A stretch of 64,000 nt of DNA from Bacteroidota bacterium. Lineage in GTDB: Bacteria > Bacteroidota > Bacteroidia > Chitinophagales > Chitinophagaceae. Below the pieces are notes generated by a model. The model made no database searches. It had not been told where the DNA came from and was given only the letters and a program-made list of their open reading frames with translations. Both the position numbers and the translations under genes were made by a program. Below, piece after piece: positions 1 through 64,000 of the stretch. The DNA lies in NCBI GenBank assembly GCA_947487525.1, contig CANKWR010000004.1, positions 1 through 64,000 of the forward strand, written 5' to 3'. Within the stretch, counting starts at the first letter, position 1; the number at the start of each line of letters is the position of its first letter.

Positions 1-24
1 TTTGGCGTAAACATTAATTTCTAA
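1..24 (+). CDS. C-terminal end of a SusC/RagA-like TonB-dependent receptor (partial, cut by window start)
   Basis: First 24 nt read TTT GGC GTA AAC ATT AAT TTC TAA = FGVNINF*, a typical SusC C-terminal beta-strand ending in Phe, directly upstream of a SusD gene. Confidence 0.7.
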   Translation, partial: FGVNINF

Positions 25-34
25 TTTGTTAATA

Positions 35-1432
35 ATGAATTTTATGAAAATATATAAAAAAACAATAAACAAATACTTAACTGCTATTTTGTTTACGAGC
101 GTACTTGCTACGGCTTGCGAAAAGCGTTTGGACGTATTCCCGTACCAAAGTATTTCCGATAGTAAAGCCTTATTATCTGAGGGTGATGTAAATGTTACGC
201 TTATTGGAGCTTATGATGGAGCGCAAGCAGCAACTGTTTACGGTGGAGATATTATGGTGTTGAATGAATTAATCGGCAATGGTGATAATATCAATTTCAC
301 GGGTACTTTTGCAGGCTTATCTGATGCGTATAAAGCACAAATGGTCGCTAACAACTCTAATGCTGCAGGTACATGGACGGCGGCTTACAGTACGATTAAT
401 CGTATTAATAATGTTTTATCAGCGCTTGATAAAGTAACTTCTTCGCCTGCTAAAAAAGCGAGTGTTGAAGGAGAAGCACTTTTCTTAAGAGGCTCTCTTT
501 ATTTCGAATTGGTAAAATTATTTGCTAAGCCGGTTGGCGATGGCGATTACGCTGCAAATTTGGGTGTGCCAATTGTTTTAACACCTACTGGTAATGTAAC
601 TGAAGCCGATTATAAAGCAAGAGCAACGGTGAAAGCAGTGTATGATCAAGTAATTTTGGACTTGAATAGAGCTGAAACTTTATTGCCGTCTTCAAATGGC
701 ATCTATGCAACAAAATGGTCAGCTGCTGCTCAATTATCAAGAGTACACTTAATGTTAAAAAATTATACAGAAGCGGGCGCTGCTGCTAACAGAGTAATTG
801 CTGGAAGCGGTAAAAGCATCGCTAATGATATAGATAAAAACTGGTTTACTTTTATTAAAAACGGCGGAACTACACCTGGTGAATATTTATTTTCAATGAA
901 AGTAACTGCACAGGATGGTACCAACGCTTTAAACACTTATTTTGGTAGAACTATCAGTTCTATTTCAGGGACTGCTGGTAGAAGTGATTGTAAAATTAAA
1001 ACAGCTCACCTTGCTCAATACGAAACAGGGGATAAAAGAAAAGACTATTTTGTTTTATCAGGTGGTAACTATTACACTATGAAGCACTTGGATCGTTTTG
1101 GTGATGTGCCAGTTATTCGTTTATCTGAAATGCATTTAACAAGAGCGGAAGCAAATGTTAGAGGTGGTACTTCAGTTGGTGCAACAGCATTAAGCGATGT
1201 GAATGCAATTCGTGCTCGTGCTGGCTTAACGGCTTTAAGCACAGTTGCTTTAGCTGATGTATTAAAAGAAAGAAAATTAGAATTAGCTTTCGAAGGTCAA
1301 TTCTTACCAGATGCTAAGAGATTGCAAAACTCAGTTGGTACTTTGGCTTGGAATTCTCCAAGATTAATTTTACCTATCCCTCAAAGAGAGATGGATGTAA
1401 ATAAAAAATTAGTGCAAAACGAAGGATATTAA
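35..1432 (+). CDS. RagB/SusD family nutrient-uptake outer membrane lipoprotein
   Basis: Lipobox-like ...LATACEKRLD; SusD-like helical repeats and C-terminal RLSEMHLTRAEA...LKERKLELAFEGQ motif. Confidence 0.93.
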   Translation: MNFMKIYKKTINKYLTAILFTSVLATACEKRLDVFPYQSISDSKALLSEGDVNVTLIGAYDGAQAATVYGGDIMVLNELIGNGDNINFTGTFAGLSDAYKAQMVANNSNAAGTWTAAYSTINRINNVLSALDKVTSSPAKKASVEGEALFLRGSLYFELVKLFAKPVGDGDYAANLGVPIVLTPTGNVTEADYKARATVKAVYDQVILDLNRAETLLPSSNGIYATKWSAAAQLSRVHLMLKNYTEAGAAANRVIAGSGKSIANDIDKNWFTFIKNGGTTPGEYLFSMKVTAQDGTNALNTYFGRTISSISGTAGRSDCKIKTAHLAQYETGDKRKDYFVLSGGNYYTMKHLDRFGDVPVIRLSEMHLTRAEANVRGGTSVGATALSDVNAIRARAGLTALSTVALADVLKERKLELAFEGQFLPDAKRLQNSVGTLAWNSPRLILPIPQREMDVNKKLVQNEGY

Positions 1433-1463
1433 TTCTAATTGAATTAATCTAGTTAATCGCTAT

Positions 1464-1505
1464 AAAAAATGCCCTCATGAAGTTCAACTTCTGGGGGCAT
1501 TTTTA
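1464..1505 (+). terminator. Intrinsic terminator after susD
   Basis: AAAAATGCCC..TGAAGTTCAACTTC..GGGGCATTTTT hairpin with T-run. Confidence 0.8.
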
Positions 1506-1552
1506 TTGTAGGTCCGTTTTTGTTTTTGAAGTTCTTTTCCTATCTTAACACC

Positions 1553-2878
1553 ATGCAGGAGACAAAAAAACAATTGGGCTTGTGGACAAGCACTTCATTG
1601 GTGGTAGGCAACATGATTGGGGCGGGTGTATTTATGATGCCTGCTACTTTGTCCAGCTTTGGAGGCATTAGTTTAATTGGTTGGGTTTGTGCTGCTATCG
1701 GAGCATTCTTAATCGCAAAAGTGTTTGCGCATTTATCAAAATTATTGCCCGCTGCCGACGGTGGTCCTTATGCCTATTCTCAAAAAGGCTTGGGTGATTT
1801 TGCCGGCTTTCTGGTAGCCTGGGGGTATTTAGTTTCGGTATGGTGCACCAATGCGGCCATCACGGTTTCCTTTATTAGTGCAATGAGTACCTTTATTCCC
1901 GCTTTGGCAACCAATTCTTTTTTAGCAGTGGCGACAGGACTGGGAACCATTTGGTTTTTATCTTGGATTAATTCCTTAGGTATTTTAACCTCAGGCATTC
2001 TTCAACTTGTGACGACTATTTTAAAAATTGTACCCATTGTTTTAATTGGGGTCGTTGGATTATTTTATATTCAATGGAATAATTTCTTACCCTTTAATTC
2101 AAGTGGCAGTTCCTCCTTTGCTGCCATTACAGCTACAACCACCTTAACTTTTTTTGCTTTTCTTGGCATTGAATCTGCCACCATTCCTTCGGGTAGTGTA
2201 GCAAATTCAGCTGCTACTGTGGCCAAGGCGACCACTTTGGGTACCCTCATTGCAACGGTAGTATATATTTTAAGTACTGTAAGTATTATGGGGATGATTC
2301 CAGCTACTGCACTAAAACAAAGTGTCACGCCATTTGCCGACGCGGCGGTCATCATTTGGGGAGCCGGCGCAAAATATTGGGTAAGTGCAGGCGTAGCTAT
2401 TTCAGCATTTGGTGCACTAAACGGGTACATTTTAATTCAAGGTCAAATGCCTTATGCTGTGGCCAAGGATAAATTATTCCCAGCTATTTTTACACGTAAA
2501 AACAAAAAGGGGGTACCTGTTTTTGGCATTGTGATTTCCAGCATTTTTGTTTCGGTATTTATGGCCATGAATTATACCAAAGGATTGGTGGCTCAGTTTC
2601 AGTTTTTAATTTTATTAACTACGTCCACTATTTTAATCCCTTATATATTTTGTACTGCTTCCTATTTATTATTAAGACTTAAAGGGTCATTACCCTCCAA
2701 CGCATTATTTAACGGTGCACTATTATTAGCTTCTTTGGCATTTGTTTTTTGCATGTGGATCATGATTGGCTTAGGATACGAAACCGTATTCTGGGGCTTT
2801 GTACTTACTATGTCCTCGGTACCCATTTATGTATATGCTGTTTGGAAAAGAGATCAAAAAAACAAACAAGATAATTAA
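1553..2878 (+). CDS. APC-family amino acid permease / antiporter
   Basis: Multi-TM; N-terminal GLWTSTSLVVGNMIGAGVFMMPATL signature of APC antiporters. Confidence 0.88.
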   Translation: MQETKKQLGLWTSTSLVVGNMIGAGVFMMPATLSSFGGISLIGWVCAAIGAFLIAKVFAHLSKLLPAADGGPYAYSQKGLGDFAGFLVAWGYLVSVWCTNAAITVSFISAMSTFIPALATNSFLAVATGLGTIWFLSWINSLGILTSGILQLVTTILKIVPIVLIGVVGLFYIQWNNFLPFNSSGSSSFAAITATTTLTFFAFLGIESATIPSGSVANSAATVAKATTLGTLIATVVYILSTVSIMGMIPATALKQSVTPFADAAVIIWGAGAKYWVSAGVAISAFGALNGYILIQGQMPYAVAKDKLFPAIFTRKNKKGVPVFGIVISSIFVSVFMAMNYTKGLVAQFQFLILLTTSTILIPYIFCTASYLLLRLKGSLPSNALFNGALLLASLAFVFCMWIMIGLGYETVFWGFVLTMSSVPIYVYAVWKRDQKNKQDN

Positions 2879-2917
2879 ACGTTGCGGGTTTTTCGTGACA
2901 AATAAATTTATTCAATC

Positions 2918-3787
2918 ATGAGTGCACATTCAGAATCAGGAAAATTAAAATCGGTGTATATTAAAAAAGTGGCTGCCGCATTTATTGACGATGCACATAT
3001 TTCACAACATTGGGAAGCGCTTAACTATTTAGGTAAACCCGATATTACAAAAGCATTACAAGAGTATGATGCTTTTGAACAAATATTAAAAGACCATGGT
3101 GCTGAGCTATTGTATTTGCCACAGGATGACAAGGTGAATATGGATTCTATTTATTGTAGAGATGCTGCCATTGCAACTGATAATGGAATGATTATTTGCA
3201 ATATGGGCAAGCAGGGACGTATCAATGAACCTGCAGCTGAACAACGAGCATTTGAAGCCAATGGTATTCAAGTATTGGGTGTAATCACTGCGCCTGGTAC
3301 TTTAGAAGGTGGTGATGTTGCTTGGTTGGATTCAAAAACATTAGCGGTTGGACATACGTACCGCACCAATGAGGAAGGCATTCGACAACTCACTGCATTA
3401 CTATCTCCACTGGGCGTAACCGTTATATCGGTCCCCATGCCACATTATAAAGGACCTTCAGATGTATTTCATTTAATGTCGGTTTTAAGTCCGGTGGATT
3501 GTAATTTGGCCGTAGTGTATTCTCCATTAATCCCCATCGTATTTAGAAATGAATTAATGGCGCGTGGCTATGAATTAGTGGAAGTGCCGGATACAGAATT
3601 TGACAGCATGGGGTGTAATGTGTTGGCTTTGGCACCCCGTGTTTGCTTAATGGTAAAGGGAAATCCAATCACCAAAGCAAGATTAGAAGAAGCTGGATGT
3701 AAAGTAATTGAGTATGAGGGAGAAGAAATCAGTGTTAAAGGAGGTGGAGGCCCCACTTGTTTAACAAGACCAGTGATGCGCGCTTAG
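2918..3787 (+). CDS. Dimethylargininase/arginine deiminase-like amidinotransferase-superfamily protein
   Basis: LEGGDVAWL, YCRDAAI, and C-terminal catalytic-Cys context GGGGPTCLTRP. Confidence 0.85.
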   Translation: MSAHSESGKLKSVYIKKVAAAFIDDAHISQHWEALNYLGKPDITKALQEYDAFEQILKDHGAELLYLPQDDKVNMDSIYCRDAAIATDNGMIICNMGKQGRINEPAAEQRAFEANGIQVLGVITAPGTLEGGDVAWLDSKTLAVGHTYRTNEEGIRQLTALLSPLGVTVISVPMPHYKGPSDVFHLMSVLSPVDCNLAVVYSPLIPIVFRNELMARGYELVEVPDTEFDSMGCNVLALAPRVCLMVKGNPITKARLEEAGCKVIEYEGEEISVKGGGGPTCLTRPVMRA

Positions 3788-5029
3788 TTACAAATTCGAA
3801 CTGCGTTGTAAGTAATGATACAATTTAAATTTAGCTCCTTGTTTTAGTTGAGCAGGATATATTCCATTTGCGCCGGAAGTAAAATAGGAGGCGATACTTG
3901 CAATACCAATAAACAGGCCTGCATTTATTCCAAATAGTTCAATGCCTAGTATAATTGAAGCAATTACACAATGAGTTGCTCCTGCAAATACCGCCACAAA
4001 ACCCATGCCTGCCAATAAAGCCATCGGTAGGGGGATCAACCAAATTAAAATATTGCCCAATGTTGCACCAATAAAAAATAGGGGGGTTACTTCGCCCCCT
4101 TTAAATCCTGCGCTTAATGTAAAGGTGGTGAGTAGAATCTTAATCAAAAAATCATATTTGCCCATTGGGGTAGTAAAGGACTCAATAATGGTTGGAATGC
4201 CAAGGCCAATATGTTTTGTAGTGCCAAGTATGCTTATTGCAATGATTAAAACAATTCCTCCAATCAGTGGTCGCAATGGTGCATAGCGCAATTTGTGAAA
4301 GAACCAGGACCAGATTAAATTTATTTTACTAAACAACAGTGCAGCCAATCCGAAAATCAATCCTGCGATTAAAGTACTAATGATACTTGAGGCATTGATC
4401 ACAGGAATTGCAGCAATAGTATACTGGGTATGATGTACACCCATCGCCAAGCAAGTATAGTGTGCAATATAGGCTGCCGCAAAGCTTGGCATAACATTAG
4501 CTAGCCTACTGTTTTTGAATAACATTAACTCCAATGCAAAAATTGCACCAGCCATGGGAGTGCCAAATACGGCGGCAAAGCCGGCACTGATCCCCACCAC
4601 TAAAATTGTTTTACGTTCCTGAGTAGTACATTTAAACAATTGGGTAAATTGATCGGCAATGGCGCCCCCCATTTGCAATGCAGTACCTTCTCGGCCTGCT
4701 GAACCTCCCGCCAAATGGGTTAAAATAGTTCCGATATATACCAAAGGGGCCATCCTAAATGGAATGGTTGCTTGCGGTGATTGATGTTCCTCAAGAAGTA
4801 GATTATTTCCTTTACTAGCTTCTCCGCCATAATAATGATACATCGCTCCAATGGCAAATCCAATCATTGGCAAACTATATATGATCCATTGATGCGTCTC
4901 CCTAAACTGGGTAACATAGTCTAAGCTCATCAAAAAAAATGCAGCAACTGTTCCTGTTAATGCCCCAATAATAATGCATAAAAGTACCCATTTAAAAAAA
5001 CCAATCATATAGGTATTGTATTTTTGCAT
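3788..5029 (-). CDS. CLC-family anion channel/antiporter, CLC-F (fluoride/proton antiporter)-like
   Basis: GNNLLLEE, GREGTALQMG and GGEVTPLFFIGA motifs. Confidence 0.8.
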   Translation of the reverse strand: MQKYNTYMIGFFKWVLLCIIIGALTGTVAAFFLMSLDYVTQFRETHQWIIYSLPMIGFAIGAMYHYYGGEASKGNNLLLEEHQSPQATIPFRMAPLVYIGTILTHLAGGSAGREGTALQMGGAIADQFTQLFKCTTQERKTILVVGISAGFAAVFGTPMAGAIFALELMLFKNSRLANVMPSFAAAYIAHYTCLAMGVHHTQYTIAAIPVINASSIISTLIAGLIFGLAALLFSKINLIWSWFFHKLRYAPLRPLIGGIVLIIAISILGTTKHIGLGIPTIIESFTTPMGKYDFLIKILLTTFTLSAGFKGGEVTPLFFIGATLGNILIWLIPLPMALLAGMGFVAVFAGATHCVIASIILGIELFGINAGLFIGIASIASYFTSGANGIYPAQLKQGAKFKLYHYLQRSSNL

Positions 5030-5032
5030 TTT

Positions 5033-5278
5033 CTAATGCTGCTTCTTTTTTCTTTTGGCAATCATAATTACCGCAATAATGACCCAAATAAAATTCACCA
5101 CCATGCTAGGATACGCTTGATGGAAATAGGTATTGATGACAAAAAATAATCCACCAAATATATTGGACCAAACATACCACTTGCTCTCAGTAGGTAGTCG
5201 TCCTGTAATATTTAATGCATAGGACCCAACAATTAAAACAGAGGCGATCCAACCGATCGCTTCAATGAGTATATTCAT
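5033..5278 (-). CDS. Small membrane protein, CBU_0592-like
   Basis: 81 aa, three hydrophobic segments, IEAIGWIASVLIVGSYALN; 3 nt from the CLC gene. Confidence 0.65.
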   Translation of the reverse strand: MNILIEAIGWIASVLIVGSYALNITGRLPTESKWYVWSNIFGGLFFVINTYFHQAYPSMVVNFIWVIIAVIMIAKRKKKQH

Positions 5279-5290
5279 CTCATAAAATTA

Positions 5291-5322
5291 CATAAAACCT
5301 GCTTAATAAACCAGGTTTTATG
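5291..5322. repeat. Perfect 11-bp inverted repeat (10-nt loop) in a divergent intergenic region
   Basis: CATAAAACCTG-cttaataaac-CAGGTTTTATG. Confidence 0.85.
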
Positions 5323-5422
5323 GATGATACTATCAGCGTCAAATGTCATGGATAAAATAAAAAATATAAACTATATTTATAAGTATAACAGCTTTACCCC
5401 TTTTTAAAACCTGCCACCAATT

Positions 5423-6055
5423 ATGAAAAATTCGTACGAAAAATTATTAGACAATAATAAAAAATGGGTGGCTGACCAGTTGGCACTTAACCCTCATTTT
5501 TTTGATGAATTGGCGGACAAGCAAAACCCAGCGTATTTGTGGATTGGTTGTTCAGACAGTCGCGTTCCTGCAAATCAAATTACAGGGACCAAGCCCGGGG
5601 AAGTTTTCGTACATCGCAATATTGCCAATATGGTGGTACATAGTGACATGAATATGTTAAGTGTATTGTCCTATGCGGTTGAGGTTTTACAAGTAAAACA
5701 TATTATTGTTTGTGGTCACTATGGATGTGGAGGTGTGCTCGCTGCAATGAACAATAAACAATTAGGTTTAATTGATAATTGGTTACGCCATATCAAGGAT
5801 GTTTATCGTTATCATCATGTTGAGCTAGATGCTATTGCGGATAAAGAATTAAGAGCGAGAAGGTTTGTCGAAGTGAATGTAATGGAGCAAGTGCATGATT
5901 TAGGGAAAACGTCCATTGTACAAAATGCATGGAAAAGAGGACAAGACCTGCACTTGCATGGTTGGGCTTATGACGTGAAGGACGGCCTCATTAAAGACTT
6001 AGGGGTCAACTTTACGAACACAAGTGATCTTCATTCAGTGTATCACTTAGATTAA
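5423..6055 (+). CDS. can: Beta-class carbonic anhydrase
   Basis: [28 protein letters not shown] motifs. Confidence 0.95.
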
Positions 6056-6114
6056 TGATATAATTCATATACATTGGCGCTTTAATGAAATAGTATGCGC
6101 GATAATTTTTATTT

Positions 6115-7434
6115 ATGAAAAATGTACTGACTATTCTTATTTGTCTGATTGTATTAAATACACAGGCACAAACCTATACGCCTACAGCTGGCAATATTGC
6201 CGCAAGAGCTGCTTTTCAAGACAGAAAATTTGGCATGTTTATTCATTGGGGTGCTTCGAGTGTATTGAGCGATGAAGAATGGGTAATGGAAAACAGAGGT
6301 ATTGAAGTAAAGGACTATAAAAAATTAATTAAACTATTTAATCCAACCAACTTTGATGCAGCTAAATGGGTTAGCACGGCTAAGCAAGCCGGCATGAAAT
6401 ACATTGTGTTTATTACAAGGCACCACGACGGATTTTCCAACTGGGATACTAAATATTCGGATTGGAAAATTACCAACACGCCCTATAAGAAAGACGTTTT
6501 AAAAATGTTGGCAGCGGAATGTAAAAAACAAGGCATTGAACTCGGCTTGTATTATTCAACCTTAGACTGGAGCCGGGATGATTATCCTTATGAAACAGGT
6601 CGGACTGGGAAAAAGTCGGGACGTACTCAAAAAAGCAACTATGCTGCTTACTTGCAATTCATGCAAAATCAATTAACTGAATTGCTGACCAACTATGGCC
6701 CCATTTCCTGTATTTGGCTGGATGGGCATTGGGATCAAACCAATCCCGAGGGATCCGCTGACAGGAGTTCAAGAATTGATTGGAAATACGAGGAGCTGTA
6801 TGGTTTAATTCATCAACTACAACCCAATTGTATGATTGGAAACAACCATCATTTAGATCCAATCAATGGGGAAGATTTTCAAATGTTTGAACAGGATTTA
6901 CCTGGACAAAATAAGTCAGGCTTAAGTTTTCAATCCACTTCGGCATTGCCTTTGGAGTCCTGTATCACAATGAATAAAAGTTGGGGTTTTTCGATCAAAG
7001 ACCATCATTATAAAACCTTTCAGGAAGTAATACATACATTGGTGGGTGCTGCTGGACGCAATACCAATTTGTTGTTAAATGTGGGGCCGATGCCCAATGG
7101 GGAAATAGGCATGGAGTTTACCGACACCTTGGCTTTAGTGGGTAATTGGACAAGACAATTTGGACAGTCTATTTATGGTACCAGGGGTGGTCCCATGCAA
7201 GCGGAAAAGTGGGGAGTCACTACACAAAATAAGGACTTTGTTTTTGTACATGTTTTTGAAAAGCCAACTAATGGCTTGATTACCATTCCAGGGAAATACA
7301 ATGCAGCTACAATTTTAGTCATGAATAATGGGAGTTGGATAACGGGAATGGATACGCAAGAAGGGCTGCAAATTGACATTGCTCAATTCACTATTGAATC
7401 CCCGGATTTGATTTTGAAGTTAGCTAAAAAATAA
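6115..7434 (+). CDS. Alpha-L-fucosidase (GH29)
   Basis: Signal peptide; FGMFIHWG, TRHHDGF, WLDGHWDQ motifs. Confidence 0.93.
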   Translation: MKNVLTILICLIVLNTQAQTYTPTAGNIAARAAFQDRKFGMFIHWGASSVLSDEEWVMENRGIEVKDYKKLIKLFNPTNFDAAKWVSTAKQAGMKYIVFITRHHDGFSNWDTKYSDWKITNTPYKKDVLKMLAAECKKQGIELGLYYSTLDWSRDDYPYETGRTGKKSGRTQKSNYAAYLQFMQNQLTELLTNYGPISCIWLDGHWDQTNPEGSADRSSRIDWKYEELYGLIHQLQPNCMIGNNHHLDPINGEDFQMFEQDLPGQNKSGLSFQSTSALPLESCITMNKSWGFSIKDHHYKTFQEVIHTLVGAAGRNTNLLLNVGPMPNGEIGMEFTDTLALVGNWTRQFGQSIYGTRGGPMQAEKWGVTTQNKDFVFVHVFEKPTNGLITIPGKYNAATILVMNNGSWITGMDTQEGLQIDIAQFTIESPDLILKLAKK

Positions 7435-7511
7435 ATTTAAAAATACTGATTATCAATATTTTACAATTCAATTTTTTGTTGATTTTTTCTAGAATTTAAA
7501 CTTAATATTAA

Positions 7512-7540
7512 GTTCACATTCAGGTAACAATTTGGTAACA
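7512..7540 (+). promoter_or_regulatory. Pho-box-like array of 7-bp direct repeats with 11-bp period
   Basis: GTTCACA-TTCA-GGTAACA-ATTT-GGTAACA upstream of the TonB receptor, followed by an imperfect Bacteroidota -7 element (AATATTTG 7550-7557). Confidence 0.55.
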
Positions 7541-7578
7541 TTAGAGTCTAATATTTGCGGTATAAATAACTATATATC

Positions 7579-10338
7579 GTGAAAAGGCTATCAATACTAA
7601 TTACATTCGTTTTATCAACTTTACTAGTGCAAGCTCAAAAAGCTAAGTTAACAGGGAAGGTTACCAATTCAAAAAATGAAGCACTTATTTCTGTTACCGT
7701 TTCATTAAAAGGAGAAAGAACAATTGTCACCAAGTCGGATGTGGAAGGAAGGTTTAGTTTTAACATTGATGTAAATAAAAATTACACCTTAGTATTGAGT
7801 TATGTGGGTTATAAGGAGTCAACCATTACAAATATTAAAGCAACAGTTGAAAACGAAGAGGTTATTAAAGATGTTTTATTAGAAGAAGCTGGTACAAAAT
7901 TAACTGATGTAGTTGTTAGTTCCTCAAGAGCTAATAATAAAGGGGAAACTACCAATGCCTTAATTGCTTATCAAAAAAATACCAATACGGTTGCCTCTGT
8001 TATTTCTGCTGAAAGCATTAAAAGAAGCCCAGATAGAAATACCGCGGAAATCTTAAAAAGAACCCCAGGTGCTTCTATACAAGAAGGTAAGTATATTGTG
8101 GTAAGAGGTTTAGCTGATAGATACAACCAGGCTATGTTAAATGGTATTTTATTGACTAGTACGGAGCCTGATCGTAAAACATTTTCATTTGATTTATTCC
8201 CTTCTCAGATTATTGATAATATCATCATTAATAAAGCCTTTGTACCTGAATTGCCAGGAGAATGGGCAGGTGGTTTAATACAAGTAAATACCAAAGACAT
8301 TCCAAGTAAAAACTTTTTTAATATTCAATTGTCTACTAGCTACAATGCAATTTCAACAGGCAAGGATTTTTACAAAGACAAAGGCGGAAAAACAGATTGG
8401 TACGGCATTGACGATGGTACAAGATCATTACCCGCTGGATATACAACGAAGTCCAATTTTGACACGACTAGTATCGCTGCTAAGACTGCGTTAGGTAAAA
8501 CCATGTCTAATAACTGGGTTCCAGTAAAAACAACGGCTGCGCCTAATTTTGCAGTTCAAATGAATGGCGGATTCACGGGTACTTTATTTGGAAAAAAAGT
8601 GGGTGGTATGTTGGGTGCTAACTTTGCAAGAAACCAAAGATTTCAAGATAATTTAAATCAGCAAAACACACTTGAAGCAAATACTTTTTCAACTATTTAT
8701 AAATATGCGGACGAAAAGTATATTCAGGACATCAATATGGGTGCTATTGCAGGTTTATCCATTTATTTAAATCCATTGAATAAAATTAGCTATAAAGCTA
8801 TTGTAAACGTAAAATCAAATAACGCCTATACTTCAAGAACGGGTAATGAATACACAAGAGACGATTTGATGAAAGCCAATGAGTTCACTTTTACTCAAAA
8901 TACATTTTTCACCAATCAATTAAATGGGGAACATAGTTTGTCTCCAAAATTGAAGTTTAATTGGTATGGCGCCTTCAATATTTTAGACAGCTATAGTCCT
9001 GATCAGCGAAGAATTTTATATACTAAATCCGTAACAGGCAATGATCCTTATGTGTTGAATATATCCAATACCTTGTCTCAACAATCTGGTAGTAGAATTT
9101 ATCAAAACCTAAGTGATTACATTTATACAGCGGGCGGTGATATCTCTTATAAAATAGGCCAACAAACCATCAAGGCGGGATACATGTTACAAATAAAGGA
9201 TCGTTTGTATGATGCGAAATTATTTGCCAATTTCTTACCAAAGGATAACGCAGCTTTAAGGGCTTTAACACCTGATGTGGTTTTTGCGCCTGAAAATTTT
9301 GGCAATGGAACGGATAATAAATTTGGATTTGATGCCATTAAAGGAAGAAATTTCAGGTATATGGCCAATACCATTTTAAATGGAGGTTATGTACAATTTG
9401 ACAATAAATTAAGCGAAAAACTAAGGGCAGTTTGGGGTGTACGTGTTGAAGATTTCGACCAATTGGTGGGTAGTGTAAAAAAGTATGATCCAAGATATAC
9501 TTTGTCAAGAGTCACTGATTTCTTACCTGGCTTGAATACAACTTATAAAATAACGCAAAATAGCAATTTAAGATTTACTGCTTCTCAAACTGTGATCAGA
9601 CCTGAATTAAGAGAATTGTCGTTCTTAAACATCTTCGATTTTGAATTAAATGCTTCAGTACAAGGTAATCCATCTTTAAAAAGAACTAAAATTACCAATA
9701 CCGATTTAAGGTATGAATTGTATCCTGGCTCAGGTGAGGTATTTACATTTGGTGTTTTTTATAAGGACTTTGTAAATCCGATTGAGCAAATTTTCAGTGA
9801 AGGTGCAGGTGGATCAAGTACCTTCTCTTTCCAAAATGCTAAAAAAGCGACTACCTATGGAATGGAAATTGAAGCAAGAAAAAAATTAAATAAATTTTTC
9901 ACTTTCCAAGCCAATGCTTCTTTGATTAATAGTAGGATAAAAGATGCAAGTTTAAACATAAACAGACAATTACAAGGGCAGTCTCCTTATTTAGTGAATC
10001 TTGGTTTACTTTATGATGTTATAGACAAAGGGTTTAATGCAACTTTATTGTTTAATCAAATCGGTGAACGTATTTACCTAGTGGGAGATATGCAAGCGGG
10101 TTCAGCTTCTCCCAATATTTATGAAGCACCAAGAGCATTGGTTGATTTTCAAATGAGTAAAAAAGTTATGAAAAACAAAGCTGAAATAAAATTAACAGCT
10201 TCGGATATACTTAATCAACAACAAACATTTTATCAAAATTTAACTTCTAATCTTAAATACGAAAAAGGAATTGACGCAGTTCGTTTTGCTAGAAGATTCG
10301 GAGCTACCTATGGCATATCATTTAATTACGCTTTATAA
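7579..10338 (+). CDS. TonB-dependent outer membrane receptor with N-terminal carboxypeptidase-regulatory-like domain (GTG start)
   Basis: Signal peptide, LTGKVTNSKNEALISVTVSLKG, plug domain VVRGLADRYNQAMLNGILL..PDRKTFSFDLFPSQ, aromatic C-terminus. Confidence 0.92.
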   Translation: MKRLSILITFVLSTLLVQAQKAKLTGKVTNSKNEALISVTVSLKGERTIVTKSDVEGRFSFNIDVNKNYTLVLSYVGYKESTITNIKATVENEEVIKDVLLEEAGTKLTDVVVSSSRANNKGETTNALIAYQKNTNTVASVISAESIKRSPDRNTAEILKRTPGASIQEGKYIVVRGLADRYNQAMLNGILLTSTEPDRKTFSFDLFPSQIIDNIIINKAFVPELPGEWAGGLIQVNTKDIPSKNFFNIQLSTSYNAISTGKDFYKDKGGKTDWYGIDDGTRSLPAGYTTKSNFDTTSIAAKTALGKTMSNNWVPVKTTAAPNFAVQMNGGFTGTLFGKKVGGMLGANFARNQRFQDNLNQQNTLEANTFSTIYKYADEKYIQDINMGAIAGLSIYLNPLNKISYKAIVNVKSNNAYTSRTGNEYTRDDLMKANEFTFTQNTFFTNQLNGEHSLSPKLKFNWYGAFNILDSYSPDQRRILYTKSVTGNDPYVLNISNTLSQQSGSRIYQNLSDYIYTAGGDISYKIGQQTIKAGYMLQIKDRLYDAKLFANFLPKDNAALRALTPDVVFAPENFGNGTDNKFGFDAIKGRNFRYMANTILNGGYVQFDNKLSEKLRAVWGVRVEDFDQLVGSVKKYDPRYTLSRVTDFLPGLNTTYKITQNSNLRFTASQTVIRPELRELSFLNIFDFELNASVQGNPSLKRTKITNTDLRYELYPGSGEVFTFGVFYKDFVNPIEQIFSEGAGGSSTFSFQNAKKATTYGMEIEARKKLNKFFTFQANASLINSRIKDASLNINRQLQGQSPYLVNLGLLYDVIDKGFNATLLFNQIGERIYLVGDMQAGSASPNIYEAPRALVDFQMSKKVMKNKAEIKLTASDILNQQQTFYQNLTSNLKYEKGIDAVRFARRFGATYGISFNYAL

Positions 10339-10377
10339 TATCATTTAACAACAAATCTTTTTTAAATACAAAAAACA

Positions 10378-19611: not shown

Positions 19612-20700
19612 TTACGCTGCTGTATAGGCGTCCGCTACGCCTTTATTTAAGATTTTACCCGCTCGTATATTTAATCCTTTCGCTAATGCAGCATTTTCCA
19701 TAATTGCTTTTTCCCAGCCCTTATTGGCAATTGCAATGGCATAAGGTAAAGTAGCTTGTGTCAACGCCCTGGTACTTGTTTGTGGAACTGCGCCTGGCAT
19801 ATTGGCAACACAATAGTGGGTAATACCATCAATGGTGAAAACAGGATTTTCGTGGGTGGTAGGTTTACATGTTTCAATGCAACCTCCTTGATCCACTGCT
19901 ACATCCACAATGACCGAACCTGCTTCCATTAATTTTAAGTCGTCTTTTTTCACCAAACGAGGCGCTTTTGCGCCATGCAATAAAACGGCCCCTACTAATA
20001 AGTCGGTCGTTGGCAATTTTTCCTTGATGGCTAAAATGGTGGAATATTGTGTTACCACATTGGCTGGCATCACATCGCTTAAATACCTTAAACGTGCAAG
20101 GTTGGTATCCATGATGGTTACATTCGCGCCCAGGCCTGCAGCCATCTTCGCAGCTTGCGTTCCAACAATTCCTCCACCTATCACTAATACTTCAGCTGGT
20201 TTAACACCTGGCACACCCCCTAATAATTTTCCTTTACCCCCAAATGGCTTTCCTAAATAGTAAGCACCCACATTAATCGACATCCTGCCTGCCACTTCGG
20301 ACATGGGCACTAATAAGGGCAGTGAACCGTCCGCTGATTCTACCGTTTCATAAGCAATACAAACCGCGTGCGATTTGATCATTGCTTCCGTTAATTCCTT
20401 GGAGGCAGCAAAGTGGAAGTAGGTAAACAGGATTTGTCCCGCTTTAATTAAAGGATATTCTGAAGCCAAAGGCTCTTTTACTTTTACAATCATTTCTGCA
20501 ATTTCATACACCTCCTTAGGTGTATTTAAAATGGAAGCACCCACCGTTTTATATGCTTCGTCAGAAAAGCCAGAGCCAACGCCTGCATTGGTTTCCATAT
20601 ATATTTCATGACCTTGTCTCACTAATGCGTCCACCCCTTCAGGAGTTAAACCCACTCTGTATTCTTGCACTTTAATTTCTTTTGGGCATCCAATAATCAT
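19612..20700 (-). CDS. ald: Alanine dehydrogenase
   Basis: MIIGCPKEIKVQEYRVGLTPEGV; EMIVKVKEP; VLVIGGGIVGTQAAKMAAGLGANVTIMD. Confidence 0.97.
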   Translation of the reverse strand: MIIGCPKEIKVQEYRVGLTPEGVDALVRQGHEIYMETNAGVGSGFSDEAYKTVGASILNTPKEVYEIAEMIVKVKEPLASEYPLIKAGQILFTYFHFAASKELTEAMIKSHAVCIAYETVESADGSLPLLVPMSEVAGRMSINVGAYYLGKPFGGKGKLLGGVPGVKPAEVLVIGGGIVGTQAAKMAAGLGANVTIMDTNLARLRYLSDVMPANVVTQYSTILAIKEKLPTTDLLVGAVLLHGAKAPRLVKKDDLKLMEAGSVIVDVAVDQGGCIETCKPTTHENPVFTIDGITHYCVANMPGAVPQTSTRALTQATLPYAIAIANKGWEKAIMENAALAKGLNIRAGKILNKGVADAYTAA

Positions 20701-20767
20701 AAATAATGTTTTTATTACTGTATAAAGTTCAGAGAAAAGAAAATATTATGAAATAGTATTAAATATT

Positions 20768-20782
20768 CAGTAAATTATACTG
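20768..20782. promoter_or_regulatory. Lrp-type operator between ald and lrp-family gene
   Basis: CAGTAAATTATACTG matches YAGHAWATTWTDCTR at 15/15 positions. Confidence 0.7.
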
Positions 20783-20871
20783 CTATATTTTAAAAAATAA
20801 GAAAAAAACATTAATTTAGGCTTCATTTTAGCCTATTGGCAGAAATAATTCCTTTCATAAAACGTACAACC

Positions 20872-21330
20872 ATGAGTTTAGATGCTATTGATATTGCCAT
20901 TTTGCGCATTTTGCAACAAAATGCACTTGCCAAAATCAAGGATATTAGTGCAGCAGTGAATTTATCCATGAGTCCCACACATGATAGAATTAAGTGTTTA
21001 GAATCAGAGGGATATATTCAGGCCTATGTTGGCATCGTGGATAGAAAAAAAATTGACCTCGGTTTAATTGTACATTGTCATGTGACTTTAGACAAGCAAA
21101 CTAGAAATAATTTTTCAGAGTTTGAGCAAATCATTGCAAAGTATCCCGAAGTAATATCTTGCAGTTTAGTATCTGGTAATTTTGATTATTTCTTAAAATT
21201 AGTTTCTAAGGATGTTGAATCCTACAATAAATTTTATCAAGAAAAATTAGCCGTGCTCCCCATGGTAGCGCATATCAATAGTTTATTTGTAATGGACGAA
21301 ATTAAAACGACCACCGCACTGCCGCTATAA
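20872..21330 (+). CDS. Lrp/AsnC-family transcriptional regulator
   Basis: LDAIDIAILRILQQNALAKIKDISAAVNLSMSPTHDRIKCLESEGYI plus ligand-binding RAM domain. Confidence 0.94.
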   Translation: MSLDAIDIAILRILQQNALAKIKDISAAVNLSMSPTHDRIKCLESEGYIQAYVGIVDRKKIDLGLIVHCHVTLDKQTRNNFSEFEQIIAKYPEVISCSLVSGNFDYFLKLVSKDVESYNKFYQEKLAVLPMVAHINSLFVMDEIKTTTALPL

Positions 21331-21389
21331 ACGGATTCGGTAAAGTATAAATTATCATTTTGTAACGTTCCTTTTTTAATTATTAAAGT

Positions 21390-22004
21390 ATGTACGATAT
21401 ACCTCATTTCAAAGCCCATCACCAACAGGAAGTCATTGACTTTATGATGGCGCACCCTTTTGTAACTATTTGTGGCGTAGATGCCAACGGCTTTCCTTTA
21501 GCCACACATATTCCAGTGCTGATTAAAGTAGAAAACGAAATCATTACCATTAGTGGGCACATGATGCGCAAACAGGATCATACCATTGCATTTGAAAAAA
21601 ACAACAATGTGTTGGTTATTTTTTCGGCGCCCTCGGCTTTTGTGAGTGCGAATTGGTATACTACCAAAAATATGGGCAGTACTTGGAATTACCAAACAGT
21701 GCATGCAAGCGGCAAAATGGAAATCAAAGACGAAGCACATTTGCGTCAACTACTTACCGACTTGACCTTGCATTTTGAAAAAGACATCCATGCGCCTACA
21801 CAGGTTAAAAATTTATCAGCCGAATACATGCAGCAAAACATGAAAGCTATATACTCATTTGATATGGTGGTTACGAATTTGCAACACGTTTTTAAATTGA
21901 GTCAAAACCGAGACGAAGCCTCTCAAGCAAATATCCAAGCCGAATTAAACAAAGGAGAAGCTGCTTGTAAATATATGGCTGCCGCTATGGTGAATAAAAA
22001 ATAA
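21390..22004 (+). CDS. PaiB-like FMN-binding protein
   Basis: MYDIPHFKAHHQQEVIDFM, THIPVLIK, GPHSYVSANWY-like PSAFVSANWYTTKN. Confidence 0.85.
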   Translation: MYDIPHFKAHHQQEVIDFMMAHPFVTICGVDANGFPLATHIPVLIKVENEIITISGHMMRKQDHTIAFEKNNNVLVIFSAPSAFVSANWYTTKNMGSTWNYQTVHASGKMEIKDEAHLRQLLTDLTLHFEKDIHAPTQVKNLSAEYMQQNMKAIYSFDMVVTNLQHVFKLSQNRDEASQANIQAELNKGEAACKYMAAAMVNKK

Positions 22005-22032
22005 ATAACCGTATCATTATACGAAACGGCGA

Positions 22033-22431
22033 CTATTTTTTTGTTGGCTCAATCAAGTCCCATAAATTTCCATACATATCTTTAAATACCGCTACTGTAC
22101 CGTATTCTTCTACATGCGGTGCAATGGTAAATTCAACGCCTTTGGCTGTGTAGTTTTCAAAATCTCTTTGAAAATGATCGGTATATAAAAATAAAAATAC
22201 ACGTCCGCCTGTTTGGTAGCCAATACATTTTTCTTGCGCTGGCGTAGCTGCTTTCGCGAGCAATAAGGTACATCCATTTTCAGCACCCGCTGGTTGTACC
22301 ATCACCCATCTTTTTGTTTCAGACAATACGGTGTCTTCAATTAATTTAAAACCTAAAATTTTTGTATAATATTGAATGGCCTCATCATAATCTCTTACCA
22401 CTACTGCTATATGTGCTAAATTTTGTTTCAT
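22033..22431 (-). CDS. VOC/glyoxalase-fold protein
   Basis: AHIAVVVRDYDEAIQYYTKILGFKLIED; VAVFKDMYGNLWDLIEP. Confidence 0.9.
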   Translation of the reverse strand: MKQNLAHIAVVVRDYDEAIQYYTKILGFKLIEDTVLSETKRWVMVQPAGAENGCTLLLAKAATPAQEKCIGYQTGGRVFLFLYTDHFQRDFENYTAKGVEFTIAPHVEEYGTVAVFKDMYGNLWDLIEPTKK

Positions 22432-22491
22432 AGTTCAAATGTACAAATATTTAAAAGCTTTGTTTACCTTCATGCAAATTAAAATAAAGCG

Positions 22492-23109
22492 ATGCTGGTT
22501 GTTAAGAATTTAATTTTTGATTTGGGCAATGTATTATATGACATTGACTTTGCAAAAATGTATGGGGCTTTTGAAAAATTGGGAATCCCTAATTTTGAAA
22601 ATCATTTTACACTCAATAAGTCCGATCAACTATTTTTTGACTTAGAGAAAGGGTTGATCAACGAAACTCAATTTATTGAAGGCTTCAATCAATTATACAA
22701 GTTGAACTTGTCTAAGCAACAAATTATTGAAGCATGGAATGCTTTATTGGTAGGTTATCGAAAAGAGAGTATTGAATGGGTACAATCGCATAATGAAGCA
22801 TATCCAACTTTCTTATTCTCCAATACCAACCAAATTCACTATGACCACTTTATTCCTGAATTTACCCGAGCGATGGGGGGCAATTTTGAAAATTTGTTTA
22901 AAACACCCTATTATTCCCATAAAATGGGTCAAAGAAAGCCAGATCCAGCCTCTTTTATGCATATTTTGGAAAAAGAAGGGCTTATTGCAGCGGAAACGAT
23001 ATTCATTGATGACAATGAACCCAATATAGTTGCTGCTGCTTCGGTGGGATTACAGGTGTTGTATTTACAGCCTGGAATGCGGGTGGAAAAGGACTTGGTT
23101 ATTGGCTAG
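22492..23109 (+). CDS. HAD-family hydrolase
   Basis: IFDLGNVLYDID, LFSNTNQIH, KPDPASFMHIL, FIDDNEPNI. Confidence 0.9.
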   Translation: MLVVKNLIFDLGNVLYDIDFAKMYGAFEKLGIPNFENHFTLNKSDQLFFDLEKGLINETQFIEGFNQLYKLNLSKQQIIEAWNALLVGYRKESIEWVQSHNEAYPTFLFSNTNQIHYDHFIPEFTRAMGGNFENLFKTPYYSHKMGQRKPDPASFMHILEKEGLIAAETIFIDDNEPNIVAAASVGLQVLYLQPGMRVEKDLVIG

Positions 23110-23117
23110 GTCGGACC

Positions 23118-23357
23118 TTATTTTTTCTTAATCTCCTCAAAATCAATGTATTCAGCGTCAATTGGCACATCTTTTTTTGGAGGGGGAGCGGTTTGGGTAT
23201 TGTTTTGTGCCTTATTGAAGGCTTCCGCTTGTTGCCTTTTTACCTGTTCCATATTTTGCCTTACTGTTTTTACCCCTTTACGCACGGGGATCACGATATC
23301 AAATATGATCTTATAGAGGAGGTATATCAACAAACCGTATAAAACTAGCTTCATCAT
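23118..23357 (-). CDS. Small DUF4834-like membrane protein
   Basis: One TM plus charged tail; C-terminal DVPIDAEYIDFEEIKKK. Confidence 0.6.
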   Translation of the reverse strand: MMKLVLYGLLIYLLYKIIFDIVIPVRKGVKTVRQNMEQVKRQQAEAFNKAQNNTQTAPPPKKDVPIDAEYIDFEEIKKK

Positions 23358-23387
23358 AGCGCAAAAATAAGCTTCTAGGCAATATTA

Positions 23388-23419
23388 TTGGGTGATTTCA
23401 TCCCGTTTTATTACCTTTG
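23388..23419 (+). promoter_or_regulatory. Bacteroidota-type promoter for rimP-nusA-infB
   Basis: TTG (23388-23390), 21-nt spacer, TACCTTTG (23412-23419) = TAnnTTTG. Confidence 0.65.
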
Positions 23420-23440
23420 TTCCAGAATATGCAGAGAAAT

Positions 23441-23471
23441 GAAGGGAACGAAATCGTTCCCTTCTTCTTTT
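23441..23471 (+). terminator. Terminator-like hairpin in the rimP-nusA-infB 5' leader
   Basis: GAAGGGAACG-aaat-CGTTCCCTTC followed by TTCTTTTT, before rimP ATG at 23478. Confidence 0.7.
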
Positions 23472-23477
23472 TAAACT

Positions 23478-23948
23478 ATGGAAGTAAACGATTTAAAAGA
23501 AAGGGTACAGGGTTTAATTGAACCTCTATTAGTAGAGGATCCTGAATATTTTTTGGTGTGGATTAAGGTAAAGCCTGGTCACATCATTAGAGTTTACTTG
23601 GACGGAGACCATGGACTTCCCATCCAAAAGTGTATTTTCTTTAATAGAAAATTATATAGGGCCATAGAGGAAGCAGGGTGGTTTCCCGATGGTGATTTTG
23701 CTTTAGAAGTTTCTTCTCCAGGCGTAGATGAACCTTTATTATTAATAAGACAATACAATAAAAATATAGGCCGAAAAGTAGAAGTAGAATTGTTAGACGA
23801 GACCAAAAAAGAAGGCACTTTAACAACGGTGACAGAAGCAGATATTTTGATTGAGTGGACAGAGGGAAAGGGTAAAAAAGCATCCCAGCAACAATTGCTT
23901 ATTCCATTTGAGAATATTAAATCAACTATAGTTCAAATTCAATTTTAA
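23478..23948 (+). CDS. rimP: Ribosome maturation factor RimP
   Basis: Position upstream of nusA; FALEVSSPGVDEPL signature. Confidence 0.93.
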   Translation: MEVNDLKERVQGLIEPLLVEDPEYFLVWIKVKPGHIIRVYLDGDHGLPIQKCIFFNRKLYRAIEEAGWFPDGDFALEVSSPGVDEPLLLIRQYNKNIGRKVEVELLDETKKEGTLTTVTEADILIEWTEGKGKKASQQQLLIPFENIKSTIVQIQF

Positions 23949-23968
23949 CAAATCAACAAGCGAGAAGC

Positions 23969-25237
23969 TTGAAAAAAAATTATGTTATGGCAAGTATAAA
24001 TTTGATTGAAGCCTTTCAGGAGTTTAAAGACGCAGAAAGCATTGATCGTCCAACCATGATGAAAGTGGTAGAGGATGTATTTAAAACTTTATTAAGAAAA
24101 AAATATGGTAGCGACGAAAACTTCGACGTAATTGTAAACGCAGAAAAAGGGGACTTGGAAATTATCCGTCGTCGCGAAATTCGCCCTGACGATGATGTGG
24201 ACAATCCTTTGGCAGAAGTTTCTTATTCTGATGCAATCAAGATAGAGCCTGACTTTGAGATAGGTGAGGAATTATTAGAGGAAGTAAATATTTATGATTT
24301 TGGACGCCGTGCAATTTTAGCTGCAAAGCAAACTTTAGCATCTCGTATCAACGATTTAAAGAAAACGGCTTTAGTAAAAAAATATTCTGATCGTATTGGT
24401 GAAATCATGAATGCTGAAATTTACCAGGTTTGGAAAAAAGAAGTGTTGTTGTTAGACGAAGAAGGCAACGAATTAATTCTTCCTAAAACAGAACAAATAC
24501 CTCAAGATTTTTTCAAAAAAGGAGAAAACATTAGAGCAGTAATTGAGCGTGTGGATATGAAAAACAACACACCTGTAATTATTTTATCAAGAACGAGCCC
24601 ACTTTTCTTATCTAAATTATTAGAAATAGAAGTCCCAGAAATTTTTGACGGTTTAATTACCATTAAGAAAATTGTTCGTGAGCCAGGAGAGCGTGCAAAA
24701 GTGGCAGTAGAATCTTTTGATGATCGTATCGATCCGGTAGGTGCTTGTGTGGGAATGAAAGGTTCGCGTATTCATGGGATTGTGCGTGAATTGAAAAATG
24801 AAAATATTGACGTTATTAATTTCACAACGAATACGCAATTGTTAATTCAACGTTCATTGACGCCAGCGAAAATTAGCTTCATGAACATAGACAATGACCG
24901 CAAGCGTGCAGAAGTTTATTTACAAGCAGATCAAGTGTCCTTGGCCATTGGTCGCCGTGGTGTAAACATCAAATTGGCTTCTGAATTAACAGGGTATGAA
25001 TTAGACGTTTACCGTGAGGATGAAGAAGTATTAGAAGAGTTTGATATTGATATGGATGAGTTTACAGACGAAATTGAAACATGGATTATCGACGAATTTA
25101 AGCGTGTGGGTTGTGATACAGGTCGTTCTGTATTGAAATTAAGCGCGGATGAATTAGAAAGAAGAACAGACTTGGAAAAAGAAACGATTGCTGAAGTGCG
25201 TCGTATCTTACAAGAAGAGTTTGACAAAGGTGAATAG
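23969..25237 (+). CDS. nusA: Transcription termination/antitermination factor NusA
   Basis: S1/KH domains: DPVGACVGMKGSRIHGIVRELKNENIDVI; LAIGRRGVNIKLASELTGYELDVY. Confidence 0.97.
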   Translation: MKKNYVMASINLIEAFQEFKDAESIDRPTMMKVVEDVFKTLLRKKYGSDENFDVIVNAEKGDLEIIRRREIRPDDDVDNPLAEVSYSDAIKIEPDFEIGEELLEEVNIYDFGRRAILAAKQTLASRINDLKKTALVKKYSDRIGEIMNAEIYQVWKKEVLLLDEEGNELILPKTEQIPQDFFKKGENIRAVIERVDMKNNTPVIILSRTSPLFLSKLLEIEVPEIFDGLITIKKIVREPGERAKVAVESFDDRIDPVGACVGMKGSRIHGIVRELKNENIDVINFTTNTQLLIQRSLTPAKISFMNIDNDRKRAEVYLQADQVSLAIGRRGVNIKLASELTGYELDVYREDEEVLEEFDIDMDEFTDEIETWIIDEFKRVGCDTGRSVLKLSADELERRTDLEKETIAEVRRILQEEFDKGE

Positions 25238-25317
25238 CCTTTGAATTAGAAGTATATTTGTATTAGGTGACTCGTTTCGTGATTTATTAAAAATGTATCG
25301 GAACAAAAAACAATAGA

Positions 25318-28263
25318 ATGTCAGAATTGAAACTACCAAGACTGTTAGCAGCCGCTAAAGAATTTAACGTGGGACAAGATACCATCGTTGATTTTTTAGC
25401 AAAAAAGGGATTCCCTAAGGAAGAGCTTAAGCCGACAGCTAAATTAACGGAAGCGCAGTATTATGCATTGCAGGCCGAGTTCCAAAGCGATAAAGTAGCT
25501 AGGGATAAAGCCGATCACGTTGAGCTACCCAAAAATGCTGGGGTAGATAAAGTTAAAAAAGGGGATGAGGAAACTGCGAAAACAGTGGATGCTGGCGCAA
25601 AAGTAAAAGCAGCTGAAGCGACTGGAAAGCCGAAAGCAACCGACGCTGGCGCAAAAGAACTAAAAAACGAGGACGCATTTGCGGCAACAAAACCCACAAA
25701 GGAAGTAGCACAGCCAATGAAGGCAGCAGCACCGGAAGTGGAAACACCAAAAGTGATTAATAAGATTGACCTTTCTTTAATTGATTCTTCCACTAGACCT
25801 AAGAAATCAACCAAGAAAACAACGGAAGCAGAAACGGCTACAGGTGATGCAGCAAAAGCAGCTGATACAACTACAAAAGCAGGTGCTAAGAAAACAACTG
25901 CTAAAAAAACAGGTACTGAAAAAGAAGTAACAAAGCCTGCTCCAGCAGCTCCAACGGATCATTCTGTTGCACCTGAAAATGTACATGGAGCCATTACGAA
26001 TATTCAAGCGGATAAATTAACAGGTCCAAAAATTTTAGGCAAAATTGATTTGCCAATTAACAGTGATACAAGACCTAAGACATTAAGTCAGGAAGAAAAG
26101 CGAACACGTAAACGTATCCCTGTTCAAGGACAAGGGAATCGTCCTCCAGGTCAACAAGGAGGTGGTGCAACGCAGGGTCAAGGTGGTGGAGGCTATCAGG
26201 GCAATCGTCCACAAGGCGGCGGCGGTTATCAAGGCAATCGACCTAATAATGGAAGTGGCGGCGGCTATCAAGGTAACCGTCCTAATAACCGACCCGGTCA
26301 AGGCGGTGGTAGAAGAAACGTACCTCAGACAGCAGAACAAAAAGAAATTGATCAAAAAGCAATTCAAGATAAGATTAAAGAAACGCAGGCCAAATTATCT
26401 GGACAGGGTGGAAGAGGCAAGAGTATTAAATCCAAATTACGTCGTGCTAGAAGAGAAGAAGCTGCAGAGAATGAACAAAATGAAATGACCGATAATAAGT
26501 TACAGGTAACAGAATTTGTTACGGTAAGTGAATTATCCTCATTGATGGATGTAAGTTTTGCGGATATCATTAGCAAGTGTATGAACTTGGGTATCATGGT
26601 ATCTATCAACCAACGTTTGGATGCAGAAGTGATTGAATTGGTTGCCTCTGAGTTTGGCTTTGAAGTGGAATTTGTTGGATTGGAAGAAGCCGAAGAAATG
26701 GATGAGGAAGAAGAAGCAGATGATTTAGCCAACTTAGTGGAGCGTCCTCCAATTGTAACTATCATGGGTCACGTGGATCACGGTAAAACTTCATTACTGG
26801 ATTATATTCGTAATGCCAATGTGGTTGCTGGTGAGGCCGGTGGTATCACGCAACATATTGGTGCATATGAGGTGACTTTGCCAAATGGTAAAGCAATCAC
26901 TTTCTTGGATACACCAGGTCACGAAGCCTTTACTGCGATGCGTGCGCGTGGTGCTAAAATCACCGATATTTCTATCATTGTTGTTGCTGCCGATGACGCA
27001 GTAATGCCTCAAACGAAGGAAGCCATTAGTCACTCGCAAGCAGCAAGTGTACCGATGATTTTTGCAGTCAATAAAATAGATAAGGATGGTGCAAATCCAC
27101 AAAAAATTTACGAGCAATTATCTCAAATGAATATTTTAGTAGAAGCTTGGGGTGGTAAATTCCAAAACCAAGAATTATCTGCTAAGCAAGGATTGAATGT
27201 AGATGCTTTATTAGAGAAAGTATTATTAGAGTCTGCCATTTTAGACTTAAAAGCTAATCCAAATAAAGAAGCAACGGGTAGTATTATTGAAGCATCTTTA
27301 GATAAAGGCCGCGGCTTTGTGGCTACAATGCTTGTTCAAAATGGAACTTTACGTCAAGGAGATTTGATTTTATCTGGCCAATTTTATGGTCGTATAAAAG
27401 CCATGTTCAATGAGCGTAATCAACGTATTGAAATAGCGCCTCCATCAACACCAGTTGTGATATTGGGATTAAATGGTGCACCGCAAGCAGGTGAGAAATT
27501 CAAAGTATACCAGGATGAATCAGAAGCAAAAGAACTAGCAACGAAGCGTGCTCAATTATTAAGAGAGCAAGGTTTGAGAACTAGAAAACATATTACATTG
27601 GATGAAATTGGTCGTCGTTTAGCATTAGGAAACTTTAAGGAATTAAACATCATCATTAAAGGTGATGTGGATGGTTCTGTGGAGGCCTTGAGTGACTCAT
27701 TGCAAAAACTATCTACCGAAGAAATTGCGGTACGTGTCGTATTGAAAGGCGTTGGGCAAATTTCCGAATCTGATGTATTGTTGTCTGCAGCTTCAGATGC
27801 GATTATCATTGGATTTAACGTTCGTCCTTCAATGCAAGCGAATAAATTAGCCGAAGCCGAAGGAGTAGAAATAAAAATGTATTCCATCATCTATAACGCC
27901 ATTGATGAAATTAAGAGTGCAATGGAAGGTATGTTGGAACCAAAAATTCAAGAGAAAATTGTTGCCAATGTGGAAGTACGTGAAGTGTACAAGTTTGACA
28001 AGGCAACGGTTGCGGGTTGTTTCGTATTAGATGGTAAATTAAGCAGAAATAGTAAAATACGTATCATTCGTGACGGTATCGTTGAATTCCCAAGAGGCGA
28101 AGGTCAGGCAGCTGAATTAGGCAGCTTGAAGCGCTTTAAAGACGACGTGAAAGAAGTGGTTTCAAACATGGAATGTGGTTTAACGATTAAAAACTTTATT
28201 GATTTAAAACCAGGTGATATTGTTGAAGCATTTGAAGAAGAAGAAGTAAAACGTACTTTATAA
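25318..28263 (+). CDS. infB: Translation initiation factor IF-2
   Basis: [43 protein letters not shown]; long low-complexity N-terminus. Confidence 0.98.
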
Positions 28264-28332
28264 AATAATTAAGATTTGATAGTTGGGAGTTTCACTCCCC
28301 TATCAGATCTTTACCCTATTAATTCTATTTTG

Positions 28333-29727
28333 ATGAAAATTGTTACTGTATTTTTTTCTCTTACGCTATTGACTTTTTCTACACAAGTAAAAGCACAAAA
28401 TAAAAAAGTATTAGCAGATAAAATTATTGCTACTGTTGGAGACAAATTTGTGTTAAGGTCCGATGTCGACAATGCCATTGCCGATTATAAAAGACAAGCA
28501 CAAGGTCAAGAAGGTGTGGTAATTCCTTCCCCTTGTCAAATAATGGAGGGTCAGTTAATTCGTAAAGCATTGGTTTTACAAGCGGAGAAAGACTCTATCA
28601 ATATTACTGAAGAGGATGTACAAAATGCAATTGATAGCCGTATCAGACAATTTTTACAACAGTTTGGTTCAAAAGAAGTGTTAGAGGAGGTTGCTGGGCG
28701 TAGCATTTTTCAATTGAAAGAAGATTTTAGAATTTTAATTAAGGAGCAGAAATTAGCGGATGAAATGCAGCAAAAAATTGTAGACAAGGTAAAAATTACC
28801 CCTACTGAAGTGCGCACTTATTACAATAAAATTCAGGTGGACAGCTTGCCTTTATATGAAAGCGAAGTACAGGTATTGGAATTGGTAATGCATCCAAAAG
28901 CAAATAGAGACATTGAGGAGTATGTTATTAAACAATTAATGGATTATCGCCGCCAGGTAGAAATGGGTATGACTAATTTTGAACAATTGGTTAAGCTTTA
29001 TTCGGAGGATCCTAGTTCAAAGGAAAATTTGGGCCAGTTTAGTTTAAATCGCAATGAGAAAAATTTTGACCCTGCGTTTATGTCTGGTTCTTTCCGCTTA
29101 AAGGAAGGTCAAATTTCTGCGCCAGTAAAATCAAAATTTGGTTATCATTTAATTCAGCTTATTTCAAGATCAGGGGATGATGCGGTGGTGAAACACATTT
29201 TAAGAATTCCTCCCATTTCAAATGACGAAATTGACGATACTAAAAAGTTCTTAGATAGTATCCGAAAAGACATATTTACCGGCAAAACAACTTTTGGGGA
29301 GCAGGTAAATAAACATAGTGACGATGACGGTAGTAAATTTACTGGAGGGGCTATTTCAGGAAGAGACGGTTCAACCTATGTAAACTATGATCAATTACCG
29401 GACAAAGACATGGTGGTGTTGTTAAAATCAATGAAAAAAGGGGAGATTTCAGCCCCTCAAGTGTATGTCGATGATCGAGGCCGAAAAACGGTTCGACTTG
29501 TATTTTTCAAGGATTTGACTGAACCACATAAGGAAAACATGAAAGAGGACTATAATAGAGTTGCAGCGCGCGCTTTAGAAGTCAAAAAAAGCAAGATTTT
29601 AGAATCCTGGTTTAAAGAGCATATTACCAATTACTACATTAGTATCGACGAGGAATATCAATCCTGTATTGAAATTAAAGATTGGACGAAGGTGGCAAAT
29701 GAGCTTACAAAGCAAAAAACCTACTAA
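28333..29727 (+). CDS. SurA/PpiC-like periplasmic peptidyl-prolyl isomerase
   Basis: Signal peptide; ADKIIATVGDKFVLRSDVDNAI; parvulin repeats ...KSKFGYHLIQLISR. Confidence 0.9.
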   Translation: MKIVTVFFSLTLLTFSTQVKAQNKKVLADKIIATVGDKFVLRSDVDNAIADYKRQAQGQEGVVIPSPCQIMEGQLIRKALVLQAEKDSINITEEDVQNAIDSRIRQFLQQFGSKEVLEEVAGRSIFQLKEDFRILIKEQKLADEMQQKIVDKVKITPTEVRTYYNKIQVDSLPLYESEVQVLELVMHPKANRDIEEYVIKQLMDYRRQVEMGMTNFEQLVKLYSEDPSSKENLGQFSLNRNEKNFDPAFMSGSFRLKEGQISAPVKSKFGYHLIQLISRSGDDAVVKHILRIPPISNDEIDDTKKFLDSIRKDIFTGKTTFGEQVNKHSDDDGSKFTGGAISGRDGSTYVNYDQLPDKDMVVLLKSMKKGEISAPQVYVDDRGRKTVRLVFFKDLTEPHKENMKEDYNRVAARALEVKKSKILESWFKEHITNYYISIDEEYQSCIEIKDWTKVANELTKQKTY

Positions 29728-29800
29728 TTTATTTTTTTTCTGCTGGTTGTTAGTTCAGTTTGAGGAACTATTGTAAATTTGTGTCTCCTTAAACACCATC

Positions 29801-31648
29801 ATGAGCGACGAAATTAAACACGAATGTGGCCTGGCTTACATTCGATTAAGAAAACCATTCTCCTACTACTTACAAAAAAGAGGATCAGTTACTTACGGGC
29901 TTAATAAATTATATCTTTTGATGGAAAAACAGCACAACCGTGGTCAGGATGGTGCTGGTTTAGCTACTTTAAAATTAGACATCGAAGCAGGGAATCCTTT
30001 TTTATATCGCCAAAGAAGCAATGCCCCTCAGCCGATTGCCGATTTATTTTACAAAATTGGCTTAGAAATTCAAGAACTAGAAAAATTTCAACCAGACATC
30101 GCGCAACATCCAGGATTGATGAAAGGACATCTGCCTTTTATGGGGGAGATTTTATTAGGCCATTTACGTTATGGCACACAGGGTAAAAATAATGTTGAAT
30201 TTTGTCACCCCTTTTTGAAAAAAGATTTAGTACCAGGAAAGAACATTGCACTTGCGGGAAATTTTAACTTAGTTAATACAGATGAATTATTTCAGCAAAT
30301 AGGGTTTAATCCAGGTGCTTTTGAAAAGCAAAGTGACCTTGCTGCCATGATGGAAGTGATTCATCATTTTTTAGTAAAAGAAGAAGCGCTAAATCCCAAC
30401 GCACCCGATATTGTAAATGTTTTAAAACAATCAGCGCCTTTATTTGATGGTGGCTTTACCATTGGCGGTTTAATTGGCAATGGTTATAGTTTTATTATGC
30501 GGGATGCCAATGGTATTCGACCAGCGTATTATTATATTGATGGAGAAGTAATTGTAGCTGCTAGTGAACGCGCATCCATTAGAACTACTTTTAACGTTGG
30601 GGAAAATGAGGTTTTAGAATTAATGCCAGGCACTGCGTTAATTGTGGATGACAAAGGGGAATATAAAATTGAACAAATCATTGAACCTAAAGAAAGACGC
30701 GCTTGTTCCTTTGAACGTATTTATTTTTCGAGAGGCAGTGATGAAAAAATTTATAGAGAGCGGATTGCTTTAGGAAATCATTTAAGCAAAATAGTTTTAG
30801 ATAGAATTGAAAAGGATTTGAGAAATACTATATTCTCTTATATACCTAACACAGCAGAAGTCGCTTTTTATGGACTTATTAAAGGCATGGAGCAATACTT
30901 AAATAAAATAAAAGTAGAACGAATTTTAAGTTGGGGCAAGGAGGTGGATGTGGAACGCTTGGAAGAAATGGTGAATCGAAAAATTCGTCAGGAAAAGATA
31001 GCCATCAAGGATGTAAAGCTAAGAACCTTTATTACGGAGGATGCGAATCGTAATGAAATGGTGCAACACGTTTATGACATCACTTATGGAACAGTTAAAA
31101 AAGACGAGGATACCTTGGTAGTGATTGATGACAGTATTGTTCGTGGAACTACATTAAGAGAAAGTATTATTCGAATGTTGTCCCGCTTGTCTCCAAAAAA
31201 AATTATTGTTGTTTCCTCTGCACCTCAAATCAGGTATCCAGATTGTTATGGTATTGATATGAGCAAGATGGGTGATTTCATTGCCTTTAAAGCAGTTATT
31301 GCTTTATTAGAAGAAAAAGGGATGCAAAACGTAATTGATGATACTTATCAAAAAATAAAGGCATTAGAAGTAAATGGAGCCTTGCATACTGAGAATGCGG
31401 TGCGACAATTATACAAGCCATTTACGCCTGAGGAAATTTCAGATAAAATTGCTCAATTAATTACCCCGCCAAATGTAAATATACCCGTGGAAGTGATTTA
31501 TCAAACCATCGAGGATTTACATGAATGCTGTCCAACCAATACAGGTGATTGGTATTTTACAGGCAATTACCCAACTCCTGGTGGTAATAAGGTTTGCAAT
31601 AAGGCATTTGTAAACTACATGGAAGGCAATAATGTACGAGGTTACTAA
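29801..31648 (+). CDS. Amidophosphoribosyltransferase-like protein (class II glutamine amidotransferase + PRTase)
   Basis: HECGLAYIRL, KQHNRGQDGAGLAT, LGHLRYGTQG, VVIDDSIVRGTTLRE. Confidence 0.88.
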   Translation: MSDEIKHECGLAYIRLRKPFSYYLQKRGSVTYGLNKLYLLMEKQHNRGQDGAGLATLKLDIEAGNPFLYRQRSNAPQPIADLFYKIGLEIQELEKFQPDIAQHPGLMKGHLPFMGEILLGHLRYGTQGKNNVEFCHPFLKKDLVPGKNIALAGNFNLVNTDELFQQIGFNPGAFEKQSDLAAMMEVIHHFLVKEEALNPNAPDIVNVLKQSAPLFDGGFTIGGLIGNGYSFIMRDANGIRPAYYYIDGEVIVAASERASIRTTFNVGENEVLELMPGTALIVDDKGEYKIEQIIEPKERRACSFERIYFSRGSDEKIYRERIALGNHLSKIVLDRIEKDLRNTIFSYIPNTAEVAFYGLIKGMEQYLNKIKVERILSWGKEVDVERLEEMVNRKIRQEKIAIKDVKLRTFITEDANRNEMVQHVYDITYGTVKKDEDTLVVIDDSIVRGTTLRESIIRMLSRLSPKKIIVVSSAPQIRYPDCYGIDMSKMGDFIAFKAVIALLEEKGMQNVIDDTYQKIKALEVNGALHTENAVRQLYKPFTPEEISDKIAQLITPPNVNIPVEVIYQTIEDLHECCPTNTGDWYFTGNYPTPGGNKVCNKAFVNYMEGNNVRGY

Positions 31649-31694
31649 TTACACAAAAAAGCGTCTACAGTGAGACGCCTATATTATATTTTCC

Positions 31695-31722
31695 AAAGAG
31701 TTGCAAAAGCAACTCTTTTTAT
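31695..31722. terminator. Intrinsic terminator between convergent genes
   Basis: AAAGAGTTGC-aaaa-GCAACTCTTT-TT; preceded by hairpin GCGTCT-acagtg-AGACGC (31661-31678). Confidence 0.85.
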
Positions 31723-31733
31723 TTTAAAGCATA

Positions 31734-32798
31734 TTAAACTCGATAGCAAATTGCGTTGATATTCATTCCTGCTCCAACAGACGCAAAAATTACAATATCT
31801 CCTTTGTTGATTTGATGTTCAGGATATTTACCATGTTTCACCATATCATATAAAGTTGGAATAGTGGCTACTGAGCTATTTCCTAATTCATGTATGCTCA
31901 TGGGCATGATATGCGCTGGGACGTCCCTGGTTCCATATAACTTATACAATGCTTTTATAAAACCTTCATCCATTTTTTCATTGGCTTGATGCAAGAAAAA
32001 CTTTTTCACGTCTCGAATCGCTACTCCTGCTTTTTCGATACATTCCTTCATGGCAATAGGCACATTCTTGATGGCATATTCGTAAACTTTACGTCCCTTC
32101 ATTTTAATGTATCTGGTTTCTTCTTCGCCTTCTGGATGGTAGGATTTGCCTAAATATAAATAGTATGCTTCCTCGTTACAATGGCTTTGTACACTTGTCG
32201 CTAAAATACCACTATCCGTGGTTGAATCACCTTCAACTATACAAGCACCAGCACCATCACTAAAAATCATACTGTCTCTATCATGTGGATCTACAACACG
32301 ACTTAATGTTTCGGCACCAATCACTAAACAACGCTTCGCCATACCAGATTTAATAAAGGCATCCGCCTGAATAACACCTTGGATCCATCCTGGACAGCCA
32401 AATAAAATATCATAAGCTACACAGTTTGGGTTACGAATACCCAATAAATGTTTTACACGTGAAGCGATTGCTGGGATCGTATCTGTTTGAATGGTGCCAG
32501 GTAATACATTCCCGAAATTATGGGCAACAATAATTTGATCAATGGTTTCTGGATCGATACCTGCATCCTGAATGGCTAATTTTGAAGCTGCTGTTGCCAT
32601 GTCTGAGGTATTCATATTTTCAGCTGCATACCTTCTTTCATAAATACCTGTAATGTCCTTGAATTTTTCTACAATCTCTGCATTGGGCCTTGTAATTAAC
32701 GCTTCATTTTCACCATAAAAAGTATTCCCAATAAAATCCGCATTGGTTTTTATAATTTCAGGTAGGTAACTTCCTGTGCCGGTAATGATTGTAGCCAT
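31734..32798 (-). CDS. 3-oxoacyl-ACP synthase III (FabH)-family protein
   Basis: YDILFGCPGWIQGVIQADAFI, FSDGAGACIVEG, FLHQANEKM, HELGNSSVATIPTLYD. Confidence 0.9.
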   Translation of the reverse strand: MATIITGTGSYLPEIIKTNADFIGNTFYGENEALITRPNAEIVEKFKDITGIYERRYAAENMNTSDMATAASKLAIQDAGIDPETIDQIIVAHNFGNVLPGTIQTDTIPAIASRVKHLLGIRNPNCVAYDILFGCPGWIQGVIQADAFIKSGMAKRCLVIGAETLSRVVDPHDRDSMIFSDGAGACIVEGDSTTDSGILATSVQSHCNEEAYYLYLGKSYHPEGEEETRYIKMKGRKVYEYAIKNVPIAMKECIEKAGVAIRDVKKFFLHQANEKMDEGFIKALYKLYGTRDVPAHIMPMSIHELGNSSVATIPTLYDMVKHGKYPEHQINKGDIVIFASVGAGMNINAICYRV

Positions 32799-32857
32799 AA
32801 GTGTAAACTTGAATTTGAAGGAATCGATGTAATTCTAAGTTACGAATTAAACTTAAA

Positions 32858-33952
32858 CTAAATGTATTTATCTCCCTTATTCCTTTTTACCTCTGCAACA
32901 TATTCTTTAATTGATTGCTCTTTTTCTTTATTACATATTAACAATACATCCTTCGTGTCTACCACAATAAAATCATCTAAACCTTGCACCACCACTAATT
33001 TATCCTTAGGTGCATTGATCATACATTTAGTAGCATCTATGACTACTACATTGTCTGAGGCTACTGCATTGCCGAAATAATCCTTTTCCATATTATCATA
33101 CGCACTATTCCAAGTACCTAGGTCACTCCATCCAAAAGAGGAGGGCAATACATACACATTCTCTGCTTTTTCCATAATGGCAATATCAATAGAGATATTG
33201 GTGCATAGCGGATATATTTTTAAGATTGATTGCCTTTCTTTATCTGTATTGAAATTTTCTTTTTCTTGATCGAACAGCTCATACATTTCTGGCTGTAATT
33301 TTTCAAAAGCAGCTAAAATAGTACTTGCTTTCCAGGCAAAAATACCTGCATTCCATAAAAAGTCGCCACTGTCTAAAAAGGACTGCGCAATTTCTAAACT
33401 TGGTTTTTCGGTAAAGGTTTTCACTTTAAACACTCCTTTTGTTACCTCAAGTCCTTCATATTGAATATACCCGTATCCCGTATTTGGATAAGATGGTTTT
33501 ATGCCCAGTGTTACCAATGCTTTAATATTTGTAACAAAGTCCAGTGCATTGTCAACAATTTTTTGAAAATTATCTTCTTCTAATATTAAGTGATCACTAG
33601 GTGCTACAATAAAAGTAGCTTCAGGATCTTTTTGTGCCAATTTAAATGAAATATAGGCAATGCAGGCCGCCGTATTTTTACGACTTGGCTCTGCTAATAT
33701 ATTTTCAATGGGCAAATTTGGTAATTGCGCTTTAACAATAGGCACATACTCTTCAGAAGTAACAATGAAAATATTTTCAACTGCAATGAATTTTGCATAA
33801 CGTTCAAAAGTCCATTGAATTAATGTTTTCCCGGTATTGAGGACGTCTAAAAATTGCTTTGGATAAGCAGTCCTACTCATAGGCCAAAATCTGCTTCCAA
33901 TTCCCCCCGCCATTATAGCTACATAATGATGTTTATTATTCATCCCTTTCAT
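32858..33952 (-). CDS. manC: Mannose-1-phosphate guanylyltransferase
   Basis: AIMAGGIGSRFWPMSRTAYPKQFL; APSDHLI; FTEKPSLEIAQ; SFGWSDLGTWNS. Confidence 0.95.
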   Translation of the reverse strand: MKGMNNKHHYVAIMAGGIGSRFWPMSRTAYPKQFLDVLNTGKTLIQWTFERYAKFIAVENIFIVTSEEYVPIVKAQLPNLPIENILAEPSRKNTAACIAYISFKLAQKDPEATFIVAPSDHLILEEDNFQKIVDNALDFVTNIKALVTLGIKPSYPNTGYGYIQYEGLEVTKGVFKVKTFTEKPSLEIAQSFLDSGDFLWNAGIFAWKASTILAAFEKLQPEMYELFDQEKENFNTDKERQSILKIYPLCTNISIDIAIMEKAENVYVLPSSFGWSDLGTWNSAYDNMEKDYFGNAVASDNVVVIDATKCMINAPKDKLVVVQGLDDFIVVDTKDVLLICNKEKEQSIKEYVAEVKRNKGDKYI

Positions 33953-33961
33953 TAATTAAAA

Positions 33962-34945
33962 TTATAAAATACCCTCCCTCATTAAATCATGCATGTGAAT
34001 GATGCCAATATAATCTCCAGCATCCGCAACTATAATTTGGCTGATATCTTTTTGTTGCATTAATTCCAATGCATTTACAGCAAGCGCATCAGACCCAATG
34101 GTAATTGGCGCTTTGTGATATATATCTAGTGCTGTTAAATCCTGTATACTTGTATGTGCTTCTAACATTCTGCGAATGTCTCCATCGGTTATAATGCCTT
34201 CCACTTTATTTTGATCATTCACTACGGCAGTAGCACCTAATCTATTTTTTGAAATGGTATGAATCACTTCCTTCAATCCTGTAGACAAAAAAACCTTTGG
34301 CTTTGAATTGTTATTGGCTATCTGACCAGCAGTTAATGTTAAACGCTTTCCTAAATTTCCACCTGGATGAAATTTGGCAAAATCATTTGCTTTGAAACTA
34401 TTTAATTCCATTAAACATACCGCAATTAAATCACCCATGACCATTTGAGCGGTGGTGGAGGAAGTAGGTGCGAGGTTATTTAAGCAGGCTTCTTTTGTTA
34501 CGGTGGTATTCAATACCCATTTTGATTCCTTTGCTAAATAGCTGTCTATGTTGCCCACCATTCCAATTAGAGTATTCCCAAATTGTTTCACCAATTGCAC
34601 TAAATTTTTTATTTCCGGGCTCTCCCCGCTTTTGCTTATGATTAAAACAATGTCATTGGGGGTAATCATTCCCGAATCGCCATGAATTGCTTCGGCTGCA
34701 TGTAAAAATAGAGAAGGGGTGCCGGTTGAATTGCAGGTAGCTACTATTTTTTGAGCGATGATGGCGCTTTTGCCAATACCACTTACTATAAATCGGCCAT
34801 TGGCAGTGTGAATTGCATTTATCGCTTCTTCAAAAGAGTGATCAATAAAATTGGACAGTCCATTGATGGCTTCTATTTCAATTGCGAGTGTTTGTTTTGC
34901 GTTCGCTATTATGTTGTTTGACATAGGCGTATTAAGGAGTGACAA
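33962..34945 (-). CDS. kdsD: KpsF/GutQ-family arabinose-5-phosphate isomerase (SIS + CBS domains)
   Basis: GIGKSAIIAQKIVATCNSTGTPSLFLHAAEAIHGDSGMI; tandem CBS domains. Confidence 0.93.
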   Translation of the reverse strand: MSLLNTPMSNNIIANAKQTLAIEIEAINGLSNFIDHSFEEAINAIHTANGRFIVSGIGKSAIIAQKIVATCNSTGTPSLFLHAAEAIHGDSGMITPNDIVLIISKSGESPEIKNLVQLVKQFGNTLIGMVGNIDSYLAKESKWVLNTTVTKEACLNNLAPTSSTTAQMVMGDLIAVCLMELNSFKANDFAKFHPGGNLGKRLTLTAGQIANNNSKPKVFLSTGLKEVIHTISKNRLGATAVVNDQNKVEGIITDGDIRRMLEAHTSIQDLTALDIYHKAPITIGSDALAVNALELMQQKDISQIIVADAGDYIGIIHMHDLMREGIL

Positions 34946-35102
34946 AGTTAATGCTTCATTAACTTAGATACCCTAATTCTAAGAAAACCTTAAAAAAAAG
35001 GTTTTTATAAAATACTAGGGTGGAATGAACAGTTCTTGAGTTATTTTCGGTAACTTATTTGAACAAATTTTTCAAAAATCATTGATTATAAGATATTTAT
35101 AA

Positions 35103-37361
35103 ATGCCAAAAGCAAAAAAAACAGCTTCTAACACCATAATTACCAATAAGCAGGGCAATACATTTGACAAAAAAGAGGTTTTGCAGGCCCTGGAGCAGCA
35201 TTTTGGGTTCAAAGAGTTTAAGGGAACACAGGAAAAGGCAATCATGTCCCTTTTGAGTGGCAGGGACACTTTTGTCATTATGCCAACCGGTGGTGGGAAG
35301 AGTTTATGTTATCAATTACCTGCTTTAATATTACCCGGTTGTGCGATTGTAGTTTCCCCACTAATCGCCCTCATGAAAAACCAGGTGGATTTGGTGAGAG
35401 GGTATAGTGAAAAAGACGATGTAGCCCATTTTTTAAATTCCTCTTTAAATAAGGGACAAATCAAGGAAGTTAAATCTGATTTATTGTCCGGGAAAACAAA
35501 ACTACTTTATGTTGCTCCTGAAACTTTAACGAAGCAGGAAAACCTTGATTTTTTTAGTGATTTAAATGTTTCCTTTTTTGCAGTGGATGAAGCGCATTGT
35601 ATTTCAGAATGGGGCCATGACTTTAGGCCAGAATATAGAAGGCTTAAAGAAATGATGGAAGAAATTAATAATAATGTTCCTATCATTGCTTTAACTGCTA
35701 CAGCAACGCCTAAGGTGCAATCTGATATCGTTAAAAATTTAGCATTACGGGAACCCGAAATATTGATTTCTTCTTTTAACCGTGCAAACTTATACTACGA
35801 GGTACAACCTAAAGTAAAAAAAGAATTGACCGTGAAAAGTATTGTAAAATATATTTCAGGACACAAAGGAAAGAGTGGAATCATCTATACTTTAAATAGA
35901 AAAACGACCGAAGAATTAGCAGACCTTTTAATTGCCAATAACATTAAAGCGGTTGCATATCACGCGGGCTTAGATCAAAAATTAAGGGCCGATAGGCAGG
36001 ATCAATTTTTGAATGAGGATGTGCAGGTAATTGTTGCCACCATTGCGTTTGGTATGGGCATTGACAAGCCGGATATTCGTTATGTAATCCATTACAATAT
36101 TCCAAAATCAATAGAAAATTATTATCAAGAAACAGGACGTGCTGGTCGAGATGGTCTCGAAGGAAATTGTATTTTATATTATGCTCATAAGGACGTTACT
36201 AAACTAGAACATTTTTTAAGAGACAAGCCTTTGAGTGAAAGGGAAGTGGGTGCACAGTTAATTGACGAAACAGTTGCTTTTGCTGAAAGTGGAGTATGTA
36301 GAAGAAGAAGTTTGTTGCATTATTTTGGGGAGGATTGGGCCGATAAAAATTGTGGCAATTGCGACAATTGTTTACAACCTAAAGAAAGTATTGAAGCCAA
36401 AGAGCAATTGGTAAGTTTATTAAAAGCAATTCAAGCATTGGACGAGCGTTTTGTAGCCGATTATGTGGTACAAATATTAATGGGAGAATACACGCCACAA
36501 ATAGGATTATATCGCCATGAAAAATTACCTGTTTTTGGAATAGGGAAAGCCCAGGATGCGCTGTTTTGGAATAGCTTAGTTCGACAAGCCATGTTGGAGC
36601 AAATCATTCAAAAAGACATTGAAGAGTATGGACTTTTAAAACTTACGCCAAAAGGCGAAAAATTCCTTAAAAAGCCAACTAGTTTTAAAATAGTATTAAA
36701 TCAGGTTTTTGATGACGCACATGCGGATGACGAAGATGGGGAGGGTGGTGTAAACGCCACGGCCACCACCGACGAGCCTTTATTTGAGATGTTAAAGGAA
36801 ATTCGTCAACAAGAAGCCAAAAAAAGAAAGCTTCCGCCATTTGTCATTTTCTTAGAGAATTCCCTGCAAGATATGGCCACTTTGTATCCAACCACTTTGG
36901 AAGAATTGGAAAGGTGCCAGGGCGTGAGCAAGGGCAAGGCCATCAAGTATGGCAAACCCTTTGTGGATTTGATTGATCAATATGTAACTGAAAATAATAT
37001 TGAGAAGCCAGATGACTTTGTAATGAAGTCAGTCGCAAACAAATCCAATAATAAAATTTATATCATCCAAAATGTAGATAAGAAAATTCCCATTGAAACG
37101 ATTGCAAAAAACAAAGATTTAAGATTGGATGAATTATTAGAACAAATGGAAACCATTGCAGCAAGTGGTACGAAATTAAACCTTGACTATGCCATTGACG
37201 AATGGTTAGATAAGTATGATCAGGAAGAAATTTTAGAATACTTTAAAAATTGCGAAACCTCTTCCCTTCAAATAGCACAACAGGAGTTAAGTGAAAACGA
37301 ATATACCTTGGAGCAGTTAAAAATTATGCGCATTAAATTTTTAAGTGTTGTTGGCAATTAA
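35103..37361 (+). CDS. recQ: ATP-dependent DNA helicase RecQ
   Basis: MPTGGGKSLCYQLPA, VDEAHCISEWGHDFRPEYR, QETGRAGRDG, CGNCDNC zinc site, HRDC. Confidence 0.97.
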   Translation: MPKAKKTASNTIITNKQGNTFDKKEVLQALEQHFGFKEFKGTQEKAIMSLLSGRDTFVIMPTGGGKSLCYQLPALILPGCAIVVSPLIALMKNQVDLVRGYSEKDDVAHFLNSSLNKGQIKEVKSDLLSGKTKLLYVAPETLTKQENLDFFSDLNVSFFAVDEAHCISEWGHDFRPEYRRLKEMMEEINNNVPIIALTATATPKVQSDIVKNLALREPEILISSFNRANLYYEVQPKVKKELTVKSIVKYISGHKGKSGIIYTLNRKTTEELADLLIANNIKAVAYHAGLDQKLRADRQDQFLNEDVQVIVATIAFGMGIDKPDIRYVIHYNIPKSIENYYQETGRAGRDGLEGNCILYYAHKDVTKLEHFLRDKPLSEREVGAQLIDETVAFAESGVCRRRSLLHYFGEDWADKNCGNCDNCLQPKESIEAKEQLVSLLKAIQALDERFVADYVVQILMGEYTPQIGLYRHEKLPVFGIGKAQDALFWNSLVRQAMLEQIIQKDIEEYGLLKLTPKGEKFLKKPTSFKIVLNQVFDDAHADDEDGEGGVNATATTDEPLFEMLKEIRQQEAKKRKLPPFVIFLENSLQDMATLYPTTLEELERCQGVSKGKAIKYGKPFVDLIDQYVTENNIEKPDDFVMKSVANKSNNKIYIIQNVDKKIPIETIAKNKDLRLDELLEQMETIAASGTKLNLDYAIDEWLDKYDQEEILEYFKNCETSSLQIAQQELSENEYTLEQLKIMRIKFLSVVGN

Positions 37362-37364
37362 TGC

Positions 37365-38411
37365 TTAATGCTCCATCGGTTCAAAAAATTGACCTACCCT
37401 TAATGCTGCATTCTTTCGGATACTAACATAATAAAGATTAAAATCGGCAATATGATAGTTTTGTGTTCTAATCATCACATTCCCAAAAAATCTTGGCTTG
37501 GGTGTCCATAAAATACCTTTATGATTAATGGCGCCTGCGACATTCGGGATGAGTTTATCAAAGTTATACAAAAGCGATCCTTCATTATTAATTCTTCCTA
37601 CTTCTGGGTTTTCTTTACTCCAGGAAAGCGGATTGGTGACAATTGAATTGTATCTTTCTTTTTCAACAAAAGGCGGGATGTATCCTTTTTCAAATGTTCT
37701 CCATGCGCAAATGCAGCCTGTTTCATTTGGTTGTTCGCAAGGCTTTATATTTTGGAAAGTAGCCGGATCAATAGCCATGCCAACAATATAAGCAGCGACT
37801 AATTTTTTACCCAACGGCTTACCGTCGAAATATTCCTTTAACAATCGAATTGCATGTGTAGATCCTTGACTATGGGATGCAATGATGATTGGCCTGCCAT
37901 TGTTGTTATTTTGTAAAAAATAGTCAAACGCGTTTTTTACATCAGTATAAGCCAGTTCAAATGCGGCCAATGCTTTCAATGTATCCTCGCGATTGATAGG
38001 ATAGTAAGCATTGATATTTGCTTGTCGATATCTTGGCGCATAAATTTTACCCACTTCATTAAATACACTCGCTTGGTATAAAATAGAGGAAAAGTCCGTG
38101 TATACATTTATTTTATGGTCATTTAAGGGAGCATTCCATCCTGCTGGCATAGTTTTATCTAAATAACTTGTAGGGTATACAAAAAACACATCCACCGATT
38201 TTTTGGCAGCAATTGAATAGTCGCCAACCCCATTAGGAATACTATCGGATGGATTTTTTTTATTTGGATGGGCAGCCCAGTAATTTAAATTACTATAATC
38301 AGGCACCATACTTAATTCCTCTTTTTCATAAACAGGTCCGTATTTAGCATAGTTGCTTTCAGTACAACTGGCAATCATAAGTATAGAAGTAAAGAAAAAG
38401 AGAATACGCAT
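37365..38411 (-). CDS. DUF3089-like alpha/beta hydrolase lipoprotein
   Basis: VDVFFVYPTSYL, IIASHSQGSTHAIRLL; lipobox IASCTES. Confidence 0.82.
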   Translation of the reverse strand: MRILFFFTSILMIASCTESNYAKYGPVYEKEELSMVPDYSNLNYWAAHPNKKNPSDSIPNGVGDYSIAAKKSVDVFFVYPTSYLDKTMPAGWNAPLNDHKINVYTDFSSILYQASVFNEVGKIYAPRYRQANINAYYPINREDTLKALAAFELAYTDVKNAFDYFLQNNNNGRPIIIASHSQGSTHAIRLLKEYFDGKPLGKKLVAAYIVGMAIDPATFQNIKPCEQPNETGCICAWRTFEKGYIPPFVEKERYNSIVTNPLSWSKENPEVGRINNEGSLLYNFDKLIPNVAGAINHKGILWTPKPRFFGNVMIRTQNYHIADFNLYYVSIRKNAALRVGQFFEPMEH

Positions 38412-38523
38412 AGGAGGCTATTTTTATTAGGCAAAGTTATTACAAAAATAGGCGAAGCAAGTCTAAATTGGATAGTTTGCAAATAATGCTTAAAATATTT
38501 TAATTTTAACCTATTGTTACACT

Positions 38524-39786
38524 ATGAAAATCAAGGCTTACATCTCTTTTTTATTTGACGTGCTACTGCATAGTATCACTTCATTTGGCGGGCCTCAATC
38601 CAATTTAGGCTTATTGCAAAGTAGGTTTGTAGCAACAAGAAAAGACATCACCGAGGCGGAACTAATGGAATACAATGCCTTATGTCAATTGCTACCAGGG
38701 GCTTCCTCCACACAGACAATTGTATTAATTGGATATAAACTAGGCGGGTATACGCTTGCGATGTTTACTTTGTTAGTTTGGATTTTCCCCGCCTGCGCTT
38801 TAATGACCTTGGTGGCCATTTTATATTCCCATCCATATTTATCAACGGGTTTTGGCATACTTGAATATTTAAAACCAATGTCCATTGCTTTTATCATTAG
38901 CGCCACTTTCCACTTATATAAAAATGCGGTGAACAATACCATCACGAAGTGGATTTTTGTTGGCGCCTGCATTTTGGTATTAATTGGATTTAAGTCCCCT
39001 TGGACGATTCCTTTAGTGATTATACTTGCAGGAGTTGCCACTAATTTCAGTAAAAAAAGAATTCCGCAGTCCCCCTTTCAAAAGACGAAAATAAGATGGA
39101 GAGGTATTTTTATTTTTATATTGCTTTTTGCAATGGCTGGATTTTTATCTGAAAAAGCAACTAGAAATAATTGGCCTCATCAAAAAGTTTTTAACTTATT
39201 TGAAACGAATTACCGCTTTGGCACTTTTGTATTTGGCGGAGGGGATGTGCTAGTACCCTTAATGTATGAACAGTATGTGACTAGGCCGTCATCAGAAAGA
39301 ATTAAACAAAGTAAAAGAGATGTTATTAAAATTTCAAGTGATGCATTTTTAACAGGCGCAGGTATTGTGCGGGCAGTGCCTGGCCCGGTATGGTCTGTGA
39401 CTAGTTATATGGGTGCCATTGCCGTAAATGACAAATCGGTTTATTGGCAAATAATTGGGGCACTGACTGCTTCGCTGGGCGTATTTTTACCTAGCTTTTT
39501 TATTGTATTATTTGCCTTTCCCTTTTGGCAAAACTTAAAAAAATATGCAGTGGTATTTAGGTCATTGGAAGGAATCAATGCAGCAATAGTGGGCATCATG
39601 TTAGGAGCTAGTTTTTATTTATCTAAAGATTTAGTTCAGTCCATGAATACCATTTCGGTTCCAACCATTTTCTCTAACCTAGGTATTTTAATTGCTTGTA
39701 CTTATTTATTATACACCAAAAAAATAGCCACTCACTGGCTAGTACTTGGCGTTGTTTTTTTAGGACTTATTCACTTTCTATTATAG
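38524..39786 (+). CDS. Chromate-transporter (ChrA/CHR)-family protein, long two-domain form
   Basis: SFGGPQSNLGLLQSRFV...LLPGASSTQTIVLIGYKLGG; second half FGGGDVLVPLM...GIVRAVPGPVW. Confidence 0.88.
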   Translation: MKIKAYISFLFDVLLHSITSFGGPQSNLGLLQSRFVATRKDITEAELMEYNALCQLLPGASSTQTIVLIGYKLGGYTLAMFTLLVWIFPACALMTLVAILYSHPYLSTGFGILEYLKPMSIAFIISATFHLYKNAVNNTITKWIFVGACILVLIGFKSPWTIPLVIILAGVATNFSKKRIPQSPFQKTKIRWRGIFIFILLFAMAGFLSEKATRNNWPHQKVFNLFETNYRFGTFVFGGGDVLVPLMYEQYVTRPSSERIKQSKRDVIKISSDAFLTGAGIVRAVPGPVWSVTSYMGAIAVNDKSVYWQIIGALTASLGVFLPSFFIVLFAFPFWQNLKKYAVVFRSLEGINAAIVGIMLGASFYLSKDLVQSMNTISVPTIFSNLGILIACTYLLYTKKIATHWLVLGVVFLGLIHFLL

Positions 39787-39910
39787 GAATGGCTGGTATT
39801 GGCATATTTATTACCGCTTTTTGTGTAACACAAATAAAATAGGTAAAAACCTGTTAATTTAGCTTAATTAAAGAATACTATTGCAATCCTTTCTTAATAT
39901 TGCATTCGTA

Positions 39911-40642
39911 ATGAATTTTAGTAAATTATTTATTTTATTGTCTTGTTTAGTTGGCCATTCACAACTAAGTGCGCAATCCATTACCATTACTGGAACGGTA
40001 TATGATATTTCAGGACGCAGACCTGTTGAATCGGTGGTAGTAAGCAGTGGGCAATTTAAAGCCATTACGGATTCATTAGGAAAATACCGCATTAATGTAT
40101 CCAATAAAGATTCCTTGTGGTTCTCCTTATTTGGCAAAACCACACAAAAATTTCCGATTGATACCATTTCAGATAAAAATAATTTCAATGTAATGATTCA
40201 TGTCCTGGGCTACGATTTACCAGAAGTGCGGGTTAGAAATAATTATTATAAATTCGATTCCATTCAAAATAGGAATGATTATGCTAAATTTTTTAATTAC
40301 CAGCCACCTGGTATTAAGTTGAGCAACAATCAACAAATGTTTGGTCCTGCAGGGGTATCCGTTGGATTTGATTTAAGCGAAATCATCAATATGTTTCGTT
40401 TTCATAGAAACAGAAACTTGCAATTTCTTCAAAATAGGCTATTGGTTCAAGAGCATGATAAATATATAGACCGCAGGTTCAATAAAAGGTTTGTACAAAA
40501 AATCACCCGTTTAGAAGGGGAGGCCTTGCAAAAATTTATGGCCTATGGCCGACCTAGTTACGATTTATTGGGCCTGCTCAATGATTTAGAATTGGGTTTA
40601 TTGATTCAAAATAGATTCAAAGAGTTTAAAAGGGCCAATTAA
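39911..40642 (+). CDS. Secreted protein with carboxypeptidase-regulatory-like domain
   Basis: ITITGTVYDISGRRPVESVVVSSGQFKAITDSLGKYRI. Confidence 0.7.
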   Translation: MNFSKLFILLSCLVGHSQLSAQSITITGTVYDISGRRPVESVVVSSGQFKAITDSLGKYRINVSNKDSLWFSLFGKTTQKFPIDTISDKNNFNVMIHVLGYDLPEVRVRNNYYKFDSIQNRNDYAKFFNYQPPGIKLSNNQQMFGPAGVSVGFDLSEIINMFRFHRNRNLQFLQNRLLVQEHDKYIDRRFNKRFVQKITRLEGEALQKFMAYGRPSYDLLGLLNDLELGLLIQNRFKEFKRAN

Positions 40643-40740
40643 GCATTCCCAAAGGGCCCCTCATTAGGTCCACCATTCATCTATTTTATGTGGTTAAAAA
40701 ACATTTTTTGGCTACCTTTAATCACTAAAATTGCCATCTC

Positions 40741-41793
40741 TTGAGAAAATTATCATTTATCGCCTTTGCCGGCCTTTTTGTATTTGCAGGTTGCAAGGAA
40801 AAGCAAAAATCGATTGACAAGTTTGATCCAAATGCTGCTGTTTCAGTAGATATAACGGTTGTTGAAAAACAATCTATTCAAAAAGTGGTTGAAGTAAATG
40901 GTACTGTTATTTCAAATGACTTTGTAGAGCTAAGACCCGAAACCAATGGGAGGGTTGTTTTTTTACAAATTCCAGAAGGTAAAGTAGTGAGTGTGGGCAC
41001 CGTATTGGTGAAATTAAATGATGCGGATTTACAAGCCCAGCTTGAAAAAATAAAAGTACAACTTGAATTAGCGCAAACCAACGAACAAAGAAATAAACAG
41101 CTTTTAAGCATTAAAGGAATTAATCAAAGTGACTATGACCTTTCATTGCAACAATTAAAAAGCTTAAAAGCGGATATAGCGTATACGCAGTCGCTTATCG
41201 ATAAAACAATTATTAAAGCACCTTTTACCGGACAACTTGGATTAAGACAAATAAGTGTGGGTGCATATATCAGCACTTCCACCACGGTTGTCACCCTTCA
41301 AAAAACCAATGATTTGAAAGTGGATTTCACGGTACCTGAATTGTATAAAAATTTGGTAGCCGTTGGCAATAAAGTAGCGATAGAAAGTATTGGCGCGGAT
41401 CAAAGTAAGTTTGAAGCCACAATTAGTGCGATTGAACCACAAATTATTACTGCTTCTAGAAATTTAAAAGTTAGGGCATCGGTGAATGGCAAATTATTAC
41501 CAGGCTCTTATACCAAAGTATATTTAACGGATGAAGATAAAAAAGCGGCTTCCATCATGGTTCCCTCTAATATAATTATACCAGATTCAAAAACTAAACA
41601 AATTGTGGTGGTGAGAGATGGTAAAGCAAAATTCATCAATATAGAAACCGGCTACCGTACACAAACTGCTGTGGAAGTTACCAAAGGATTACAAGTGGGT
41701 GACAGCGTAATTGTTGCGGGTATGTTGTTTGTCAAAGACGGCTCTAAGCTTAAAATTGGAAAAGCGTTGTCCAATATTGATATTACCAAATAG
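40741..41793 (+). CDS. RND efflux periplasmic adaptor (membrane fusion protein)
   Basis: Lipobox FAGCKEK; biotinyl-lipoyl-like halves, IIKAPFTGQLGLRQISVGAYIS. Confidence 0.93.
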   Translation: MRKLSFIAFAGLFVFAGCKEKQKSIDKFDPNAAVSVDITVVEKQSIQKVVEVNGTVISNDFVELRPETNGRVVFLQIPEGKVVSVGTVLVKLNDADLQAQLEKIKVQLELAQTNEQRNKQLLSIKGINQSDYDLSLQQLKSLKADIAYTQSLIDKTIIKAPFTGQLGLRQISVGAYISTSTTVVTLQKTNDLKVDFTVPELYKNLVAVGNKVAIESIGADQSKFEATISAIEPQIITASRNLKVRASVNGKLLPGSYTKVYLTDEDKKAASIMVPSNIIIPDSKTKQIVVVRDGKAKFINIETGYRTQTAVEVTKGLQVGDSVIVAGMLFVKDGSKLKIGKALSNIDITK

Positions 41794-41816
41794 GTTTAAA
41801 AAACTAAGTTATTTAG

Positions 41817-44800
41817 ATGAATATATCTGAACTTTCCTTAAAACGTCCGGTGCTTGCAACCGTGATGAATATTGCTATTATCATTTTTGGTTTAGTAGGC
41901 TTTTCGTTTCTTGCATTAAGAGAATATCCTGCCATTGACCCACCCATTATTATGGTGCAAACTAGTTATACTGGTGCCAATGCCGAGGTAATTCAAAGTC
42001 AAATTACGGAGCCATTGGAAAAAGGCATTAACGGTATACCAGGTATTAGAACGATTAATTCATCTAGCTCAGTAGGTAACTCCTATATTACAGTTGAATT
42101 TAACTTAGGGGTTAATTTAGAAACTGCAGCGAATGATGTGCGTGATAAAGTATCTCAAGCTTTAAGGTCATTGCCACAGGATTTAACCAGTCCGCCAGTA
42201 GTGACACAAAAAATTGTAAACCATTACATTATAATGTTAACAGTACGTAGCAAAACTAAAGGTTTGTTAGAGTTAACTGAATACACGGAAAATGTTTTAC
42301 AACAGCGATTTCAAACCATTGACGAAGTAAGTAGTGTGGGGGTAAGGGGTAAGCGTCAATCAATGCGTATCTATCCAGATGCTAATTTGTTAAACGCTTA
42401 TGGAATTGCATTCAATGACATCCAAACTGCCTTGAATAAAGAGAACGTAGAATTGCCGGCAGGAGGTATTTATGGCAACAAATCAGAATTTGTCATTAGA
42501 ACCCTGGGAAGACTATCCAAAGAGTCGGACTTTAGAAATATTATTTTAAAGGAAGACGCGAATGGTATAGTGCGAATAGGGGATGTTGCAAAAGTGGAGT
42601 TGGGTCCGGAACAAGAGGATCAAGGTACTTATTTTAATGGAGTGCCGGTGGTGATGTTAACAGTTTCTCCGCAGCCAGGTGCCAATCAAATAAAAATTGC
42701 AGATGAGTTTTATAAGCGATTAGAAGAGGTAAAAAAACAAAATAAATCGGATATTGAATTTGCAATACCTATTGACAATACTTTAAATGTACGTCGTGCA
42801 TTATCAGAAGTGAAAGAGACGATTGTAATTTCATTCGTACTTGTTGTTTTGGTTATCTTCTTTTTCTTTAGAAATTGGCTAATTGCAATACGTCCTTTAA
42901 TTGACATTCCAATTTCATTGATTGCCACTTTCTTTATCATGTATTTGGCAGGGTTCTCTATTAATGTATTGACCTTATTGGCGATCGTACTTGCTACCGG
43001 CTTGGTAGTAGACGATGGAATTGTGGTAACGGAAAATATTTTCAGAAAATTGGAAGAAGGACTTTCCATAAAAGACGCAGCGCGAGAAGGAAGCAAGGAA
43101 ATTTTCTTTGCGGTCATTTCAACCTCCATTACCTTGGCAGTGGTATTTATGCCTGTAATTTTTTTACAAGGATTTGTAGGTTCTTTATTTAAAGAGTTTG
43201 GGGTTGTGGTGGCGGGTGCGGTGCTGGTCTCGGCCTTTGTGTCCTTAACCATCACGCCGGTTTTAAATGTGTATTTGAACAGAAAAGACGGAGCACACGG
43301 TAAATTTTACGATCGTACTGAACCTTTCTTTAGAGGAATGGAATCAGGCTACAAGAATTTATTGAATAAATTTTTAAAGATTCGTTGGTTTGCATGGGTG
43401 ATTGTTATTATTTGTGTAGGAATGATTTTTGTTTTTGGCAAAACCATTCAAAGTGAATTAGCGCCATTGGAGGACAAAGGTTCCATCAGAATTACCATGA
43501 CGGGTGCAGAGGGTACTAGTTATGAGGACATGAAAGGCGAATTAAAAAAAGCCATTAGTATTATGCAGGACTCCTTCCCTGAACATGCATTTACTTGGGG
43601 GAGTGTTCCGGGATATGGAGGTAGTAGTGGTAATAGTTCAGCGAGTGGACGTTTAGGATTGGTGGATAAAGAGGATCGTGAAAGAACCCAGTCTCAAATT
43701 GCATTGGATTTGAATAAAAAAATGAAGCGTTTTAAAAACGTACGTGTTTTTGCCATTGAGGAGCAAACTATTTCAGTGGGTATGATGTCCAGGGGTTCAT
43801 TGCCAGTGCAGTTTATTATACAGAACCTGGATTTTCAAAAAATTAAAACAGCTATTCCTAAATTCTTGGAAGCAGCAAGAAAAGACAAAACTTTTCAAAA
43901 CGTAGATGTGAATTTAAAGTTTAATAAACCTGAATTAGACTTGTCTATCGATCGCATGCGTGTTAGGGATTTAGGCTTAACCACTGCCGATGTAGCACAG
44001 GCATTACAAGCGGCATTTAGTGGAGCACGTTCGGCCTATTTTATTATGAATGACAGACAGTACCAAGTAATTACCCAAGTGCCAAGGTCAGAAAGAAATG
44101 AGCCAACGGATATCAATAAAATTTACGTTCGCAATAACAAAGGGGAGAATATACCTATTTCAAGTGTGCTTGTTACAGAAGAAAATAGCAATCCTCCAAA
44201 CCTGTATCATTATAACCGTTTTAATTCTGCTACCGTCTCTGCTTCATTGGCGGAAGGCAAAACCATTGGTGACGGGGTGACTGCCATGGAGCGCATTGCC
44301 AAAGAACAATTGGACGAGAGTTTCCAAACTGCATTAAGTGGAGCTTCTAGAGATTTCAAAGAAAGCTCCTCTAATACCTCTCAAGCATTACTATTGGCAT
44401 TGATTTTAATATATTTAGTATTGGCTGCACAATTTGAAAGCTTTACCGATCCTTTTATTATTATGATTACGGTTCCATTGGCATTAGCAGGTGCATTGTT
44501 ATGTTTATGGTTATTTAATCAAACCTTAAATATATTCTCTCAAATTGGTATTATCATGCTTATTGGTTTAGTAACTAAAAATGGAATTTTAATTGTAGAG
44601 TTTGCGAATAAAAAACGTGAATCTGGTCTGCCAATTAGAGAAGCAGTATTAGAAGCGGCATCGCAAAGATTCCGCCCAATTTTAATGACGAGCTTAGCTA
44701 CTGCCTTGGGTGCATTGCCTATTGCCATTAGCTTGGGGGCCGCTGCTACTAGTAGAAAGCCTTTGGGAACGGTGATCGTTGGGGGTTTGCTATTTTCGCT

Positions 44801-44873
44801 AGTACTTACTTTATTTGTAATCCCTTCGGTATATACGTATGTTTCAAGCAAGCACCGCAGACAGGTAGATTAA
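41817..44873 (+). CDS. RND-family efflux permease
   Basis: 1018 aa; LALKRPV-like N-term, GLVVDDGIVVTENI, IGLVTKNGILIVEFANKKRE. Confidence 0.96.
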   Translation: MNISELSLKRPVLATVMNIAIIIFGLVGFSFLALREYPAIDPPIIMVQTSYTGANAEVIQSQITEPLEKGINGIPGIRTINSSSSVGNSYITVEFNLGVNLETAANDVRDKVSQALRSLPQDLTSPPVVTQKIVNHYIIMLTVRSKTKGLLELTEYTENVLQQRFQTIDEVSSVGVRGKRQSMRIYPDANLLNAYGIAFNDIQTALNKENVELPAGGIYGNKSEFVIRTLGRLSKESDFRNIILKEDANGIVRIGDVAKVELGPEQEDQGTYFNGVPVVMLTVSPQPGANQIKIADEFYKRLEEVKKQNKSDIEFAIPIDNTLNVRRALSEVKETIVISFVLVVLVIFFFFRNWLIAIRPLIDIPISLIATFFIMYLAGFSINVLTLLAIVLATGLVVDDGIVVTENIFRKLEEGLSIKDAAREGSKEIFFAVISTSITLAVVFMPVIFLQGFVGSLFKEFGVVVAGAVLVSAFVSLTITPVLNVYLNRKDGAHGKFYDRTEPFFRGMESGYKNLLNKFLKIRWFAWVIVIICVGMIFVFGKTIQSELAPLEDKGSIRITMTGAEGTSYEDMKGELKKAISIMQDSFPEHAFTWGSVPGYGGSSGNSSASGRLGLVDKEDRERTQSQIALDLNKKMKRFKNVRVFAIEEQTISVGMMSRGSLPVQFIIQNLDFQKIKTAIPKFLEAARKDKTFQNVDVNLKFNKPELDLSIDRMRVRDLGLTTADVAQALQAAFSGARSAYFIMNDRQYQVITQVPRSERNEPTDINKIYVRNNKGENIPISSVLVTEENSNPPNLYHYNRFNSATVSASLAEGKTIGDGVTAMERIAKEQLDESFQTALSGASRDFKESSSNTSQALLLALILIYLVLAAQFESFTDPFIIMITVPLALAGALLCLWLFNQTLNIFSQIGIIMLIGLVTKNGILIVEFANKKRESGLPIREAVLEAASQRFRPILMTSLATALGALPIAISLGAAATSRKPLGTVIVGGLLFSLVLTLFVIPSVYTYVSSKHRRQVD

Positions 44874-44896
44874 ATACAAAGTTGTATCTTGGTTGA

Positions 44897-45979
44897 ATGA
44901 AATTTTTAATGCTGTTTTTTTCCATAAGTACAATTACGGCTTGTACTTTTTCCACTTCAACGGAAAATGTCCAGTCCGTTTGGGCTTTTAAGGACTTTGT
45001 AAAATTAGATGCTGTCAATCCTATTTTATTGCCTGATACTAGTTATACTTTTGATTGCCCCATACAAAACGCAAGCGTTCAATGGCAATCTAAAAATGTA
45101 TTGAATCCTACTGCCTTTATAAAAGAAGGTAAAATATTTTTAGTATACCGTGCTCAAGACAGTGCGATGACTTCTCGTTTAGGCTTGGCGATAAGTGAGG
45201 ATGGCATTCATTTCAAAAAACAACCTACCCCCATTTTTTATCCAGCCAAGGATTCTTTTTTTAAATATGAATGGAAAGGAGGAGTGGAGGATCCCAGAAT
45301 AGTATGCATGCCTGATAGCGGTTATTTACTGACTTATACAGCGTATGATGGTAAAACTGCCAGACTATGTTTTGCCACAACCTTTGATTTGATTCATTGG
45401 GAAAAACGAGGACCTGTTTTAAAGTCACCGAAATACATTAACAGTTGGTCAAAGTCCGGTGCGATGGTAGTAGAAAAAATAGGTGATAAAATGGTGGCTA
45501 AAAAAATAGATGGAAAATATTGGATGTATTTTGGAGACACAGATTTGTTCCTGGCATATTCATTCGATTTAATTCATTGGGAGCCATTAGAGAACAGCGA
45601 AAATAAAAAAATGGTCAGTGTCTTACAACCCAGGGCCGGATATTTTGATAGCAGGTTGGTGGAACCAGGACCTTATGCTTTGTATACTGAAAAGGGGATT
45701 GTATTGATTTACAATAGTAGCAATGCGGCTAATAATAATGATCCGGCTCAGCCTATATTCACCTATGCTGCAGGACAGGCTTTGTTTGACAAAGAGCGGC
45801 CTTATAAATTAATAGATCGAGTCCCCCATTTTTTTATTCATCCCGACAAACCTTATGAATTAAAAGAGGAGGTGAACAATGTTTGTTTTGTGGAAGGGTT
45901 GGTTTATTTTAAACAAAAGTGGATGCTCTATTATGGTACTGCCGATACTAAAATAGCCCTTGCTATTGCAAAACCATAA
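44897..45979 (+). CDS. GH130-like glycoside phosphorylase/hydrolase lipoprotein
   Basis: VLNPTAFIKEGKIFLVYRAQD, GGVEDPRIVCMPDSGYLLTYTAYDG. Confidence 0.78.
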   Translation: MKFLMLFFSISTITACTFSTSTENVQSVWAFKDFVKLDAVNPILLPDTSYTFDCPIQNASVQWQSKNVLNPTAFIKEGKIFLVYRAQDSAMTSRLGLAISEDGIHFKKQPTPIFYPAKDSFFKYEWKGGVEDPRIVCMPDSGYLLTYTAYDGKTARLCFATTFDLIHWEKRGPVLKSPKYINSWSKSGAMVVEKIGDKMVAKKIDGKYWMYFGDTDLFLAYSFDLIHWEPLENSENKKMVSVLQPRAGYFDSRLVEPGPYALYTEKGIVLIYNSSNAANNNDPAQPIFTYAAGQALFDKERPYKLIDRVPHFFIHPDKPYELKEEVNNVCFVEGLVYFKQKWMLYYGTADTKIALAIAKP

Positions 45980-46020
45980 TCAAATAGATATTCTTTTTAT
46001 TTGCAAGCTTTTTAAACAAC

Positions 46021-47004
46021 TTATTGTTTTAGGATTGTAGATTCCAAAAATTGTATGGTTTCTTTTTCAACAGAAATAATGTCTTTAGAAACAATGGGAG
46101 ATGCTAGAACATGGTTCCCTGCATTTGGAATGGCAATGCCTTTTTTCAAATTTTCAGGCGTGCCTAAGGCAGCAAGCATTTCCTGAATGGCGCTTACTTT
46201 CACTACATTGTCTTGGTGCGCTTCGTCTTTATAATAGTATAAAGCCAAGCAAGGTTGTTTTATTTTACTAAATGTTTCCTTGGTCATGGTTGCTTCAATT
46301 AGATTTTGCAAAGCAACGGTAGACTCTAAACGATATCGCGTATTCCAATATTTAGGATATTCATTATTCTTAAATGGAATTGTAGCATAATCGCCGCTTT
46401 TCACCATTCTCGCAATTTGTAATCCCCATGGATTGTTTAACAAAGGCGCCGCTACATTATTAATTGCAATATTTGGCGAATACATAATAAGGCCTGCAAT
46501 TTCAGGGTAGGTTGCAGCCAATTGCAAGGATAAAGTACCTCCTGTTGAAGTACTCATTAGTATCACTTTTTTCCCTAATTGCTTTCCAATGGCATAAGCC
46601 CATTTTGCAGACTCCCAATATTTTTCGGCTGTTAAATTTAGTAAGTCCTCCGTTGTGTCAATCCCATGTTCAGCCAATCGAGCTAGGTATAAATTACAAT
46701 GAAATTTTTTGGCAATTTTTTCATGTATAGGCGCTCCTTCCATTTGAGTTGCACTAAATCCATGTAAGTAAACAATTACATATTCCGTTGACTGATGGGT
46801 ACTATCCGCCCATATAATTTTAGCTTCGTTATTAGGCTTTAAATGATGCTTACTTTCTCCTGCTTGAACCAGGCTGTCTAAATTGACATTTGCCCCAATT
46901 AGCGGCAAATCATTACTTAAAATGGGTTTGTTGGGGTGAGGCCCTAGGAGGTAAATAACAGAAAAAATAAAAATTATTATGCCTGTAATTTTAAGCAATT
47001 TCAT
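46021..47004 (-). CDS. Alpha/beta hydrolase
   Basis: VIVYLHGFSATQMEGAP; LMSTSTGGTLSLQLA; NAGNHVLASP. Confidence 0.87.
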   Translation of the reverse strand: MKLLKITGIIIFIFSVIYLLGPHPNKPILSNDLPLIGANVNLDSLVQAGESKHHLKPNNEAKIIWADSTHQSTEYVIVYLHGFSATQMEGAPIHEKIAKKFHCNLYLARLAEHGIDTTEDLLNLTAEKYWESAKWAYAIGKQLGKKVILMSTSTGGTLSLQLAATYPEIAGLIMYSPNIAINNVAAPLLNNPWGLQIARMVKSGDYATIPFKNNEYPKYWNTRYRLESTVALQNLIEATMTKETFSKIKQPCLALYYYKDEAHQDNVVKVSAIQEMLAALGTPENLKKGIAIPNAGNHVLASPIVSKDIISVEKETIQFLESTILKQ

Positions 47005-47084
47005 TTCGTTAATTTGATTAAAGCTAAGTATTTCAAGGGTGATTAAAAAATATTTTGCGTACCTTGATTGTCTAAATTGTAGCT

Positions 47085-48173
47085 ATGTCCAATCAAAGAT
47101 TTTTATCCCTGGATGTTTTTAGGGGTATGACTATTTGCTTAATGATCATTGTGAATACACCGGGTGACAGTGCAGCTACTTTTGCCCCATTCATGCATGC
47201 TCAATGGAATGGGTTTACACCAACCGATTTAGTATTCCCCTCCTTTTTATTTGCAGTAGGAAATGCCATGAGTTTTGTCTTGCCTAAATGGGAAAAGTTG
47301 CCCAATAGCACCGTTTTATTTAGGATATTAAAACGAACCGCAATCATATTTCTATTAGGCTATTTAATGTATTGGTTTCCCTTTACCGGACCTATCGGTA
47401 ATACAAGAATTTTAGGGGTATTACAACGCATTGCCCTTTGTTATGGATTTGCTTCATTGATTGCGTATTATATGCATGAGCGAGTGGTAATGGTGCTATC
47501 TGCAATTTTGCTTTTAGTATATTGGTATTTAACCATGCACTTTGGTTTACCTGGACAGGAATTAACAATGCAAGGGAATGCAGGTATTTTATTTGACAAG
47601 TGGTTGATGGGGGATGCGCATATGTATCATGGAGAAGGAATTGCCTTTGACCCCGAAGGCTGGTTGAGTACGCTCCCCTCCATTGTGAATGTTCTGATTG
47701 GTTTTATCGTGGGTAATTTTATCCAACAAAAGGGTAAAACATATGAGGGCTTAACGCATTTATTTATGTGGGGTGCTGGATTTATCTTTTTAGGATTTAT
47801 GTGGAATTATCAATTTCCCATCAATAAAAAATTATGGTCAAGTAGCTTTGTGATGTTAACCGTTGGCTTGGACATGGTTATTATTGGAACCATTATTTAC
47901 CGGATTGAATTGCACCGTCAATTGCAATTTTCTAGTTTTTTCGAGGTTTTTGGCAAGAACCCCTTGGTTATTTACCTTTTCTCAGAGGTATTGTTAACCA
48001 TCCTTAACCTAGTTCAAATTGGCAATCAATCCTCTTTTGAGTGGATTTTTCAACATGGATTCTCCTATTTTGCGCCTTATTGGGCTTCCTTGGCCTTTGC
48101 CATATCTTTTATGTTGGTTTGCTGGCTATTGGGTTATGTATTAAATAAATATAAAATATATATAAGGGTGTAA
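47085..48173 (+). CDS. Heparan-alpha-glucosaminide N-acetyltransferase-like (NagX/DUF5009) membrane protein
   Basis: RFLSLDVFRGMTICLMIIVNTPGD; FTPTDLVFPSFLFAVGNAMSF; FGKNPLVIYLFSEV. Confidence 0.88.
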   Translation: MSNQRFLSLDVFRGMTICLMIIVNTPGDSAATFAPFMHAQWNGFTPTDLVFPSFLFAVGNAMSFVLPKWEKLPNSTVLFRILKRTAIIFLLGYLMYWFPFTGPIGNTRILGVLQRIALCYGFASLIAYYMHERVVMVLSAILLLVYWYLTMHFGLPGQELTMQGNAGILFDKWLMGDAHMYHGEGIAFDPEGWLSTLPSIVNVLIGFIVGNFIQQKGKTYEGLTHLFMWGAGFIFLGFMWNYQFPINKKLWSSSFVMLTVGLDMVIIGTIIYRIELHRQLQFSSFFEVFGKNPLVIYLFSEVLLTILNLVQIGNQSSFEWIFQHGFSYFAPYWASLAFAISFMLVCWLLGYVLNKYKIYIRV

Positions 48174-48224
48174 ATCTATTCACTCCTTTTTTACCAAATG
48201 TTTTTTTAAGGACTGTAAACGGCG

Positions 48225-48232
48225 TACCTTTG
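48225..48232 (+). promoter_or_regulatory. Bacteroidota -7 promoter element upstream of typA
   Basis: TACCTTTG = TAnnTTTG. Confidence 0.6.
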
Positions 48233-48249
48233 CAGCCTCAAAACAGTAC

Positions 48250-50052
48250 ATGGAAATAAGAAACATCGCTATTATCGCACACGTTGACCACGGTAAAACT
48301 ACCTTGGTAGACAAAATTTTACACGCAACAAAGGTATTCAGAGACAACCAAGAGACTGGTGATCTAATCATGGATAGCAACGAATTAGAACGTGAAAGAG
48401 GGATTACTATCTTAAGTAAAAACGCATCCGTAACTTATAAAGGCGTTAAAATCAATGTCATCGACACACCTGGTCACTCCGACTTTGGAGGTGAGGTGGA
48501 GCGTGTGTTGAAAATGGCAGACGGTGTTTGTTTGTTGGTGGATGCCTTTGAAGGACCCATGCCTCAAACTCGTTTCGTATTACAAAAAGCATTACAATTG
48601 AATTTAAAGCCAATTGTAATTATCAATAAAGTAGATAAAGAAAACTGTCGTCCTGACGAAGTGCATGATGCCGTTTTTGAATTATTTTTCAACTTAGATG
48701 CAACGGAAGATCAATTGAACTTCCCTACTTTTTATGGTAGTGGTAAAAATGGTTGGTTTAATGACAGCTTAACGCAAAGTGAGGACATCACTCCATTAAT
48801 GGACGGAATTTTAAAATATGTACCTGGTCCAGATGTGAAGGAAGGGCATACACAAATGCAAATTACATCATTAGATTATTCTACTTTCTTAGGTCGAATT
48901 GCTATTGGTAAAGTAGAAAGAGGAACCATTAAAGAAGGTCAAAACATTGTGTTGGTGCAAGCGGATGGCAGTATTAAAAAGAATAAAGTAAAAGAATTAT
49001 ACGTATTTGAAGGAATGGGTAAGCGTAAAGTAACTGAAGTAATTTCAGGTGATTTGTGTGCTGTAGTTGGTTTAGAAGAATTCAATATTGGTGATACCAT
49101 TGCGGATCCTGAAAACCCAGAAGCTTTACCAATTATCAGTGTAGACGAACCTACAATGAGTATGACATTTAGCATTAACAACTCTCCTTTCTTTGGTAAG
49201 GAAGGTAAGTTTGTAACATCCCGTCACATTCGTGATCGTTTAATTAAAGAAACAGAAAAGAACCTAGCATTGCGTGTGGAGGAAACAGACAGTGCAGATA
49301 GTTTCTTGGTATATGGTCGTGGTATTTTGCACTTAGGAGTATTGGTGGAGACGATGCGTCGTGAAGGTTATGAGTTAACAGTAGGTAATCCACAAGTATT
49401 GGTGAAAGAAATTGATGGCAAGAAAAATGAGCCCTTTGAAATATTAGTGGTAGATGTGCCAAGTGAGTTTAGTGGTAAAGTAATTGACTTAGTAACTCAA
49501 AAGAAGGGTGAAATGTTAATCATGGAATCTAAGGGTACCATGCAACATTTAGAATTTGATATCCCTTCAAGAGGATTGATTGGACTTCGTTCTCAAATGT
49601 TAACACAAACTGCAGGTGAAGCGGTTATGGCGCACCGTTTTAACGAATACAAACCTTGGAAAGGACAAATTCCTGGAAGAAGTAATGGTGTATTGGTTGC
49701 TAAAGGTGGCGGTACCACAACTGCATACTCTATTGATAAGTTACAGGATAGAGGTCGTTTCTTTATTGAACCAGGTGAAGAAGTATATGCAGGCCAAATT
49801 TTGGCAGAGCATATCAAGCCAGGTGATTTAAATATCAATGCTGTGGAGATGAAAAAATTAACGAACCACCGTGCAAGTGGATCCGATGATAGTGTTCGTA
49901 TTACGCCAAAAGTTCAATATACTTTAGAAGAGTGTATGGAGTACATTCAGTTTGATGAGTGTATTGAAGTGACGCCAAAGTCGGTGCGTATGCGTAAGTC
50001 AATGTTAGATGAGAACGAGCGTAGTAAAGCTGCAAAAACAAATAACAACTAG
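48250..50052 (+). CDS. typA: Translational GTPase TypA/BipA
   Basis: RNIAIIAHVDHGKTTLVDKIL, ERERGITILSKNASVTYKG, DTPGHSDFGGEVERVL. Confidence 0.97.
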   Translation: MEIRNIAIIAHVDHGKTTLVDKILHATKVFRDNQETGDLIMDSNELERERGITILSKNASVTYKGVKINVIDTPGHSDFGGEVERVLKMADGVCLLVDAFEGPMPQTRFVLQKALQLNLKPIVIINKVDKENCRPDEVHDAVFELFFNLDATEDQLNFPTFYGSGKNGWFNDSLTQSEDITPLMDGILKYVPGPDVKEGHTQMQITSLDYSTFLGRIAIGKVERGTIKEGQNIVLVQADGSIKKNKVKELYVFEGMGKRKVTEVISGDLCAVVGLEEFNIGDTIADPENPEALPIISVDEPTMSMTFSINNSPFFGKEGKFVTSRHIRDRLIKETEKNLALRVEETDSADSFLVYGRGILHLGVLVETMRREGYELTVGNPQVLVKEIDGKKNEPFEILVVDVPSEFSGKVIDLVTQKKGEMLIMESKGTMQHLEFDIPSRGLIGLRSQMLTQTAGEAVMAHRFNEYKPWKGQIPGRSNGVLVAKGGGTTTAYSIDKLQDRGRFFIEPGEEVYAGQILAEHIKPGDLNINAVEMKKLTNHRASGSDDSVRITPKVQYTLEECMEYIQFDECIEVTPKSVRMRKSMLDENERSKAAKTNNN

Positions 50053-50072
50053 AAGAAACTAGTTACAAATAG

Positions 50073-50104
50073 TAAAGGCCTGCGAATTTCGCGGGCCTTT
50101 TTTT
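50073..50104 (+). terminator. Intrinsic terminator after typA
   Basis: AAAGGCCTGCG-aattt-CGCGGGCCTTTTTTT. Confidence 0.88.
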
Positions 50105-50217
50105 TATGACTTTATTTGAAATTTAGAATACTAATTCGAGCGAACATTCGAGCAAGTAAAAGTAAAAAATCGGATTTGAGTTTAAGTGAGGTGAGCGCGA
50201 GAATTATGTATTCGAAA

Positions 50218-51219
50218 TTAAATTGGTTTATTTAATGCATTCCAGAGCATGTCTTTTAATTCCACTAAATTTTTATTGATTGCAGAGGAGATAAAAATAT
50301 GTGGGACATTTTCAGGCAATTCTTTTTCTATGGCTTCGGTTAGTTCTTCATCCAATAAATCTGACTTACTAATGGCGATAATGAATTCCTTTTGAAGTAA
50401 TTCGGGATTGAATTCGTTGAGTTCATTCTTTAAAATCTCAAATTCTTTTTTATGATCATTGGAATCAGCTGGAATCAAAAACAATAAAACTGCATTCCTT
50501 TCGATATGCCTTAAAAAGCGATGTCCTAGCCCCTTTCCTTCGGCTGCACCCTCAATAATACCTGGCAAATCGGCAATGCAAAACGATCGATTATCGCGGT
50601 ATTCCACCATGCCTAATTGAGGGGTTAAGGTCGTAAATGCGTAGTTGGCAATTTTTGGTTTTGCAGCGGTAATGGAGGAGAGTAAAGTTGATTTTCCTGC
50701 ATTGGGGAATCCAACCAATCCAACATCGGCCAATACTTTCAATTCAATTTGCTTCCAACCTTCCACACCCGCTTCACCGGGTTGTGCATATTCCGGAACC
50801 TGTTGAGTAGCAGTAGCAAAATTGCTATTTCCTAATCCACCTCGCCCCCCTTTCAACCAAACTATTTCTTGGCCATCATGTAGTATTTCTCCTTCGATTT
50901 TTCCAGTTTCTTCGTCTTTTGCAATGGTACCTAAGGGTACTTCAATAATAATATCCTTTCCATCCTTTCCGGTGCAATTATTTTTACTTCCATTCTCGCC
51001 ATTTTCTGCAATCATATTTTTATGATAACGCAAGTGGAGTAAGGTCCAAAGTTGGCTATTGCCTCTTAGGATCACATGACCTCCACGACCACCATCCCCT
51101 CCATCGGGTCCTCCCTTTGCAGTTAATTTATTTCTTAAAAAGTGTTTACATCCTGCTCCACCATGACCACTATGGGCAAAAATTCGGATGTAATCAATAA
51201 AATTGTTTCTTTCTGACAC
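50218..51219 (-). CDS. obgE: GTPase ObgE/CgtA
   Basis: [61 protein letters not shown]. Confidence 0.97.
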
Positions 51220-51352
51220 TGTGTATTATTAACTGCAAAGTTAATGTAAACAATACAGACTAGGTAATAAAAAAGGCCCCGATTGGAGGCCATTTAAAAC
51301 TGGGGTTCATTCACTAAAACCGTGCTTTAACTTATAGTAAATTCAAAATGGA

Positions 51353-51949
51353 TTAGTTGTTTGCTTTTAAACCATCAATTAATATTCCTACCATGTTCTT
51401 TTCTAATTCCTCAGCAGTAATTTTTTTGGTAGAACGATGCCAGCTTTCAATACCACTCACAGCATGTAAGAAAATTAATACAACGGTTGGTGCATCAATC
51501 GATTTGATTTCTTTATTTCTTATTCCTTCTTCAATGATTGCTGCTAATCTTTTTCTATACACTCGTCTTTGGTTTTGATAATTCGACAAATAGGGGTCAG
51601 ATAAATGTTTCCACTCTCTATCACTCACATATACTTCCTCATAGTGATGTATCATTTCGGTGATATGGAAGCGAAGAATTTTTTCCATCTTATCCAATGA
51701 AGAAATAGACTCGGATTCAACTTCATCCAACTTCAATACAAATTTATTGGCAACACTAAATACCAATTCGTGTAATAATTCACTCTTTGATTTTATGTGG
51801 TTGTATAAACTAGCAGCTTCAACGCCAACGGCTTCTGCTAAATCTCGCATACTTGCAGCTTTGTATCCTTTTTCTCTAAAAAGGGAAGCCGCTTTGCTTA
51901 CAATAATGTCTTTGCGAGATAGATTTTTTTCGGTTTTGATTCTTGCCAT
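51353..51949 (-). CDS. TetR-family transcriptional regulator
   Basis: IVSKAASLFREKGYKAASMRDLAEAVGVEAASLYNHIKSKSELL. Confidence 0.93.
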   Translation of the reverse strand: MARIKTEKNLSRKDIIVSKAASLFREKGYKAASMRDLAEAVGVEAASLYNHIKSKSELLHELVFSVANKFVLKLDEVESESISSLDKMEKILRFHITEMIHHYEEVYVSDREWKHLSDPYLSNYQNQRRVYRKRLAAIIEEGIRNKEIKSIDAPTVVLIFLHAVSGIESWHRSTKKITAEELEKNMVGILIDGLKANN

Positions 51950-52142
51950 GATATAAATGCTTTAAATGTTAGTGCAAATTTAATTAATTTATACTTTAAA
52001 AGTGCCCCATTTTTTATAAAAATGACAAATTTGTTAGTTTTTTATTATCAAACCCTTAAAAAGGCATCCGATATTGATTATTCAGGACAAAGGAGTTCCC
52101 CGTAAAATATCGTAGTTTCGCGCCTAGAAAAAAACAAAACAC

Positions 52143-53063
52143 ATGTCTTTAGTAGTAGTCGGCTCTATGGCCTTTGATGCCATTGAAACACCCTTTGGGA
52201 AAAGTGATAAAATTATTGGTGGTGCTGCAACCTATATAGCTTGGTGCGCATCTAATTTTACCCCAGTGAAACAAATTTCAGTGGTGGGAGGTGACTTTCC
52301 TCAATCTGAATTAGATGCCTTAACCAATCGAGGGGTGAATTTAGAAGGGGTGCAAATTAAAAAAGACGAAAAGACTTTTTTCTGGAGTGGTAAGTATCAT
52401 TTGGATATGAACACCCGCGACACTATAGATACTCAATTAAATGTATTGGAGAACTTTCAACCTGTTGTGCCAGAAAGCTATCAGGATTGTGAAATATTAA
52501 TGTTAGGCAACTTAGTTCCAGGGGTACAAAGTAGCGTAATTAAACAAATGAAAAACCGCCCTAAGTTAATCGTAATGGATACGATGAATTTTTGGATGGA
52601 AATTATGTTAGACGATTTATTACATACTATTAGCTTAGTGGACGTCTTATTGGTGAATGATAGTGAGGCACGTCAATTGAGTGGTGAATATAGCTTAGTG
52701 AAAGCCGCTAAGAAAATCATGGCCATGGGTCCTAAATATTTGATTATTAAGAAAGGAGAACATGGTGCATTGTTGTTCCACGAAAATGAAGTGTTCTTTG
52801 CGCCTGCCTTGCCTTTGGAAGAAGTATTTGATCCAACCGGAGCTGGCGATACTTTTGCTGGTGGTTTTGTTGCATACCTAGCAAAAACAAAAGATTACTC
52901 TTTTGAAAATATGAAATCAGCAATCATTTTAGGTAGTGCTATGGCTAGTTTCTGTGTTGAAAAATTTGGCACACAGCGATTAACTGAAATTGATATGGAG
53001 GAAATTAAACAACGTGTACAATCGTTTGTTTCCTTAGTAAACTTCGATATTGAATTAGTTTAA
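52143..53063 (+). CDS. PfkB-family sugar kinase
   Basis: GGAATYIAWCAS; DPTGAGDTFAGGFVAYLA. Confidence 0.92.
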   Translation: MSLVVVGSMAFDAIETPFGKSDKIIGGAATYIAWCASNFTPVKQISVVGGDFPQSELDALTNRGVNLEGVQIKKDEKTFFWSGKYHLDMNTRDTIDTQLNVLENFQPVVPESYQDCEILMLGNLVPGVQSSVIKQMKNRPKLIVMDTMNFWMEIMLDDLLHTISLVDVLLVNDSEARQLSGEYSLVKAAKKIMAMGPKYLIIKKGEHGALLFHENEVFFAPALPLEEVFDPTGAGDTFAGGFVAYLAKTKDYSFENMKSAIILGSAMASFCVEKFGTQRLTEIDMEEIKQRVQSFVSLVNFDIELV

Positions 53064-53095
53064 TTTGGTGAAATGATCGCATCCAATTAATTTTG
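53064..53095 (+). promoter_or_regulatory. Bacteroidota-type promoter of the asd leader
   Basis: TTTG (53064-53067), 20-nt spacer, TAATTTTG (53088-53095) = TAnnTTTG. Confidence 0.65.
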
Positions 53096-53102
53096 TTGTA
53101 CA

Positions 53103-53147
53103 ATGATGAAAAATAAACATACAAAACAAATCAAAAAACCACGCTAA
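53103..53147 (+). CDS. Candidate 14-aa Lys-rich leader peptide MMKNKHTKQIKKPR
   Basis: ATG ATG AAA AAT AAA CAT ACA AAA CAA ATC AAA AAA CCA CGC TAA; 5/14 Lys; sits between promoter and terminator upstream of asd. Confidence 0.6.
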   Translation: MMKNKHTKQIKKPR

Positions 53148-53188
53148 GCGGAAGGCCTGATTGTTTGTATGCATAAAAATATACCAAG

Positions 53189-53220
53189 AAGCCTTCCTCC
53201 ATCAGGAAGGCTTTTTTCTT
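53189..53220 (+). terminator. Intrinsic terminator/attenuator in asd leader
   Basis: AAGCCTTCC-tccatca-GGAAGGCTT-TTTTCTT, perfect 9-bp stem. Confidence 0.88.
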
Positions 53221-53294
53221 TTTCTACGTCTTTGAAAAAACAGTAGACCTGAAAAAGAAAATCTTGAAAATTTTATTAATAAAAACCAATATCC

Positions 53295-54293
53295 ATGCGC
53301 GTTGCAGTTGTAGGTGCCACAGGGCTAGTAGGCACAAAAATGTTACAAGTACTAACAGAAAGAAATTTCCCCATAACTGAATTAATTCCAGTTGCTTCTG
53401 CACGTTCAGTTGGCAAGGAAGTGATGTTTAAGGGGAAAGCATATAAGGTAGTAGGTATGGAAGATGGGATTGCAGCAAAACCTGCCTTAGCTATTTTTTC
53501 AGCGGGTGGTAGCACTTCTACTGAGTGGGCGCCTAAGTTTGCGGCTGCCGGTATTCGTGTGATTGATAATTCTTCGGCTTGGAGAATGGATCCGACAAAA
53601 AAGTTAGTCGTGCCCGAAGTAAATGCATCCGTGTTGACAGCGGAAGATATGATTATTGCCAATCCAAATTGCTCAACAATTCAAATGGTAGTTGCTTTAC
53701 AACCTTTACATGCGAAATATAAAATTAAGCGTGTTATTGTGAGCACGTATCAAAGTGTCACTGGAACAGGTAAGCAAGCTGTGGATCAATTAATGGAAGA
53801 ACGTGCAGGTAAAACCTTATCTGCAAAAGATATGGCCTATAAATACCAAATTGATTTAAATGCCATTCCTCAAATTGATGTTTTTTTGGAAAATGGATAC
53901 ACGAAAGAGGAAATGAAGATGGTCAAAGAAACTTGCAAAATTATGCAAGATGATAATATCAAGGTAACTGCAACCACCGTGCGTATTCCAGTGATGGGTG
54001 GCCATAGCGAAAGTGTGAATGTTGAATTCGAAAATGAATTTGATTTAAAAGAATTGATTGCTGAATTAGCAGCTGCGCCAGGTGTGGTAGTGCAACAAGA
54101 CGATGCAACGCAATTTTATCCAATGCCTTTGTGGGCACATGAAAAGGACGAAGTATTTGTAGGTCGTTTACGTCGCGACGAAACGCAAGCAAAAACATTA
54201 AATATGTGGATTGTGAGTGATAATTTACGCAAGGGTGCTGCTACCAATGCAGTTCAGATTGCAGAGTACTTAAGCGAACAAGGAATAATTTAG
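53295..54293 (+). CDS. asd: Aspartate-semialdehyde dehydrogenase
   Basis: MRVAVVGATGLVGTKMLQVL; VPEVN; ANPNCSTIQMVVAL; STYQSVTGTGKQA. Confidence 0.97.
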   Translation: MRVAVVGATGLVGTKMLQVLTERNFPITELIPVASARSVGKEVMFKGKAYKVVGMEDGIAAKPALAIFSAGGSTSTEWAPKFAAAGIRVIDNSSAWRMDPTKKLVVPEVNASVLTAEDMIIANPNCSTIQMVVALQPLHAKYKIKRVIVSTYQSVTGTGKQAVDQLMEERAGKTLSAKDMAYKYQIDLNAIPQIDVFLENGYTKEEMKMVKETCKIMQDDNIKVTATTVRIPVMGGHSESVNVEFENEFDLKELIAELAAAPGVVVQQDDATQFYPMPLWAHEKDEVFVGRLRRDETQAKTLNMWIVSDNLRKGAATNAVQIAEYLSEQGII

Positions 54294-54329
54294 TTTTTTA
54301 TAAAAAGAATATTCATGAACCATCTTATG

Positions 54330-54457
54330 CTTCGAGCTCGTCATGGCCGCTAAAATTCATAAACACAAACTAAAAGTCTGAACTCGCACTTTGTGCTCAG
54401 ACATGCAGACTTTTTTTACGTTCGAATTTATAAATTTTTTACGCTATGACTCGAATC
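54330..54457. repeat. Long imperfect inverted repeat enclosing a terminator
   Basis: Arms 54330-54363 and 54419-54457 (TTCGAG..GTCATGGCCG.TAAAATTCATAAAC vs rc ATTCGAGTCATAGCGTAAAAAATTTATAAATTCGAAC). Confidence 0.55.
54372..54417 (+). terminator. Intrinsic terminator after asd
   Basis: AAAAGTCTG...CAGACTTTTTTT. Confidence 0.75.
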
Positions 54458-54501
54458 TCAGCATTAAAATGATTCAATGCTTTCTTTTTTGAAAACAAAA
54501 C

Positions 54502-56598
<2,097 letters not shown>

Positions 56599-56668
56599 CT
56601 AAAATACAAATTGTTTTATCTTTTATTTCGTATTTTGTCATTGTATTGCTTTTATTTTAAGATTGCTT

Positions 56669-57409
56669 ATGACGGAATCTCAACATATTGATGGGCAAAA
56701 TTTGTCAATTCAAGACAAAAATGCCGTTGATTTAGTAAAGTCCTATCCAACGGTTCCTTTAACCGTGGATTGTGTGATTTTTGGATTTGATGAAAACGCA
56801 CTTAAAGTGTTGCTTATTAAAAGCGATCTTATGCAATTTCAAGGTAAACTGACCCTTTTGGGAGACAATGTACAGTCTAATGAGGATTTAGATACTGCGG
56901 CTATTAGGGTGCTCAAACAAAGAACCGGCATGAGTGATGTGTACCTAGAACAGGTACATACATTTAGTAAACCTGATCGGCATCCTGGCGGGCGGGTAAT
57001 TACCACCGTGTACGCCTCCTTATTAAATATCAAGCATTATGAACTTCTTTTGCATGACAATGAGTTAAAATGGCATCCGGTGAATCAAATTACCGAAATG
57101 GCCTTTGACCACAGCATGATATTGGAAACCTGTACACAATGGCTAAGAAAACGTATTCAGGAACATCCATTGGCCTTTAATTTATTGCCAGTCAAATTTT
57201 CATTAAGGCAGCTGCAAAGTGTTTATGAAGCAATCCTGAATGTTAAATTAGATAGGAGAAATTTTCGTAAAAAAGTGGCCTCCACAGGATTTTTATGCGA
57301 CACGGATGAAATGGAAACAAATGTCACGCATCGTCCTGGAAAATTGTACACATTTGATTTTAAATTGTACAATCAAAAGAAGCGAAACTTCATTGGCATT
57401 GATTTCTAA
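56669..57409 (+). CDS. NUDIX-domain regulator, NrtR-like
   Basis: NUDIX-like N-terminal domain (VDCVIFGFDENALKVLLIKSD) with winged-helix C-terminus (FSLRQLQSVYEAILNVKLDRRNFRKKVASTGFL). Confidence 0.87.
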   Translation: MTESQHIDGQNLSIQDKNAVDLVKSYPTVPLTVDCVIFGFDENALKVLLIKSDLMQFQGKLTLLGDNVQSNEDLDTAAIRVLKQRTGMSDVYLEQVHTFSKPDRHPGGRVITTVYASLLNIKHYELLLHDNELKWHPVNQITEMAFDHSMILETCTQWLRKRIQEHPLAFNLLPVKFSLRQLQSVYEAILNVKLDRRNFRKKVASTGFLCDTDEMETNVTHRPGKLYTFDFKLYNQKKRNFIGIDF

Positions 57410-57466
57410 AAAATACTGCTGCTTCCTTAATATTTAATACCTTTATTTATTAATAAATGTATTTGT

Positions 57467-58342
57467 ATGTTGTATTCAATGACGGGGTATGGAAGGGCGG
57501 AAGGTGCTTTTAAAGAAAAAACGTTTTTAGTAGAAGTAAAGTCCTTAAATGGCAAGCAATTTGATTTGCGTTTAAACATGCCTAATTTATTAAAACCCTA
57601 TGAGGTTGAAATAAGAAATAAGCTAAATGAAATGTTGTTCAGGGGAAGTGTGGAGTGTTCTATTTCATTTAAATCCAATGGAGTTGCAAAACCGGTAAGT
57701 ATCAATACTGCACTCGCAAAATCATATTATCAACCCATTATGGAATTAGCGAACGAATTGGGCATTGAAAAAGATAATTTAATAAGTACTTTATTAAAAC
57801 TTCCAGATGTAGTTTCTTCCACCAACGAAGTAATTACGGAAGAGGAGTGGAATGCTATAGTAGGGCTCTTGCATACAGCTATTGAACACTTAATTCAGCA
57901 TCGTTTAGAGGAAGGAAAATCTATTGAAAAAGATTTATTAGAACGCGTTGCTGCCATTGAATCACAACAGGCAATCATTGAAGAACATGAGCCCAATCGA
58001 AGAGTTAAAATTCGAGAAGGGTTGGTAAAATTATTGGAACAACAAGTAGGTGCTGATAAATATGATAACAATAGGTTAGAGCAAGAACTGATTTATTACA
58101 TTGAAAAAATCGACATTTCAGAGGAAAAGGTAAGACTTACCAATCACTGTGTTTACTTTAAGGAGGTGCTCAATGACAAAGAGGCTTCCAAGGGCAAAAA
58201 GCTTTCTTTTATACTACAAGAAATGGGAAGAGAAATTAATACAACAGGTTCAAAAGCCAATGATATTCATATTCAAAAAGCAGTGATTCTAATGAAGGAT
58301 GAGTTAGAAAAAGCAAAAGAGCAAATATTAAATGTTTTATAG
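57467..58342 (+). CDS. YicC-family endoribonuclease-like protein
   Basis: MLYSMTGYGRAEG; C-terminal EMGREINTTGSKANDIHIQKAVILMKDELEKAKEQILNV. Confidence 0.94.
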   Translation: MLYSMTGYGRAEGAFKEKTFLVEVKSLNGKQFDLRLNMPNLLKPYEVEIRNKLNEMLFRGSVECSISFKSNGVAKPVSINTALAKSYYQPIMELANELGIEKDNLISTLLKLPDVVSSTNEVITEEEWNAIVGLLHTAIEHLIQHRLEEGKSIEKDLLERVAAIESQQAIIEEHEPNRRVKIREGLVKLLEQQVGADKYDNNRLEQELIYYIEKIDISEEKVRLTNHCVYFKEVLNDKEASKGKKLSFILQEMGREINTTGSKANDIHIQKAVILMKDELEKAKEQILNVL

Positions 58343-58343
58343 T

Positions 58344-58814
58344 ATGTCGGGGAAAAAAAATATTTTTTCAGTTTTTATGATAACAGTTGTATTGTTTGGC
58401 TGCCAAACGAAACAGCTGTTTGAGCAAAGTACGATTTATCCCGATCACAAATGGGCCTCAAAACAAGTGAACGAATACCAATTTCAAATTAATGATAGCA
58501 CAGTTCCTTATCATGTATATTTTGTAATACGTCACCACAATGCGTATCATTATAAAAACATTTGGATTCAATTAAAAACAGCCGCTCCCAATGATTCTGT
58601 AAGTAAGCAATCGGTTAATTTAAATTTAGCGGATGATATCAAAGGCTGGTTTGGCACCGGAATGGACGACTTGTATGACCAAAGAATTCCCATTAATAGC
58701 AAACCCGTTTATTTTAAAAAAGGAATATACAAGTTTTCCCTTTCGCATACCATGAGAGAGGATCCCTTAGACAATATATTATCAACTGGTATTAGGGTTG
58801 AAAAAGCAAAATAA
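58344..58814 (+). CDS. gldH: Gliding motility lipoprotein GldH
   Basis: Lipobox LFGCQTK; NIWIQLKT, GWFGTGMDDLYDQRIPI. Confidence 0.85.
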   Translation: MSGKKNIFSVFMITVVLFGCQTKQLFEQSTIYPDHKWASKQVNEYQFQINDSTVPYHVYFVIRHHNAYHYKNIWIQLKTAAPNDSVSKQSVNLNLADDIKGWFGTGMDDLYDQRIPINSKPVYFKKGIYKFSLSHTMREDPLDNILSTGIRVEKAK

Positions 58815-58816
58815 CA

Positions 58817-59797
58817 ATGCGGCTTCGTTTAAAGTATAATCATCTGCAGTTTATCAGAATCATTTATTGGCTTTTTTTAGTCTATATGATTGCTGCATTT
58901 ATTTGGTGGTATGTTTCATTGGTGAAACAGAACGACCAAATTGCCAATATTCAGTATAGCAGTATACAAACTAAAGATCCTGCCATTTTAAACAAAAACA
59001 AAGCAATCCTAGATTTTCAAATTAGAAAAACCAAACAATATATTGGTGAGGGAGTGACATTTTTGTGTTTGTTTTTATTAGGGGCAATTTATGTTTACAG
59101 ATCATTGATTAAACAAATCAGGTATTCTAATCAACAACAAAATTTTATGATGGCGGTTACCCATGAATTAAAAACACCCATTGCAATTACGCAACTTAAT
59201 ATAGAAACTATTTTAAAAAGGAATTTGGATGAAGCACAACAAAAAAAAATGCTTGAAAATTCACTATCAGAAACCCAAAGGCTAGATCATTTGTGCAATA
59301 ATATTTTACTTGCTTCGCAATTAGACATGGGCCAGTACCAAAAAAATGAGCAAGCTTTTGATTTTTCTTTTATCGTTCACAATACCCTTGAAAACTTTAA
59401 GACAAGATTTTCACAACGAAAATTTACAGACCATATACAAGAAAATATATTTATTAAAGGAGAGTCCGTTTTAATTCAATTACTCTTGAATAATTTGATA
59501 GACAATGCCATTAAATATGCCACTGCAGACACAAATATTACCGTTAGCTTAGCGGAAGTGCAAGGCAAAATTGTACTTTCGGTTGCTGACGAAGGAGTGG
59601 GTGTGGAGGAAGTAGATCGAGAAAAAATATTTGAGAAATTTTATCGCTCGGGTGCTGAAAATACAAGATTTGCAAAGGGTACGGGACTAGGCTTGTATTT
59701 ATGCAAGCGTATTGCTGAATTTCATAAGGCCAATTTAATAGTATTACCAAATACACCCAAAGGAAGTAACTTCATTTTTACTTATTATCAAAACTAA
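58817..59797 (+). CDS. Sensor histidine kinase
   Basis: Two TM; FMMAVTHELKTPIAITQLNIE; NLIDNAIKYA; GTGLGLYLCKRIAE. Confidence 0.95.
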   Translation: MRLRLKYNHLQFIRIIYWLFLVYMIAAFIWWYVSLVKQNDQIANIQYSSIQTKDPAILNKNKAILDFQIRKTKQYIGEGVTFLCLFLLGAIYVYRSLIKQIRYSNQQQNFMMAVTHELKTPIAITQLNIETILKRNLDEAQQKKMLENSLSETQRLDHLCNNILLASQLDMGQYQKNEQAFDFSFIVHNTLENFKTRFSQRKFTDHIQENIFIKGESVLIQLLLNNLIDNAIKYATADTNITVSLAEVQGKIVLSVADEGVGVEEVDREKIFEKFYRSGAENTRFAKGTGLGLYLCKRIAEFHKANLIVLPNTPKGSNFIFTYYQN

Positions 59798-59798
59798 G

Positions 59799-60494
59799 AT
59801 GTCAAAATATTTAATTTTATTAGTTGAAGACGAAGTTAACCTGCATGATACTTTAAAATTAAATCTTCAGTTAGAAGGTTATGAAGTAAGTTCTGCCTTT
59901 GATGGTCCTGAAGCAATTCGACAAGTTGAGCAAGCCCATTTTGATTTAATTATTTTGGATATCATGTTGCCTGGTATTGATGGGTTTGCCATTACTGAGA
60001 TACTGCGATTAAATAACAATTCAACACCCATTCTTATATTAAGTGCAAAAAACACGAGCGCGAATAAAATACAAGGGCTAAAGACGGGAGCGGATGACTA
60101 TATGACTAAGCCATTTAATTTAGAAGAACTTTTATTGAGAGTAGCTAAATTAATCCAAAAACATACGGCTATTTCGCAGTTCCCCAATACAGAACAATAT
60201 CACTTTTCAGGGAATGAGTTTAATTTTACCTCATTAGAAGTAATTACAAAATCAGGCGAAAAAATAGTACTTACTAAAAAAGAAGCGATGCTATTAAAGC
60301 TGTTAATTGACCATAAAAATACCGTGGTTTCCAGGGAGCATATTCTTCAAACCGTGTGGGGGTATAATGTTTTCCCCAATACCCGCACCATTGACAATTT
60401 TATCCTCAATTTTAGGAAATATTTCGAAACAGACCCCCGTAACCCTGCCCATTTTATATCAATTCGGGGGATTGGTTATAAATTCCAAGATTAA
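59799..60494 (+). CDS. OmpR-family response regulator
   Basis: LLVEDEVNLHDTL, LIILDIMLPGIDGF, winged-helix VVSREHILQTVWGYN. Confidence 0.95.
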   Translation: MSKYLILLVEDEVNLHDTLKLNLQLEGYEVSSAFDGPEAIRQVEQAHFDLIILDIMLPGIDGFAITEILRLNNNSTPILILSAKNTSANKIQGLKTGADDYMTKPFNLEELLLRVAKLIQKHTAISQFPNTEQYHFSGNEFNFTSLEVITKSGEKIVLTKKEAMLLKLLIDHKNTVVSREHILQTVWGYNVFPNTRTIDNFILNFRKYFETDPRNPAHFISIRGIGYKFQD

Positions 60495-60553
60495 CACCAC
60501 AATAGGCAATGTTTTGCCTTTTTTTACGTTAATGCTATAGTTAAATGTAAGCA

Positions 60554-61687
60554 ATGTCATTGTCGTCTATTCAAGATTTTTTACAACCTGTTAATTTAGA
60601 CCTTTTGTCCAAGGACGAAGGATATCGTGATACACAGCTAGGGAAGCATATTTTAGCCAATCAGGGAACACTTCCAGATATTACCAATGCTGATATTGTT
60701 ATTATTGGTGCGGGAGAATGCAGAGGGGCTGGGATTGCGCTGAATGGATACGCAGCTGCCGATGCAATTAGGGCAGCTTTTTACAATTTATACTATTGGC
60801 ATACACAGGTAACCGTTGCGGATTTGGGTAATGTCAAAATTGGCCAAACCCTACAAGATAGTTATGCGGCATTAAGAACAGTTATTTCGGAGTTGATTTT
60901 ACAAAATAAGAAAGTAATTATCATTGGAGGAGCACATGATCTGACATTGGCGCAATACCATGCATACACTTCCATTCCAACATTGGTTAACGCAGTGGTG
61001 GTTGATGCTAAAATTGACTTGGATTTAGAAGCACGACTTCCATCGGATCATTTTTTAGAGGAATTATTTACCGGTCTTCCCAATCATCTAAATCATTATG
61101 CGCATATTGGATTCCAAAGTTACTTTATGCATCCGCATATGCTTGAGACCATTGATAAATTAAGATTTGATTGCTTTAGATTGGGTAAGGTGAGAGAGAA
61201 TATCGAGGAAATGGAACCCGTTATTCGCGATAGTCATTTAATGAGTTTTGATATTAGTGCAATTCAAAATGCACAAGCCCCTGCTAATTTAGTGACCCCT
61301 AACGGATTTAATGGGGAGGAAGCTTGTGTACTTATGCAATATGCAGGTATGAGTTGGAAAACGAGTACGATTGGATTATATGGTTACCAGGCCGAAAGTG
61401 ATCGCAATGATTTAACTGCCATTCAAGTTGCACAAATGCTTTGGTATGTAATGGATGGGGTGCAAAAAGGAAAAAAAGAATTCCCCATTACAGATATAGA
61501 AAGATTCAAGGAATTTCACATTGCTTTTACAGATATTGATACCATGTTTTTACAAAGTAAAAGTACGGGTCGTTGGTGGATGAAACTACATAATAAACAG
61601 TGGTGTCCTTGCAGTTACAAAGATTATTTAGTAGCTTCCAATAACGAAATTCCAGAAAGATGGTTAAGAGCTTTAGAAAGAGAGTAG
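60554..61687 (+). CDS. Arginase/formimidoylglutamase-family protein with degenerate metal-binding motifs
   Basis: GGAHDLTLAQYH; VDAKIDLD; SFDISAIQNAQAP align with arginase-family metal motifs but with substitutions. Confidence 0.8.
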   Translation: MSLSSIQDFLQPVNLDLLSKDEGYRDTQLGKHILANQGTLPDITNADIVIIGAGECRGAGIALNGYAAADAIRAAFYNLYYWHTQVTVADLGNVKIGQTLQDSYAALRTVISELILQNKKVIIIGGAHDLTLAQYHAYTSIPTLVNAVVVDAKIDLDLEARLPSDHFLEELFTGLPNHLNHYAHIGFQSYFMHPHMLETIDKLRFDCFRLGKVRENIEEMEPVIRDSHLMSFDISAIQNAQAPANLVTPNGFNGEEACVLMQYAGMSWKTSTIGLYGYQAESDRNDLTAIQVAQMLWYVMDGVQKGKKEFPITDIERFKEFHIAFTDIDTMFLQSKSTGRWWMKLHNKQWCPCSYKDYLVASNNEIPERWLRALERE

Positions 61688-62970
61688 CAACTTCATTTCA
61701 ATTTATTTTTGTTGCGGTATTTTTATTAACCGCATGTAGTGTACAAAAAGCCCAAAAAACATTATTGACTGCTGCGCCTTTAAAGGGGGCGCATATTGGT
61801 ATCGCGGTGTACAATGCATCAAACGATACCTGGGTGGATAAATACCAGAGCGATCATTATTTTACGCCAGCAAGTAATACTAAAATTCAGTCTTGCTATT
61901 TAGGCATGAAGTATTTAAAGGATTCCATTCCAGGATGGAACTTTGCAGAAAATAAGGACTCTATTTTTTTGATGCCATTAGGAGACCCTAGCTTTTTACA
62001 TCCAGATTTTACCTATCAGCCTGTAGCGGAGTTGATTAAAAATACTAAAAAGCAAATTGTATTATGTACACCTGATTCCGTAGATCAATTTAAAGTATAT
62101 GGGAGAGGTTGGTCATGGGATGATTACGCGTATGACTACCAGCTCGAAAGGAACAGGCTGAATATATATGGCAATGTAGTCACCATTTATAAAAAAGAAA
62201 ATGGCGTTCAAATCAAGCCTAGCTTTTTTACAAAAAATCAAAACCTGCCAGCAACATATACATTATGGACGCGCGAAAAATCAAGTAATCAGTTTTATCC
62301 TACCTCCGACACCTTAAAGAATGCTAAACATCAAGTGCCATTTATTACTGGAAATAATTATAGTGTTGCAAAAGCTTTGATAGAGGATAGTTTGCATCCT
62401 TTTTATCCATTAGTCATTCAAAAAGGCTGGAATCAATCCGCTGCCAAGATAATTAAAACAGTGCCAACGGATACATTGTTAAAAATAATGATGAATCGAA
62501 GCGATAACTTTTTTGCTGAACAAGTTTTATTAATGACCAGTCAGCAATTATTGGGCAAAATGGATGATGCTGCTATTATTGATACTATTTTAAAAACAGA
62601 TTTTTCCGATTTTCCGCAAAAGGCAGCCTGGGCAGATGGCAGTGGCCTTAGTAGGTTTAATTTAACCACACCTGAAAACTACATTGCTTTGTTGCAACAA
62701 ATGGGAAAAGAGTTTCCTATGGAGCGCATCCAAGTCCTTTTTGCAAAAGGGGGAAAAGGCACTTTAGCGGCTTATTATAAAAACATACCGGGTGTTTTGT
62801 ATGCAAAAACAGGTACTTTAGGAAATCAAATTGCATTGAGTGGCTATATCATTACGAATAAAGGAACTAAGTTGTTGTTTTCTGTTTTAGTAGGCAATCA
62901 CCTGAGTTCAACTGCCCCAGTTCGCCATGCAGTAGAGGAATATTTAACTGCAATTATGCATAAATATTAA
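61660..62970 (+). CDS. dacB: D-Ala-D-Ala carboxypeptidase / PBP4 (peptidase S13) family
   Basis: YFTPASNTKIQS (SxxK), MNRSDNFFAEQ (SxN), YAKTGTL (KTG). Confidence 0.93.
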   Translation: MVKSFRKRVATSFQFIFVAVFLLTACSVQKAQKTLLTAAPLKGAHIGIAVYNASNDTWVDKYQSDHYFTPASNTKIQSCYLGMKYLKDSIPGWNFAENKDSIFLMPLGDPSFLHPDFTYQPVAELIKNTKKQIVLCTPDSVDQFKVYGRGWSWDDYAYDYQLERNRLNIYGNVVTIYKKENGVQIKPSFFTKNQNLPATYTLWTREKSSNQFYPTSDTLKNAKHQVPFITGNNYSVAKALIEDSLHPFYPLVIQKGWNQSAAKIIKTVPTDTLLKIMMNRSDNFFAEQVLLMTSQQLLGKMDDAAIIDTILKTDFSDFPQKAAWADGSGLSRFNLTTPENYIALLQQMGKEFPMERIQVLFAKGGKGTLAAYYKNIPGVLYAKTGTLGNQIALSGYIITNKGTKLLFSVLVGNHLSSTAPVRHAVEEYLTAIMHKY

Positions 62971-63035
62971 TTCATTGAGCGGTTCCTTGAATTTGTGAAA
63001 TTAGAAGGTTGCAGTAATTTGCCAATGGAGCTTTT

Positions 63036-64000: not shown

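Follow-up and report, generated by a model that had tools for sequence, protein, structure and literature searches.

A putative Pho-box array phased to a Bacteroidota −7 promoter element upstream of a TonB receptor and beta-helix lipoprotein pair

Four direct repeats and a −7 element precede a receptor/lipoprotein pair

The window (the whole stretch of DNA analysed here, 64,000 nucleotides) contains two arrays of 11-bp direct repeats, each upstream of a pair of genes. The features are as follows.

7501–7544, + strand: putative Pho-box array, four 11-bp direct repeats CTTAATATTAA GTTCACATTCA GGTAACAATTT GGTAACATTAG (sequence, conservation, pattern and matrix scores)
7550–7557, + strand: putative −7 promoter element AATATTTG, TAnnTTTG class (sequence; consensus from PMC5682007)
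7579–10338, + strand: TonB-dependent receptor with CarbopepD_reg_2, Plug and OMP_b-brl_3 domains (domain matches; GTG start conserved among close orthologs)
10378–11886, + strand: beta-helix lipoprotein, partner of the receptor (structure model)
12507–13391, − strand: Ppx/GppA phosphatase gene, a neighbour only, for which control by the array is not claimed (domain match)
13396–15459, − strand: polyphosphate kinase gene, a neighbour only, with no array upstream (domain match; matrix scan)
15523–15566, + strand: second putative Pho-box array of four 11-bp units, followed after 9 bp by TTTA at 15576–15579 (pattern and matrix)
15598–16440, + strand: calcineurin-like phosphoesterase (PF00149/PF12850), PlcP-like candidate (domains, context)
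16447–17472, + strand: glycosyltransferase (PF13528; MJ1255/VC2487-like) (domains)

The sequence from 7501 to 7557 reads CTTAATATTAA GTTCACATTCA GGTAACAATTT GGTAACATTAG AGTCTAATA TTTG, with exactly 9 bp between the last unit and the TTTG of the −7 element. The octamer AATATTTG at 7550–7557 agrees with TAnnTTTG, the Bacteroidetes −7 consensus (PMC5682007), at 7/8 positions, bearing out the original prediction of an imperfect −7 element downstream of the repeats. That prediction had also described three repeat units, GTTCACA (7512–7518), GGTAACA (7523–7529) and GGTAACA (7534–7540), all of which are present with an exact 11-bp period; the number of units needed correction, as the upstream unit CTTAATA (7501–7507) had been overlooked and the array has four. 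This fourth unit is kept in nearly all close orthologs. A Pho box consists of at least two 11-bp direct repeats, each with seven conserved and four variable bases, and four such units are found here.

The lipoprotein had no Pfam hit. A structure model built with 14 homologues (pLDDT 83, pTM 0.86) was beta-rich, with beta-helix proteins as the best fold matches. Because the fold comparison returned general beta-helix matches only, at low TM-scores, we infer no enzymatic activity for this protein.

Period and score of the array

The 95 repeat units at the promoters of orthologous receptors, among them the promoter in the window, were combined into a matrix, with the repeat-unit consensus G[GT]T[AC]A[CT]ATTNN. 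The four-unit matrix score of 7501–7544 was 46.6, as compared with a maximum of 5.0 among 60 Markov-shuffled 64-kb windows. When four units with up to two mismatches were searched at periods from 7 to 16 in the window, the loci of 37 relatives and 80 named loci, period 11 gave 3, 44 and 56 matches, respectively, and any other period 0–2; in the window alone, periods 7–10 and 12–16 gave none.

The search for a regulon in the genome used patterns, with the reversed pattern as a control. In the window's own genome (2.0 Mb, 88% complete), a search for four units that allowed up to one mismatch gave two matches, and the reversed pattern gave none; both matches, 7501–7544 and 15523–15566, fall inside the window. 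A third candidate, with two mismatches (G000:C7:11065), lies before a choice-of-anchor I protein (PF22494), and the PF22494 homologue in genome G029 is likewise preceded by an array. Weak sites in the own genome are not claimed, because two-unit patterns were not enriched over the control there, nor did two units plus TTTR exceed it. One two-unit site followed by TTTG at 9 bp is conserved between the own genome (G000:C12:1934–1967, − strand) and another (G047:C1:200579–200612, + strand), where it precedes a conserved ORF of ~105 amino acids that has no Pfam hit and lies beside a glycogen branching enzyme-like gene; this site is possibly a weak member of the regulon.

Conservation and phasing within the genus

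The array is present before the receptor in close genus orthologs with upstream sequence, and contains up to six units there (six in several genomes, e.g. G016, G036 and G007). Across 61 genomes of the genus, the pattern with at most one mismatch matched 96 times as opposed to 7 for the reversed pattern, with overlapping registers of long arrays counted separately in both numbers. Within a subset of the matches, nearly all lie 0–81 bp upstream of an open reading frame, and the genes behind them include Porin_O_P porins, TonB receptors, PlcP-like and PhyH genes, and the beta-helix lipoprotein itself. As is required of a Pho box, the array is thus shared among phosphate-response genes in the own genome and its relatives. 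The original prediction held that such repeats should be enriched near phosphate genes, and this idea, followed as far as possible by pattern and matrix searches with relatives included, survived.

A Pho box also lies in the promoter at a fixed distance from the core element and replaces the upstream core element. In 37 of 59 distinct arrays, the last unit is followed after exactly 9 bp by TTT[G/A/C], and in 7 more after 20 bp, 20 being 9 plus one further degenerate unit. Such a fixed spacing between array and −7 element would be expected if an activator bound where the upstream core element otherwise stands. In three loci (L208, L213 and L215, in G007, G081 and G046), the gene directly downstream of an array encodes a PhyH-family dioxygenase, and no clear −7 element is seen at the 9-bp distance.

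A second array precedes a PlcP-like candidate

The phosphoesterase and glycosyltransferase genes behind the array at 15523–15566 are separated by a 6-bp gap and are likely co-transcribed. With the matrix trained on receptor promoters only, all 29 of 29 PlcP-like upstream regions scored above every shuffle. Domain content and context suggest that the phosphoesterase is orthologous to PlcP, and LpxH models also match it, weakly. Phosphoesterase and glycosyltransferase genes are similarly paired in the plcP clusters that serve to remodel lipids under phosphorus stress; putative Pho boxes have been reported in these clusters, and plcP occurs in flavobacteria (PMC4796936). The likeness of the window's gene to PlcP is one of domain and context, not of PlcP sequence.

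The array beyond the genus

More weakly than in the genus, the array is found across Chitinophagales, Sphingobacteriales and Flavobacteriales. We sampled 80 named loci from Chitinophaga, Pedobacter, Sphingobacteriaceae, Flavobacteriales and others; by matrix score, 69 receptor upstream regions exceeded at least 198 of 200 shuffles, and 11 of the 80 loci had no significant array against the same number of shuffles. Flavobacterial loci often had weaker matches. Within these loci, 44/79 receptor upstream regions scored above 10, compared with 13/331 of the remaining genes (odds ratio 31, p 7e-26); PlcP-like or porin-like genes account for several of the 13.

In G078, an array with TTTG at 9 bp stands before pstS-pstC-pstA-pstB-phoU, with a score (13.5) barely above the shuffle maximum (11.2). 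In G068, an array lies upstream of a receptor-phoB-phoR operon, resembling the PhoBR operon of F. johnsoniae, with the lipoprotein gene divergent. In G071, a strong array (L242, 7748–7780, + strand), followed after 9 bp by TTTA, is flanked by pstS and a rhomboid-like gene; because it points away from pstS, we rejected it as a pst operator.

A PhoB ortholog is the candidate regulator

The own genome encodes three OmpR-type regulators. The best match of the one on contig C1 (G000:C1) is the PhoB model TIGR02154, at 206 bits, under the curated cut-off of 296, and the kinase beside it matches PnpS/WalK/PhoR models. Orthologs of this regulator adjoin phoU in G050 and G071 and lie within the receptor operon of G068; judged by its linkage to phoU/pst elsewhere, the C1 regulator is the predicted PhoB ortholog. 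The PhoB and PhoR that a Pho box calls for would thus be this regulator/kinase pair, with the PhoB model below cut-off and synteny with phoU/pst and pitA in relatives. Upstream of phoB itself, a two-unit half-array is conserved in four genomes, which might conceivably allow autoregulation.

The reading of the repeats as a Pho box, already offered in the original prediction, gains support from the PhoB/PhoR pair in the genome and from the like arrays that precede pst, PlcP-like, Porin_O_P and receptor-phoB-phoR genes in relatives. We consider it highly probable (roughly 0.9) that 7501–7544 is a PhoB-type operator that switches on the receptor and lipoprotein in phosphate starvation. What the sequences show is a conserved array at a fixed spacing to the −7 element, the genes behind it, and a PhoB that is present and linked; from this we infer how binding, phosphorylation, the response to phosphate and the substrate would fit together. 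On phosphate starvation, the PhoR-like kinase would phosphorylate the adjoining PhoB ortholog, and dimers of the latter would then occupy the four 11-bp half-sites in head-to-tail order. With PhoB bound in place of the −33 element, RNA polymerase would be recruited to the −7 element that lies just downstream. The TonB receptor and surface lipoprotein so induced may take part in capturing phosphorus compounds at the outer membrane.

Canonical PhoBR signalling involves PstSCAB and PhoU. PhoU was found in 0/49 genus genomes searched, and PstA above cut-off also in 0/49, the own genome being 88% and many relatives 95–100% complete; both are present in some other families of the order. Pst-PhoU, the usual sensor-transporter for phosphate, has apparently been lost from the genus. 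The sites could then be PhoB operators, but with the PhoB of this genus answering a different signal, such as envelope stress. We regard this as unlikely: the target genes are still of the phosphate type, and Bacillus subtilis retains phosphate control without phoU (PMC4415409). PitA is present in 10/10 genus genomes tested, and its DUF47 partner in the own genome. In G016 and G009 (L392 and L391), a DUF47 gene (PhoU_div) and then pitA lie downstream of the phoR ortholog, and this linkage in two genus members suggests that an alternative phosphate input to PhoR has been kept.

OmpR-type regulators commonly bind tandem repeats about 10–11 bp apart, and with three such regulators in the genome, the array could be bound by one of the other two to control envelope proteins, not a phosphate response. 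These are a regulator at 58817–60494 and an RprY-like one (G000:C11). We find this quite improbable, as the C1 regulator or its kinase is the only one with orthologs in phosphate loci (beside phoU, with DUF47-pitA, and in the G068 receptor operon), and the arrays precede pstS and PlcP-like genes. The regulator at 58817–60494 (+ strand) forms a histidine kinase/response regulator pair that is closest to YycF models and conserved in several genus members, with no linkage to phosphate loci seen. A chance or AT-rich low-complexity origin (curved DNA or an UP element), for which the AT-rich region and the short half-sites might speak, is rejected by the shuffle, reversed-pattern, period and coding-region controls and by the fixed spacing to the −7 element, and is exceedingly improbable.

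Comparison with known systems

Like the Pho boxes bound by PhoB/PhoP in E. coli, B. subtilis and Streptomyces, the PhoB-type operator proposed here consists of tandem 11-nt direct repeats in a promoter, with seven conserved and four less conserved bases, and the Streptomyces motif GTTCACC resembles the second unit of the window, GTTCACA (PMC4415409). It differs from them in its consensus, G[GT]T[AC]A[CT]ATTNN, in usually having four to six units in this genus, and in its phasing to a Bacteroidota TAnnTTTG −7 element 9 bp downstream, not to a sigma-70 −10. A Bacteroidota Pho-box consensus was not found in the searchable literature, most subscription papers being outside the search. What looks new is the consensus itself, the way it is coupled to the Bacteroidota −7 element, how widely it occurs and that it persists in the absence of Pst-PhoU; the working principle looks like that of the known Pho box. 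A wider proposal, which we put forward only tentatively, is that this consensus, 9 bp from TTTG, is a phylum-wide Bacteroidota Pho box, and that the genus has a reduced PhoB regulon without Pst/PhoU in which PitA/DUF47 sensing would feed into PhoR.

In F. johnsoniae, Fjoh_0545 and Fjoh_0546 are up 8.0 and 9.9 log2 on phosphate depletion; they encode a TonB receptor (Plug, CarbopepD_reg_2 and OMP_b-brl_3 domains) and, behind it, a beta-helix (IPR011050) lipoprotein (PMC8115612). The likeness to the pair in the window is one of shared architecture, not a comparison of F. johnsoniae sequences; that pair adjoins phoBR, whereas for the pair in the window phoBR is on another contig. Flavobacterium F-group lipoproteins have been reported as homologous to ElpS of Caulobacter crescentus (PMC8115612), a surface lipoprotein induced by phosphate starvation that co-occurs with a TonB receptor gene, CC0171 (PMC2996285). 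Here too a surface lipoprotein is paired with a TonB receptor gene, a likeness by description, not by sequence; Caulobacter belongs to another phylum, the release of ElpS is aided by a type II secretion system, and CC0171 was reported to be constitutive.

For Bacteroidota, in which phosphate-starvation proteomes exist, the array and its phasing supply an operator model of phosphate control that can be put to use. It could serve to predict Pho regulons in lineages not yet cultured and to assign receptor/beta-helix lipoprotein pairs that are still uncharacterised, by their sequence, to phosphate scavenging. A question that follows is by what route PhoR senses phosphate where both Pst and PhoU are missing.

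Neighbouring genes in the window

The original prediction had cited ppk-ppx, following the receptor pair, in support of a phosphate function. This argument did not hold: the two genes are on the opposite strand, and a matrix scan upstream of ppk and ppx showed no array above background. As they are convergent with the receptor pair and without an array, they were left out of the evidence. The array at 15523–15566 faces the phosphoesterase and glycosyltransferase genes, not ppk-ppx. Two half-site-like repeats, CTTAACAATTT and ATTAATATTAA, lie at 11945–11985, upstream of an acetyltransferase gene at 12000. Adjoining the phosphate genes at 17821–19468 (− strand) are a gene with a low-molecular-weight phosphatase fold (arsenate reductase-like), a methyltransferase, which is probably arsenite methyltransferase-like, and an ArsR-type regulator; arsenate is a phosphate analogue.
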